This document shows positions 1 through 64,000 of a stretch of DNA of 64,000 bases, one piece after another. A program made the translations under genes and the position numbers. The notes below the pieces were generated by a model. That model was not told where the DNA came from, made no database searches, and saw only the letters and a program-made list of their open reading frames with translations. The stretch comes from Pyrenula massariospora (taxonomy: Eukaryota; Ascomycota; Eurotiomycetes; Pyrenulales; Pyrenulaceae): assembly GCA_021030905.1 (NCBI GenBank), contig JAGFMI010000023.1, positions 434,001-498,000 on the forward strand, written 5' to 3'. Numbering within the stretch: position 1 is the stretch's first letter; every line of letters starts with the position of its first letter.

Positions 1-500
1 GGCAACTGGGCCGGTCGCTTCGGCAAAGGCATTATCATTGTGCGCAAAAATCCTTCCTTGAAATATATCAGACCACTAATCGTTCTAGCCTGGCGGCCAA
101 GATTCTCAGCTCGTCGTCAAAGATCTTGCCACCAGTGTGAATGCTCAATACCTCCTCCAGACTCATGATGAGACTCCAGCATATATCCAAGTCAAAACTT
201 CCGGCTGGCGTACTGGAAGTCGAGACGTTCTTGAGAAGCTGGCAGACCCAACCCAGGCGGATGGCGTCAGCCCGAATTCGTACAAATTTCGACTGTTCAT
301 TGAGCTCGAGACTGGTGATGAGCGTTACTCGTTTGTGAATACTGGTATGTGGCTTGGAAGCGGTTGTCGGAGGTCGAATGAAGGTAAATTCCCGTCCTTT
401 GCCAATCCAGCTCTCGTGATCTTTTGTTCTTGTTGCTGTGGTGAAATGCTAATGACATGGGCTTTTTCTAGTCATATACGATGCGTATCGCATCGCCTGA
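1..500 (+). CDS. DUF3237 (UPF0311) family protein, 5' end outside the window
   Basis: Three exons fit, 1..39, 89..383 and 472..500. They are separated by a 49-nt intron (GTGCGC..TAG, phase 0) and an 88-nt intron (GTAAAT..TAG, phase 1). The joined frame runs from GNWAGRFGKG through PGGQDSQ, YLLQTHDETPAYIQVKTSG, KFRLFIELETGDERY and NTGMWLGSG to EVIYDAYRIA and a TGA stop. That is the complete C-terminal order of blocks in the DUF3237 beta-barrel family. No catalytic role is established for the family; bacterial and fungal members often sit beside catabolic genes, as here (SDR, permease and FAH fusion follow). The first donor is not the best consensus, but both splices restore the family sequence exactly. 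The start codon and upstream exons lie left of the window. Confidence 0.88.
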
Positions 501-1546
501 TCTCTCACTGCCGACTGCCCACGATTATGGTCAATATGATAGATTTTCTCGATGTACAATTCCTCGACCCGCACCTCAAGTTATGTTTCAAGGCTTTATA
601 GGTCAACCAAATTGGACGGAGATACCGGTTTGGCAGCGATGCCCAAGGTTCGCAGTGTCGGATGGTCGGTTCCAAGTCTTTTACCTGTCCGGTCGTAGAA
701 TGCAAATGGCATTAGGGACACGAAATGGCTCGCGAGGAGTAATGGGATCAACTTTGCAGGTTTCATGAATTTCTTCCTGTTTCCTCTTCGATGTCGGGCA
801 CAAGACTTTCTAAAGTATCATTGCGCTATTCTCGATCCTAGGACAGATGAGGTTTTTCTGTTTCTCCATGACATAGTTAGCTTTAGAATACGATCGTCAC
901 CGAGGCTCTAAGAACGGCAAATTTGAGTGTCAATCATCTTAGACCTTCAAGATCTGTCCGCCCAATCTCACACGACTAGCGCCGGGAAAGAAGAGGCTTT
1001 AGCAACGCCAACGCTGCTTCTCTTGGGCTCTTATACCATTTGGCCCCATCTATTCATTTGGTTCATTACTTTCTAGCAGTCAACAATGGTTATGTGGGTA
1101 ACAACCCGACGGATATTACCGCTGTGTATGGTGCATCTAGTATCATACACCTGGTACAGTAAGCAAAACGGGCGGTGAATACTGGACCAGTGGCAGAATC
1201 TTGGAATGCGGGTCTCACAGATTAGATAAACAATTTTAACGTTTGATGACTGTGTGTGTGACTTTACACACGAATTTCAAGAAAGAAGGTAATTCAACAT
1301 TATCTCCACATACATTGTCTGATAGACTTGCCGTTCGGGTTCCAGTTCTACTGCCACTAGCACTTGCCTTGCATTGAGAGTAAAGGTGCTGTCGTGTTGC
1401 CAGCGCTATTGTTTTCGCACGGCGCTCTTGGATATCTGGCGCAAACTGTGCAAACGTTGAATTGAAACGATTTTCTCTCGGAATCGTTACCTATAACCAT
1501 TCCCCTCGCAATCTGTGCTTAGAGCTTCTATTTTAGCTATTTCAAA
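501..1546. other. Intergenic region before the SDR gene
   Basis: About 1 kb between the end of the DUF3237 gene and the SDR start. Short open frames occur in several phases, but none has splice-consistent extensions or a recognisable domain. It probably holds the DUF3237 3' UTR and the SDR promoter and 5' leader. Confidence 0.6.
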
Positions 1547-2649
1547 ATGGCGGACCAACCAAAGGGTCGCCTTGCTGGGAAGAATGCTATCATCACTGGA
1601 GCAGCTGGGTATGTCCATAGTTTTCACTTGTTATCTTGTGGTCTTTCTTAATTCTCGATATGCGGATACGGTATTTTCCTCATTTGAGCCCTTGTCTTTT
1701 GTAATCTCCCTCAGTCGATATCATTTCAGTTGAGCTTGAAGAACTATCATTGCGTGATCTACTTTCTACCATAGCCATAGCCCCGACACTTCCATCACAA
1801 CATGTCATTCATCCTCCTAATCCCTACAACCCTTTCTCTAGCTAATTGAACAATTCTTACCACGTCAGCGGCATCGGCCTCGAAACCACCATACTCTTCG
1901 CCCGCGAAGGCGCCTCCGTCCTAATGGCCGACATCTCCGCGCCAGCCCTCGAATCCGCCCTGGCCAAAGCCCGCGAACACGTCCCCCCCACCGCAACGAT
2001 CACCACCGCACAATGCGACGTCACCTCCGAAACCTCGGTACAATCCGTCGTCGAATCCCTCGACCCCACCGGCGGCGTCGACATCATGTTCAACAACGCG
2101 GGCATCATGCACGCCTTGGACGCCGACGCCATCTCCACCCCGGAGAAAATCTGGGACCTAACCCACGCCGTCAACGTCAAGGGCGTGTGGTACGGCAGCA
2201 AGCACGCCGTGCTCTCGCTCCGCCGCCACAACAAAAAGAACGGGAGCGTCATCAACACCGCCTCCGTCGTCGCGCTGCTCGGCTCCGCCACCCCGCAGCT
2301 CGCCTACACGGCCAGCAAAGGCGCCGTGCTCGCGCTGACCCGCGAACTCGCCATCGTGCACGCCCGCGAGGGCTTCCGCTTCAACGCGCTCTGCCCCGCG
2401 CCCCTCAACACCCCCTTGCTCCAAGACTGGCTGGGGGACGACAAGGAGAAGCGGCTCCGCCGCGAGATCCACTTCCCGACCGGCCGCTTCGGGGAGGCCA
2501 TCGAGCAGGCTCAAGCCGTGCTGTTTCTGGCGAGCGATGAGAGCAGTTTTGTGAATGGGACGGATTTTGTGGTCGATGGGGGGATGACCAGGGCGTATGT
2601 TACGGCGGAGGGGGGGGCTACGGAGGCGCCGAGGAATTTTGCGCGGTGA
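1547..2649 (+). CDS. Short-chain dehydrogenase/reductase (classical SDR)
   Basis: Two exons, 1547..1608 and 1869..2649, give 280 aa. The 260-nt phase-2 intron (GTATGT..CAG) falls inside the nucleotide-binding motif; joining restores TGAAGGIG near residues 17-24. Further SDR landmarks are NNAG (Asn about 97), a catalytic Ser in NTAS (about 153) and YTASK (Tyr about 167, Lys about 171). The C-terminal FVVDGGMT is typical of the family. The block NALCPAPLNTPLLQDW with PTGRFG resembles SDRs that oxidise 2-keto-3-deoxy sugar acids, but the substrate cannot be proved from sequence. It converges with the FucP-type permease gene and belongs to the putative catabolic cluster. GC content rises sharply in exon 2, with strong C/G third positions. 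The ATG at 1547 is the only in-frame start of exon 1. Confidence 0.92.
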
Positions 2650-2665
2650 GCTGACTGACGCATTT

Positions 2666-2703
2666 GGGGGGAGACGGGGGGAGACGGGGGGAGGGGGAGG
2701 GGG
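2666..2703 (+). other. G-quadruplex-forming G-tract just after the SDR stop codon
   Basis: Five runs of five or six G, separated by AGAC, AGAC, A and A, begin 17 nt downstream of the SDR stop. Spacing and run length satisfy the usual G4 pattern several times over. On the sense strand it would lie in the SDR 3' UTR. The rest of 2650..2974 is the short convergent gap to the permease gene. Confidence 0.75.
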
Positions 2704-2974
2704 AAGATGGGAGATAGCATTGGATAGTATTGGCTGGGTGGGCCGGTTGTCGATCGATAGGGCGATTTCTGGTGGACGTTGATATGGATAGGGGTCGTTG
2801 TGATGGGGTGATAGGGAGCTAGTTGATTTTATAACATACGTGTGTACCTGGATATGGAGCGTTGATGTGGACATGATATTATGACATAAAGTTTTTAAGC
2901 ATGCATGCATTTAGTTAGATATAGCTACAAGAAATCTAACCTAACATCTCCCAATCCTAATATATTTAACCCTA

Positions 2975-4649
2975 TCAAACAGACTCAACCTTCTCCAACC
3001 CCCCCTTCTCCACACTCGTCGTCCGATACACCCCCTCATCACCCTCCACATTCCCAATCACACTCCCCTGCCGATCATGATACCCAATCTTCGTCTCCCG
3101 GAACCCATCCAACTCCCTCCGACACACGGTATTCAGATAGATCGGAAACACAAAGCTCACAAAGAACCCGCACAGCGGCACCGCCATGGCCTTGTGGTAA
3201 TCCGTGTGGTCGGCCATCAGGCCCGTCAGCGCGGGGAACAGCGCCCCGCCGCAGATGCTCGCCACGATCCAGCTGCTGCCGCGCTTGGTGTGCCGGCCCA
3301 GCCCGCGGATGGACAGCGTGAAGATGGTCGGGAAGATGCAGGACTCGAAGAAGAGCACAAGCGACAAGACGGCGACGCCGGCCTCGCCGCGCGCGCCCAT
3401 GGCCGCCGCGATGAAGATCATGATCATGGTCATGAAGAGCATGAGCACGAGGCGGGGCTTCACAAACATGAACAGGCCCGCGGCGGCAAAGCGGCCGATG
3501 GCGAACAGGCCCTGGCCGATGGCGTAGCGGTCCGAGGCGGCGGCTTCCGAGATGGCGGCGGATTCCTGCGCGTAGCGGATGAACTGCGAGGCGACGGCGA
3601 CCTGGGCGCCGACGTAGCAGAACTGCGCGGCGACGCCGAAGAAGAGCTTGTACTGGCGGCGGAGGGGTTTGTCCTGGTAGCCGGTCAGGTCGGAGCATTG
3701 TTCGGCCTGGAGGGCGAGGTCGGCGTCGGTGACTTCGGGGATCGGGGAGAAGAAGAAGACGACGGCGAGGACGAAGACGAAGGCGGCGATGCCGAGGTAG
3801 GTCCATTGGACTTTGGAGAGGTCGTCGGAGTTGGCGTCCTTGAAGAAGACGCGGGATGCGAGCAAGGGGGCGACGACCGAGCCGACGGCTTGGAAGGATT
3901 GGGAGAGTTCAAGGCGGAATTCTGAGAGGCGGGGTGGACCACAGGTGGCAATGAAGGGGTTTGCAGAGGTTTCTAAAGTGGAGAGACCGGAGCCGACTAT
4001 GAAGAGGGAGCCACAGAAGCCGCCAAAGGAGCGGTAGACGGCGCTGGGCCAGAACATCAAGGCGCCGACGCCGTAGATGCAGAGGCCGGTGATGAAGGTC
4101 CAACGATATCCGAATTTTCGTACAATCCACCCGCTATAAGTAAGTGGACCAATAAAGTACGCTCCAAAATAAGCGCCTTGAAGACCCCCAGCCTTTGCAG
4201 CTGTGATGTTCAACGATGTCTGAAATTTGGCGTTGAGGACGTCGAGTAACTGCTAGATTGTTAGATTGAGTTGGAATGATGAAAGACCGAGATGAATAGT
4301 GTTCAGCTATCTAAGAGGGGAAAGTTCTTATTTATAATAAGAGCTTCAGGCGACAGCCTTTGAATGTGAGATAATGAATGTGCACAGGGGACGGGTCTTA
4401 GTGAACAATTGAATGTAGTTGCTCTTAGATATATGAGTGACTTACCCCGTACGCAAATCCCCAAAGGAAGAAAAGTATGGTAACAAGCGTGATTGGGAAA
4501 ATGGATTGCTTGACAGTAAGAGCAGAGGCGCCAGTCAAGCCTTTGTTCGAGACAGATTTGCGATGCTGGTGCTGCATGGCTTCGACATTGGAAGGGCGGC
4601 GTTGTTGCAGCACTTCATCGATTTCTGGTTCTTCCTTCTTGCCCCACAT
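2975..4649 (-). CDS. MFS transporter, FucP (L-fucose/glucose-galactose permease) type
   Basis: Two exons on the minus strand, 4649..4446 and 4249..2975, are joined by a 196-nt phase-0 intron (GTAAGT..CAG). They give 492 aa with about 12 membrane segments. The first helix, SIFPITLVTILFFLWGFAYG, ends at the donor, and exon 2 resumes with LLDVLNAKFQTSLNIT. Then come GAYFGAYFIGPLTYSGWI, GAGLSTLE-like GSGLSTLETSANPF and CGPPRLSEFRLELSQSFQ. These are signatures of the FucP branch of sugar/H+ symporters, which act at the plasma membrane. The C-terminal tail is cytosolic and polar. No ATG lies between an in-frame stop and 4649, so 4649 is chosen; an extra upstream exon cannot be excluded. Fungal FucP homologues import hexoses and deoxysugars; the specificity here is unknown. 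The nearby SDR and FAH fusion suggest that the imported sugar or acid feeds those enzymes. Confidence 0.93.
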
Positions 4650-5566
4650 ATTGGCGATGTATGGTTCGCTGGTATTGATCTCACAATCCTGCTTAGTCCG
4701 GAGGGGTTTGAGATTTTGTGAATTCTTGAACGATGGTGATCAAGTAGACCAAAGATGATGTAAGGAAAGGGACAGGGGTCGAAATAGTTTCGAGGTCAAT
4801 AGAGAAAGGAGATTATAGACATGCTATATTGAGTTTGAGATCGCTCGATGTGAAAATGACCTATCTTCTCAAGGATTCATGCAAGCTTTATACATGATCG
4901 TCTGTTTACTTGAAACGGAATCTATGGAACATGGTTGCGCCATGAACATTTCTATCTGGGTCGAACCACATCTCGACCATCTGCCAAGTCCTCCCGCCTG
5001 ATCATGGCGCAAAGAGGAGCTCTCAGGTCCTGGAGTCATGCAGAAGGGCCGATACAGCTTCCCCACAGTTCAAGTAATGGGACGGGGAGGATTGCTCCAC
5101 AGTGAACTGGATGGGCAATTGTCCTCGGCCTTGGTACTGGGGAAGCCCCAGTCAATCGTGCGGATTGGCTGGTTGGTATGCGTGCCCTTGGTCGAGGCTC
5201 GGTACTTGAGAGAGGCTGTCATTCTGGAAAAGCGCTAGAAACTTGAGCTTTGGGCATGTCTGGTGCAGTAGATGGTCTTGGAAGTCTTGGAAGTTGGAAA
5301 GAATCTGGAGAAGTAGTGTTGCAGCGAATGGGGACAGCCGAAAGTCTGGTGGCTCAGCCGTCCCGGCGCAAAGTATCGCCGCACACCAATCAAAATCACG
5401 CCTGGCACGCGAGGCTGGCTCTTTGCGCACTTCTCGGTGGCCCACCTTCGGAAAGCTTTGGTCTGCACGAGTCGTGGTGGATAAGCCTCCACACAGCTTG
5501 TCACCGACGGCAATTGCAATGTTCGGGAATCGCTCGAAATCAGGCAAGGCTAATGCTGTTACGCTT
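4650..5566. other. Intergenic region between permease and fusion enzyme
   Basis: About 0.9 kb. It should contain the permease promoter and leader and the 3' UTR of the fusion gene, since both are on the minus strand. Several overlapping short open frames exist on both strands, but none shows a domain or splice continuity. Confidence 0.6.
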
Positions 5567-8500
5567 TTACAGGAATGCTCTTACGGCTTCCGCTACGCCG
5601 TCAGCGTCCTCGTACACGTGCCAATGGCCGACACCACTTATCACCTTCACGCTCGAGTTCCCGATTCTACCCTTCATCTTCTCTAGCAACGCTGGCGGAC
5701 TTACCTTGTCTTCTTCGCCGGTCACTAGCAGCGTCGGACACTGCAATTTCTCAAGCTCAATGCCCTCTTTCTTGGCCGTGCCTGCCAACGCTGTACAGCC
5801 CTTTGCATAGCCCTCAGGATTTTGCGAGCCAAGAGTCGCCTTCACCGCGCTGAACGCTACACATCTCTCCCTCTGCGTCTTGGAGCTAGTGCCAGCGGTA
5901 GCAACAGCGTCTGCGACGCCAGAACCTCGCATGCCGCTTCTGCGGACAGCTGCGGCGCGTTGGCGTTGAGCTTCTGCTGCTGTAGACGGCAGTGGACTCG
6001 GCGGTGGACCTAAGAGGATGAGCTTGGAAACAAGATGAGGATACCGGGTGGCAAATGTCAGCGCAACGAGACATCCCATCGAGTGTGCTACAAGGACTAC
6101 TCCAGAGCTAATACCCTTGCTCTCGGATATGCCGTGTAGATCTGCAACGTAGCTGTCGATCGAGACGACGGAGGAAGCCCTGGTAGGAGAGGCTCCGTGA
6201 CCCTCAAGGTCAGAGAGGATCAATCGGTATGATGTCTTCAGACCGAGCTGTGATACTAGAGGCTGGAAGAACTCGCTTGTTCCACCGAGACCGTGGACAA
6301 ATATCATGGGCGTATTGCCGCTTCCGATTTCTTCAACATAAAGGTCTTTGGATCCTATCTTTAAGAGACCGCTGCCACCACACGTAGGCTCTAGGTTGTA
6401 AGTCGGAATTGCTGTCAGTTGCGCGAGTTGTTCTGCTGTTGTGTTGTTAGGTCCCTGGGCTACGCGATTGCGTAGAGTGCCTAAGCCAGTGACGGAGATC
6501 TCGACAACGTCACCTGGCTTGAGAAACGAGGGAGGGTCCAGTCCAAACCCGACCCCAGCAGGGGTTCCCGTTGCAATAACGTCGCCTGCTTGCAAAGTTG
6601 TTCCTTTGGACAGTGTACTGACCAAGTTTGCGATCGAAAAGATCAAATCGTCTGTTGTACCATACTGTCTTTGCTGGCCATTTACCTTTGTTTGCACTTG
6701 AAGCTTCGTTGGTAAGCTTGAAGTAGGTACTGCTATTGGACCCATTGGGCAAAACGTGTCTCCAGACTTTCCAATATAGAATTGCTTATGATCTCGTTGT
6801 TTTTCCCGAGCCGTAACGTCGTTGATGATGGTGTAACCCCAGACGTGATTCATTGCCTCGTTCTCACTGATTTGAAAGCCTTGCCTCCCTATGATCGCTC
6901 CAATTTCGCCTTCATAATCAAGGGTCTGTGTGAAATCTGTATGCGGGAAAATGTCTTGTCCTGAGGCAATGATACTGGTGCTCCGTTTGGTGAAGATGAC
7001 TGGATGCGATGGTAAATCAACTTTGTCACTCGCATCATAGCCACTCTTGTTGAATTCCTTAGCGTGATCGAGATAGTTCTTCCCGACGCAGAGAATATCA
7101 CGACCGCTGAGAGGTGGGAGGATTTCGACCGCACTGAGAGGGACCTCCTCCCCACTAGCTATCATCTCTGTTCCCAACTCTATAACCTCGGCGAGGTTAT
7201 TCACTGGAGCTCCTGATGGCATGCTCAATGGCGTGATCATCGAATCTTCCAGGCTCAAGTGGCCAATGCGAGATCTCTGTAGCTCGTCCTTGTAAGCAAT
7301 GTAATTTGTCAAAGACTTTGGGATCGCTCCGGTGGGAGCTGCATCAGCTCTGAGATACTCTTCCTGAGATGCTTTATGAATTCTGCCATTAATCATAATC
7401 ACATTTAATTTGTTGTGATCTTGCAGCACCGCTATACGTTCGAGCGGATTTCCGTCGACAAGGATACAGTCAGCTAGGAAGCCAGGTCGAATCTTACCTA
7501 GCTCGTCTTCACGCATGAAAAGTTTCGCAACGCCAGCAGTAGCGGCAAGTATCGACTCCATTGGAGTAAAGTGAAGTAGCTTAACGAAATGCTCAAGATC
7601 TCTGGCATAGGTTCCATGCGGAGTCCAGGCAAAGCCATAATCACCTCCTGGTAGAACCGTGATTCCACGCTGATGCATTTCTCGGAGCACCTTCTTGGCG
7701 TTCTCAAATTCTCTCTTGTATCCCACTTTCTCAGCCTTGTTAAAGGAATAACCAAAGGGCTCCGCTTCATATAAGGTACAATAGAGCCAATTAATGCCCG
7801 GAGCAACCATGTGCTTAGACTTGTTTGCCTCCAACATGTCCATGCCCTCGGCATCTGTCCAGCTTGCGTGATATATAATGTCGACACCATGCTTTACGCA
7901 CATCTTCACAGAATCACGTGCTCGAGCATGCGCACATAACCTCTTGCCGTGCCGGTGAGCTTCATCAACGCAAGCTGCAGTCTCCTCGTCCGTGAAGTAA
8001 CAATCTTCTGCTGATCTCGTCTCACAAATCTCTTCTCCCGACATCGACAATTTGATGTTGTCCACGCCGAGATTGACGTGATGGCGGATAACCTCCCTCA
8101 TCTCCAAAGGCCCATCAGCAAAGGCCGTTATGCCACCAACGAGCTCTCCGTCCCGTCGTGCCATTTCTTTACCGTTGGCGAGATATCTAGGTCCAGGAAT
8201 ATCCCCTCGATTAATTGCATCTCGGATCACAACATCGAGTCGCTCCTTAGCACTGGCGGCACCATAGCACATGGTAAACCCAGAGTCAAGATATGTTTTC
8301 GCTGCGTGAGCAGTAACAAGCGTGTGTTCCTCAACCCCGAGTCCACCAAGAGCTCCAAGGTCTCCCTCGTTCCAAGTGAAGTGTGTATGCGCATCACCGA
8401 GGCCTGACATTAAGGTTCTCCCTCGACCCTGTATGGCCCGAACATTGGGATCTAACTGCAGGTGTTGGACATTTGGAACGTTGCCCACGTGTGCAAATCG

Positions 8501-9062
8501 TTCGCCTTCGATAAGAACATCGCCATGGTACGGCTCAGAGCCAGTTGAGTCGAGTATGTTCACGTCAAGAAATAGGATCTTCGACTCAGCGCGGGTGCCT
8601 GGCTAGACTTTTAGCAGGTCGTCGAGGGTAATATCTTATGGGCAGACCTTTCATGTGATAGGTAGGTGGCTTGAGCTTTGGGTCGAAATGGACATCGTCG
8701 TAGACACCAAGTTTTCGATGAGACTTCTCGGGGACTCCGTTGGGCTGATTGATACCATTGATACCATTGACAGCGTAATTAGTACTTGTGCTATCAACCA
8801 TTACTCCTGGCGCCATCATCGTAGGATAAGTACCAATACAGAATCAGTAACAAAATACTGGAAATGAAAAAGAATAAAGCGACACGGAGACAATTCAAAA
8901 ATTACCAAGAGCAATCCCTATCAGGTCACCTAATGTTAGAGGCTGATTTGGAGAAGACCGCTCGGATTGTAGGGCCATCAGAGGAAGTGTAGAAAGGCTC
9001 GATATCGCATAAAGCGTCATTACAATGCACCATGATGACCTCTGATCAGCTACGGAGCGCAT
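5567..9062 (-). CDS. Trifunctional fusion: amidohydrolase + fumarylacetoacetate hydrolase-fold + alpha/beta hydrolase
   Basis: The body is one uninterrupted exon, 8598..5567. Numbered from its first internal Met at 8563 (residues 1-998), it holds three enzymes. Residues 1-410 are a metal-dependent amidohydrolase: HTH (59-61), Lys in NIKLSMSGE, His in CAHARA and IIYHAS, Asp in PGGDYG. Residues 430-700 are an FAH domain: GKNYLDHAKEF, metal site DYEGEIGAIIG, GYTIINDVTARE, TGTPAGVG. Residues 720-998 are an alpha/beta hydrolase: FVHGLGG, DLEGHG, nucleophile Ser in AHSMG, Asp in TGEEDKVS, His in GVGHWH. Upstream exons 8806..8648 (49-nt intron, phase 1) and, less surely, 9062..8906 (GTAATT..CAG, phase 1) keep frame and give 1115 aa. 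The alternative is a start at 8819. Exon 1 contains a hydrophobic stretch. The three active sites look intact, so successive hydrolytic steps on one polypeptide are likely; substrates are unknown. Confidence 0.88.
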
Positions 9063-11196
9063 TTCTCCAATGATTTGTTCCTGACAGTTAGCAGTCAGCG
9101 GTTTGGTAGGGGTTTGGCCTTACTACCCCGCGTTCATTGAAAATGCGGGGGATTGAAAGGGTGGGGAAATGGACAAGTCAAGTGGAAGAGAAAGCAATCT
9201 CGGCTTTGCTTTTGGCCCATCGGCCGTCCATTTCGACTTGGAGTGAGAGACGTTAGCAGTCTAGGCCTCGAGGTTCTAAGCCTATCTAGATAGCAATTTG
9301 GTCTTTGCTTGGTCAGTGGCCTGCCATTCCACCAACACACATGAAATCTCATGTGGCACCCTACAGCATCAGCCGTCCAATAATTGTTGGCGAGCGACTA
9401 CCTTGATAACGAAGTATTGTGCGAGAGACATACTGCCCAAACGATAGCCTGGGACAAGGCTGAAACCGACATTAGAGTCATGCAAAGCTAAGGTGTGTTG
9501 GTTTGGCAAGATAAAAGCGTCCTTGGAAAACGGCCGTAAAGTCATATGTCCGCTTTCACGGCGTCAGGACATCGCCTTTCTGTCGACGTGAAACACTCGA
9601 CCCGAAGCAGAGGGGCGGAGAAAACATGACGCACGCAGGGTTCTTCGTGGGTTTGGTCGGTATACAACAAACCAATAAGCTGATCCATATACTCGGTAAC
9701 GAATATTTCTATGCTCGCCACTCTTATTCTCAAGATCCCACGTACTAAGCGGCGATTCTCTGGACATTACCAGATGGAACAATGTCAAAGTTGGGAGGCG
9801 CAGTCTACCTATGATAGCGTTCATGTGCAACGAGATGCTAAGTACTGAGGCGTCACAGCAGCCGTTTCGTAGTGAGAGCCGAGGTTTGAAGGGAGATTGG
9901 AAATATGCGATGACGGCATCCAGAGTCATTGCATCAATACCGCAAAAAGAAATGTTGCTGCTTGTCTACGAGGCTCCATGTTGATGGATTCCAGCAGCTA
10001 AACCTAAAATAGACGGCTTGGCATTTCTTTCTCATGTAAGATCTGGCCATTCATGAATTCATACTGTGTCCCCATCAGATCCTAGCAGAAAGACTTCCAC
10101 CAAATACTCTTAACAGAAGCTAGCCTCACAGCTTCATAGGTGTTGTTGACGAGAAGAGTGTTGGTGAAGATGCACAGGAATCACATGCTGGTGTAACGTC
10201 GGGGCCGCTCTCAGTCAACAATCCGTCACACAGCGCCTGCGAACAGGAGTTTGATGATCTCTGCACATCTACAGATCGTCGTTGAGATCCCGTATTCGTA
10301 CTTGAACCCCCAATTCTCAGACTGTCGCCCATCGGCTCAGGCGTCAGGCGCGGCTTACCATTCGCCGACAACAACCGGACAGCATACCTCAACCTGTCGG
10401 CAGGCGCCGGTTCGTTGGCCATAAGCTAGGTCTGTTTCTCTTATGGGGACGATAGACCATAAGACCCAAACCCAAACGGGTCGAACTGTTCTTTTCTGCG
10501 AGAAAAGAGGGTAAGTCCGGAGTGTCCAGATGTTCGGGGGCCAAAGGGGCTAGAGCCAACACCGCGGCACCTATAGGACGAAATGACTTGCATACAGACC
10601 CTTGGACCCTGCAATCGGATCCTCGTTTTCAACCGGGTCTTTTCTTCCAATCCAGACGAACCTAGCAAGCTCAATAAACGACGGCGACTCCGGGCCGCGA
10701 CCGCCCGCGGGCAGGGGGCTTATCCAACATTAAATATAGATTTAAACGATCTCGTGGAGTCATAGCGTCGGATGAAACGCATAGGGCGGCCTCGCAATGA
10801 AGAAGAGAGAGCGTCTCCTACCAAAGCGGTCATCACGTAAAACATAACAAATGATTGTGGTAGATGTGAGCTGGATAATTTTAGTAGCCATGTCAGCAGG
10901 TAGGTCCGTGCGGTATGCCCTGTGTTACCGGTTCATGTAGCATTACGTATAGTATTAGCTTAATCAGCCCAGGCAGGGACTTGAAACTTGGGCAAAGTTA
11001 TTTGTTTGGTACATTAGATACGTCATTAATCGTAAAACTATGGGTTGCTATTCAGGATCTCAAGCTGCCTGCCCACCCGGAGACCTGAGCTCGAGCCAAT
11101 TTTTGGGGTATCATAAAGTCATCGCAAAGAGGCAGCGTTATGCGAATAAGCCTCTAGTAAGAACGCTCGAGGGAGCTCAACTCCATGAATTTCGAT
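9063..11196. other. Gene-poor interval of 2.1 kb
   Basis: It contains only short open frames on both strands. The longest, 10126..10422 on the minus strand (98 aa), has no recognisable domain. The left end should include the promoter of the fusion-enzyme gene. I see no RNA gene or repeat here. Confidence 0.55.
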
Positions 11197-11601
11197 CTAG
11201 TCCTTCCAGATGCTCTTGACGGTCTCAGTGATGCTGATACCTCCAAATAACCAGTCATTGCTATTCCTTCCACATTGCATGACTGTTCCGGAGTTGCGTT
11301 TGATTTTTCTGCGAGTAGTTGGTCGTTCAGCGGACGATGTCGAAGACGTCGACATCACTGATATGGACGAATCTGTCCGCGATGGCTTTGCCGGTCGACT
11401 AGCTGGAGCTGTTGGAGATGTAGCCCGACGAGACAATCCAGGCCTCATAGACGGTGGGGAAGCGGTGATGATTGAGATCTCTCGGGGAGGCGACTTGGCC
11501 CTTTGCTTGGAGCCGAAGAATGATAGGCTTGTAGATGCCCTCGTCAACGAGGGTCGGGGATGGAATGGCATAGCCTTTGAGTTTGATGCTGTTGATGCCA
11601 T
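11197..11601 (-). CDS. Small conserved fungal protein with C-terminal CGRNSNDWLFGG motif
   Basis: A single-exon frame of 134 aa starts with ATG at 11601. The first 95 residues are basic, Ser/Pro/Thr-rich and probably disordered (SRRATSPTAPASRPAKPSR and similar). The C-terminus is compact: KRNSGTVMQCGRNSNDWLFGG followed by a short amphipathic end, ETVKSIW. I recall this C-terminal block in many otherwise dissimilar short ascomycete proteins of unknown function, which is the main reason to call the frame real. There is no signal peptide or membrane segment, so a cytosolic or nuclear place is likely. Overlapping frames on the plus strand (11210..11620) and in another minus phase (11399..11743) lack such conservation and are taken as shadows. 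Confidence 0.7.
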   Translation of the reverse strand: MASTASNSKAMPFHPRPSLTRASTSLSFFGSKQRAKSPPREISIITASPPSMRPGLSRRATSPTAPASRPAKPSRTDSSISVMSTSSTSSAERPTTRRKIKRNSGTVMQCGRNSNDWLFGGISITETVKSIWKD

Positions 11602-14600
11602 GATGCTTGATCGTAGCTAGGTATGATAATGCGTGAAGGATGAGGAGGAGGCGAAAAATGAGGCAGAGACCTGGAGACGGAAGTGGCGGTTGAAGATCAC
11701 AATGCGAGGCTGGCTCGGTGTCTGTGGTACAAACAAAATACAAACGGATGGCTTTGCAAATTGTATAGTTGGAAGATTATCAAAGGGGGACGTACGAAGT
11801 ATTTGAACTCGTTGAGGCCGCATCTTCTCACAACATCTGATGGTGGGGTATGTTGCATAACCCGGACGAATTAGGTGGGCCAGGGTACGTTTTCAGGTAA
11901 AGTGTCAAAACATAGAAACATAACGCCTGAACGAAACTCTACAATGATCGTGTGACGAGCCGAGGTCTTTCGCCGTCAGTCGCTAGAGCCACAAGGGGAA
12001 GAGGCTCAACTGTTTCAAAATACCAGGGTCCAACTCGGGTCCTGGATTTGGTTCTCGTTGGGCCCTGGATCTCACGCGAATCATCGGGCTACAACGGGAT
12101 GGGAGGGCCATAAGTGGGCTAGACTGGCGAGTTGCTCGTCTAGAAGCATTCAGCGGGAAAAGACACTGATTCGGCGGGGTAGGGGTCTGTTGTGCCTCAC
12201 CAACAACAGGATCTCACAGCGAAAAGTCGGCAGAGTTGGGGACAGATTCAGCGCATGTTGGACTTTGGTGAGCGTGACGCCGGGGAAACATCGGTCCGAC
12301 AAGGCCTTCCGTCGGCACCGCTGGATCGGTCACTCGGCCCACTCGACTGCTAGCTCTCGGTCCGCAGTCGGGCATTTATTCCTTTTGATTGATTCATTTC
12401 CTCCTTAATGTCGAGGGAATTCTGGATGTGCTTTCGCTATCTTGTTTGTTTAATAGAAATGGAACCGGACTTAAGCAAGCTCTTGGCCCGTTAATTTCAC
12501 GCCGCACGGCGAATCGCAAGTCATCCGGTATATGGGCGGGATGTGTGCAAGTTTTACTCCGTGACTGTATTCACTTTACCTGCCATTAATAAGCTACAAG
12601 TGCCAATGTAGATATCGGATCACGCTTTCCCTCCATTAGAAGTGATTTTCCCAAAGGCTCCAGCCGCGTCAAGGGCGGAACTCCCTTGCAAGATACGAGC
12701 AATTTTCCGAACGCGAATACCTCCGCTGCGCAGGAATTGCGCATATTTTCGCCTATTGTGCTTTGGATAACAGTTTCATGTAAAGAGCTCACGACTTACA
12801 GATCCGATCTTTTCCATCTCAAGCCAAAACCAACAGTGTCCTGGTCAAGTCATGGGCACGGGCATAGTGCAAGGAGATAGAAGACCAACCCTTTTTGCTA
12901 CCAAACTATCCTGCGTCTACCGCTTAATTCCCGTGTCCAAACTCCATTCAGCGGACAGTTGAGTTCATGAGACAGTTATCCACGAACTCCATTTGCTCTA
13001 AATGGCTCTAGAGGCACGCCTTGACCTACGGCCCCACGCTACAACTATTCACGGCTACCACATGGGGGCAGAGCGGAAACACCCAGATCATTCGCCCACA
13101 CCCAAATGTTGTCCATTTCGCTTCGGCTTTCTGTTCAAGGTATGTACCGAGTATCCAGTTTTTGAGGAGAGTTTTCAAAACCAAAAATTTTCCCAAGGGA
13201 CAAATTCCGAAAAGCGTTTCACACGGGAATCAAGATTTGACTGCAGCACCGTTATTTTGACACACCAACTTTGGCTATTGAGACCCCAAAATTAGGTCCA
13301 GCGCACTGTCCAGATTTTGATCCAGACTATTGTGGAGGCGTCTGCCCCAGCCAGTTTACACCTTAATCCTTGTGGACATGTTTTACAGAGGTAAGACACC
13401 AACCATTGGAAAGTTTACCCATTAAGGTTGGGTACTTGGCTCGGCACCTTTGAGCTTTGATACACGGCCTCATTCGTCTGAGTCTATTTACCAACAATTT
13501 AAAGCCAGAATGCGACGCTAGAATAATAGATCTTGTGGAACCATGTATGCAAATCGGCTCTCCAAAAATTGGGTTGCTGGCCCAATGGCTCGTCACACAG
13601 TTGATTTCGAACAACTTGCCTTGAGACGGTAAGGTGGAAAGTTTGGTCTCGTCTGCTACGGCCGGATTCTCAAAGTAAGCCTTCCAACTTTTTCCTAGCG
13701 TCAATTGCTTCGTATTCACCTTTACGTGGTCTCCAATGGGGCGTTTACCTAGTTGTCTTCTTGAATACGCTGCGGCCTCAGGCCTTTATCACATTCGAAC
13801 TTCTTAATCATCAATGAGGTGTTCGGAAGATCAAGAAAATGAGCTACACGTGTTTGCGAATAGATCGCTTTCACTTTGAATCCTGTCACTTCGCACGAGC
13901 GCCACCAAACCGCAACGTACCCTCTGGATGCAAGGAATTTGATTCCTTGGCGCTCCCTTTAGATATTGCAACATAGCGACGAAACATGAAGGCCAACGAG
14001 AGCGGCAAGTCAAGGCAGCAGATTTCAAAACAAAGTCTTGGAACCTCTATTTCCGCTAAACCATGGTCCTCTAGAATGTGGCTAGAGTATCGTGCTTTCC
14101 CGTTATTTGGTTCATAGGCACTTGATTGTCGGGGAGATTCTTGAACCTTAAAAGCAATACACGCGTTCGTCGCTATGTGAATCGTTGAACCAAGCTTTGG
14201 GGGGGAGGGGGGGGGGGGTTATTCATAATCCAGGGCATATGATGACGTTCTTGATCTGTCATTGACTGTAGAAAAGGCAGATAACTCGGAATGCAAGGCT
14301 AATTTTAGCTCAAAACGGTAAGGAAGTAAGGGCACTGTCTCCGGAAAGCCACTACCATGGGCTTCGTAAAGGTAGGACACATACGTTTTGCTTCCAGACC
14401 CTGCCATGGGGATCCGATAGCACATGAATTGGAATACCCGATATGGCACGCTGATGGAAAATCCCAACGGTGTATGATACTGAACCGATCTATTAATCAA
14501 TCGATCCGGACTTGATAGTTTGCGTACGCTTCGCATGCGGGCTAGGTAGCTGGGTTGAAATTGATCAAGAGCAGTGGTGGTACTTCAGAATTTTACCTTC

Positions 14601-14708
14601 GATGTAATAGACCAGGTATAGAAAGCATATGGAGTTATCTGCGAGAGTAGTGGCTTAATTAATTTTGAAAGAGTTGGTGTGCTCTATCGAGCATCGGTTC
14701 ATCTGCTA
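11602..14708. other. 3.1 kb interval without recognisable genes
   Basis: It has many short open frames in all phases but no domain, no splice-linked pair and no RNA gene. A homopolymeric G tract lies at about 14204..14218 (seven G, one A, then a longer G run). The sequence is not AT-rich and shows no long internal repeat. It may be decayed or purely regulatory. Confidence 0.5.
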
Positions 14709-14717
14709 AAGGACCTG

Positions 14718-14808
14718 AGGCTGGGTGACAGAAGTCGTGGCGCCGCCCTTCAAGCTCTTTAGGCCGATTATTAGCCGATACGAGGGCAGCAATTTCTGTC
14801 ACAAAGCC
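14718..14808. repeat. MITE-like inverted-repeat element, copy A (diverged)
   Basis: The left arm, CTGGGTGACAGAAGTCGTGG (from 14721), is matched in inverted orientation by GCAATTTCTGTCACAAAG (to about 14806). The arms share GTGACAGAAAT with copy B at 15182..15268. The element is about 90 bp with no coding capacity. The target-site duplication is not clear. Confidence 0.55.
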
Positions 14809-15181
14809 CCGACAGCCTCGACCTATGGGCAAGTTCCTAAGACTTGCTAGGCTTTGTTTCCCCACGCCCTAACTTTTGGCGGCCACGCCAAGCAGTGACA
14901 CAGTGCCACGAGTGCCTGCAGGTGTCCACCTACGTACCCAGCATCAACACTCACTCATGAATCTTGGCGGTTCATTGCACATCTATGTTACACCCATGCT
15001 GGTAACAATGGCGGCGAGGAAGGGAGGGGAGCGGTCTTTGAGGAGATGGATGTACGTTATGCCATCGTCTACGCTGACATCTCCACCTTACTCTTAGTCC
15101 CGCCCGGCCTCTCCCCCATGCTTGCACTGATGCCAAGTCGGGAGACCAGTTTCCGTAATCTGGGGAAAGTTTAAATCTGGA

Positions 15182-15268
15182 CTGGGTGACAGAAATCGTG
15201 GCCAATTGTTTTGGCGTGGTGCTGGGGAGCTTCTGGCAAAACAATCAGCCACGATTTCTGTCACCCAG
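15182..15268. repeat. MITE-like inverted-repeat element, copy B (near-perfect hairpin)
   Basis: The left arm 15182..15212 and right arm 15238..15268 are reverse complements over 31 nt with two mismatches; both outer ends read CTGGGTGACAGAAATCGTGG. The loop is about 25 nt. The same terminal motif occurs in copy A 370 bp upstream. Length and lack of coding capacity fit a small non-autonomous DNA transposon, or half of a larger foldback element. Confidence 0.65.
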
Positions 15269-15484
15269 CCTCGAATACCTGCCAACAGGGGCTACTGCAA
15301 AAGTTCCATAATCTCACCTACTCTCCCGCATGGTGTGAAGAATCTCTTCCATTGGGCTCTGTGGATACGGTCACTTGTATCGACTTGAGAGAACAAATTC
15401 CCTCCCTTGGGTTGGCCACGTTTAGACGTACGGACGCTCGTCTTCGCGCTTTGTCTCTCGCTTTACCTCCTCGGTGAACTCACG

Positions 15485-16303
15485 ATGCCTGATCCTATTA
15501 CTCTTACGACTGCTTCAGCTTCAACTTCCTCAGAACCTCCCTCGTTTGTCGCTGACCTTCCGACCCTCCTCGCTTTAGGACTCGCTCTCTCGCTGCTCCC
15601 AGCCGCTCAACTCCTTACGCGATCCATCCTACCTACCACTACCTCCTCGACTTACAAATGGCTCTCGATCTGGTTCCTCTACGATGCCCTGACACACTTC
15701 CTTATCGAAGGCGCATACCTATACCACTGCTTCTTCTCCTTCACGACCCTCCCGGCACAAACCGCCGACTTCCCACACCCGGCCAGCATTGGCGCAGGAG
15801 TTGGCAAAGGCGTCTCGGGGCCATTCCTGGGTGAGTCGACGAGAAGATATGGTAGCTGGTATAGTAGCGCTCCAATGGCGAGGCTGTGGCAGGAGTACGC
15901 AAAAGCGGATGCTCGTTGGGGCGGCGCAGACTTGACTGTCATCTCTCTGGAGCTGCTCACAGTCTTTCTGGCCGGTCCCTGCGCGACCTATTGCGCCTAT
16001 CTCATTCAGCAGATCCACAAGACTTCCTCGGCAAAATCCAGCCGCTTCCAGGCGCGTCTATGGTTTCTAGCCACCATGCTAAGCACGGGTGAATTGTACG
16101 GCGGTTTTATGACCTTTGCCCCTGAGTGGTTAAGTGGTAGTGCGTGCCTCGAAACCAGCGATCCGATCTTTCTGTGGGGATACTTGATTTTTGCAAACAT
16201 GATCTGGGTGTTTGTCCCGATTTGGGTTCTGTGGGTTGCTAGCTCGGAGGTAAGAGCGGCTTTTGAGAAAGGAAACTCGGTAGGGGGCAAGAAAGGGTTG
16301 TGA
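15485..16303 (+). CDS. EXPERA-domain membrane protein (emopamil-binding protein / sterol delta8-delta7 isomerase relative)
   Basis: A single exon of 272 aa. The first in-frame ATG is at 15485; the open frame extends upstream to 15407 but without an ATG. Five hydrophobic segments are visible. They include LPTLLALGLALSLLPAAQLL, the active-site helix KWLSIWFLYDALTHFLIEG (His about 71, Glu about 75), ELLTVFLAGPCATYCAYL, GELYGGFMTFAPEWLSG and YLIFANMIWVFVPIWVLW. Order and motifs match the EXPERA fold of EBP and TMEM97 relatives, with the H..xE pair of the isomerase kept. It is expected in the ER membrane. Many fungi carry such EBP-like proteins besides the ergosterol enzyme ERG2, which is unrelated in sequence. 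The true substrate here, whether sterol or a secondary metabolite, is open. It starts about 215 bp after MITE copy B. Confidence 0.88.
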   Translation: MPDPITLTTASASTSSEPPSFVADLPTLLALGLALSLLPAAQLLTRSILPTTTSSTYKWLSIWFLYDALTHFLIEGAYLYHCFFSFTTLPAQTADFPHPASIGAGVGKGVSGPFLGESTRRYGSWYSSAPMARLWQEYAKADARWGGADLTVISLELLTVFLAGPCATYCAYLIQQIHKTSSAKSSRFQARLWFLATMLSTGELYGGFMTFAPEWLSGSACLETSDPIFLWGYLIFANMIWVFVPIWVLWVASSEVRAAFEKGNSVGGKKGL

Positions 16304-17080
16304 ATACAAAATCAAGGGGCTCAGTTAATGACAAATATAACCATGATCGTCGGCGGAGGAGCTGCTGCGTACCGGGGAAGAGATGTCCAGGCATTCAGCA
16401 ACAAAAATAAGAGTGGCTTGTCAATTGAGAGGTAATCTAAACCATATGACGGGGTACAGGAAGAATCAAAGGCGCAAGTCACGCTTTAGCAGAAGAATCA
16501 AGTTTAATCAAAGGGGTCGATGCTTAGCGGTCAGGCGGGCAAGTCAGGGTTACGACCCAATTCATGACTGTCGGAGCTCTTGTGGGTATGTAGGAAAGAG
16601 GGAGAAAAAGAAATAACATTTTACCCAAAAAAGTGAGAACTCATGATCAGAGTGCAATGGTCACTGCTCACTAAGCTCTTAACCATCTGGTCTTGACTTC
16701 ATATAAACAGAAGTACGCTGTCGTCGAATTCAACTCCAGACTTTATCCATGACCTTTCTTAATCTCTTTCTTTGAGACGCTCTCCTACAACTGTTCCCTC
16801 CTCCACACGCCTTTACATCAAAATGTCCTGGCCTTGCAGTACTTTCACGTTCTCATCAACTTAGATTTTCTCGTCCTGTCCTTGCCTGATTCCTATCTAC
16901 CAATTCACTCTAACCTCACCTTAAGTCTCCATCTACCAACCCTCGGGACAAGATACTTTGCCTTCACTGCCTTGCAATATCCTCTTCTATCCCGGAGCAC
17001 CAACCTTCAACATACCATCAAAAGCCTCATATCATCCTCGAACTCAACTCTCAGCTACGTGCAGAGTAGCTCTCTTGGTC
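16304..17080. other. Intergenic region upstream of the F-box-like gene
   Basis: The second half is CT-rich (about 16730..17040), as is common in fungal promoters and leaders. Only short non-ATG frames occur. No other feature is seen. Confidence 0.55.
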
Positions 17081-17549
17081 ATGGAATTTGCCATGGAATT
17101 TGCCCTGGCAGCTCGCAGCAGCGGGTCTCCCGACATTGATTCGAAGATGAGAACGCTCATTTTCCTTCCCAAGGTAAGCCTCAATAGCCGTTTTCCCTAG
17201 CCTCCCACTTACGAACTGATATCAGGATCTTGACCTGGTCACTCCCACTTCCACAGAAAAGGTGTCTCTCGTTTCTCTTCCAAACGAGGTGCTTCTCATG
17301 ATCTTCAAACTTCTCGTCAAGCGTTTCTCACCGCCACCGAACACCGATGTCACTGCATCAAGTTCCAGCAACTTCACTGCGGACCCGTCGAATTGTATTC
17401 ACCTAGCCCTGACCTGCAGGAAGTTGTTGGGCACGGCAACTCTTCTATCTTTTCCCGAGCCTTATGGTCAGTTTCCTTGGAGTTCCTGGCACACAAAGTA
17501 CTTGTGCAAATTGGAAAGCACTATAAGTGCTGCTATGGTATCTGGCTGA
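17081..17549 (+). CDS. Short F-box-like protein
   Basis: Two exons, 17081..17173 and 17226..17549, are joined by a 52-nt phase-0 intron (GTAAGC..CAG) and give 138 aa. The first ATG of the frame is at 17081 (MEFAMEFALAARSSG). Exon 2 carries VSLVSLPNEVLLMIFKLLV, an F-box-like helix set, then IHLALTCRKLLGTA, the usual following helix. F-box proteins recruit substrates to SCF ubiquitin ligases through Skp1. The protein stops soon after this domain, so no substrate-recognition part is visible. Either it is a short family member or the 3' part has decayed; the frame 17393..17755 in another phase might be a remnant. No membrane segment is present. Confidence 0.62.
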
Positions 17550-18723
17550 AAGGGGGCTGTCATTCAGTCAAAGCGCTCTGTCCACGGCACTCGATGGCGG
17601 AGATCAATGGAAAACCAATTCACGATCCAATAATTGTAGAAATTGTTCATCACAGACGTGAGCAAGCTCGCTCCATGTCACATCCTGCTCAGCTTGTTCA
17701 CGAATTCTCCAAAACGTGCCACGATATAGAATGGCTCGAAGATCGGACCAACTAGGCGGAAAGGTTAGCAACCCGGGAGGTGTCTTGAAGGATATTTTAC
17801 TGATGAAGCCCCTCAGAAAGCAGGACAGCTCTATACTCTGAGGGCAAGCGTGCTTCATCATCAACAAAGCTTAATGCGACACAATGCAACAAACATATTG
17901 GGGCGGCAGTTCTGGATTTAAGCTGAAAATCTTTGCTTTCCATGCGCACATTCCCGTTATCATTGGGCAAATGAGCATCCGATTTGGCATTCACCATCGA
18001 CTGGACACTGCACATGCAATCTGTCCAGTATCTTGCGAGCCGGGCCGGTTTTCGCGCAGGAGCTGGCTAGTACAAACAAAAGTTCTCTCCAGGGCATTGC
18101 CTTTGAGACCCCGAGTTTCTTCATAGCATCCAATCTTAATCCCATCGATCAGCTAAAAATTATCATCACAAACTTCTAGCCCCTGAATCTTGCGCGATAT
18201 CCCTCTCCGTTGATGAGCGCTGCCCCTTTCGCTGAAAGCTCTCTCACCCCGATACCACCTGCACCCACAACCAAGCCGACACTACTTTTCACACGCCCAT
18301 TACCTCCTTAGCATCCCGTCCATCCGCCCGGGGACTGCTTTGCCACGCACGTCCCACCATGTCCGCTTCCTGTCTTCTCCTTAACCATCGGTCCTACTCC
18401 TTCTGATTCAATGACAAAAGCACAACGGCCCGGAAGGGATAAGTGTACGAAAGGGTGTTGCAGAATTTCTTCCATGTCATACAACCTACTCACAGTCTCG
18501 ACCGAGAATGCGTGCCCGTCACATACCGTGAGCGTTTGATGGGGGGCGGTCCCATTTGCTATCCCGCCGATTTTCTCCATCCGCGGTGAACAAGTATGAA
18601 GTGATCTGATCGTTCATTGCTGTCTATCGTTGTGCTTTTAAAATGCGGGAAGAACTGCCGTTATCATCGTGCAACGAATCTCGTCTCGTCCCCTCCCCTC
18701 CCATCTAAGATCTCTATCCAACC
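17550..18723. other. Intergenic region between F-box-like gene and CRY-DASH 3' end
   Basis: 1.2 kb. Short overlapping frames occur on both strands (for example 17604..17867 and 18308..18580 on minus) without domains or plausible splice partners. It should include the 3' UTR of the minus-strand CRY-DASH gene at the right. Confidence 0.5.
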
Positions 18724-20672
18724 TCAACGAGGCTCTGCCTCTGCATCGGCAGCCACCTTCCTCTCTTTATCCATCTGCCCCATTCTACCTTGTTTCCCCG
18801 AGTATCCATTCGGCCCAAATCCCCTTCCCCTCCCGCCTCCACCACCTCCCCTCGCTCCCCTATACCCTCCACCGCCCCTTCCACCCCTCCCCCTCTCCCC
18901 ATTCCTACCTCCTCGATTCCCACCCGCCCCACCACCCCCCTTCCGATCCACCCTAAAATCAATCCTCTTCAACGGCCTCTCCACCCACTCCACCCCCTTC
19001 AACCCCAACCCCTCCCTCTCCCCCTCGGGCACACACCACCCCTGCCACACCCCCTGCACATCCCCCACCCCCCGCAACTCCTCCACCCACGCCCTAATAT
19101 ACTCTCCACTTTTATCATAATCAAACGCCTGCTTCACCGGATTAAACACCCGACTCTCCCCCCGCGGATCATTCCCCACCCCGGCCACGTACTGCCAGTT
19201 GCCCCAGTTGCTGCTCACATCGTAATCGATCAGGTTACACTCGTACCACTCGGCGCCCACCCGCCAGTCGAAGCCGAGGTGCTTGCTCCAGAAGCTGGCC
19301 ACGTTCTGGCGCGCGCGGTTGCTCGTGTAGCCCGTGTGCACGAGTTCGCGCTGGCTCGCGTCGATCAGGCCCGTGCCCGTCTCGCCGCGCAGGAAGCGCT
19401 CCAAGGCGTGCTTGTTTTCTGGGGAGGAGGAAGGATTTTTCCAGGGGTACGAGGCGTCATCGCGGAAGCCGGAGAGGCGGAAGAGGCGCGGGCCGAACTT
19501 GCGCGTGCACAGGCGCATGTAGTCGCGCCAGAGGAGCTCGAAGCGGATCCCCGCCGTGCCTTTGGTTTCGCCGGCGCCGTAGCCGTTGGTGTTCTTGTGG
19601 GCTTTCCAGGTCGCGGCGTCCGGGTGGGCGTTGTCGGCGTCCTCGAATGCGAGGAGGGCGGCGTGGATCTGGCGCGCGGAGATGCAGCCGAGCGCTAGCC
19701 AGGCGGAGAGCTTGGTGCTGAAGTCGAGGCCGAGGAGGCCGTTGCGGGTGTCTTTGTAGGAGGTCGCGGCGCCGGTGGTGAGGAGGTGTGTGAGGCGGGC
19801 GTGGGCCGTGGTGGAGCCGCCGGAGAAGGGGTGGGCGGATTTTGTGGGGGAGGGGTATGAGGGAGGATTGGAGAGCGGTGGGGAGGTGGTTAGGGGGGCT
19901 AGGAGGGAAGATTTGAGGGAGTCGAGGTCCGTGGGAATTGTGAAGGGGGCGGGTTGTGCGGGGATGTTGGTGGGGAGGGGTGGGAGCTTAGAGGGCGTTT
20001 TGAGGACTTTTCGAGGTGCGTTGCGGAGGGGTTCGACGGTCTTGCGGAAGGAGGTGAAGACATCGGGGAGGCCACTGGGTTTGGAGAATGGGAGGTCGCG
20101 ACTGTGGAATAGGATTAGTGTGTGGGTAGCAATTGAAAGGCCTAACCTTACTCGTCGATGTAGTATTTCTCGTCTATCCAGAGCTTGAACTCTTTTCCCT
20201 CGGCCTGAACAACTGTTTTGACTTCTCTCTCTTCTCTCTTTTCTTCCACGCCTTCTTCACTTGTCATCCACACACCCACAGCCTCGACATCGTCCTGCGA
20301 CTTGAAGGCCTCAAGCAAGTCTTTGGCGACTTGTCCTAGCAATCCTACCCGGATGCTCAAGCCCGAGCCAACGCCTTCCAGTGCACCTTTCAGGTCCCAT
20401 ACGCTCTCAACGATGAAATTTGCTCGGTGGGGCCCGCATCTCCAAAAATTCCCATGTTGTGATCGAGCTTCGGGGTAAGGTGAGCGGTCGTCGGATGAGG
20501 CCAGGAAACCTGATACTTCTATTTGCTGAGCAGGGAAGACATAGACTGGGAGGAGATGGGTGTATGGATGCTGTGACTGCGAAAAAGTCTTGCTAATTTC
20601 GTGAAAGAGTGGATTATCGGCGAGGCGAAGGTCTCGCCGCAAAAGATAAATGAGCACACGCTGTGACATCAC
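18724..20672 (-). CDS. DASH-type cryptochrome (CRY-DASH) with C-terminal RGG tail
   Basis: Two exons on the minus strand, 20672..20152 and 20101..18724, are joined by a 50-nt intron (GTAAGG..CAG, phase 2) and give 632 aa. The N-terminal photolyase domain begins SQRVLIYLLRRDLRLADNPLF, with WIDEKYYID followed across the splice by DRDLPFSKPSGLPDVFTSF. The FAD-binding half shows LSAWLALGCISARQI, FELLWRDYMRL, TGTGLIDASQREL, GYTSNRARQNVASF and WYECNLIDYDVSSNWGNW, all CRY-DASH hallmarks. The last 85 residues are Gly/Arg-rich with many RGG units, as known from fungal CRY-DASH proteins; the tail probably binds RNA or carries methylarginine. Family members bind FAD and MTHF, repair lesions in single-stranded DNA and act as blue/UV-A light sensors. 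Exon 2 is strongly GC-biased. The start at 20672 follows from MSQRVLIYLLRRDLR. Confidence 0.95.
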
Positions 20673-21935
20673 GATAGGGATTGGGTAGAAATGAAAAATT
20701 GTTCATGGACTGGAGAGAACACGGCGACGAGGAGGCATTAGAAGTAACGTCGCGAAAGGCAGTCTCATCTGGCACCTGACATGTTGGTCCCCTTAACGAT
20801 GCTGCAGTGCCAGCATTGCAGGAGGGCGGCAGACAGCCGCTTGACAGACATCCGCAAGCTAACGAAGGTCCTGGCGTCAGAGAAGGCACGGTTCACCAAC
20901 GGGAATGACATCTTAGCACAACAGCTAGAGATCTGTATCTCTCTGCTGTCAATGCATTACATGCGCAACAGCTCCCTCCGAGTGACCGGTCACGTAAAAG
21001 CGGTGTACCCACGCTGGAGCGGTGGTGGCAGGTCTGGTCGTATCCACGGTTCGTGAAATACGGCGCTAGACCGGATCAACGCCGAGGTCATTTGAAGCTC
21101 AGTCGAGAGGACGGCGGGCTCGCTTTGGCAGAATTCGGGCCAGCTGTTTGACGATTTAGGTCATGATGCCCTCACTTCGGGCAATTTGGAGTGTCTGGAG
21201 AACCGACATGTCCGGCGAGTCCAGACCAGCGGGAGACCGCAAAAGGCAACGGGTGGAATCTGAGTCGACGGTGTTGGCGTGAAGCAGGAACGGCGGCGGA
21301 CGATTGGCGAAAAACGATCTCGACTGTAAGACGTCAAGATCGCCTTCTGCGACAGCTGGGAGCCGACAAACGTGCATTAGCCGCGATTCATCCAGATCCG
21401 ATCGTCGGCTTTTCCGTCTTGGTAAATGACAGGGGACGCCATATCGGCAGACCGCAATTCGCCGTCACCAGCGTCAGAAAGTCCATCCAGACGATACATA
21501 ACGCGGTTTTTCCATGATAGGTGGGAATGCGAAATGGGAAATGGATGCCCCTTACCCCTCGCCGTCCGCTCTACATGGCCGTCGTACGGGTCGCAGACGC
21601 CCGCATGCTGAAAGCTTTCTACCTGAGTCGTGCAAAGCATTGGAAAAGCGATCCGCCACATGACATCTCAACCTTGGAAAAATCGACAGCTCTGCCAGTC
21701 AAGTACCACTGACACTTGCGTACCTTGAAACAAATTTTCCGAGTCATCGCTGCCGCTAGCCGCGTACGTGTTCCCCGACGACGCGATGCTACAGAGACAA
21801 ACCACAGATTGAAAGGAGCTCGCAACCGACGTGGCATGTCGGTGAGACTACGGCCGCGTTCCGATTACCCAATACGTTGTCTGATGACCAGATGATTGCT
21901 TTTAATATGTTTCTGCAGCTAAAAGCAGAATCTGT
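20673..21935. other. Intergenic region between CRY-DASH and glutamate decarboxylase
   Basis: 1.26 kb with dense short overlapping frames on both strands, for example 21191..21517 plus and 21377..21661 minus. None has domain content. The left end should hold the CRY-DASH promoter and the right end the GAD 3' UTR. Confidence 0.5.
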
Positions 21936-23920
21936 CTAACATACAGCGCGGTGTACTCCCTCCGACATGGGTCGCTCGACGCTCTGTGCTTTGTGCTTGG
22001 CATCTGTGCCTCTACTCTGATGTTGTTTCTCGACTGATGTCGCCCCAGGCTGGAGCATTGCAATGTCCACGGGATCAGATTCCATTAGTATCTGCGTGAC
22101 GGCGATGATGTCGGAGATCAGCCTATCAAGCAGGTCCAGAGACATGCTCTCTCGCACCACGACGCGCAAGATCTCCTGTTTTTCCTCCTTGGGCGGCAGC
22201 GGGTAGTCTGCTCAAAAGTTAGCACTGTCGCAGATTAATGTACACGTAACACACTTGGAATGATATATTGCCTCTGTCGGAGAAGGTTGCTGACGGCTTC
22301 TTGCTTGACGTGCGAATATTCCTTTTTAAATTCGTCTGAAAAGCAGAATGCCACAACCGGCAGGCCTGGATTGTAATCGGCCGACGTTTCATCCTCTGAT
22401 CCGAACACTGCATCCTTGGCACTCGACAACGAGTACTGTCCCCTCTTCCGATGTATGTCCGAGATGCATCTGTACCATCCGGTTGCTTCCAAGCTTTTGC
22501 TCAAGAGTCGAGCATTTGCCATGCAGTTCTCCATGATCGCGCGGTACCCACTGAAACCAAGATGGATGAGATTGTAATATTGTCCGATGATCTGGGCTCC
22601 TGGTCGAGAGAAGTTCAGCGTGTAAGACTGTTCTGTTCCACCAAGATAGTGCAGTTCAAAAATGAGATGCCTCGGAAGATAGGATTCATCTCGCCAAATA
22701 ATCCAACCAACCCCCGCATAAACGAGACCAAACTTGTGACCGGACGTATTGATTGACTTCACCCTAGGCAGCTCAAAATTCCTAAAGTGGATGTAAGTGG
22801 ACGCATTGGAACACCCCAGGAGTCTTGTGACTTGCCATTTGAACCCAGCCTTCGCATGCGTGAACGGGGCAATGAAGCCGCCTGAAGCCGCGTCGACATG
22901 AATTGGGATGTCAATGCCAGTCTTGGTCTCAAACTCGTCCAGAATTTTCGCTATTTCTTCAACCGGCTCATAATGTCCCGTGTATGTGCTGCCCAGAATG
23001 ACGAAGACACCAATTGTATTCTCATCAATGCTTTCTCGGACCAGCTCAGGATCCAAGCGACACCTACTCTTCTCGCTGACATCAAGAATCCGGGCTTCGA
23101 CGTCAAAATATCGGGCAAACTTTTCGAGTGCTACCTGAGCGTTCGCGCCCATGATTATATTTGGCTTCAGGGTATCTTTTCCGGCTGCTTGTCTCTTTTC
23201 TTGCCATCGCCGCTTCATCGCAAGACCGCCTAGGTGAATAGCCTCCGAGGAGCCGGTTGTCGCTGACCCGATTGCGGTTTCTTCTCGCCGAGCACCCCAT
23301 AGATTGGCAATAATGGAGATGCAACGAGCATGCATGTTCATCATGGCAGGATATCTGCCGGGCGTCAGCAGACTATCAAGTAGGTCTCCGAAGCAAAGGT
23401 CTTACTCATCGGCATCGCTCATGTTCTTACTGATGTTCTCAATGATGAGATCATTGGCTTCCCGCTCCATGTATGTTCCAACGAAGCTATCTCGTGTCAG
23501 CCTACAGTCTGAGTGCTTCGAAAATTGAGGACGACAATCACCTCGCCAGGTTGAGGTTAGGTTTCCCGTCCAGGTCAAGCTCATCCTTGAGCATTTGGTG
23601 AACCGCGTCGGCTGGGGCTCCATTGGGTGGTATCCTGTACTTCGGAATCTCCTGCCTGGCCGAGTAGCGGGAGGAGTAAGGCGTGACGGTGGAAACCAGG
23701 TTTCTATGATGAACGTGATGGTTCTGATGCTTTTCACCTCCGAGTCGAAGCTTCTCGATCAGATCTTCAGGGTCGATCTGCAATCACAGTCAATGAACCG
23801 GATCCCTAGTACGATGGCTAACGCATAGAAGGTAGGGCCACGGCGACAGCATATGCAATGGGATGTTAGGCTTTCAAATTGAACGGGGATCGATATACTT
23901 ACGTGGCGGGCTAGAGCCAT
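21936..23920 (-). CDS. Glutamate decarboxylase (PLP-dependent)
   Basis: Six exons on the minus strand: 23920..23903, 23777..23542, 23486..23406, 23354..22836, 22781..22255, 22207..21936. They give 550 aa. The reading phase closes at every junction and restores family blocks: NLNLASFVGTYMERE, DADEYPAMMNMHARCI, GSATTGSSEAIHLGGLAMKR, PIHVDAASGGFIAPF, FKWNFELPRVKSIN, SGHKFG (PLP Lys about 301), RQRQYIIPNYPLPP. The enzyme makes GABA from glutamate and supports the GABA shunt, acid tolerance and sporulation in fungi. Introns are 125, 55, 51, 54 and 47 nt; the 54-nt one has a GC-AG boundary (GCAAGT) and is open in frame. The first coding exon has only six codons (MALARH). The C-terminal 70 residues are polar and likely disordered. 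Confidence 0.95.
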
Positions 23921-25261
23921 GATAGTGAGAGGAGCACTTGAGGTTTAATGTTAAAAAGGAGGCCAGAGGTGCTGGCTGGTGAGAAATGTAACTTGCAGCA
24001 GCTCAGAGCCTTGTCTGCAGCTACTGATCATACACCGGTCACAGATGGACCAGCAGGGCACAAGTTAGCAAGCTCCCAGGAGACCCGTTTCCTGTGCCAA
24101 TTGACCAGGAACGGATGCTCCGGGTGATGTTGCATTGACGTAACAGGTACGACCCGGCGGTATGCGGAATCAGAGCCTGCATTCCTAACCGTGTTTAAGA
24201 CCTACCGTACATATGATGCCCCTAAGGCAGAGAGATCACTGTCAGCTAACGAGAGCATTGGACGCGCGTTTCAGTGAAAGCGCATTTTCTAGAGGTGCAG
24301 TTCTGCGCTGCTCATAGCCTCTTCCTTTCTTGCAGCAGCGACTGCTCGTTGTACGACATCACACAAAACCATCATCTAAAAAAAGCGATTTGCTTTGGCG
24401 TACGTGAGGGCGATGCTCGAAGGAGGATGTGGGAGCGGGCATCTTCTCTGAACAGACTCCCTTGACGCCGAAGTCGGGTCATCCCCGCCACTGTGACGAG
24501 GATCAAAGCTTGTTTTCCATGCCAAGCCTTTGGGGGGTCGATCCGTCGAGGCCGATCAGTCGGCGTTGGGACGCCGCCAGACGACAAGTCTATGGAGCTG
24601 ACCGAATTTTGGTCGGGACACGACTGGTTGTCATTAAATTTGCACTCCAGAGACGGGATCTTCAAAGGGATCTGTTGTTTCTGATCTGGGATAGCTCAGT
24701 ATATGCTTTGTCAGCATTCAGACAGAATCAACAAGAGTGACACAACCCTGTGTCGCCAATGGCCGAGCAGAGATTTGGCTTGAATAATGGGCAAGTCATA
24801 CGTATCGCAAGGTTGGAAATCGAGATTTTCCTAGATCACAATTATGGTTTTTTGGGTGTAGCTACCTAAGGTACTTAGTCAAGGAAAGCTTGTCCGGAAC
24901 AGGAGCAAGCAAAGACTCGTAAACTCATCGCAACCGACCACGGACAAATCCGTTCCCAAGGACCCTTTGTAGACAAGCAGACATTAAGAAAGGGATTCCA
25001 ACGTAATTCCGTATAGGGCCCATAAGACCTCGACAAGGTGGTATCATAAATTTTTCAAACCATCCAACAAGGCCAGTCCGTATCTAGCCAATGACACTTT
25101 GCCTCCGTGACGCATATCGAGAATATTAGGAGAACGATCATGTCCAATCCCGCCACAAAATTAAGACGACAAACCTCAAAAATCCGTCACCAACGCCTTT
25201 TGACCTCATTATACAATCCTGATAAAGACCGCGATTTCCGAACATGGTCTAATGGCCAAGT
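23921..25261. other. Intergenic region upstream of glutamate decarboxylase
   Basis: 1.3 kb with no recognisable gene. It includes the GAD promoter. A palindrome-like motif, GCTACCTAAGGTAC, is at 24861..24874; the same 14-mer recurs at 37565..37578 in the isochorismatase promoter. Confidence 0.5.
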
Positions 25262-26948
25262 CTACATGGTGGGCTTGCTATCCTCCGGTTCTGACTTCAT
25301 AGTGTCATCTCCTTTGGAGCCTTCAACACCGCTGTTCTTCTTGTTGCCACAGCCTTTGACGAGATGGTGACGCTAAAACTTGCGTCAGTAAAAGTCAATG
25401 TGGAAGAGGCATAAAACTCACTTTCAAAGCATCTTTCCTGGAGAAGCTCTTATCGCACCATTCGCAAGGATAGGGCTTCACCGCCAGATGGATGCGTTTA
25501 TGTCTTTTCAAATCGTGATTTCGATTGAAAGACTGCACGCACTGGTCACACTTGAAGGGACGGTCGGTGGAATTTCCCTGCGATGGATGGTTCTGCCCGG
25601 GTCCGCCGTACATGTGATGGCTGGCAGCGTATCCACTGTTGAAACCGGGCATCATACCCTGCTGTACATTGCCCATCATGGACATCTGGCCCCCTGGGCT
25701 GTGCACGTTTGTCATGATTGGTCCAGGCATGCCTGGTAGGGAATATGAGGGTTGAGGATACCGGACGAATGGACCTTGCTGGCCAACAGGAGATTGGCTA
25801 ACTGGAGGAGATATTCTCGACGCGGGGGCACTCATGGTCTGAGGGCTCTGTTGCACAGGAGACGGGCCAGGGTAAGATCCTGGGAAGTGGCTGTTTTGTG
25901 GCGTTGAAGATGGCTGTGAGCCACCATAGAGGGGATTGGGGGACGCCTTATGTGAAAATGATTCATGCGTAGCGGAAGCTGGAGACTGTGACGGTCCCGA
26001 GGTTGAAGGTTGCGTTGCCATCATTGATCCTGCGATGTTACGCTGATCTGCCGAGGAAGTGGGCATGCTGCTGGGCGCAGACATTGACATGGATGTCTGG
26101 AACGGCGGAAGATGGCTAGAATTTAGATCGTCTGGTGGTGGTGGCATATAGCTTCCTGATGGCGAGTTGGTGCCGTTCCTCACAATTGACCCAAGTGAGG
26201 GGGAGAACATGCCACGCGAACTAAGCAAGGAGCTAGTACTGGGCCACTGCTGTGGAGTATAACTGCTGCTCGTAGCGTAGCCACTTGGGGATTGACCATT
26301 GCCGAAGAAAGACGGTCCGTATGGTGGCATACCCCCATTTGTTGGTGTGCTAGAACTGTTAAGCCCGGAAGAGACTGGGCTGCTGATACTATCGGTAGAG
26401 TGGTTGGGAGGCGGTGTTAACAAGTTGCTTAAGCTGGCAGAAGGGTGTGCCTGAGGGGTAGTGTTCACGGTCGGGAGAGACGGGAAACGCTGTTGGGGGA
26501 AGTTGTTATTATATTGCGACAACGGTGGAGGAGGTAGTTCAAATTGTGTTGCCAGCCCAGATGCCGCCGTCCGTCTATTCGTGAGGCTCGCCGGAGCGCT
26601 GAGGGCATCCAATGCCGTCCCCATGCCCATGGGCTGCACAGCTACGGTAGCCACGTTGGAGGACGATCCGGAAGTATGCCCTGGAGGCCGGAAGAATTCA
26701 CCTCCTACGGAGGGAGGCGTTGGAAGCACAGCGGACGGAGGTTGCTCGGAATAGGTTTGAGATGTATTCACCGTGAGCCAAGATGGCCCAAGACTGCCCT
26801 TCCCTTGATCTAGGGACAATTGCTTGTTCGAAAACGACTGTAGAGCCACGTCGTCCCGCGGTGGAGTCAAAGGCGGTAATGGTCTTCGATTGCTGAAGTA
26901 GCTCCCCGTCTCAATGTAGTGCTCCGAGGAAGCCGTCGTGGAAGTGAG
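25262..26948 (-). CDS. C2H2 zinc-finger transcription factor with long disordered N-terminus (5' end unresolved)
   Basis: The exon 26948..25422 is open from an in-frame stop and continues after a 49-nt intron (GTGAGT..TAG) into 25372..25262. It encodes about 545 aa without a visible ATG at its start, so at least one 5' exon is missing from this model. The N-terminal 430 residues are Pro/Ser/Gln-rich (RRPLPPLTPPRDDVAL, PMGMGTALDAL, many SP and TP sites). The C-terminus has two tandem fingers: FKCDQCVQSFNRNHDLKRHKRIH, then YPCEWCDKSFSRKDALK, joined over the intron to RHHLVKGC. The second finger therefore ends H-x5-C. Such paired C-terminal fingers occur in fungal developmental regulators; FlbC is one candidate, but I cannot confirm it. 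The protein should be nuclear. Confidence 0.83.
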
Positions 26949-29900
26949 TCAGCCTATACGACAGGCTGCTCTTTATTCTGGCTAATGTCTTCAAGAAGCA
27001 CGTTTCGATGAATTATCATTCACCGTCAAGTCGATAGCAAAGTAGAAATCACTTTGTCTGTCGGAAAATTGTTGGCGCGTTGCTGAGGCTGCAGTAAGAG
27101 TGTTGGCTCAAGCTCCAGCTCTGCACAGAGATCGATGGATTGTCGACCCAAAGCCACGGATGAGGTCCAATGAGAAAGATATACCTGTATGCCACGGCCC
27201 GCCTAGGCTATATTCGTGCTCGATATTGATTGTCGATAGTCGGCCTGAAGCAGCAAATCGATCGACGATCACGGCGCGGGAGGTGTCCGGGATCTGCCTT
27301 CCTTGCCAGGGGAATGAACCTCCTTAAGAAGCAGCGAGTGAGCGACAGCTGAGGCTGAGAAAAGAGTACGGGTGGCACAGGGAAAGTGAGAGGCGAGGAG
27401 TACGAAGTCTCGAGTCCGGCACAGAAATAAAGAAACAAACGGCAGGACCACGTCTTGAGATCTGTGTCCCGAAAGAATGTTGTAGCGTAGATCCCTTCTT
27501 AAGCTCGTTCCACCTGGCGCTTTTAGGGGACGGGAAGGCTGGATTGGTCTTTCGCCAAATGGTAAGTTCCCTGACCAAATTGATCAATACCAGATACCGA
27601 GCTAGTGCATGCTTGGTATGACTAGTCGACAAGCTCTGACCTCTTTTTGCCTTTGGGTACGGGCGCGGGTGGATTGGAAGGGAGGGGAGGGGGGTTCGAG
27701 TGGATGGTATCACCCCAAGAGTCTCCCACACCCTGGGCCTCCGTGACCCGGAAGGAATCATGACCCAAGGAGCAGGGAAGAGGTCCCAAGGCCATCGGGG
27801 CCCCAAGCTTCCTCTGGACAAGACTATGAAGGAAGACTAGCTGGGAGTGTCGAATGGTAGATGAGCAGGTCCGGGCTCTGTCTCTCCCTCTCTCTTCTCA
27901 CACACCTTAAAACCCGAGTGACTAACTGAGTCGGGGCTGGGCGCTGGAGCAGGCATTCCAAACGCGCTATCTGTCTGACCTGAGAGCCGAGCGTCTGGCA
28001 AGGCCAAGGCATCCGGAGCGGGATGTGGGTAGTGATGATTGGGCCAGAGTCAGATGAGCTGCACCTGTATCAGATGGGCATCGCTCCCATCATCGACCAA
28101 TCTATGTGTAAGTTGAGGGGAAGCAAATTGTCATGCTCACGAAGCTCCTCCTGGCGGGCAGGGGGCCAATGGAGCGCGGAAGGGCAGGAGGTGCAACGCA
28201 GTATACCGCGATCTCTATGGGCATGGATCGCCGGTCGACGACCAGAGCCTGATAGAACCGTCTCTGGGGGTTTTCGGGTGCATGAACGATTTGGATGGGG
28301 GGAGGGGGAGACGACAATAGCGAGATGGTCAGGTGTTTCTGGTTGGCTACCGGCGGGCGTCGGAGCCAATGGCCAGCTAGTGAGGCCCCGGAGCGGGAGA
28401 TGACAGGGTCGACGTGCGTGAGCTTTACGAGGTCGCGGGAGGGGTCTTTAGCTGGAATGGACGGCCTGCAGGGCCTTTTGCAGTTTGACGTCTGCTGGAG
28501 GGGAGAAGAGGCCTGCATTCGGTACCTTTCCTCGTACGCACGTAGAAGAGCCTGCGATACGGCTAGCGCCTGAGAGGGCCTAGGGGATAATAGTTCGGCA
28601 TTATGATCGCAGTCTGGGTTGGGCTGCTGGGATCCTGGCGGGGGCCCCATAGTCGTGGGACAATCAGTTGATGATTAACTGGACCGGCGCAAGAACCTGC
28701 AGACGCTCCCCAAGCTTAGACCGGCCGCGGGAACGGCTGGCGGTTCACTCTAGCGTACCCTTCCCACAGGAATCGCCGAGAGCCCAGCGGCCCACTAAAG
28801 TCCCCGGGCGGTCGATGGAGTCTAGACAACTTGACTCGTCCCTCGCCAGGTCACTTCCCCCCCATGCCCTTTCTTCTGCCTATGGCCGATTTCAGAGTGT
28901 GACTACGCCCATCAGAGCCAGTGTGCCCAGATTCGGCGGCTTTTATCGATACCGGGACGGCTGTTCACCCTATTCTGGTATCGATGGATGACTGCCAGTC
29001 GCTTGTCTAGGCTAGAAAAGGCACTGGATACAGGCGGCGGCCTGGTTGGTCTCGACATGCGACCGCGACTCCAACAGCCTGCAGCGTTCTTACATCTTTC
29101 CGAGCTCTACAGATGGGATCCGGGATCGTGATTAGAGTGAGAGGGCAATCTATTCTGGGCAATCAAGGCCAACAGCCTGATTGGCTTCCCGGGCAACCCT
29201 CCTCGACCTCGGCCAATGCGCCCGTTTTCTGACGGCGACTGCGTGATCCGGCTAGTTAAGATTATTAGGTGATGGTCATTTCTCATGGTTTGCAGCAGCG
29301 AGTTTGGACCGGCGAAAGCTGCGATGATCGTAATGCGGCTCAATTTTCGTATCTGTCGAGTCCGAAAACGACGTCGACCGCATAGGCCCCCAAAGTCCTC
29401 TTCATCATCCAGGCATGACCTAGCAACCGACCGGGGAAATTGGGCTTTGCCGCCCTGTGCGCTCATCTCACTTACATTTCCAAACCTAATCTCTGCTCAA
29501 CCTGGATCTATTTGTGGAAACTCTAATGTACCTCCCCAGCTGATTCATCTGACAGCTGATTGCCCCATCCAGGTCACCCACCGGCAAGTTTGATCAACTC
29601 AGGGGAGCTGGATGGCCTCGGTATCACGACCGACCAGGAACATCCGGTCGCCCATTCAACGGACGTTGTGCGGAAGTTGACACCACTCCTTGATTTCCGG
29701 CTCCTTGAAGAATGGACCTGACATCATTCCGAATAGTCTCGTCCATGGTCTGGGGAAACAAAGCAACCTGAACACATCCATGCTCTGCACATTGCGAAGA
29801 GTTTGGGGAGACAAGGCCCCGCAGTCCGGTTCGGAGCTCCCGCACCCACGGTCGATAGTCTGCAGCTGTCCTCAATTCTTTCTGCTACTAACATTGAGTA

Positions 29901-30600
29901 ATGAGAATGATGTCTTCTGTCCCACGTGAGAGCTGAATTGACTTGGCGACTCTATCTCGTCACACTGTACCATGTATGCGTATCTACGCCCGACCCAGGG
30001 AGAGGGTACGATGGCGGGAAGATCAGACGCCTCATTCTGCAAGGAGCAGGCCCGGAGCAGAGGCCACTCCTGCGAAGGCTTTAGGGGGGGCGCGATCCCC
30101 CGGCAGTCCGCGACCACGGGCCCTGCTTTAGGCTCCTTCCGTCCACCCTCCGGGTAAGGCTTGGGGGCGCAATCCTCCCCAAGCTCAGCTTCCCAGGATC
30201 CCATCACCTATATTTCGCGACTCTAAATCTCAAGACATCGAAGACGTAGGACTTTCTACCAATGATCATGAAGACCCCAACCAACAAGCCACCTGAGACA
30301 GGGTTGCTAATAATTGCAGCGCAGGAAATTAACTGGATGTTGCCGTGGACTATCAGTCTACTTTCTATCGCCAGTACCCCAGTCCCATGTAGTACCATCA
30401 AGCTTCAGGGACCCAATCAATGCATCCTCGCACGCTCGCACCAAGTGGCTAGATCGGACATCCTATCCACGCGAAGTCACAGATATGGAGCACGCTGCAT
30501 GGGTTCAATGTTTTACCAAGTTTGATCTGCTCCTGGCAATTTTCATCTGGCATCCTTAGTCCGCTATTCCCACGCTGCTCTAGCATTTGAAATCAACCAT
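26949..30600. other. Gene-poor interval, probable long 5' leader and promoter of the C2H2 factor
   Basis: No convincing coding gene. The right flank of the C2H2 exon holds a short minus-strand upstream ORF of about 22 codons (ATG near 27023). It also has a plausible leader intron donor (CAG|GTATATC near 27183) and acceptor (CTGCAG near 27092). Frames such as 27324..27821 and 28102..28650 on minus are long but lack domain, start context or splice partners. Confidence 0.45.
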
Positions 30601-33600
30601 GCAGACAGGCTTGGCCGGCCAATGATACCGTACAGTAAACGATACGCTAGTCCTCCTTCAGACGACTCCAGGAAGCGCCGGCGCTCTCCTGTCCCCAGAG
30701 TCCTAGACCTGGCCCGCGAGCTGGGACTTTCCAGCATTTATTGCGCGATGAACTCTGGCCATGTGGTAAGCAAGGATTCCGCCTGTATTATGACGGTGGC
30801 TAGCTGCATGGACCTGACAAGAATGGTAAATGGCGTTCGAATTTTGTCGCCCATCCCAGGTCACCCGCGCTTGGGAAAGAATGTCAATAATCAATCACCC
30901 TTGCTGCTCCCCATTACGAACCAGTTCAATAGAGGAGCAAAGCTTCGTCACATTCCCGCTACACAAGCGAATGCCACTACGGTATGAGCAAGATATGTTT
31001 CCGTGAAACCTCCACTTTGGTCATGCAAGAAAAGGCTTACCCGCCACCTGGGCGGAACGATGCCTCATCGATCCGGTGCATGGAGACTGACAGCACCACC
31101 AGATCTGAGAAACATGAATCTTGTGCATCGCGCAGGAGCTCCCGAAATCCTGCAGCTAGTTGCACGGCTGGGTGCATTTCACTCGTCGCTTGGATGCAGC
31201 AACGCTAGATAACGCGTGCGGCCTAGCAGCTCATTGGAGCCCTACCTGGTGCCCCTCCCCTCCTGGAGCCGGACTTGAACTCTTCCCCCTCTTTCTACCC
31301 TGCTGTCTCCATTTAGCAAGGGCTACGGACAAAGCAAAACGAGAAAGAAAAAGCAAAAAAATTGAATCCTAGGTTCATTTAATAAATTAGTCGTGTCACG
31401 GATGAAATTGTCCGCTGCCTAAAGAGGTGCATGGCCGGTACGAACTCTAATGTGCAAAGCGTTCTATCACCGTCGTCGTGAAACCTTTTTCTTTCATCCC
31501 CATGGACCCTGTACCATAGTACCTTGCCTTTCGCCCTTTGACGGATATGGCATACGTACAACGAACCAGGAGTGGAACAATCATTTAAGATTCTGGCCCA
31601 CTGCGTCACCAGTGGGCGGGATCGCAGAAGCCATTTGACCCAGTGACTTGGATCGGCGTCGATCCGGCCGCCCCCTGGGAAAAGGGCAGAAACCCCACCG
31701 GCCCCAGCCCGGCCATGTGGAAGCCCTTTCATCGTGAGAAGTCTGTTCACACTCGTTTTATCCGGTGCCCTGGGTCAAGCGAGATCACTTGTAGAAGCTT
31801 GTGACGGTTGACGTCGTTGAACCGAATTTTACTTTGCTTTCTTCTCGACGCAGCACGAGATTAACGAGCTACCTTTGAGTAACAAGATTCGGAATTTCTT
31901 ATCAAAAACCCGCCTCGCTTGTTCCAGGCTCGACTGTGGTCTAGACCTGGCCATTTGGGAATTGTTGATGGCAGGGATACGAAGCTAGCCTTGCCAAAAA
32001 GTCATGTGACTTTAACACGTGATTGAAAACACGTGACTGGATATTTGATGTGGACTTTCAGAACACTCATAGCTACATGTTGTGAGTGATTAAATTTATT
32101 TGCGATCTGCATTTAGATTGAATTGACATAAGTAATCTATGAAGGGTGTGAGTCCAGCCGCCTACGATCCGAGACCCTCTTAGTCGCAGTCGAAAACGAT
32201 AGCACCAGCAAAACTCTTCCAAGAGCAGTGCTGAAAACTAAACGTCAGCAACTTTCCCGGTATTTTTCACCTCGCAATTGTGCCTTGCTCTTGTTCAATT
32301 TTCTTTTTAATACATTATCGGTCAGAATAGGAATTTTGGTGCATAATCTAGGTGCCGGAGCGTGAGGCCGGTCGAGGAGCTGGCTTTGGATGTCAACACC
32401 TTCGCCGGATTTTGCGAAAATTTCTTTCTCCAAAGCCTGTTCTCTCAAGTCCTCGCAAAGAGTTTATTCAAAATACCGAACGTGCTTCGTCTCCGACCTA
32501 CATTCCACACATATTCGGCATCCCGAAGGTTCGAGAGAAAAGCATTCGACCAAGCCCTTTTCTTAAATCATATATCTAGCCAATTTCCCTTCTTAGCACC
32601 AGGAATAACATTCATTCTCCATTCGAATGCAACTTTTGAAGAACAATGAGTTCATCCATATCGCATCTTGATAATGCACTTGCACGCTTCATTCTAAACC
32701 TTTGCAGCCAAGATATATGAAACGCGAGGTACTCGAATCTTCCAATCCCATTCTCCGCGCGTTACCACTACACCTCACCATCTAACGCTTTACGTACGCC
32801 TTACCGATTATCGTCCTCAATTTCATTATTTAGTTCATCTACATAGCGCCTCGTCTCGCCCCATCACCTGCTTGAAAGACATCCTGCGCCGTACTATCCA
32901 TTCCATTCCCTTCAAGCTGTCACTCCCGTTCTGCACTCTCCACCTCCCATCGTTCCAGTAAACCGCGAAAAGAGCATTTCCCTCCCCTCCGCTGCCCCAT
33001 AGACCTGCCGTACCCGTCGTCTCCTCACTCACCGCCGTATCTATTTCCACTCCAGCCCGGAACAAGTCTCAGTCCCACTCTCAGTCTCTCAGCTCGGAAT
33101 CAGACAAACCCACTGTCAGGCAATGCAATGCGATGCAATGAATCGAAATGAGACTCAACGGCTTCCTGACTCGAGTCCGCATCGTCCAGATACGACTACG
33201 ACCGTACCGCATAGTACGCACGACATACCCTACCCTGTAGACAGATAGATAGAAAACTAGGTCTCAGCTGAATCGCATCGCGCATCCGCGACAACGCCGA
33301 GCCCAGGTATTTCCCCTTCCGATCCCAGATAGCCCCAAATCGTCTCTCCCAAAACCCTTATGGAAATAATTAAATCCCCTAAAACCGTTTTACACCGCAT
33401 GCGTGATGTCCTAATACGAACCCACCCCCGCCAAGCACTACCTAGTTAAACGGTGAGCAGAGCAAAAAAAAACGAACTGCCCAATCGGCTACTTCGTTCG
33501 CCCTGCACCCACGCGCCCAAACGGTGGCTTTTCAGGTCTCAGCGCAGCCAGCCACACAAGGTAGATTCCAAGGCTGGGAAACATGTTTCCTTCTTCCAAT

Positions 33601-34118
33601 TGAGACCTTGGACGCAGGGCTGGATTAGTATGGTACGCATCAGTATCAGGCGAGGAATTGAGAACGTTGTAAAATGTAAAGATGGTATCTACAAGGCATG
33701 GATTGTGTACATTGTGGCGCTGGAGATTATTAGGTAATAGAGTGTGATCCTTTGGATTGATCAAAGGGTTAGCACGTGAGGTGAGGTGAGGCGAGGAGCA
33801 TGTGGGTTTGAGGCCTTTTTGAACGTCACGAGTGCAGTCAAGGCTCGATATGAGATAATCTATTATATAATATTAGATAAGAGGTGCAATTTCTTAGCAG
33901 CTTTGCAGTTCACTATAGCCTCTGAATACCCCGTCAACCATTCTGATGGAAGGTGTCCGTACCCCGGCCCCAGTCGTCTACCCGCCATGACAAGATCATT
34001 CTTAGATGGGCGCCTGGTCCAATGCATCCATAACGACCGCATGTATGTGCCTTCGGTGTAACGATCAGGCTTCCTGTTCTATGACTTCTCCCTCTGTAAG
34101 CGATCCGTCAAGACAAGA
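30601..34118. other. Gene-poor interval with a cluster of CACGTG-type boxes
   Basis: Nothing recognisable is encoded. One plus-strand frame, 30622..30987 (121 aa, basic start with RKRRRSP), could be a hypothetical protein, but support is weak. CT-rich stretches occur between about 32650 and 33100. The regular E-box-like group is listed separately. Confidence 0.45.
32003..32037. promoter_or_regulatory. Three spaced E-box-like sites (CATGTGAC, CACGTGAT, CACGTGAC)
   Basis: CATGTGAC starts at 32003, CACGTGAT at 32016 and CACGTGAC at 32030, at 13-14 bp spacing and in the same orientation. CACGTG is the core site of fungal bHLH factors (Cbf1, Pho4/NUC-1, SREBP-type). No flanking gene is close enough to assign a target. 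Confidence 0.4.
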
Positions 34119-35063
34119 TCAAAACTTGACCGGTGTCTGGTCCAAATGAACCCACAGATACTTCTCGTATGTGGTCCCGGCGTTGGGGGCAGGCGTCTTG
34201 CCATAAGATTTGTCCTTCTGGAACCGCCACCCGTCCAGCTCGAATTCTTCCAAAGCCCGCATCTGCGACGAAGTGGCCCAGAACCCTTTTTCATGGCAGA
34301 TAGATATCCTTTCGATGTTTGGCGGTAATCCGCCGACTAGATCTTTGTTCTTCGTCAAGAATTGCCGTTGATGGGTGACTTGCAACCGGGGCCGAGATAT
34401 TGCGCTGAAATATTTCTCATAGTCGTCGATAGGAACAGCTTCACCGGCTAGGATTTTCCGAGCGCGTAGATGGGCTTCTTGGGCATTGTAGGAGGGACGA
34501 ATAGGGTCCATGACCCAAAGCCTAAGCACGAATTCAATCGGTTTTCGCAGCTTAAGCGCATAGAAACGGGTAATCTTCTGGATGACCCAGAAGGCAAGCT
34601 CTCCAGGGGCGTGAGATCTAATAAAGCCAATGTGGAAAAAGCGCAACCTCTGGCAATGATTTGCAGCAATGTCCCAGACCTTTTCAGCTTTCTCCAGCGG
34701 GAAATGAGGCTCACGGCCCTTGTTTCCAAACAGTCGTCGTGTATCGAGGTGACAGATTTTAAGGTCTATGATGTTCGACCACACAATCGGTGAGAGGGTC
34801 ATCGTTGACAACAAATTATACTCGGCGAGGAAGAAAGAGTGGCAAAGGTAGAATCGCGGAAGGGCTTCGAGATAGAGAGACTTCGAAACGTAACAGACAT
34901 CAAGTCGTGGGTGGCAGCAGTGTCGTATCCCCAGATCAAGTCTTTTGTGCAAGCCAAAACGGCAGCCTTCCTTGAATACACTATCGTAGACCATTAGACG
35001 CAACTCAAACGGTAGGTCCATGAATCTGAAAGTCTTTGCGGCTCGAGCTCGCTTTCGCGCCAT
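34119..35063 (-). CDS. Hypothetical protein with F-box/2EXR-like N-terminus
   Basis: A single exon of 314 aa with ATG at 35063. It opens with basic MARKRARAAKTFRF, followed by MDLPFELRLMVYDSVFK. This is the LPxELRxxIY helix found at the start of many fungal F-box-like and 2EXR proteins. CYVSKSLYLEALPRFY gives the second usual block (cysteine/serine, then EALPxFY). The rest is a mixed alpha/beta region with no known fold: LRFFHIGFIR, FYALKLRKPIEFVLRLWV and a Trp-rich C-terminus. The function is not known; such proteins are lineage-expanded in ascomycetes and may be substrate adaptors. The neighbouring minus-strand gene at 35545..36492 has the same type of N-terminus. Confidence 0.75.
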   Translation of the reverse strand: MARKRARAAKTFRFMDLPFELRLMVYDSVFKEGCRFGLHKRLDLGIRHCCHPRLDVCYVSKSLYLEALPRFYLCHSFFLAEYNLLSTMTLSPIVWSNIIDLKICHLDTRRLFGNKGREPHFPLEKAEKVWDIAANHCQRLRFFHIGFIRSHAPGELAFWVIQKITRFYALKLRKPIEFVLRLWVMDPIRPSYNAQEAHLRARKILAGEAVPIDDYEKYFSAISRPRLQVTHQRQFLTKNKDLVGGLPPNIERISICHEKGFWATSSQMRALEEFELDGWRFQKDKSYGKTPAPNAGTTYEKYLWVHLDQTPVKF

Positions 35064-35544
35064 GTTGTGTGCTGACTAGCGTTGCAACTCAGCAAGATTG
35101 CTGCCCGAATAGTATAATTTGAAGGATCAGCAAGTCAGAATAGGCCCAGTGTTCTGCGGTGAGAATAAAGTTTGTAGGGAGAGGGTGATAGCATGTTGTG
35201 GAATATGCACGTTGAGATTTCCAGATCGACTGAAAAAAGGGTGAGCGATCACAGGTAACGTGGAGAATAAGGTCCGAGTGAAGAGGTGAGAGATTGTGAA
35301 ATGCGGGCACTGGCCAGGCAGACGTGTCCAAGTGACAGGAGGAAGGAGGTTGGTGGTGGTCCGGTTTCCAAAGTCTTTGTTCTCCCATGGTTGAACTGCG
35401 GGTAGCCGCGATGCGCTGCAACGGGCCGGCAGTCACCCTGAGAAATCAATCAATTTCCGCGACATTGCATTTACTCGGTATTGCAATAGAGTGCACATTG
35501 GTGCGAGTATCACTGGGCATTCTCTTTACCAGAACACGCATAAT

Positions 35545-36492
35545 TTATTCGACGCATCCAGGATCTCTCAGACCTTTCTCTCTACCGAGATAGTCTCCCG
35601 CCTTATCGCGATCTTTCTCATAACCTGAATGTGCTGCCCACGTGTATTGGACGGACGTGACAGACCCAACAAGATTGTGCCGTACCGTTTTGGTCAACTC
35701 CAAGTTTTCGAATTGCAGATGCTCGATGGCCAAATGCTGTTCGAGCGTCAAGGACCAGCCGCGACGAACGTGCACAGTCTGCAAGTTGAAGGGCAATCCC
35801 ATTACCGCAGTCAGAGCCCCCGACTGTGAGATCTTCCCTGGGCTCGCCGCCTGGCAATTTCTCTCGCTAATTTGGGTGCTCTGAGCATCTTTGCTGCTAG
35901 ACAAGGCACAACAAAGAGAGCTTTGGTTGGTCACATCAATCTCAGCATAGCCCTCAACATGGAAGCTGACCGAGGGAGATCTCGCGCAAGAGTCTACCAA
36001 GGCGTTGCCCGCCTTGATAAGTAGACCGACTTGTATCTGGAAGGCCTCCAGCCAGTGAAAATCTTCAAAATCGAGCCTCTGCAAAGATGAGCACCGTCCC
36101 AATGCAACCCAAAAAGACGTCGCATTCGCTGTCGCCTTGTAAAACTGGATTGCATGAATCCCAGAAATTGATAAGCGACGGAGGCCGTTCGATAGGTAAA
36201 GTAAATTATTGATCACGCATCGCGAGTGCCTCGTACTTCGTAGATCGAGAAAGAATTCCAGAGGCCGAAGAAATAACGTATAACCGTCTTGATAAAAGCT
36301 TCGGCAAACTCTTAAGACTTGCGAGTTCAGACAGTGTTTGATTCCGACCTGATGCGATATACTGCGGAGGTCCACCTTTGAGGATTGATTGTCTGGACTG
36401 AAGACGTATTCAAATATCATGAGTCGTATTTCTCGAGGAAGCTCCAGCAAATAAGGAGCGGGTGTTGGCCCAGGAACATTCTGGGACGACAT
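35545..36492 (-). CDS. Hypothetical protein with F-box/2EXR-like N-terminus (tandem neighbour)
   Basis: A single exon of 315 aa. The first ATG of the frame is at 36492 (MSSQNVPGPTPAPY); the frame is open further up to 36531 without an ATG. YLLELPREIRLMIFEYVFSP is the LPxEIRxxIF signature. QVLRVCRSFYQDGYTLFLRP follows as the typical second block. LYLSNGLRRLSISGI and SSLQRLDFEDFHWL suggest a few leucine-rich strands. No catalytic motif is seen. It lies 480 bp upstream of the similar minus-strand gene at 34119..35063, in the same orientation. Beyond the shared N-terminal motif the two proteins are not obviously alignable, so recent duplication is unlikely. Confidence 0.75.
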   Translation of the reverse strand: MSSQNVPGPTPAPYLLELPREIRLMIFEYVFSPDNQSSKVDLRSISHQVGIKHCLNSQVLRVCRSFYQDGYTLFLRPLEFFLDLRSTRHSRCVINNLLYLSNGLRRLSISGIHAIQFYKATANATSFWVALGRCSSLQRLDFEDFHWLEAFQIQVGLLIKAGNALVDSCARSPSVSFHVEGYAEIDVTNQSSLCCALSSSKDAQSTQISERNCQAASPGKISQSGALTAVMGLPFNLQTVHVRRGWSLTLEQHLAIEHLQFENLELTKTVRHNLVGSVTSVQYTWAAHSGYEKDRDKAGDYLGREKGLRDPGCVE

Positions 36493-37003
36493 GGAGAAGC
36501 ACTCAAAAGAGGCAAAAGACGAAGTATGCAAGAAAAGTCATCAAAGGAAATAGAAGCCGGGGAAAGACGACAGTTCAATGACGACTGCAATTTTTTGTGT
36601 GGATCGTGTTGGAAAATGTAGTCTGAGCGGTGAAAAGACGGCGAGGGAGGGCTTGCAGTTGACATGCATATTTCAAAAATGATAGATCGTGATTTTGCAC
36701 ACAATCTTCAAATCCGGACCAATACTTGGCCGGCAAATTTTGTTGACTAAGTGATGAGTGTGTAGCGGCGCAGCACGCCAATGCGCGTCATTTCTTCTTC
36801 TTCGCTGCAATTGGCCTTTACTATCTAAAGATCTTTGCAGTCAGCAAGATGTTGGAAACGAGATCAGCTGGCGTTGAAGGATTCCGGAATACTGACTTTT
36901 CCCCTGTGCTATAGTAAGCATCGTGTTACCATGGCTGAAATCCAATAGAGCGCGCGGGGGCCGACAGATAGTGGAAAGTCTGAACGGTTCTTGATCCGAG
37001 CTT
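36493..37003. other. Intergenic region
   Basis: About 0.5 kb between the minus-strand isochorismatase 3' end and the F-box-like gene start. Only frames that shadow neighbouring sequence are seen, and there is no RNA gene or repeat. Confidence 0.5.
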
Positions 37004-37552
37004 TCACGTAATTTTACTGATGATTTCTTGAGTCGTAAGCACCTCACCAAACGCATAACCAAAGCCATTCAAACCCCTATCTTGCTGCTTCTTCGTCGCT
37101 GTTCCGCACGCATCGCTGGCGAGCCATGTCTCAAACCCTCGATTGAAAGAGCTCCTTGCTGTCGTGTCACAGCAGCAATCGGTCATCACACCGCAGACAA
37201 TAACACTCTGGATCCTCCCGTCCTTTAGGGTCTGCTCTAACTCTGTACCGATGAAGGCGTCGTAGGTGTTCTTCTGTATTACAGGTGCATCTCCAGTAGA
37301 CCTCTTGATCTCAGGTATGAATTCCCAGTCCGGCGAGAATCTTGCGATTGACCCGGATGACCCCCATCTCTTGACCAGCTGATTGTTCGTGTGCCCCGCA
37401 AGCTCATCCTTTGTATGGCCATGCTGTGTATAGATAATAGGGAGGGATTTTGAACGGAAGTGAGAAATCAAGGACACCACCTTCGGGAGAGAAGTCCCCA
37501 CCATAGATGTAAAGAAGTTCTGCATATCGACGACGAGGAGAGCCGACACCAT
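37004..37552 (-). CDS. Isochorismatase-like cysteine hydrolase
   Basis: A single exon of 182 aa, started at MVSALLVVDMQ (ATG 37552). An in-frame ATG at 37612 would add 20 residues, but that stretch is unlike the family and contains CTACCTAAGGTACC repeats, so it is probably leader. The catalytic triad of the family is visible: Asp9 in VVDMQNFF, Lys94 in IQKNTYDAF and Cys about 127 in GVMTDCCCDTTARSSF. Members cleave isochorismate, nicotinamide or N-carbamoyl substrates; the present sequence does not allow a choice. There is no signal peptide, so it is probably cytosolic. It is divergent from the Fmp46-like gene across a 223-bp shared promoter. Confidence 0.9.
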   Translation of the reverse strand: MVSALLVVDMQNFFTSMVGTSLPKVVSLISHFRSKSLPIIYTQHGHTKDELAGHTNNQLVKRWGSSGSIARFSPDWEFIPEIKRSTGDAPVIQKNTYDAFIGTELEQTLKDGRIQSVIVCGVMTDCCCDTTARSSFNRGFETWLASDACGTATKKQQDRGLNGFGYAFGEVLTTQEIISKIT

Positions 37553-37775
37553 CTTGGCCACGCAGCTACCTAAGGTACCTGGCCTAGATACCTTACCTAC
37601 GTTTTGCAACATAGAAAGGATTCTCAGCTTCGACGTTTAGTCAATTGGCTGCTGTCCCCGCCAAGCTAACGTCATCGGCTTCAGATGCTCTTCCGGTGCG
37701 GAGGAGCTCCCGAAACTCCATCTGAAAAGGTAGAACCTCAGGACGCTCTATACGGCACCTACACCGCAGGTTTTC
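37553..37775. promoter_or_regulatory. Shared divergent promoter with CTACCTAAGGTAC motif
   Basis: 223 bp separates the two start codons (minus-strand isochorismatase, plus-strand Fmp46-like). GCTACCTAAGGTAC at 37565..37578 also occurs at 24861..24874, and a related reversed piece, ATACCTTACCTACG, follows at about 37588. Confidence 0.45.
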
Positions 37776-38428
37776 ATGAAGCCATTCGTTTCCAACATGT
37801 TTCGAGCGGTACTTCCAAAACCTATTGGTTCTTCAGAACGGCAATACTAATCTGAAATCTTAGGCGAAAACGATCGATGTCATAACCCTCTTCCACAAAC
37901 CCTCCGTTCAACCCTCTATGCGGGCGCTGGCCTTATTGAAGCAATGGTCTGCCCAAGCAAGTGAAACAGCTACTGAGGACCAAGCCTCTGATCACAGTCA
38001 CCAAAATCAGACCCAACGATCGGACTTCGAGCTCGATGTGCAGGAGAGTCCACCAACCTCAGACCAGTTTAGGAGCATCTTGGACTACCTAGGAGATGGC
38101 AAGGCGGGACAACTCGTTAAAGGAGCTACAAGCGCTGCAGATGCTATGCAAAAGATTAAACAGAATACCGATGCTTTCCAACGACCAGTGGTATGTGAGC
38201 AGCTTGAGGGACTACTTTCCTCACTTTCCTCACTTTCCATTATTGCCAATCTGGGCATTGACGAGATGAAAGCTGACAAGTACAGATTGTGGACTGGAAT
38301 GCCGGCAAGGCAGGTAAGAGCTCATAATATACATACCTTTGAATTTTGTTAACACTATTGCAGTGGTTGGGGACAACGAATCTGAGATTCTCAAATTGGT
38401 GAATCATTTACCAACAGAGTGGAAATAA
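37776..38428 (+). CDS. Fmp46-like mitochondrial redox protein (DUF1687, thioredoxin fold)
   Basis: Four exons, 37776..37808, 37864..38190, 38286..38313 and 38364..38428, give 150 aa. Introns are 55, 95 and 50 nt and all phases close. The joined protein reads MKPFVSNMFRA, DVITLFHKPSVQPSMRALAL, FELDVQESPPTSDQ, DAFQRPVIVDWNAGKA and VVGDNESEILKLVNHL. This order matches the fungal DUF1687 family, whose yeast member Fmp46 is a putative mitochondrial redox protein. The short basic N-terminus could be a targeting sequence. The usual active-site cysteine of thioredoxins is absent at the start of the fold (FHKPSVQPS instead), which fits this family. The third exon has only 28 nt, so automated gene finders may miss it. 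Confidence 0.9.
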
Positions 38429-39455
38429 AGCGCAGCAAGAGAAAGTTAGCTCATCAATGTCGGCATTATTTCAGAATTATAAGTGATAACGCAAAATCAA
38501 ATGACATCTCTTGGGTTTCCCACCCCCTAGACACGGTAAGAAAATGTCGCCGTATACTTTCTGGACTCTTGAGTTATCATTGCAAGAGGCTATAGGCCAG
38601 GAATTCCATAAGTTGCAGAGAGATAATACGGGGATGCTGTTTAGTTTGTAGAAGGTTGATCTCTTTATATTTCAAGTTCTCCATAACCGCGAAAGATTGG
38701 AATTCCCGTATTCAACAAGTTTAGGACAAGCGAACGCTCGCAAATCTCTATTCTTTCAATACGGCTCCTTTAGTAAGGTATGTATCTAAAATACTACACA
38801 TTCGTATTGTGGAGTTTCACCTTTACAGTCTTAATTACTATTCTTTAATTTTGGAATCAGTTCCTTATTGCTCAACGATTGTCAAGTTTGAAAGGCAAGT
38901 TTGATTAGAAAGGTTATGTTTATTCTTTATGTAATGTCATAGGCCTTGTTGAAAGGTGATATGCAGATTTTTAGTGATGCACTGACAAGCAATTACCATT
39001 CAATGAAGTGTTTTTTTGCGGCTGGTCGCAATGCATTGTTCACCTCTTCATCACTTGAAAGCAAGGTGACTTTGGGCTGACACAAATGCATAACTCTTTA
39101 ATGTTTGATAGTTGCCTAACACATCCGCCGCATCACCCCAAAATATCTCTTTCATCACATAACCTGCAACACAGGCGCGCCTAATTGATCTATCTCTGTG
39201 AACTGTTTTTAGTGCTTTCTCCTCAACTGCACCACGGTCCTTATTCATCAGCTCCCACCCCGACATTTTGTATTTTCAGGTTTAATCTGTCTAGAGAAAC
39301 GAACACCTCCCTTTGAAAAACAAAGCAGCAGTGCTTCTAGCGTCGCTGTTCAGCCCTCACGATCGTTGAATCAAGAGGATCGACCCACTTCAACGCTAGA
39401 TCGGCTCCGGTATCTCTCAGCATAACCAAATTAGAAGCCATCAATCTCTGCAACA
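38429..39455. other. Intergenic, relatively AT-rich region
   Basis: 1.0 kb of AT-rich sequence. The only notable minus-strand frame is 39051..39266 (71 aa), without support. It includes the promoter of the 702-aa protein gene. Confidence 0.5.
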
Positions 39456-41564
39456 ATGATGCGCGGACAAAGCTACCCGCGACCGTCTGGGCTAAACGTG
39501 CTCCAGCAAACCCAAGTCGCTCGATCTCCCTACCCCTCTTATACCCATGCTATGGCTCAGCATCATCAAGGCACGATTCTTCAGCAGCCACCCAGCTTGA
39601 GAGCTGTCACGACACAATCGGTAGCTGCTCCACTAAATTCAACTCCCCAATCTCCACCATCTTCTCACCCCTCGATTCCTGGAACACCCGCTCCCAACAC
39701 TCCGAGAACAATGTTCTCATCACCTTTCACTCCGAACGTCCCCATGTACTATCAGCAGGACAGGGATGACAGCTACGTTGATGGCTATGTCAACTACCTC
39801 CGTGTCAACCGGCCTCTGATGTGCCAAGAAATGAGACCAGGAGCCAATGTAGATCGTTTCTTCACTGTCGACATGCAACGGAATCAAGGAAGACAATATC
39901 TAAGACATGTTATGGCCGTGATCAGCGCACAGAATTTGGAGATGGAACTGCATATGGCCCGGGTCGACCTTGCAAGAGAAAGACAGATAAAGGCGGATCT
40001 TCAACACAGATTCATCCAAACTGAACAAGAATTGTCGGCCTTCAAAAAAGCTGCCGGCGAGCGAGAGCAGCGTGCACCATTGGCAGGCGCGACGAACGAG
40101 TCCAACCTCCATGCTTCCAAGCCGCCCGAAACTACCGCATCTGTCGATGAAAAGTATCATCAAACTTCTAATTGTCGAGATTCCGCGATTATGCATCTAG
40201 CAAAAGAATTCCCTAGTAGTATTGCATCATCTGGTATCCCTATCAATTCCTTAACTCCGCATACCGCCAAGTCTTCTCACAGCGCTCCGATTTTTCCCAT
40301 CCCATCAACCGATGGCGCAGAAGACAACGTTCACCTCTTTCATGAGCACCTCGGATATGGACACGCTGAAACTCAGGGTCCTTCTTTCGAGTATGACAGA
40401 CCGATCAGGAGATATCCAAGTTTCGGGGCGCACCATCACAGACGTTCGCTCTCTACATCACCAATCAGGAAAGAAATTCCACCCATGCCGGAAATCGTCG
40501 ACCGCACAATAGTTCAAGAGATGAGGCCAAGGGCAAGAACTATAGAGCGATACAGCGGCAGTGAGGGCAGCGATGAGTCAGATGAGAAGACAGTGAGACT
40601 AAACATCCCAGTGTTGGACTTACGCGGTAAAGAAGTGAAGATACCCAAGCGAGCCGCATATAATAACAAAGACCACTTGACTGAAGGAATGTCTGGAGAG
40701 CTAAGGGAGGCGACCGCACTTGGAGCCTCGAAGAGCAAGCCTAAGGGAGAGATGGCGACACCTGCGCCATCATCAGAAACTTGTCCTCCTGATCCTTCCA
40801 TGACGAGAGTGCATATCGACACCAACACAACAAGCACGAACAGCCCTTCGAATCAGAATGCTGTAAAAAATGTTGACCCTGCTCCAAAGGGCAGCACGAC
40901 CACGATCTTATCAGAGAAGCGAGACACATCCAAGGATGTAAATCCGACAGCTACCGCCACAGCAAAGCCATCATCAACATCCTTAATAGTCTCTCCAGCC
41001 TTGCCTCGATTGACATTCGCAGCTGCTGTCGCAGCTGAAATGTCTAGTGAGAACTCGGCGCCAAACAGTCGAGACAAACCTGGTCCTCCACCCAATACCC
41101 CGGCGAAGGTTTCTCTGTCCCCTGCCGGCTGCTCAACCGGGTCACCCTCTGCCAAAAAGACTACGACCCCTACGACATTCGAATCTAGGCCACGGTCAAC
41201 CGAGCTGTGCTGCTCGTGCAACGAAGGTTCTTCCGCGCCCTACAAAACCACGGCTCCGCAGTCCACCCGGCATCCAGATACTTTACTCCCTACAACCTCT
41301 CCATCTTCTAGCAGTCACCCCGAACCACAGAACAGCTACAGAAATAACCCAAGATCGCGAGGAATTTACACTTCAAGAGGACGAGGGAGCTACAGAGGGC
41401 GTGGCAATAATGGTGGTAGCTGGAGGGGAAGTGGCTTAGAAAGATCTCCTATTGAAGAGCAGGAGAGAAAGGACTGGCTTGAGTGGAAACATCAGTTGAT
41501 CTCAAGGGGAAAGTGGAAAGACAGAGGCCCATGGTTGGGAGCTGAGGCTTGGAGAAATGATTGA
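39456..41564 (+). CDS. Large disordered protein with central coiled coil and RG-rich C-terminus
   Basis: A single exon of 702 aa with tandem ATGs at 39456 and 39459. Residues 1-100 are Pro/Ser/Gln-rich. A conserved-looking block follows: MYYQQDRDDSYVDGYVNYLR. Residues about 152-205 form a probable coiled coil (SAQNLEMELHMARVDLARER, then IKADLQHRFIQTEQEL). The middle is Ser/Thr/Pro-rich with acidic patches. The C-terminus has SRGIYTSRGRGSYRGRGN (RG/RGG-like) and ends in a Trp-rich block, DWLEWKHQLISRGKWKDRGP. The RG box suggests RNA binding or arginine methylation, and the coiled coil suggests oligomerisation. I do not recognise a named family; it looks like a taxon-restricted regulator or RNP component. 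Confidence 0.78.
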   Translation: MMRGQSYPRPSGLNVLQQTQVARSPYPSYTHAMAQHHQGTILQQPPSLRAVTTQSVAAPLNSTPQSPPSSHPSIPGTPAPNTPRTMFSSPFTPNVPMYYQQDRDDSYVDGYVNYLRVNRPLMCQEMRPGANVDRFFTVDMQRNQGRQYLRHVMAVISAQNLEMELHMARVDLARERQIKADLQHRFIQTEQELSAFKKAAGEREQRAPLAGATNESNLHASKPPETTASVDEKYHQTSNCRDSAIMHLAKEFPSSIASSGIPINSLTPHTAKSSHSAPIFPIPSTDGAEDNVHLFHEHLGYGHAETQGPSFEYDRPIRRYPSFGAHHHRRSLSTSPIRKEIPPMPEIVDRTIVQEMRPRARTIERYSGSEGSDESDEKTVRLNIPVLDLRGKEVKIPKRAAYNNKDHLTEGMSGELREATALGASKSKPKGEMATPAPSSETCPPDPSMTRVHIDTNTTSTNSPSNQNAVKNVDPAPKGSTTTILSEKRDTSKDVNPTATATAKPSSTSLIVSPALPRLTFAAAVAAEMSSENSAPNSRDKPGPPPNTPAKVSLSPAGCSTGSPSAKKTTTPTTFESRPRSTELCCSCNEGSSAPYKTTAPQSTRHPDTLLPTTSPSSSSHPEPQNSYRNNPRSRGIYTSRGRGSYRGRGNNGGSWRGSGLERSPIEEQERKDWLEWKHQLISRGKWKDRGPWLGAEAWRND

Positions 41565-42818
41565 ATGAAGATGTACATGGCGTGCCGGGCCGGAAAGAGA
41601 AGGGGAGCTCAGAGGGGGATGCAGGTCCGGGGGAATGGTTGTTGGCCGTGAACAGCTGGAGAGGAGGCACAGCGCGTCCCAGCGAAGGCGCAAACGCGGT
41701 TCGTACGACTTGACGACGGATTATGGTTCTGGTTTGACATGGCTCACGGACTTGGATCGGGTCTTTTGGCAACAAATGGTTTGCGTAGGTTGCATTGGCG
41801 TAATAAAAGCATAGCACGGCAAAGCGCTCAGAAATGAATAGAATAGATAGAGTATAGAATAGTGGTCCAGCGGTTCCTCGTATTGAGTACTGCTAACATC
41901 TTCAGCTTTTGAATTACGAACCCGACCTTGTAGGCCACCCTCAAAGCATCTTAGGTGGCCCCTACTCCTTGCGCACAGAAACCTCTGCTGCAAACCCAAG
42001 CTGGACACCAAGAGCCACCTCCGAGTCTTCACCATGGTCGCAAAGTCCCTAGACACAAACCCCTTGTTCATATCCTGATCTCGCCAAGCATCAACCAGAG
42101 TCGCGTGCCTCGACTCCGTAAAGATACAAGCGCCACCTCCTCCTATCAGAACGCAGTATACTCCCACGCTTCTCTTCCTTGCCTATTTGCCATGCGGCTC
42201 TCGTGCGCACTCCCTACTCCCTTTCGACTAAGCCTCGACTGTACCAAGGTATTCTACTCCCCTCCCCCATCACACGAACCTCCGTCCGCTTCGCTCGTTG
42301 AACGGTCCACAGCCAGGTTCGGACGTTATGGAGTCCATCATGGGCTGAACCATGTTCATACCCTCTCGCCCCTCCTCCGTTTCCTGCGAAAGGGTAAAGT
42401 CGCGTGTACAGTCCTCAATTGAAGTCCTTCACCTGGGCGAAAAATGATGCTTGTAGTAGACGTATAAAAAGTCAGCCTCCATGTGCTCTTGTTCTGTGTG
42501 TTCCTCTTCTATCTTAATTTTGAGCATTCTCATATGGTCTCATCTTTGATGCTTCATCTTCCAGTTAGCTAGTCAGCTTTAAGGTCTAAAATTGTTGAGA
42601 GACTAGAGTATTCTGAAAGAAGTTGGATGGCTCTTACGAAGCGACAATGGCAGTATTAATCACCCACTCATCCATTTTCTCTATGTTCACCATTTCCCCT
42701 TTTCCCCTTCTGATCTCGACTCCGTCTGCCATTTTCCTTACTTACCTCGACTAGGCAGACAACGGGGCGGAATGCCACGACCTCTCCACTTCTTCTCCTG
42801 CCCCTGGAGATACAGTTG
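41565..42818. other. Intergenic region
   Basis: 1.25 kb with short frames on both strands but no domain. CT-rich tracts at about 42660..42740 suggest a promoter for the gene starting near 42819. Confidence 0.5.
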
Positions 42819-44186
42819 ATGATATTCGGTCACACTCTCGGCTCCAACCGGCTCCTTCACGTCCGTCGCATGCGCTGTCCTCGACACGGCCCAATATTTG
42901 ACGAACGAGACCAGCCGCTCTGGGCGCGCCACTTTTGCTTGAGGAGACCGGGAGGAGAGTGCCCACTTCATGAGCTCTGCGACGACGAATGCTGTGAGGT
43001 GCTGCTCAAGGTGGACGAAGAGGGAAAGTGTCGAACATGTCTCCCAGTAACTAGAATGGCCGAGTTTGGAGGACTAGAAGATTATTCTGCGGTAGATGTT
43101 GTTGAAACCTCTCGATTGTCCGGTCCAGCTAGCACCTTCTCCATACCCAACCAAACGTCTCGTTCCGGATTTCTTACCTCAGATGGAGAGCCCTATTTCG
43201 ACCTCACCCAGGCCAGGAAATTCGAGAAAGATGCCCGACTCCGGTTCGGTTACTCGCCGTGGAAACCAACAAACCGACCTTTCTTCCCGCTCCTGCGCGT
43301 CTGCCGCCAAATCCTCGATTTATGCATCCAGCCAAACTTCAACCTTCTCCCAAGCCTCGCCATCTCAGACGCCGACCCCCTCACCTTTACCAGCCTCCTT
43401 CCTAACGGCGAAACTATTCCCCGCCACCTCCCCCTCCATCTCAAACACCTTCACACCCTCCACCTCACGCTCTCCTCCTCCTCCCTCTCCGCTTACGGCC
43501 CCGCCCTTACACTCCCCCGCGCCTTCTCCCTCCCATCTCTCCACACCATCTACCTCTCCCTGATCCTCCTCGACGTGGATCCGCTTTCCATTCCCACCAT
43601 CGACGCCCTGCTTAAACCCATCCGCCGCCTCCGCGCCGCCCCTGGCCTCCGAAAGATGGAGCTCATCCTCCACACTGCCGGCGAGTCTGTCGTACCCCAC
43701 GTCTTCTCCCGCCTCGACAACCCCAAGGCGTGGCGCAACGAGCTCGCCCCGTCCTCCCCCGTCTTCCCCTCAGACGAGCCGGACGATCTGGTGGGCCGGT
43801 TCTGGGAGGGGCTCGACATGGAGCGGAAGCTGACGACCGACGTCGTCTGCGAGGCGGCGGATGCGAGGGCGTGCTGGGGGAAGAGGGTGGATGTGCTCCG
43901 GGATGTGTATGCGGCGATGTGTCCGCTGCGGCACAAGTGCTGTGGGGGGAGGGGGTGTCATGGGTGGTGTTATGGGTGTCGTGGGGGTGACGAGGAGAGT
44001 GGAAGGGAGGACGGTAGGGTGGGTGGCGGGCAGGTTATGGTTCATGCGAATGATGGGAAGGAGTGGGTGATGAAAGGGGGCTTGAAAGATGTGCCGGGGA
44101 CTTTGTCGTGGGAGAAGGTTCGACCGGAGCCGTTTTTGAGGGGGAAGGTCTGGGATGCGCTTAGGCGGGTGTGGCGGGAGGTGTAG
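42819..44186 (+). CDS. Hypothetical protein with Cys-rich N-terminus
   Basis: An open frame of 455 aa if the ATG at 42819 is used. MRCPRHGPIFDERDQPLW at 42870 is an alternative start, and an upstream exon cannot be excluded. The N-terminus is Cys/His-rich (CPRHG, HFCLRRPGGECPLHELCDDE, CCEV, GKCRTC) and could bind zinc. The centre resembles fungal proteins that follow an F-box-like domain: FFPLLRVCRQILDLCIQPNF, then Leu-rich repeats such as LHLKHLHTLHLTLSSSSLSA. A second Cys-rich knot occurs near the end (CPLRHKCCGGRGCHGWCYG). GC at third positions is high. No function can be given. Confidence 0.7.
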   Translation: MIFGHTLGSNRLLHVRRMRCPRHGPIFDERDQPLWARHFCLRRPGGECPLHELCDDECCEVLLKVDEEGKCRTCLPVTRMAEFGGLEDYSAVDVVETSRLSGPASTFSIPNQTSRSGFLTSDGEPYFDLTQARKFEKDARLRFGYSPWKPTNRPFFPLLRVCRQILDLCIQPNFNLLPSLAISDADPLTFTSLLPNGETIPRHLPLHLKHLHTLHLTLSSSSLSAYGPALTLPRAFSLPSLHTIYLSLILLDVDPLSIPTIDALLKPIRRLRAAPGLRKMELILHTAGESVVPHVFSRLDNPKAWRNELAPSSPVFPSDEPDDLVGRFWEGLDMERKLTTDVVCEAADARACWGKRVDVLRDVYAAMCPLRHKCCGGRGCHGWCYGCRGGDEESGREDGRVGGGQVMVHANDGKEWVMKGGLKDVPGTLSWEKVRPEPFLRGKVWDALRRVWREV

Positions 44187-44460
44187 GAATTGTTTCCTTT
44201 AAGAAAGGAGGGTTGGCAGAATGCAGGTGATAGCTGGACAAAGTATGATCTTTAACGAGGCGCTGATCTTGAAGATCTCCCGATCAAGATGAAAAACATA
44301 TATTATTAATGAAATAAAAACCTACGTAACGATGAAGAACAACAATGTTTATCAAACCACATAACAAGCAATGCAATGGTCGCGCAACGGACGTCACCGT
44401 AGCTTCACCCTCGGCTTTCACGATGTCGCCGTACGGCCGATGCCGCGCACGGTCGAAGAG
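44187..44460. other. Short gap before the decayed HET fragment
   Basis: Sequence without coding signal; an AT-rich patch lies at about 44300..44320. It marks the left border of the accessory island. Confidence 0.4.
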
Positions 44461-44469
44461 TCGTGGTCA

Positions 44470-45300
44470 TGCAAATAGGGGTGACATATGACGATATACT
44501 CGCTCAGCTTGCGACCGGCTCTTACGAGATAGCAAGGGTTAGCGGAGGAAGCCGGATGCTGATATTAAGATGCCTCAAACTCCGATGCGTAGATGATAAA
44601 GGACGCCCATCGTCCAAGGTTTTCCCTGGTGAAAGCGATCTGATTGGACTCTTCCCCGACAACGGTGAGAGAAATGTTGCGTAGAGTATCCATTAGGATC
44701 TGCTTGTTATCGCAAGACAGGGTAGAGGCGGCTTTGTCATCTCCATCTTGACTGCTCTCGTTAGCAATAGTCTATGATAGGTCTCGCCGTTGCCTTCGCC
44801 ACTGTAGCCTAGATCTTCTTGCCTTTTCCCCTTTTGCACGTCCGTCAGAGACTCCGATATCCCCCCCGTCGCTGGGACTTCTTTGATCGTCTAACGTCAG
44901 GGATTGTGCTAGGCAACGGACCGTACGACGCATAGCGTAGTGTTGTTTTGGGAGCTTCGACTGGAGCCTACATAGCTCTCTACGCGCAAAAGAAGAAACC
45001 ATGGTTGTGCCTGAAACGTTTTCGATGTCGGAGCTCGGAATAATTGATGCATACGGTGAATACTCCGTAAAGAGATTGCGCAGCCAACTCGTGGGTGTTG
45101 ACCGGTTTGGACCATGATCAGGAAGAGGGTGCGAAAAAAGGACCGATCAATCGAGAATGGCCCAACGAACAGCTTCGCCTTCTTAGCTAAGGCGAATTCC
45201 TGCACCACCCAAGGCCGCTTCCACCAAGGCCGCGACATGAAGTCCAAAACCGACGCGCGTTGTGAATCATTGTCTCATTCTAAAGATATTGTAGTATTGG
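44470..45300 (-). pseudogene. Decayed HET-domain gene, middle/C-terminal portion
   Basis: On the minus strand, SRPWWKRPWVVQEFALAKKA (near 45236..45170) matches the central HET-domain block (SRPWWxRxWVVQE). An in-frame TGA lies about 14 codons upstream of it. After about 110 codons the frame stops and no other phase continues convincingly. The part of the HET domain that normally precedes this block is absent here but is found, on the same strand, at 50690..50870. Normal HET proteins act in heterokaryon incompatibility and cell death. This copy cannot encode a full domain. The left boundary is uncertain. Confidence 0.68.
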
Positions 45301-46138
45301 AAGGGCTTGACCTTGTTGGTTGAAGACGTTAAAATTTGGATATGCCGTAATCTGTGAATAGACGTCCTTGAAGAGAAGCTTAGTCAGCCTTATTGCTTTC
45401 AAGCGGCGAAAGTCAAGGGAAACTGTGAAGAGCTGCAGAAAATTCATTGCAGGAAAGGGTATTCGACGTGTCGCGGCAAACCTTCCATCTATTGAGCGCT
45501 TCCCATCTCCTACCTACCTACACAACCACACTATTTCAAACTATTCCTGCTTCATGTTACCTGGAAACGAGGTTGAAACCAGTGGCTGCTTCGCTAGAGT
45601 CGAATCTTTTGAGGATATCTTCGCTTAAAAATCCTGCACCATGAACTCAGAAGAGTTAGAAACTCTGGGTAAAAAAACAAAGCGTAGATTTACAAAGCCA
45701 CGCAATCCGTTAACTTGGGACTGATTATGAAACGGCGTGGGATCATCGCCGGCCCAGCTCTCTGGGACGAGCGCGTACAGCATGAGCGTACTACCTTGAA
45801 ACATGTTGCCGAGCGAACAGGACGTGTTTCATAAAGGGGCTATGAGGGCAAGACCAAAACCACTCACCAAATTCCAATCTGCACTCGCCGAAATGTCTGC
45901 GAAGCATTGACGGAGAACGCATATCGTGGACCAACAGCGAAACCAATAGCCTTGCGGGCTAGACTACGCTGACGGTATCATGGCGCCGCGTCATCCTGTC
46001 AGAGGGGTGGTCACGGGTAGAATGAGTATATACAACGAAATTGATCCTGATGATTGAATTTCTTGAGGCTAGGCAGCTGCACGACGTGGACCTGCCTGCT
46101 CGAACTTCATTCTATTGAGTATATCCAGAATCTTAGCC
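45301..46138. other. Interval between HET fragment and membrane-protein gene
   Basis: 0.8 kb. The plus-strand frame 45368..45628 (86 aa) has no support. The left side could be part of the decayed HET gene; the right side holds the promoter of the gene at 46139. Confidence 0.4.
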
Positions 46139-48848
46139 ATGGTGGTGATGCAGAAGAAAAGATATATTTCCGCTCGGACTCAACCAGCGCCAAATGGACA
46201 GCAGCGAGGGACCCAAAGCCCCAAAGATCCTGGTGGTTGTCTTAAGCTGAGGAGTCGGTGGTTAATTCTCTGTCGCAACATAGGAGCTTCCATCCTGGCG
46301 AGTGGACTTGCAGCAAACCCATTTTCCAATCGTCAAGAGACCCGAAAGGCCATAATTGATCATTCTTTTGGTATCGCCTTGATCAGATGCTCTATTCATC
46401 TACTGCCAATCCTGGTCACAGTCGTACTGGCGTATCTTAACCTTGCAGGTTATTTCATTGGCGCATACATTGGCAACCAGAACAGCTCTAAAGCACAAGC
46501 AGGATATTTCTTACTCTTGCAAATCTCTGCGAAAATTATGGTACGGCTCCTGTCAATAAGCTTTAAGCTATCTGACACTCGACATACAGGATTTGAGCAT
46601 TGTCGCGTCCCTTGGTAGCATAGTGTTCGAGATAGTCAGGAGTAAAGCGCTCTCTAAAGATGGCATTCCACTAGGACTGTTAAGCTCCGGCTTTCGATAT
46701 TTCCAAATATCTTATTTCTGGTCGCCTGCTTTTCTTGTGGGTGGCCAAGGTATCTCCCGACGTGGAGAACGGATTCTTATAATGGCGGTATTGTGTCTTT
46801 GCGGCCTGGTTGCAATGTTCGCAGGTCCCGTGTCCGCTCTTTTGATGATTCCTAAAAACGTCAACGAATGGCCGGCTGGAGGCACGCCATTTTGGCTGAT
46901 TGGGACTGACGAGACACTGTGGCCCGAGCATCTGGATGAGCGCCATGTCGGTGGGCCCCAATGTCTAAAGCCAACTTCTAATGTTCTTGAAACAGCCCCG
47001 TTGGAAATGTCAGGATGTATCTGGCATGGACATACCGAGCTTTCCGAAGGACTGAAAGACAGGCACTTTGATTGGCAGGGCAACGTCACACTGAATGATG
47101 GGGTGGTCAAACGTCAATTCACGCGACATCAATACATAGCATCCGGCACAGAATCATGGACTCTGGGTGTGCATGTAGCGACCTCCAGAATATCAAGACT
47201 CCTTGCAGATGAGTGGGTTCTGGCAACGATAAATGCCTCTTCCGCGCATCGAAATGGCCGATATTCTAATCTCAAAAATGCGACAAGTGGGGGAGGGCTT
47301 TCACGGGTTCAGAGTTGGCTTCCAGTGGTGAGAACATTCTGTGCCCGCAACACCGCCGCCGGAGCCGATGAAGTGTTGATCCAGGACGTGAGCTTCAACT
47401 AAGGATCTTCTACATCATAAATATCTGACTTGATTAGTTCACGACTCTCCCAGAATATGACCAAGTTCCGTTAAGTTTCAACTCGACATCCACATTCAGT
47501 CTTGAACTCAATTTCACGAGTGGCAACAAGATCACTACGCAGTGGGTCCCGTTCTCGAGTATCCTACGGCTGCCCTCCTTACCCTACACCATGCCAAGCG
47601 CTTTCATGACTGTTAGAATCCCATACGATTTCAATAGCAATGGAAGTGCGCAAAATGCTGCTCTGTTCGCCTGCACGGTGGACGCAAGATGGGCGCTGGG
47701 CGACAACATTGGCAACGGGCTTCCCGTAACTGATAATATGTTAATGTATCCTGCGGTGAAAGAGGCCCGAAAGCCGACTGATGGGCTTGATGCTTCTGTT
47801 CAATCATTCTTGCCTAAAGAGGGCCCAAATTGGCGCACTGTTAGCTTGGATTTGACCTGGCTTGAGCTACTTGTACCCAAATTGAAGCGTAACACCTCTA
47901 ATGATACGGCTGGTTGGACAACTTTGGCCAAATCCTTTACCGACGCAGGGTTCGACAATGCGACTGGATCGGTCGGTGCTAATTCTTGGTCCTCGCTAGG
48001 TTCAACCATTGAGACCACCATTGCCACTACCGTCGTGGATGGGATGTCTCGGATCGGGTTGTCTGCTAACGGCGGCAACATGCGCCAGACCTTCGATCGG
48101 TATCATTGGATGCGATTCATGAAGGACAAAACTGGTCATCGGGACTTTAATCGCCTACTTGACGGCCGAGGTTCTGTCTTACCCCCGGCCAATGTGGCGA
48201 AAACGAACCTTACGGAGCTTAGGTGGAGTGTGACCGTCGCTGGGCTTGCTTATAAGACCGATGGCATAGCGTACTATCTTGCGCTCGCAGTACTTTTCTT
48301 GCATAGTTGTCTTGCTTTGGGTCACGTCATTTATATGCTAGTGACTCGTAAGTCATCCGACGCGTGGGATCATCTTGAGGATTTGATTGTGTTGAGCCAC
48401 CACTCGCGCCCTCCTCGTCTCCGGAACGGAAAGCTGAAAAATACGTGCGGAGGTGAGTGACGCCTTGTTTTAACCCCTTTGATCCTGCCTTGGCCCTTCT
48501 TATATCATAAACCGTTTTCATTTCCCAAGTGTATACGGCTCGCAAAATGCTACTTGCTGGAGCAAGTCTGCCTATCAGATGGCTCAGCTTTCGTGCTCAG
48601 AGTATTAACAACAAACAGGTATCAGATATGGCGCTACGCTCAAGCAAAGTGCAAAAATCCGAGTACGGACCGATTCCAGTCCAGCCCAAGAGGAGACGAT
48701 CCAGCTTCTTCTCGCGGACGAAGAAATCAAAAGTGTGGAACCTGATCCCAACGCCAACGATCATAGCAGTTCTGCTAAAAATTATGACGGAGAAAAAAGC
48801 GAGCTGGTTCCGGTACAGGCTGATGTCCTCTATGGTGCTGCAGAATAG
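46139..48848 (+). CDS. Large multi-pass membrane protein of unknown function (fungal family)
   Basis: Four exons, 46139..46540, 46590..47387, 47438..48452 and 48619..48848, give 814 aa. Introns are 49, 50 and 166 nt and phases close throughout. The N-terminal half has hydrophobic segments (SIHLLPILVTVVLAYLNLAG, RILIMAVLCLCGLVAMFAGP). A 500-residue region with many N-x-S/T sites follows and is probably extracellular. A C-terminal helix, YYLALAVLFLHSCLALGHVI, leads to a cytosolic tail. The last exon was chosen because IRYGATLKQSAKIRVRTD and the acidic tail resemble how this family ends; other phases give unrelated sequence. The ATG at 46139 (MVVMQKKRYI) is the first in the frame. Such proteins are common in accessory regions of ascomycete genomes, often near HET genes, and have no assigned role. 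Confidence 0.8.
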
Positions 48849-49445
48849 GTTCCCGAAATCTAGCGATTAGACTGTTTCTTGTGCTTAGGGTGGCAGTTTT
48901 GTGAAAGTGGATGAGGGGTAGCGTGAGGTCGAATATTGGCGGCGACAAGGAAAAATCTGAGGACGTCTAAATACAAGATACAGCCTTATTTTTGTCAAGA
49001 CTCGAGGCTGAAGAACTTCCATAACGACTTCACCTGTGGCGAATATCGCATGCGCCTGTCTTATCAGTCTTGGTGTTTCCTGGCATACCACTGTGGGCAT
49101 AACATGTAGGGAATTATGCTCAAAGTCTGGAGCTTCCAGATTCAGAGATCTACCGGTAAGCTACAGGCGTAAATAGCAATGATCTTACTCGCCGCCTTTC
49201 AGCTCGCTTGGAATAGAGGCCTAGGTTGTTTTTTTTTTAATTTATTTATATTTTCATTCTTTTGGTTCTTGGTTATTAATAAATCATGATCTTTCTTTGT
49301 CATGCAAGCCGGCATCGTCACATTTTCCACTCTCCACCGTGTTACGAATATAAACCATATTACATGCCGAGGCTTAGCAGCATGTGATAGACTTTTCTTA
49401 ATAGACCGGAGTCTGACTCTAAACCCATCCAAGCTCCAAGGGGTA
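48849..49445. other. Intergenic region
   Basis: 0.6 kb; it contains a T-rich stretch at about 49229..49250. No gene signal is seen. It separates the convergent membrane-protein gene and the decayed SNF2 piece. Confidence 0.45.
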
Positions 49446-50640
49446 TCAATTCACGTAGAATAAAGTACAGGTCACACCGCCTGTCCAAACGTCTAGTAAA
49501 GCAAAGACCTGAGATACTCGAACCTTCCGGCTCCCTTGCCGGCCGACGGCTCTATTTTTGAGAGACAGCAGCAGGTCCGCAAAACCTTTCTTACGCTTCT
49601 GCACCTCTAGTACCCGCTGCTCGTACGAGTCTTTGATGATGAATCGCACCGTTGTGACAGGCTTTTGCTGACCCATCCGGTGCACGCGCGCCAGTGCCTG
49701 CTCTTCGACCGTGGGGTTCCATTGCGGCTCCATAAGGCACACGCGATCAGCAGCGGTGAGATCGAGACCGACTACGCCGCATGAGATGGTAAAGAGGATC
49801 ACTTTGATGGTGGGGTCCTTCTAAGATTGTCATTTGGCCTGACTCCGATCCTTATCCACTACCTTTCCGTCAAAACGAACAAAGCGGATGCTGACGGTAC
49901 TCGGAGCTTGGGCAACAAGGTCCAGGTTAGTACGCCAGGCAGAGAACACAACGGACTTGGAATTTGGGAAAAGTTGAAGGTCTTTAACAAGAGCCTTCAT
50001 TTTAGTTGGAGAGTCGGTAGAGCCGGCAGTAAAGGTACCCACGGAGAGCGTCGGCTGAGCTGAGGTTTTATATGAAGAGACGGGGAAATTTGTACATGTA
50101 TGGCTATCTCCACACCAATTAGCGGCCGACCAGTCTTCATCCTGAAGCGTGCGGAAACAAACATGGCATAAGAGCTGACCACATTGAAAGATCGCTGGCT
50201 CACGGTCAATGAGATCAAGTATGTCCGTGTCCGCCAGCCCAGGGGGATCATTTAGGCCCATGACGTCGCTTGTACATACATCTTGTGCACGACGTATTGC
50301 CAGCGGCTAAGAGACCACTAAAGACACTTTGAGCTTCGGCGGTTCCCCATGATGGCGTAAGCGAGTGAGTGAAATTAAAACGGTTCATGTTGGACAGGTT
50401 TCTGACATTACAGATTGATCGAAAGGCTTGGAGACCCTGGAGAGCACGATCATAAAGCCTAGACTGCTCACAATCGTTGCGGTCTTGAAATTTGTTCAGA
50501 CCCCCCAAAATTTAGGCTTCAAAACTTTCATAGACTTTTCTTTCTTGCGAACTAAATTGTGATGCATGCACTTGATTGCTCCGTCCTGGGAGCTCGATAA
50601 TACTACTTGTACAACGAAGTGCTATACAAGTGATGAGCCT
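49446..50640 (-). pseudogene. Decayed SNF2-family (Rad5/Rad16-like) helicase, C-terminal part
   Basis: Blocks are recognisable in order on the minus strand. They are LRCTSSIIELPGR and SSQERKVYESFEA (ATPase lobe 1 end), a RING-like part (CGQLLCHVCFRTLQDEDW), and SPTKMKALVKDL with SKSVVFSAWRTNLDLV (lobe 2 start). VILFTISCGVVGLDLTAADR and EPQWNPTVEEQALARVHRMG (motifs V and VI) follow. Disablements include TAA at 50512..50514 inside the same frame, a frame change near 50260, and two stops (TGA, TAG) in the 30 nt before 49802. The N-terminal ATPase motifs are missing. Intact relatives remodel chromatin or act in post-replication repair. Its left junction meets HET-like sequence directly, which indicates a rearrangement. 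Confidence 0.85.
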
Positions 50641-50689
50641 TTTGGATAGTATGATGGTCGCCTCCGAGTCATCCTCAAACACCCCAGAG

Positions 50690-50870
50690 TCACTATCGCC
50701 GTCAGGTTGTGTATAGTCGGATGCTATCGTGCTGTCATTATCCATGGGCCAAAGCCACACCGCAACGATTTTTGCAAATCGATATATTCGAGACATGAGA
50801 GTGACCTGGTGATTTTTTTTCGTAGACATTTTCCTGATGAAGGCATATCGAATCCGTCCAAAAGAGTCCA
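50690..50870 (-). pseudogene. Decayed HET-domain gene, N-terminal portion
   Basis: The frame in one phase gives LFWTDSICLHQENVYEKK. After a run of eight A (in the minus-strand sense) a second phase gives KNHQVTLMSRIYRFAKIVAV. Together they form the HET motif (WxDxICINQ.. QVxLMxxIYxxAxxVxVWLG). A one-base slip in the A-run is the simplest explanation of the phase change. The following residues (DNDSTIASDYTQPDG) are linker-like and then run into SNF2 sequence. The next HET block, SRPWW, is absent here but is present at about 45.2 kb on the same strand. Confidence 0.72.
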
Positions 50871-50979
50871 GAGCATATTCCCCTAATGCTAAAGTCCTCG
50901 GCCCGCCTGTCTTTCCGCCCTTCCTTCAGCCTCTGATCCCCCATGCTCGATTTCTGCTGCCCAAGTAGGAACGCCACAG

Positions 50980-51777
50980 CTCACTCCCAAGTACAAACTC
51001 CGTTAGTAAGACCTTTTTTACAGCCCACGCTAAGCTATCCCTGCTAGAGTTTTAGTCAAACTTACCTGAAGCCAGCCTATTAGAATAGCCGACAATAAGA
51101 CCTAGACTTGGGCCAATTTGTCGGTGTGACTGCGGTTGCCCAGAAATGGGCCACATCTGGAAGATAGCCTAATTCTGGGCCATGCGTAAAAGATAACCCA
51201 GGAAGCTGCAACTCTTTTGCTGCAATCTAGCCTTAGGATTTATATTGATGTCTGATCAATCAATGCCCCTTCTCCCCACGCCACACTAGATGGTTTCGGA
51301 CCAATTTCTTCAGTGTCTAGAGGTCGGCATTTAGGGGTTCAAATGGTTGAAAGTGGTAGACTGGAACCGCATGATATTACCAACGAGGGGCATTGGTAGT
51401 CTTTGGTCTGGTTCTACTCAAAACCATGGTTTTCGTGAGTCTGTATGGTTCCAGAAACGAAGCGAACTGCGGAGACCTTTGCGAGATTATTTGCTTGCGT
51501 CAATCTATCAACCAGAGATGCCCCGGTATTGGGATCGGCTGCCTACTTTGGCACGGTAGTACGGTTAAGCAAGCAAGTGAGCTGGATACCGTAAATTTTG
51601 CTCTTTGTTTATTTCATTCTTGAATCCGGGAGTACGAGCAACTACTCGAGACTTGTTTCCAAGTTCGTGCAGGGCTGAAGAAGTGGACGGAAAGACAGCC
51701 GAATTCGTAGGCTTGGCACAACTAGCCTAGATGTTCTAGATAGTGCGGGTATTGTTCACGCCTCGTCGTCTCATAAC
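50980..51777. other. Intergenic region
   Basis: 0.8 kb. Short plus-strand frames (51347..51559, 51393..51623) overlap in different phases and are not supported. The right end is the promoter of the HET gene starting at 51778. Confidence 0.45.
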
Positions 51778-54227
51778 ATGCTTGAAATGAACTTGTTCTC
51801 GGTAACTATTTATTCCCTCGTCCGACGTAAAAAGCTAGTGATCGGAAGGAAAACCTAATATGGGACTAGGAAGCAAGAACGAACCTTTGCAACACTTGTA
51901 CGAGCATCAATGTTCGTCAGCCTTACAGCGGTCCAGAATATGCCAGATCAGGCAGAAGCTTTGTCTATCGGGTATTTTATAGACACCATGATTCACTGAG
52001 ATCTTTGGAAGCATCAGCGAAGGATGAAAACTGCCCCTTTTGTGGCCTGATATTTCGAGCGATTCAGGAGGGCGATGTCAATGCCGATCACGACGACTGG
52101 GAAAATGCTGGACTTCTTTTCGAGGAGATTGACGATGATGAAACTCAGATCACGATTCCCATAGAAATTCAGCGACAGAATGAAAGAATTTTCAAATACG
52201 CATCTCCCACACCTGACGTATACGATCTTAGCGGTCCAATTCTAGTCGCTGTCACATTCCGAAAGCCGTTGAGGGATGAGCTACCAAACCGATGCACAGA
52301 CATTGAAGTACATTGGACTGACATGGCTGGTCTTTCGAGGAAGAAGACGTCTAGTCTTAGTCTCGTGTCAGGACTCAGTGGTGAGCACAGAATATCCATA
52401 ACACTCTACCAATGCTGATATGCACATGTTACAGACGAGCTTATCCGACTATGCGAATCACGCGATGTCTCCTGCGATACCAGTACCACTGGATGGTTCT
52501 CTAATGAGCTTGTTCAAACATGGATTCGGAAGTGCGACTTAGAGCACGACATATGTCGTGAACGAAGGTCACAGCATCAAATTGCCCTCCCTACTCGACT
52601 TCTTCGTCTCGGCGGTGAAAAATGCAATCCAGTACTGGTTGATAGCCAGAATGTGTCGGGTACTTCTTATGCGTGTCTCAGCCATTGCTGGGGTAAGGGC
52701 CAGGCTTTCAAAACAGAGACCTTTTCGCTTGCAGACCGGATGACGTCCATCGAATTTGCGGAAATGCCTAGGACGTCCCAGGATGCTATAACAATCACCA
52801 GCAGGCTCAACATAAAATATCTTTGGATCGACAGCTTATTTATAATTTAGGATTCAGATGACGACTGGTCACGGGAAGCCACACAGATGGGAAGGATTTA
52901 TCGCGATGCTGCGATTACAATTTTCGCTGCTGCTGCTAATGGAGACGACGGCGGCTGTTTTGTACCGCGCTGTGGAAGTGATACTGCACTTTATCGAACC
53001 CCTATGTTTGACCAATTGATAAATTATTGCACTGATAGTACTGGCAGCGCAAGTTTTGTCCAAGCAAAATCGCATCACCAAGGCGCATGCAGTATGCCAT
53101 CGCAGCACTCAATCTTGGAAACAATTCGACTGATTGAACCAAGAGATACACCCTTGGGTCAACGAGGATGGGTTTTACAAGAGGAAGTTCTATCATTCAG
53201 ATCTTTAATTTACGACCAATGGGAAGTTCAATGGCAATGTCCGGGAGGAAGAGCTTGCGAGTGCATCCCAGAAGGCTTTCCCCGACAATCCTTTGCAGAT
53301 CGTGACCGGGAGATTAAACCCGGCATGACCTCAGTCGAGCAAAGCGAGCTATCAAATCAATGGGCTGCATTAGTCCGAGAATTCTCAGAACGAAAGTTAA
53401 GCCTCAGTAAGGATAAATTACCAGCCCTAGCCGGACTGGCAGCAGAGCTGGCACAGCATAAGAAAGGCCCATATCTTGCAGGATTGTGGAAAGAAGACCT
53501 GCGAGAGAACCTAGCTTGGTCAGTTCCAGCATTGACGGATATTTCAAGCCTATATCGAACGACTAGGCCTTCGACTTTCCGCGCACCATCTTGGTCATGG
53601 GCAAGTGTCGATGGCGGAATCCGTACTATCAGCGGTTACTATGGGCTCAGAGGAGAGGTATTAAACCACCGGATTCCAAGTCGGTTTGATCGCCTATTAT
53701 GCGAGATCGTTGATTGCTGGGTGAAGCCGCGAACTCAGCAAAACCCGTTTGGAGAGGTCCATTCAGGTGCTTTGATCCTGCGTGGACATATAAGTCTTGC
53801 ATACTGTGGCTCCGGGATAGCCACAGGGATGTGCATAAATAGAACTCCAGTCCATGATCCCAATTCCGGACTTCTAGTCGGATGGCTAGATCCAGACATC
53901 ACAAATCACTCAAACAGCCCTCCAGTGGACAGGGTCTGGTGCATGCCTCTTCATAATGATCACGGCCGATTTGAGTGCCTGGCGCTTGTTCCTTTCTCGG
54001 AATCGACCCTTGCCGTGAATCCGGCTGGTTTATCGACACCGAAATGGGCTACTGTTCTCACTCGTGTAGGTATCATTGTACCGAATCATGATGTCAGACG
54101 AGCTCTCTCGAGTACGACAGCTACAAGGGGTATATATCTTCTTGATATAAAGGAAATAGATGTAGCAAGTTCGGACCTGCTGGAGTGGCTGGAAAGCGCT
54201 GAAGTTAAAACTGTTATAGTGGTCTAA
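51778..54227 (+). pseudogene. HET-domain protein gene interrupted by one in-frame TAG
   Basis: The best model is 51778..51801, 51870..52380 and 52435..54227 (introns 68 and 54 nt), 776 codons with all phases closed. It starts MLEMNLFS. The N-terminal module LCNTCTSIN and NCPFCGLIFRAI are typical leaders of HET proteins. The HET domain shows YACLSHCWGKGQ, IKYLWIDSL, WSREATQMGRIYRDAAITIF and GWVLQEEVLSFRSLIY. The C-terminus (APSWSWASVDG and about 200 residues more) is intact. The only block is TAG at 52848..52850, directly after LWIDSLFII, where the family has CIIQDS. Cys to Phe and Gln to stop (CAG to TAG) changes sit four codons apart. Full-length HET proteins trigger incompatibility reactions. 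This allele is either dead, truncated or read through. The first exon of eight codons is less certain. Confidence 0.85.
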
Positions 54228-55165
54228 GAAAAACCCATGCGGTTGTTCTGCTATGGCTTTCTCGCGGATAATGTGTGCGATGAGGTGATATCATGAAGAA
54301 GTTTTGGGATCAGGACTGGCCCAGACTTGGAGCATGTGTTATCTCCCGCATCGAAGTAGTAGTGGTAGAGCATCAAAAAGAGATACCTGCCAAGCGATGG
54401 GGGCAGACTCTTGCTCAGAAGGCTGTCTAGCAAAGTTCAGCTCCAAGCGTTTGGTCGTAGAAGTTGTGTAGCTGGCTAAGAAGGCTGAAATGGACAGGAC
54501 CTAGGCGCCTATCTCGAAGCCTGCCAAGTCGCACTATGGCGTACCTGAACCCCTGCTACGACGCAGTAACTCCTCCTTCAACCGCAGCGAAACGCCTGTC
54601 TCGTTCCATCAGATACATCGTACTTGGGAGGAAACCCGTAAACTCATAGATTCATTTATATTTTTTTGTCTCTCGTTTCACTCATTGAATGTATTAATGT
54701 ACAGGTTAAAAAGTCTCAGACCCGCCAACGGGATGGTTTCTATGACGGTAACCGCCTTGCTATTTTTGCTTAGCCAAGCTTGTGCATATTTTATCTACAT
54801 CACCACCTATACGTATACGCGCAATTACAAGGAATGCTTCGCTGTGAGTTCAATAGCCCCAATACTTGCTGAATCCTGCCAGGCTCACAGTACTGCTAGG
54901 TATTGCCATATCACTCATCATCCGATGCTTCTTCGCCTAGCGACCCTACGTATTACATCGAAGCTGTATAGGAAAAGCTTGATTCCTAATTATTCGTATT
55001 TACTATGTACGCATACCGCATGCGATTTGCGTACAAGATATTACATGAAGAAAGAAAAGGGAAGTTCAGGAGAAACACGTATAAAGAATTATACTAAACG
55101 CGCAGAGATTACGCCTGATTAGATATCCCAACCTTGGGAACCTACTTAGTGGCACATCGTAGTAT
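54228..55165. other. Intergenic region
   Basis: 0.9 kb of AT-rich sequence with short frames on both strands (for example 54685..55122 plus) without domains. It lies between two convergent genes. Confidence 0.45.
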
Positions 55166-57658
55166 CTAGGGGGTACGATCCGTTTCTGTAAGTCCACTAA
55201 CATCGCTGCTCGTATCCAAAAACCGAGTAAAGTCACTAAGCCGGTATCCAAGATGAAGGGACGACGGCTTATCGCTGACGCCGTCCACACTAGTATCGCT
55301 AAGCATAGGAGTTCGGTTTGATTCAACTAAAGTTTTCGGCTGGATGGGCTGTGCATCGGTAGTTGAACCCGTTGGAGAAAGTTTGCCCATGCTAGAATCT
55401 GCAAAGGCATTTTGAGTGGAAATCTGAGAAGTAATTAAATTCTTCTTATGGATAGGGTATTCATCTGGCTTCTTAGCGTTTGCGTCGTAGGGTCTGATGA
55501 TTGGGTGCTTCTCGTCAGATACGTCAAGCACACCGAGACGTTCGTCGTATTGTGTGACCGGTACATTTTCTGCAGCTCCGGTCCAAGTCCCTAGGTTGAG
55601 CTCCTCATGGACTAAGCGGTGTAGCTGTAATGTTTCATTTGTGGCCCACTCGAGCTGCGAATACTTACCGAACTTCTTCTTATGGAAACGCTGGAGAATC
55701 ATAAAAAGCTGTTCGATCAGAAGGGATAGAATGATAATGACGCCTCCAACGATCAGCGTGATTACAAGACCCAATACGCTGAAGGAGACATACGCCGTGT
55801 TTCTAACTTTCTGATTGAAACACGACTGGTTGCCACTAAATTCTGGTACTGTCTTATAAACGTAGCCTCTTAAAGATTCTTCGGATGGTCCAGTAGCTAT
55901 ATCAACCGTTAACCTCTGTAGATTTGCCATAGATATACTTTGCCAATGTATAATCTCTCTTTGCCATTGATCAGCAGGTATCGGTCCCTGATTACCATCT
56001 GAAAAGCTGTTTCTCGCTTGCAGCGCGCTATTTCGCAGGATTCTAGGTACTTCGGTGAAGGCAGTTCGGCCGCTAGCAAAGGATAAAAACCAGTACATAA
56101 ATATCTGCTCTTGCTCTTGCGAACCCCAAGTAACTGTCGGAAGTTCTTGAAGACCAAGCGGAGAGCAACGATTCGTATTAGGATCGCACACTTGGTCCTT
56201 CGAGATGCAGCCGATTACATTTGCAGTGCGATCAAAGTGGTAAATAGGGAACGTGTCGTTGGGTTGGTGCAAGATATTACTGACGCCGCCCGATTGGTGC
56301 GCAGAATACCAATCGTCATCAACAGTTTCCATAAACCTTACTCCGTCAGCCGACAAGAAGTACAAAGTTATCAGAGCGTCCTTCTGTGCTAATTCAGGTA
56401 TTGGCGTAAAGGAGGACTCATTGGCGAGGCCAGGCTCCCAGTATTCGATACTGCTTATGTTAGTGATAGAGTATTAATGTTAGGGACATTCATACTCAAG
56501 TTTGTAATCAGCATTATAGTATTCAGATCCCACAATCGTATCTGAATGCAGTGGTGTTCTATAAGTAGCGTAATCGGTGTAGTCCGTATCTTCGTACTTG
56601 ACGCCGTAGAAATATTCGACGGAAGCATTCTCCGAAGTGTAAGGTCTAGAAGTATTGATCCGTGTATAACGATCAGTAACCAAAGGCGCACACTCATCAA
56701 CGCGACGATAAGCAAATCGGTGGTTAGGAGCTGTATTAATACCGAGGTGGTTATGGGAATTGATCAACCCAGTATCCAAACGTATGTTCGCTAATTTGTG
56801 GAGACAGATATCATCGTCTGGAAATGGACAGCTTGCATTCCGATCGATTTTAAAAGGGATCGCCGTTTGCGCATATATAGAGCAAATCTGCGTCGTTGCG
56901 TTACTGTTATAACATTGTTGCGCGTATGTCGAAGCTGAAATATATCGCCTGTTGACATAGGAATAGAAATCTCGGTAATACTCCACCAAATCTTCTGGAG
57001 CCACCCAAGTGCCACAATTATTGTTCGCAATCAAAACCTCACTTCCAGTTGCCGTTGAAATCTACAAATTATGGAGAAATCACGAGTCAGTATACTGACT
57101 GCAATATTTTCCTCCCAGATGCAGCAGCCATTGTGGGTATAATGACATTAAGGCATACTGGGACTTGCGTATTCTTCAAGATGAACATGAACATTTGTAG
57201 ACAACTTGCTTGGTACCGGAACAGTTGGTTGGACATACCTGTGATGAGAAAATGCTGGCTAGAGTAAATGTAGCTGTTATTGAGGCAGCTATGGCCATCA
57301 CGGGGAAGACTCGTAGCCACCATTTTGGAGCCTTATTTCGCCATTTCCATGCCAATTGCGAGAAGTATTGCAACGCAGCCATAGCCGTTTCGGTATTACG
57401 CAGAACAACCATTCGCTGGTGGTGAAGTGCGTCCTGAGGCGTTTCGTTGGAAAGTTTCGAATGAGCCACAAAGCAGAATAGCCTCCAGAAGCATTTGCCA
57501 ACATATGTGACGTAGAGTGCAATGAAAACCGTGAGGATGCCACCACTGCGATGGTCTAGTGTGATTGTAGCGCCCCGGACCGGGCCATAAGACCAATTGA
57601 TCCAGGATCCGGTATAAACAGCGTTGTCAGATATTGCGTTTGTTATAGAATCGCTCAT
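55166..57658 (-). CDS. Large membrane protein of unknown function (fungal family, second type)
   Basis: Three exons on the minus strand, 57658..57239, 57061..56496 and 56450..55166, give 756 aa. Introns are 176 and 45 nt (GTATGT..TAG, GTATGA..CAG) with matching phases. The N-terminus SWINWSYGPVRGATITLDHR, then LTVFIALYVTYVGKCFWRLF, and ALHHQRMVVLRNTETAMAAL are features of a widespread ascomycete family without known function. A second helix, VFPVMAIAASITATFTLASI, precedes a Cys- and N-glycosylation-rich outer region. A third, AYVSFSVLGLVITLIVGGVI, leads to a 200-residue cytosolic tail. It resembles the 46139..48848 protein in overall plan but not in sequence. The ATG at 57658 is the natural start; an upstream in-frame ATG at 57721 lacks family similarity. 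It is convergent with the broken HET gene. Confidence 0.82.
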
Positions 57659-59854
57659 GGCTACTCCCTGCCAAAGTACAGATGTTATTCTTTCAAATAT
57701 AAGACAAAATACTGTAACCACACAGCATTCTCTCGGGTACGTGTCGAATGTAAGTACGAAAGAATTGTGGATCGGGCATGACTATGGATGAAGCATTTAT
57801 AAAGACGTTCACAAGAGGGGTGTGCTCCTCTGGAGTCCGAGGGGCTGCAGCAAAGCGAAATGTACAGCCTACTCAGGCGATGAGAACCGTATGCGAGTTT
57901 AGAATCAGGCTTCCAATGTCTGCATACGTTGTTGCGTTCGTTTCGAGGATCGCCAAAGGAGCACAGACAGACTTGACAAGGGTTCTCGTCTAAAGTCACC
58001 ATGATTGGTTCTGAGTCTTTGTCTTGGGCAGCACCAGAGCCGCAGATAAAGCCGGGCACAGCTAAGTCGGCAGAAGTGGCCCCAGTAAAGCTGAAACATC
58101 AGCATAGCTCTTTCTTGAATATTGCACAGCATCTGCTATTTTTAACTGAAGCACTACAGCTCTACAGTTTCCAGAAGAGCCCATTGCCCTGATCTGGAAA
58201 CGTGCCGGCAGCTAATGATTGTTGGCTTTCGGATCAGGTAGGACCGCCACCAAACAATTCTCTCTTGTATCGCTATCTTGAACACCATCAACTCGTAAGC
58301 CGGCTAGGGAACTGCCTTTGAATGGCTTCCAATATGTCTACATAGGCAGGGAGACATTTCCTGATTCGTAGAGCAATCGGTCTAGATGCCCATTTGTTTT
58401 TCTCGGGGGAGCCTTGCCCTTTTCGCAGTTTGTCGCTGGGGGCAGAACAGGCTCGAAGGCTCAAGGTTTGGATGCCTATCGCTTTCACGCCGCCGACGTC
58501 AATCGATGTGTTTCATGTAGGTCTGTCTCACCATAGCCATGCATGTTCAAATGCCGGTCTCGCATCTTCTTCCTAGGACACTGGAGGCTTAATGAATTTT
58601 TATCTGCAGCTGATTGCTGGCAAGTCGCTTTAGATACTTGCCAGCTTTACCGTCATCTAAAGCCACTGAAGAGCCAAAACAATGCGAAGTGGCAAATGAG
58701 AAGCGGCGATCGGAGAATTCAATGTTTCTAGAGGTTACGTGCTACTCATCAGGGTACGCCTCTGTCTGAGATGTCTTGATTGGCATCAGCATCTTAGCGG
58801 TCTTTACTGACAAGGCGCGGTTGATCAATGGTGCGCAGATGGCTGAGTCTAGAAGATGCGTGACTAAACACATAGTGGTGTATGCACAAGGGCAAGTGCG
58901 GCCTAACAGCGGCTTTAATTGGATCTTTAGATATTGCCGAAACAATTCACAGATGTTACATGGTGCTGCACCGCCTCTTTAAGCTAGAACAATCCGTTTC
59001 GGAGCCTAGATGAGTACTTTAATTAATCCGATGAACTGGTAAGGCGGCCTGGCAAATCTTGCTAAACATGACCAACTAAATCCGTAAAATTAAATCCCTC
59101 AAAATATTCGGTTCCCGGAATCCTGATAGCGAATGACCGGTTAAATCTGAAAATTAAATAGCAAAGGTGTGACTGGGGACGGGGAAAGACGGTGACTTCT
59201 ATAAAAAAAGTTCATGTTCCTATACACTGACTGACTATCGTGACACGCAGCCTATCAACGCTTGGAAAAAGACGACACCGTCTAATACTGAGCTTCAAGC
59301 TTCCTCGAGCGGTCACAGAATTTATTATCATCCATGCTCTTCTTGACTTTGCTATGGCAGTCGGCCCTCTCCAGCTGATCCGTCAAAATATCCTTTATTC
59401 AAGCGATATTTTCACACTCCCTCTCCTCTTTCAAATTACCTGAAGGACATGTTTGCGGCGTCTCGATTTAGGCCATTTGTCAGCAATGAGCTCCTCCAGA
59501 CCGGCTCCGAAACCGGAGAGTGCTCGGTACGCAAAGGTGAGCTCGTTGGAAGAAGTTAAGCTGAAAGCGCCGAGGAATTGCTCCTGGACCACCGAGGCTT
59601 CTGAGTCAGTACAAGGAGGGATTATCGAGAGAAGGTAGGATAGTCAATAGCCAATATCTAGTACGGATAAGTGAAGATTCTCAAAAGCCGTCTTGGCTTC
59701 GTGCTCGTACCGGCCTTTACGCACGGGATTGTTAAAAAGGACTTAGATTTTCATTAGTGCGAGCCTATACATGAAGGCAAAGCAATGTTTGAAGCGGATA
59801 TATTAAAGTTATTTTGTGTATATGTCCACACATTAAATGCATAATGGACTGCTA
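57659..59854. other. 2.2 kb interval without recognisable genes
   Basis: Only short unsupported frames. Between 59040 and 59180 short AAATTAAAT-type words recur (TAAATCCGTAAAATTAAAT, TCTGAAAATTAAATAG), but no clear element boundary is visible. It contains the promoter of the membrane-protein gene at the left and marks the right border of the accessory island. Confidence 0.45.
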
Positions 59855-61484
59855 CTACAGTGGCGTGGCGTCTGTTGGCAGCGAGACTTGAAACGCTAGA
59901 ACTTGGCTGTCGAGACTATAGCCCGACGAGTCGGCGAACTCGAAAGTCCCGAAATCGGTATATCCTTCAATTTCCATGGTCAGTATATCTCTACGTAGGG
60001 TAGACAAAATTCGCGACTTGTTCGCGCATAAGAAGGCGAAAGGGAAACGAGTGAAATATCAACTTACCATTCTGAGTAATAAAATCATCATCGCTCACAC
60101 TCCACAGAAACCATTGCCCATCCGCCCCCTCCCCTCCATCAACCGGAACAAGCGCCAAACTCTCCCACTTCTCATTCAACAGCCCGCCATCTTGGTTCCC
60201 TCCATTGTGCACCCCGAACCTGTTCAACTGGGCATTGATGTTGTAATCTAAGAACGCACAGACTGTCGCTGGCGTAATTCCAGCTTTCAGAACACCATCG
60301 GTACTCGCAATCGAGCAGTACGCACAGTCATACTTGTCCCCCTTGATATTTGTCGCATTGCCAATGTCAAAAACATCGGCATGCCGATACAGGCTCTGTG
60401 TGCTCGCCGCCCCGTGGCCCGCGTCCGAATCCCTCGCCAATACCAAAAACTGCGACGGTGAGATATAGTGGATTTCGCTCTGGGCGGCGGTCGTGTTCTT
60501 GCTCCCGTCGTAGTAGAGCGGTAGTGGGACCACGTATTCCGCCAAGTAGCTCGCGGGGGAGCTGGACACGTCGTACTTCAGTAGGCGGACGTTGCGCTCG
60601 GATTTGCCTTTGAGGCCACCTTCTTGGACAAGCGCCGCTTGGAGCATGACATATAGATACTTTCCATCAGGGCTGGCGGTCAGGCCTTCGAATCCGTGGT
60701 TGTTATCACGGCCAGTGGTCGGGTCGGATGGCGAAATAGTTCGATTTGGGTTATATCGTGGTGGAGCATTAGCGGAAAAACTCTCGACACTTTTGCGAAT
60801 AGGGATGAATGCGTCCGGGGGGCGGATAGCTTCGATCATCTGACCGGTGCTGGAGAAATGGTAGACATAAGGTCCATATTCGTCAGAGACCCAGAATGAG
60901 CCCTCTGAGCCAAGGACAAGTCCCTCGCTATCAATCGGGATGCGCTGTCCGCCAGAGCCTGCACGACCAAAGCCATCGCCGGTGTAGGTTGCGATGGGTA
61001 GATCAGGGAATCCGGCGTAAGATAGATGGCCGGACTGGTCACCATCAAGACCAGTAGCTGGGGTGCCGTCAGGACCAGTGAACAAGACAGTGTCAAGGTA
61101 TTCAAGCTGGATATTTGGGCCCGAAGGGCTGGCGACTGTCGCATTGGGGCGAGGCGAGAGAGAAACATTGAATTTGTGGACCCGCGGCTGGTAATTCAAA
61201 GTGCCTTCGGTGTTCCAGCCACGATCAGGAAGCGTCCAAAGGATTCCTGTGTAACCCGTTGATGTCTTTTGCCAGGAGAAGCGATCGAACGCAATCGAAC
61301 TGCCGATTCCCGCAGCGGTGTCGCCGTACTTGTCAGTGGCATCTCCAGGCACAAAACCGTACCCTGCTAGGTTGTTGTACGCATAGCTCTTTCCCTGACA
61401 GGTGGTTTGGCTCACAAGGGATGTTGCTTGGGTACTTACAATCGTCACCAGCCCGGCGAGCACGACCAGGAATAAGTCCAACAT
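59855..61484 (-). CDS. Secreted esterase-like protein of the phytase-like family
   Basis: Two exons on the minus strand, 61484..60068 and 59964..59855, are joined by a 103-nt phase-1 intron (GTAAGT..AAG) and give 508 aa. The ATG at 61484 begins a clear signal peptide, MLDLFLVVLAGLVTIVSTQA. The mature part shows blocks of the esterase-like phytase (phytase-like) family: AGYGFVPGDATDKYGDTAAG, WTLPDRGWNTEGTLNYQPR, DSEGLVLGSEGSFWVSDEYG, NNHGFEGLTASPDGKYLYVM, WESLALVPVDG and FLWSVSDDDFITQNG. The joined end reads YTDFGTFEFADSSGYSLDSQ. The fold is a beta-propeller and is secreted. In other organisms members act on phosphate esters or have no proved substrate. Potential N-glycosylation sites are present. 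The acceptor was chosen to restore the conserved end; a nearby alternative would change it. Confidence 0.9.
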
Positions 61485-62567
61485 GGTGCCGGTGATGAGC
61501 CTTGACCTCGAAATGTGCTGGCTGGAGCTACGCACTCACCTTGAGAACACACGATATTTATGTGCTGCCCCTGAGCCGCTTTCCATTGCAGCGCTGGTAA
61601 AGCTTCGGGGACGGTCATTTTTGGTGCTGTCGATCCCCGTCCAATGATCTCCATTGGGGATACCCTGGACCTTTTGGAAAGGAGACAAATGCAGAGAGCG
61701 TGCGTCGTTGGCGTCGTGGATGATGCGATCCGCAGCAGCCCCGCCAGCTTCCCTGCTGATCACGTGATATACCACCCAAACACGTGCCCGCCGCTGTTGG
61801 CTGGCATCCAACTTCGGATCTTTCCCCAGTCTCGCGTCGCACGCCCCGAGAATGTTCTAGACAGGGAGCGGCAGCTCCTACCAAAAGACCATCTACATTG
61901 TGTCACCTTGGAAATAGATTTCTCAAATAATGGCGGCAAGCTTGGCCTAAGATGAAGGAGTGATGTATTGACAACGCTAGTCTCTAGAAGGACGGCATCA
62001 GATCAGATCACTCGTTGCTACTTTGCGTACTGAGATTCCCGCCGTATGTGTTCTCCATTCCGTCTTACGTTCTCACACCCATCTACCATCCATCTAATGA
62101 CCATGTAGACCATCCCAAAAGCAAATTGCGCACTTCTGCCGATCGCCAAAGGCTCTTCGAGACAGACGCGGTGATATCACGGGTTGCAAATCAAAATACC
62201 AAAGGGCAACATGCAGACCAGGTTCCCACGGAAAAAACGAGATCAAAAAGGAGATCAAACACGCCGCCTGACCATTATTACCACGATGTTGCAGAATGCC
62301 TCCCATCCTATGTAAGGGTCGTTAAAAGCGTGAAGCGATGTGTATCAAGCATGTCAAGCCATCACCGGTGTCTCGAAATGCTTTCAGGCTCGAAGAAAGA
62401 AAACTATGTCGGAAAAGACAGGATGCTGGTCTATGTGCGAAATGATGGCGTAGCTGTCCAACCCAGAAAGGACAAATCAGATCAATCGAGAAAGAGCGCG
62501 TCTCAAGTACGTAAACATCGATTAAAAAACTAGTTGCATCTCGCGTTTTGCAAAGAAGCCCTGCATC
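61485..62567. other. Intergenic region between phytase-like gene and areA
   Basis: 1.1 kb. The left part is the promoter of the phytase-like gene, the right part the areA 3' UTR. The frame 62015..62533 (plus, 172 aa) is antisense to the expected areA 3' UTR and has no domain. Confidence 0.5.
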
Positions 62568-64000
62568 TCACAGACTCATAGTGAGCCATTCCCATTCTTG
62601 ACTGCCGGCCGGTGGTCCACCACCGCCATTCATCTGGCCAAGATTCGGGTTCATCATGCCAGCGCCATGCATCACCGAGTTCTGACCCCCGGGAATTGAC
62701 TGTGTGGCAGCTTTGGCTCGGGTGACTGGTGCCTCGCCCATTGGTCTATCTGCAGTTCCCTGCATCTCCTGGTCACTCGTTTGGGTCTGGGTAGGCGTGG
62801 GAGGCGGCTGAGATGCATTGGCCCCCACAGAGCTGGAACTATTGCCGACAGAGACTTTGGAGAGTCGTCGTTGGCGCTTGGGGGTAACTTGGACTGCAGG
62901 TCGGCTCGTTGCGGATGCAATGCTGAGTTTCGGTTGCGCGGGAGCAATTGGCACAACCCCCGTTTTTGTAGACGCCGAAGAAGTTGGGTTCGACGTGGGA
63001 GTAGTAGCAGCAGATCCAGCGGAGCCTTGAAGAGAAGGTGGAGAGGCGGAATTATTCTCGCTGTGGGCCTTGTTGGAGGTGGGTGTTGTGGCTGGTGTCT
63101 GAGCTATGGAGTTCTTGCGCGACGCTTTCTTGGATGATCGAGTGGAGGTTCCACCGAACGGCGCAGCGTTTCCACTTCCACGATTGCGCTTCTTGATGAC
63201 GTCTGTCTTGAGTGAAAGGGGGCGCACAACCCCATGGAGCTTGAGAAATAGTCCACACGCATTACAGAGAGGGTTTCCTTCAGGATTCCGTCGCCAAAGA
63301 GGCGTGGTTTGTGTGAAGCAGTTGGTACAAGTTGTGGGCACACCATTATTCTCACCGCCTCTGATGCCTCCTGGGCTTTCTGGCCTGGATGGTACGCCAC
63401 TGTTAAAGCCAGATTCCGGGGGAGAGGTCGGATTTGATGGGTGGTTGTTTTGGTTGGCAAGAGCTGGCGTTGAGTTTGTTCGCGGTACCTTCTGTCGTCT
63501 CATCTCTTGATTCCGCATGTCACTAACCGACGCAGCAGATGCATGTCCTCGGCCTAGACCGCCGCTGTTCGCCCAATCTTGGGGAGAATGGACCATCTCG
63601 GCACCTCCAATGCGAACTTGTTTTCCTTGACTTGGGTACCGAGGCATCCCGTGATATTGGTTGTGTGATGCACTAGGATCCCATTGCAGTCTAGAATGCA
63701 GGTCGAGCGTCGGATCCTCCATGGGATGGTGATTAGATTGCATGAGCATGCTCCTATCGGGGAAAGGATTTCCGTCGTCGTCCTCATTGTCAGAGTCACC
63801 TCCGAACTGGAACAAATTGTCATTATTGGCCATCAGATTGCCAGGTGACACCCGTTGCGTAAAATCCGGAACTAGGACACGCGAAGGATCGACATGTTGC
63901 TGCTGCATGGGATATGTTGATGGTAACGTTGGAGCCTGTCCAGCACTGCTAGAAGTATTATAGACAGGCTCTCCTGCAGGACCAAAGGTAAAAGGAGGTT
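62568..64000 (-). CDS. areA: AreA/NIT2 global nitrogen regulator, GATA zinc finger (5' end outside window)
   Basis: The minus-strand frame is open from the right edge (last full codon begins at 63998) to the stop at 62568, about 477 residues. Visible blocks are [20 protein letters not shown] with an acidic DSDNEDDDG stretch, known from AreA/NIT2. A single GATA finger lies at about 63329..63255: [18 protein letters not shown], then [19 protein letters not shown], spacing C-x2-C-x17-C-x2-C. The basic tail is [15 protein letters not shown]. The protein ends EWEWLTMSL, the conserved C-terminal AreA element that contacts the NmrA co-repressor. AreA activates use of secondary nitrogen sources when ammonium and glutamine are scarce, binding HGATAR sites in the nucleus. 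The N-terminal part and start codon lie beyond 64000. No intron is needed in the visible part. Confidence 0.96.

Follow-up and report, generated by a model that had tools for sequence, protein, structure and literature searches.

A single reading frame of the fungus Pyrenula massariospora joins three hydrolase domains related to a bacterial three-gene module

Introduction

In AROM, a number of enzymes of one pathway are united in a eukaryotic protein, and both AROM and CAD are biosynthetic and made of families that differ from those of the fusion described here. CAD also holds several pathway enzymes within one eukaryotic protein (PMC3499355), and in this respect the fungal gene resembles it. 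Another likeness is offered by yeasts of the Starmerella/Wickerhamiella group, in which bacterial operons for thiamine salvage and siderophore have been acquired by a fungus; the main text of that account does not contain the words fusion or fused (PMC13376923), whereas the genes considered here form a single frame.

The three parts of this frame, an amidohydrolase domain (AMH), an FAH-fold domain (FAH), and an alpha/beta hydrolase domain (ABH), have relatives of solved structure. The cog1228-type amidohydrolases (Sgx9359b arginine carboxypeptidase, 3be7/3dug; 2qs8; Cc2672, 3mtw; and the A. niger ochratoxinase, 4c5y/4c60) have the fold and metal-site residues in common with AMH, from which they differ at 21–28% identity in Foldseek alignments. 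The acylpyruvate hydrolases and HpaG-type decarboxylases of FAH fold (8sky, 6iym, FAHD1) share with FAH the E-E-D metal site, the lid pair of His and Glu, a Lys, and a Gln, and the carboxylesterases and 3-oxoadipate enol-lactonase (4uhc, 2xua, PcaD) share the fold and the Ser-Asp-His triad with ABH. Relatives of FAH hydrolyse or decarboxylate diketo acids, and those of ABH act on esters and lactones. The characterized AMH relatives reportedly act either on dipeptides or N-acyl amino acids, from which they remove the C-terminal amino acid, or on ochratoxin, which they cleave (PMC11342369). The fungal fusion appears to be a new combination of such known parts, seen here in one genome.

Results

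The window, i.e. the whole 64,000-nucleotide stretch that was analysed (G000:C15:434001-498000), belongs to the P. massariospora genome of 37.8 Mb in 33 contigs. The ORF analysis revealed a stop-free frame of 1011 codons at 5570–8602 on the minus strand with its stop at 5567, and the Pfam search placed FAA_hydrolase, Amidohydro_1, and Abhydrolase_1 in this single frame, all well above the cut-offs. The gene has the following features.

8648..8819, minus strand: predicted exon 1 of 57 codons plus one base, encoding the N-terminal extension MMAPGVMVDS...YHMK; open frame with an in-frame join to exon 2
8599..8647, minus strand: predicted 49-nt intron (GTCTGC...AGCCAG), on the basis of splice signals and frame
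5567..8598, minus strand: exon 2, carrying AMH, FAH, ABH, and the stop codon; supported by the 1011-codon frame and its coding profile
7373..8598, minus strand: AMH (PF01979, E 2.9e-20), metal ligands H71, H73, K183, H224, H244, and D320 in domain numbering
6443..7372, minus strand: linker of ~20 residues and FAH (PF01557, E 1.8e-67), lid His103/Glu106, metal E154/E156/D185, Q192, and K202 in domain numbering
5570..6442, minus strand: linker of ~30 residues and ABH (PF00561, E 1.8e-27), Ser121, Asp245, and His273 in domain numbering

The first-pass annotation had described three complete hydrolase domains in one minus-strand exon, and this was borne out by the 1011-codon frame and by the domain search it had suggested, in which the three matches were far over their cut-offs (Amidohydro_1 73.2, FAA_hydrolase 227.6, and Abhydrolase_1 97.0 bits). 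Its statement that neither a stop nor an intron separates the domains also held: the frame is open, alignment of each domain over its length with the separate bacterial proteins gave joints of ~20 residues between AMH and FAH and ~30 residues between FAH and ABH, with no intron-like insert seen at either, and the coding signal runs over the linkers. The codon usage score of the frame was above zero in 46 of 49 scoring windows, both linkers included, and a competing frame outscored it in 7 of the 49, the codon table for these scores being built on 15 further frames in the window, not all of which are proven genes.

No ATG at the 5′ end of the 1011-codon frame lies in register with the start of bacterial AMH. 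Judging from splice signals and frame, the gene probably starts in the upstream exon (8819–8648), from which removal of the 49-nt GT..AG intron (8647–8599) would lead to a protein of 1067 aa; the joined exons of this predicted product have a terminal stop as their sole stop. The donor GTCTGC is not known to be a common one in fungi. With the predicted intron, 8598 becomes the start of exon 2, which agrees with the boundary given in the first-pass annotation for an exon at 5567..8598, where the probable upstream exon had been overlooked. The whole fusion protein found one match in the 37.8 Mb genome, and nine further matches were single-domain with 24–41% identity. The GC3 of the gene was 0.50 and seven other frames of the window spanned 0.41–0.86. 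Actinomycete genes are of high GC. Because the fusion gene is unlike them and its GC3 falls inside the range of the window, contamination is unlikely and any transfer would not be recent; the likely intron together with the GC3 argues against bacterial contamination.

AMH scored 73.2 bits against the Amidohydro_1 cut-off of 25 and has a complete HxH-Lys-His-His-Asp metal site, which places it in the amidohydrolase superfamily, and the six metal-site residues were invariant in 38/38 bacterial rows. A sequence search gave E 1.7e-34 with 3be7 and 2qs8, and the AMH ligands align with 3be7. The AF2 model of AMH had a pLDDT of 81.8, with values below 50 in loops 75–80, 107–115, and 322–330, and its best Foldseek matches were 2qs8, 3feq, 3be7, and the ochratoxinase 4c60. 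An identity as Xaa-Pro dipeptidase (NF051886) was not supported, with 178.3 bits against the equivalog cut-off of 500.

FAH belongs to the FAH family with 227.6 bits against the FAA_hydrolase cut-off of 23.9 and a complete E-E-D metal site. The lid pair, the three metal ligands, the Gln, and the Lys were invariant in 34/34 bacterial rows, and the closest solved relatives by sequence were 8sky (E 2.1e-72) and 6iym. Among the matches listed (25 of 35), the cut-off was reached by none of the FAH-type NCBIfam models, and as no NCBIfam cut-off was reached among these matches, no substrate is assigned. The candidate 2,4-didehydro-3-deoxy-L-rhamnonate hydrolase (NF053535) was not supported, with 154.7 bits against an equivalog cut-off of 500.

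ABH scored 97.0 bits against the Abhydrolase_1 cut-off of 25.8 and has the fold and the Ser-Asp-His triad of alpha/beta hydrolases, with AHSMG, the triad being invariant in 37/37 bacterial rows. It matched 4uhh with E 4.3e-22. Its AF2 model reached a pLDDT of 89.9, the sole segment below 50 lying within the linker, and Foldseek ranked the carboxylesterase 4uhc best, then the feruloyl esterase 7dq9 and the enol-lactonase 2xua. The assignment as 3-oxoadipate enol-lactonase (PcaD, TIGR02427) was not supported, with 110.9 bits against the equivalog cut-off of 255.85.

The rows used for residue conservation were the 39 full-module loci described below, minus the near-copy L021 and minus pieces with a stop. 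When the whole fusion was aligned with the separate bacterial proteins, ABH rows were misplaced, and AMH and ABH were modelled as single domains. The lid pair, metal ligands, Gln, and Lys of FAH and the ABH triad are presumed to have the roles assigned to them here, and the AMH ligands were aligned with 3be7. The catalytic residues named in the first-pass annotation (HTH/Lys/His/His/Asp; DYEGE; Ser-Asp-His with AHSMG) are all present, and FAH has the third acid too.

The bacterial relatives of the three domains are encoded by neighbouring genes. Over 47 bacterial loci, the gene order was FAH>ABH>AMH in 39, ABH>AMH with FAH farther downstream in one, ABH>AMH in three, and AMH alone in four; 10 of the 47 (L082–L091) were chosen since a smaller locus had already shown a partner, and L020 and L021, which have identical match coordinates and identities, are both counted in the 39. 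FAH was missing from the three ABH>AMH loci L084, L086, and L089, and in the latter two the contig ends soon past ABH, which may have removed FAH. In 39/39 FAH>ABH>AMH loci the genes are kept apart by a stop, none of these loci carries fused genes, and the fungal order AMH>FAH>ABH was found in 0 of the 47. The FAH>ABH>AMH module is present in Actinomycetota, Pseudomonadota, and Bacillota, and some copies are plasmid-borne.

When genome contigs were scanned with AMH only, 30 loci were obtained, i.e. 28 from actinomycetes (63–66% identity), one from an alphaproteobacterium (45%), and one from a Verrucomicrobia MAG (43%). In 27 of these 30, FAH and ABH lay directly upstream of AMH and shared its strand, the exceptions being L034, L035, and L038. 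A simple gene caller detected a divergent, putative GntR-like regulator of one protein cluster upstream in 19/30 and a small protein downstream of AMH in 15/30, with DUF1636 in the one member scanned. In genome sets not chosen by a known partner, AMH at E <= 1e-80 was found in 3/296 actinomycete genomes (query genome G001 included), with both partners in 3/3, and in 21/289 alphaproteobacterial genomes. Nine of these 21 had ABH within flanks of ~1.5 kb (five of them FAH as well), 11 showed neither partner nearby, and one had a distant FAH (26%) alone; AMH outside the module is thus frequent, and AMH homology by itself does not imply the module. Several alphaproteobacterial loci add putative genes for ABC transporters and for UPF0261, TIM-barrel, flotillin-like, and SRPBCC proteins, names that were mostly read off sequence starts, with UPF0261 and an ABC ATPase scored in L037.

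AMH matched 31 plasmids, and six of the seven plasmid regions examined carry the module. FAH, ABH, and AMH together with an annotated GntR/FCD-domain regulator are found on plasmids of Corynebacterium occultum, Azospirillum argentinense, Pseudomonas oryzihabitans, Paraburkholderia caledonica, Cupriavidus metallidurans (pMOL30), and Alicyclobacillus dauci. The regulator of A. dauci sits between FAH and ABH on the opposite strand, DUF1636 of A. argentinense between ABH and AMH, and the Rhodococcus opacus region has AMH without FAH and ABH.

In Pseudonocardia dioxanivorans CB1190 (L023) and on C. metallidurans pMOL30 (RMET_RS30010–RS30025), the same three enzymes gave full-length alignment with the catalytic residues kept. 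The fungal gene shares with the bacterial module that all three relatives are encoded together, but the module consists of three separate genes in the order FAH>ABH>AMH, whereas the fungus has a single frame in the order AMH-FAH-ABH. Compared with the operon, the fungal order is therefore cyclically permuted, as would result, by conjecture, from a tandem duplication whose ends were later lost. The first-pass annotation was supported in part; the bacterial connection and this permuted order had been overlooked. No paper on the fusion or the bacterial module was found in a literature search with most subscription papers outside its scope.

The origin of each domain was followed in phylogenetic trees. 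Nineteen loci that were nested or duplicated were excluded, as were tblastn pieces that held stops or covered less than half of the query; further, eight AMH rows were omitted from the AMH tree and four FAH rows and one ABH row from the later FAH and ABH trees. The AMH of the fusion was 60–66% identical to the actinomycete copies and fell in the same clade with support of 100/99. The best AMH tree placed it beside L091 and L039 (82/90), and a position as sister of all actinomycete copies was not rejected (p 0.36), while a tree that forced it together with three native amidohydrolases of the fungus was rejected (p-AU 0.013). The identity and this clade point to a bacterial source of AMH.

The FAH and ABH were more divergent, with 46–57% and 35–41% identity to the actinomycete copies, respectively. 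The FAH tree had the fusion in a 26-row set of operon copies (94/95), paired with a long Alicyclobacillus branch, where long branches meet; after removal of the Alicyclobacillus row, the fusion fell at some place within a 35-row operon set (96/91). The ABH of the fusion was in a 30-row set (92/92), which also takes in the long-branched native ABH L003 of the fungus. Both placements are weak, with long branches, and grouping with native fungal proteins was rejected neither for FAH (p 0.40) nor for ABH (p 0.31). The greater divergence may reflect either a different source or a higher rate of change, and the FAH and ABH trees are compatible with a bacterial source, without proving it. A search of the fungal genome for DUF1636 gave no match, and the control query likewise had no match anywhere. 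UPF0261 (Tm-1-like), which sits in an alphaproteobacterial module locus, had one match in the fungus, and because this lies on the separate contig C33, it is unlinked to the fusion.

Two annotated frames lie near the fusion gene.

2978..4252, minus strand: FucP-type MFS transporter frame (PF07690; L-fucose:H+ symporter 3o7q, E 1.7e-49)
1846..2646, plus strand: short-chain dehydrogenase (SDR) frame (PF13561, E 9.7e-54)

The MFS frame scored 214.5 bits with TIGR00885, under the cut-off of 280.4. Both are possible pathway partners of the fusion; their GC3 was 0.81 (MFS) and 0.86 (SDR) against 0.50 of the fusion, and because of this gap both need not belong with it. The window also contains a HET gene, as would be expected of a filamentous ascomycete.

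Discussion

We consider it likely that the product of the gene is a single multifunctional enzyme of catabolism, which arose by end-to-end fusion of the bacterial FAH/ABH/AMH module. The adjacency of the three genes across three bacterial phyla strongly supports a multifunctional enzyme of one pathway. This part of the three-step reading in the first-pass annotation stands, and the substrates and the order of the steps stay conjectural. The chemistry it had proposed, with opening of an amide, cleavage of a diketo acid, and hydrolysis of an ester or enol-lactone, would agree with the closest relatives of known structure for each domain. The fusion product would probably be cytosolic, and its three domains may act in a single pathway. 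AMH, as a protein of the N-acyl-amino-acid/dipeptide carboxypeptidase and ochratoxinase type, may cut an amide adjoining a carboxylate; ABH may open an ester or lactone; and FAH may cleave or decarboxylate a 2,4-diketo (acylpyruvate-like) acid, the products of which would enter central metabolism. The source of the module would be bacteria, most likely actinomycetes, and the fusion, taking the place of the bacterial polycistronic mRNA, would provide the three activities in equal amounts. The regulators and transporters near the module would be consistent with an organic acid or amide being taken up from outside and degraded.

An origin in which AMH alone came from bacteria and was fused to native fungal FAH and ABH genes serving the same pathway would account for the long branches of FAH and ABH, for their grouping with native paralogues not being rejected, and for the presence of native ABH L003 in the same tree set as the fusion ABH. 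We regard it as unlikely, since the best trees place FAH (94/95; 96/91) and ABH (92/92) with the operon copies, the native FAH L002 is 36–40% identical to the fusion compared with up to 58% for operon FAH, and assembly of the identical three families by chance is unlikely. The idea that one or two domains are structural passengers of a single activity draws on the general experience that multidomain fusions can lose activities; with the checked catalytic positions kept in all three domains, it seems very improbable. Even less probable, to the point of being hardly credible, is an artefact of gene model or assembly that wrongly joined three separate genes. The fusion is known from one genome, but the 3 kb are stop-free, the coding signal crosses both linkers, the domains lie end to end, and the composition is inside the range of the other window frames; a mis-joined bacterial contig is not the explanation because the bacterial order differs from the fungal one.

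The neighbouring genes bring in a different pathway, namely a non-phosphorylative route for 6-deoxy sugars with a FucP-type permease and a dehydrogenase, in which FAH would convert a 2,4-diketo-3-deoxy sugar acid into pyruvate and lactate and ABH would open the sugar lactone. The FucP-type MFS and the SDR do adjoin the fusion, and 2,4-didehydro-3-deoxy-L-rhamnonate hydrolase is the best NCBIfam match of FAH among the matches listed. That match is far below its cut-off, however, the solved rhamnonate hydrolase 8gsr ranks ninth, and an amide-cleaving AMH has no obvious role in the route. Furthermore, the genes annotated around the module in the seven plasmid regions showed no sugar-acid dehydratase, and the MFS and SDR differ from the fusion in GC3. 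We judge the sugar route quite improbable.

Returning to the fusion of a bacterial module, it is possible, and is put forward tentatively, that a whole bacterial catabolic operon entered a filamentous fungus and became one polypeptide in which the gene order is permuted, which would be another answer to the polycistron problem beside the conversion to separate genes in the yeasts, and that the module is an undescribed mobile degradation pathway in several bacterial phyla. Because related amidohydrolases detoxify ochratoxin, one may speculate that the substrate is a natural product, or some other amide, with practical relevance.

The fungal fusion serves as a "Rosetta stone" for the conserved catabolic module. 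It joins three generic hydrolase annotations into one pathway. It also makes an orphan and partly plasmid-borne bacterial module testable, because one expressed protein should hold all the steps. If the operon origin is true, the gene would be a clear example of how fusion can keep a transferred operon functional in a eukaryote.

Other genes around the fusion and the bacterial module

The surroundings of the fusion gene in the window contain the following frames:

1846-2646, plus strand, short-chain dehydrogenase/reductase (SDR) frame, GC3 0.86
2978-4252, minus strand, FucP-type MFS frame, GC3 0.81
18727-20702, minus strand, DNA photolyase-type gene with FAD_binding_7 and DNA_photolyase frames
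22238-23401, minus strand, pyridoxal-dependent decarboxylase frame

The GC3 values of the SDR and FucP-type MFS frames were the highest among the seven non-fusion window frames measured, and that of the fusion (0.50) was far below both. The region of about 6 kb upstream of the fusion gene (9000-15388) contains no frame of at least 170 codons.

In the bacterial module, FAH-fold hydrolase (FAH), alpha/beta hydrolase (ABH) and amidohydrolase (AMH) genes mostly adjoin in that order. In the alphaproteobacterial locus L082 (8559-17372), the module is split and reordered as ABH, AMH, other cluster genes and then FAH at the end, and a second, divergent AMH is also present. On the Corynebacterium occultum plasmid (L039), a second FAH gene (5244-6131), flanked by two GntR genes, adjoins the module. 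In several alphaproteobacterial loci (L037, L082-L088), the module is accompanied by UPF0261 (Tm-1-like), TIM-barrel, flotillin-like and SRPBCC proteins, these names being mostly assigned by eye from sequence.

A DUF1636-type gene, whose product is presumably a small iron-sulphur or metal protein, was found 3' of AMH in 15 of the 30 loci (L009:11342-11785 and 14 others), and in Azospirillum (L040) it sits between ABH and AMH.
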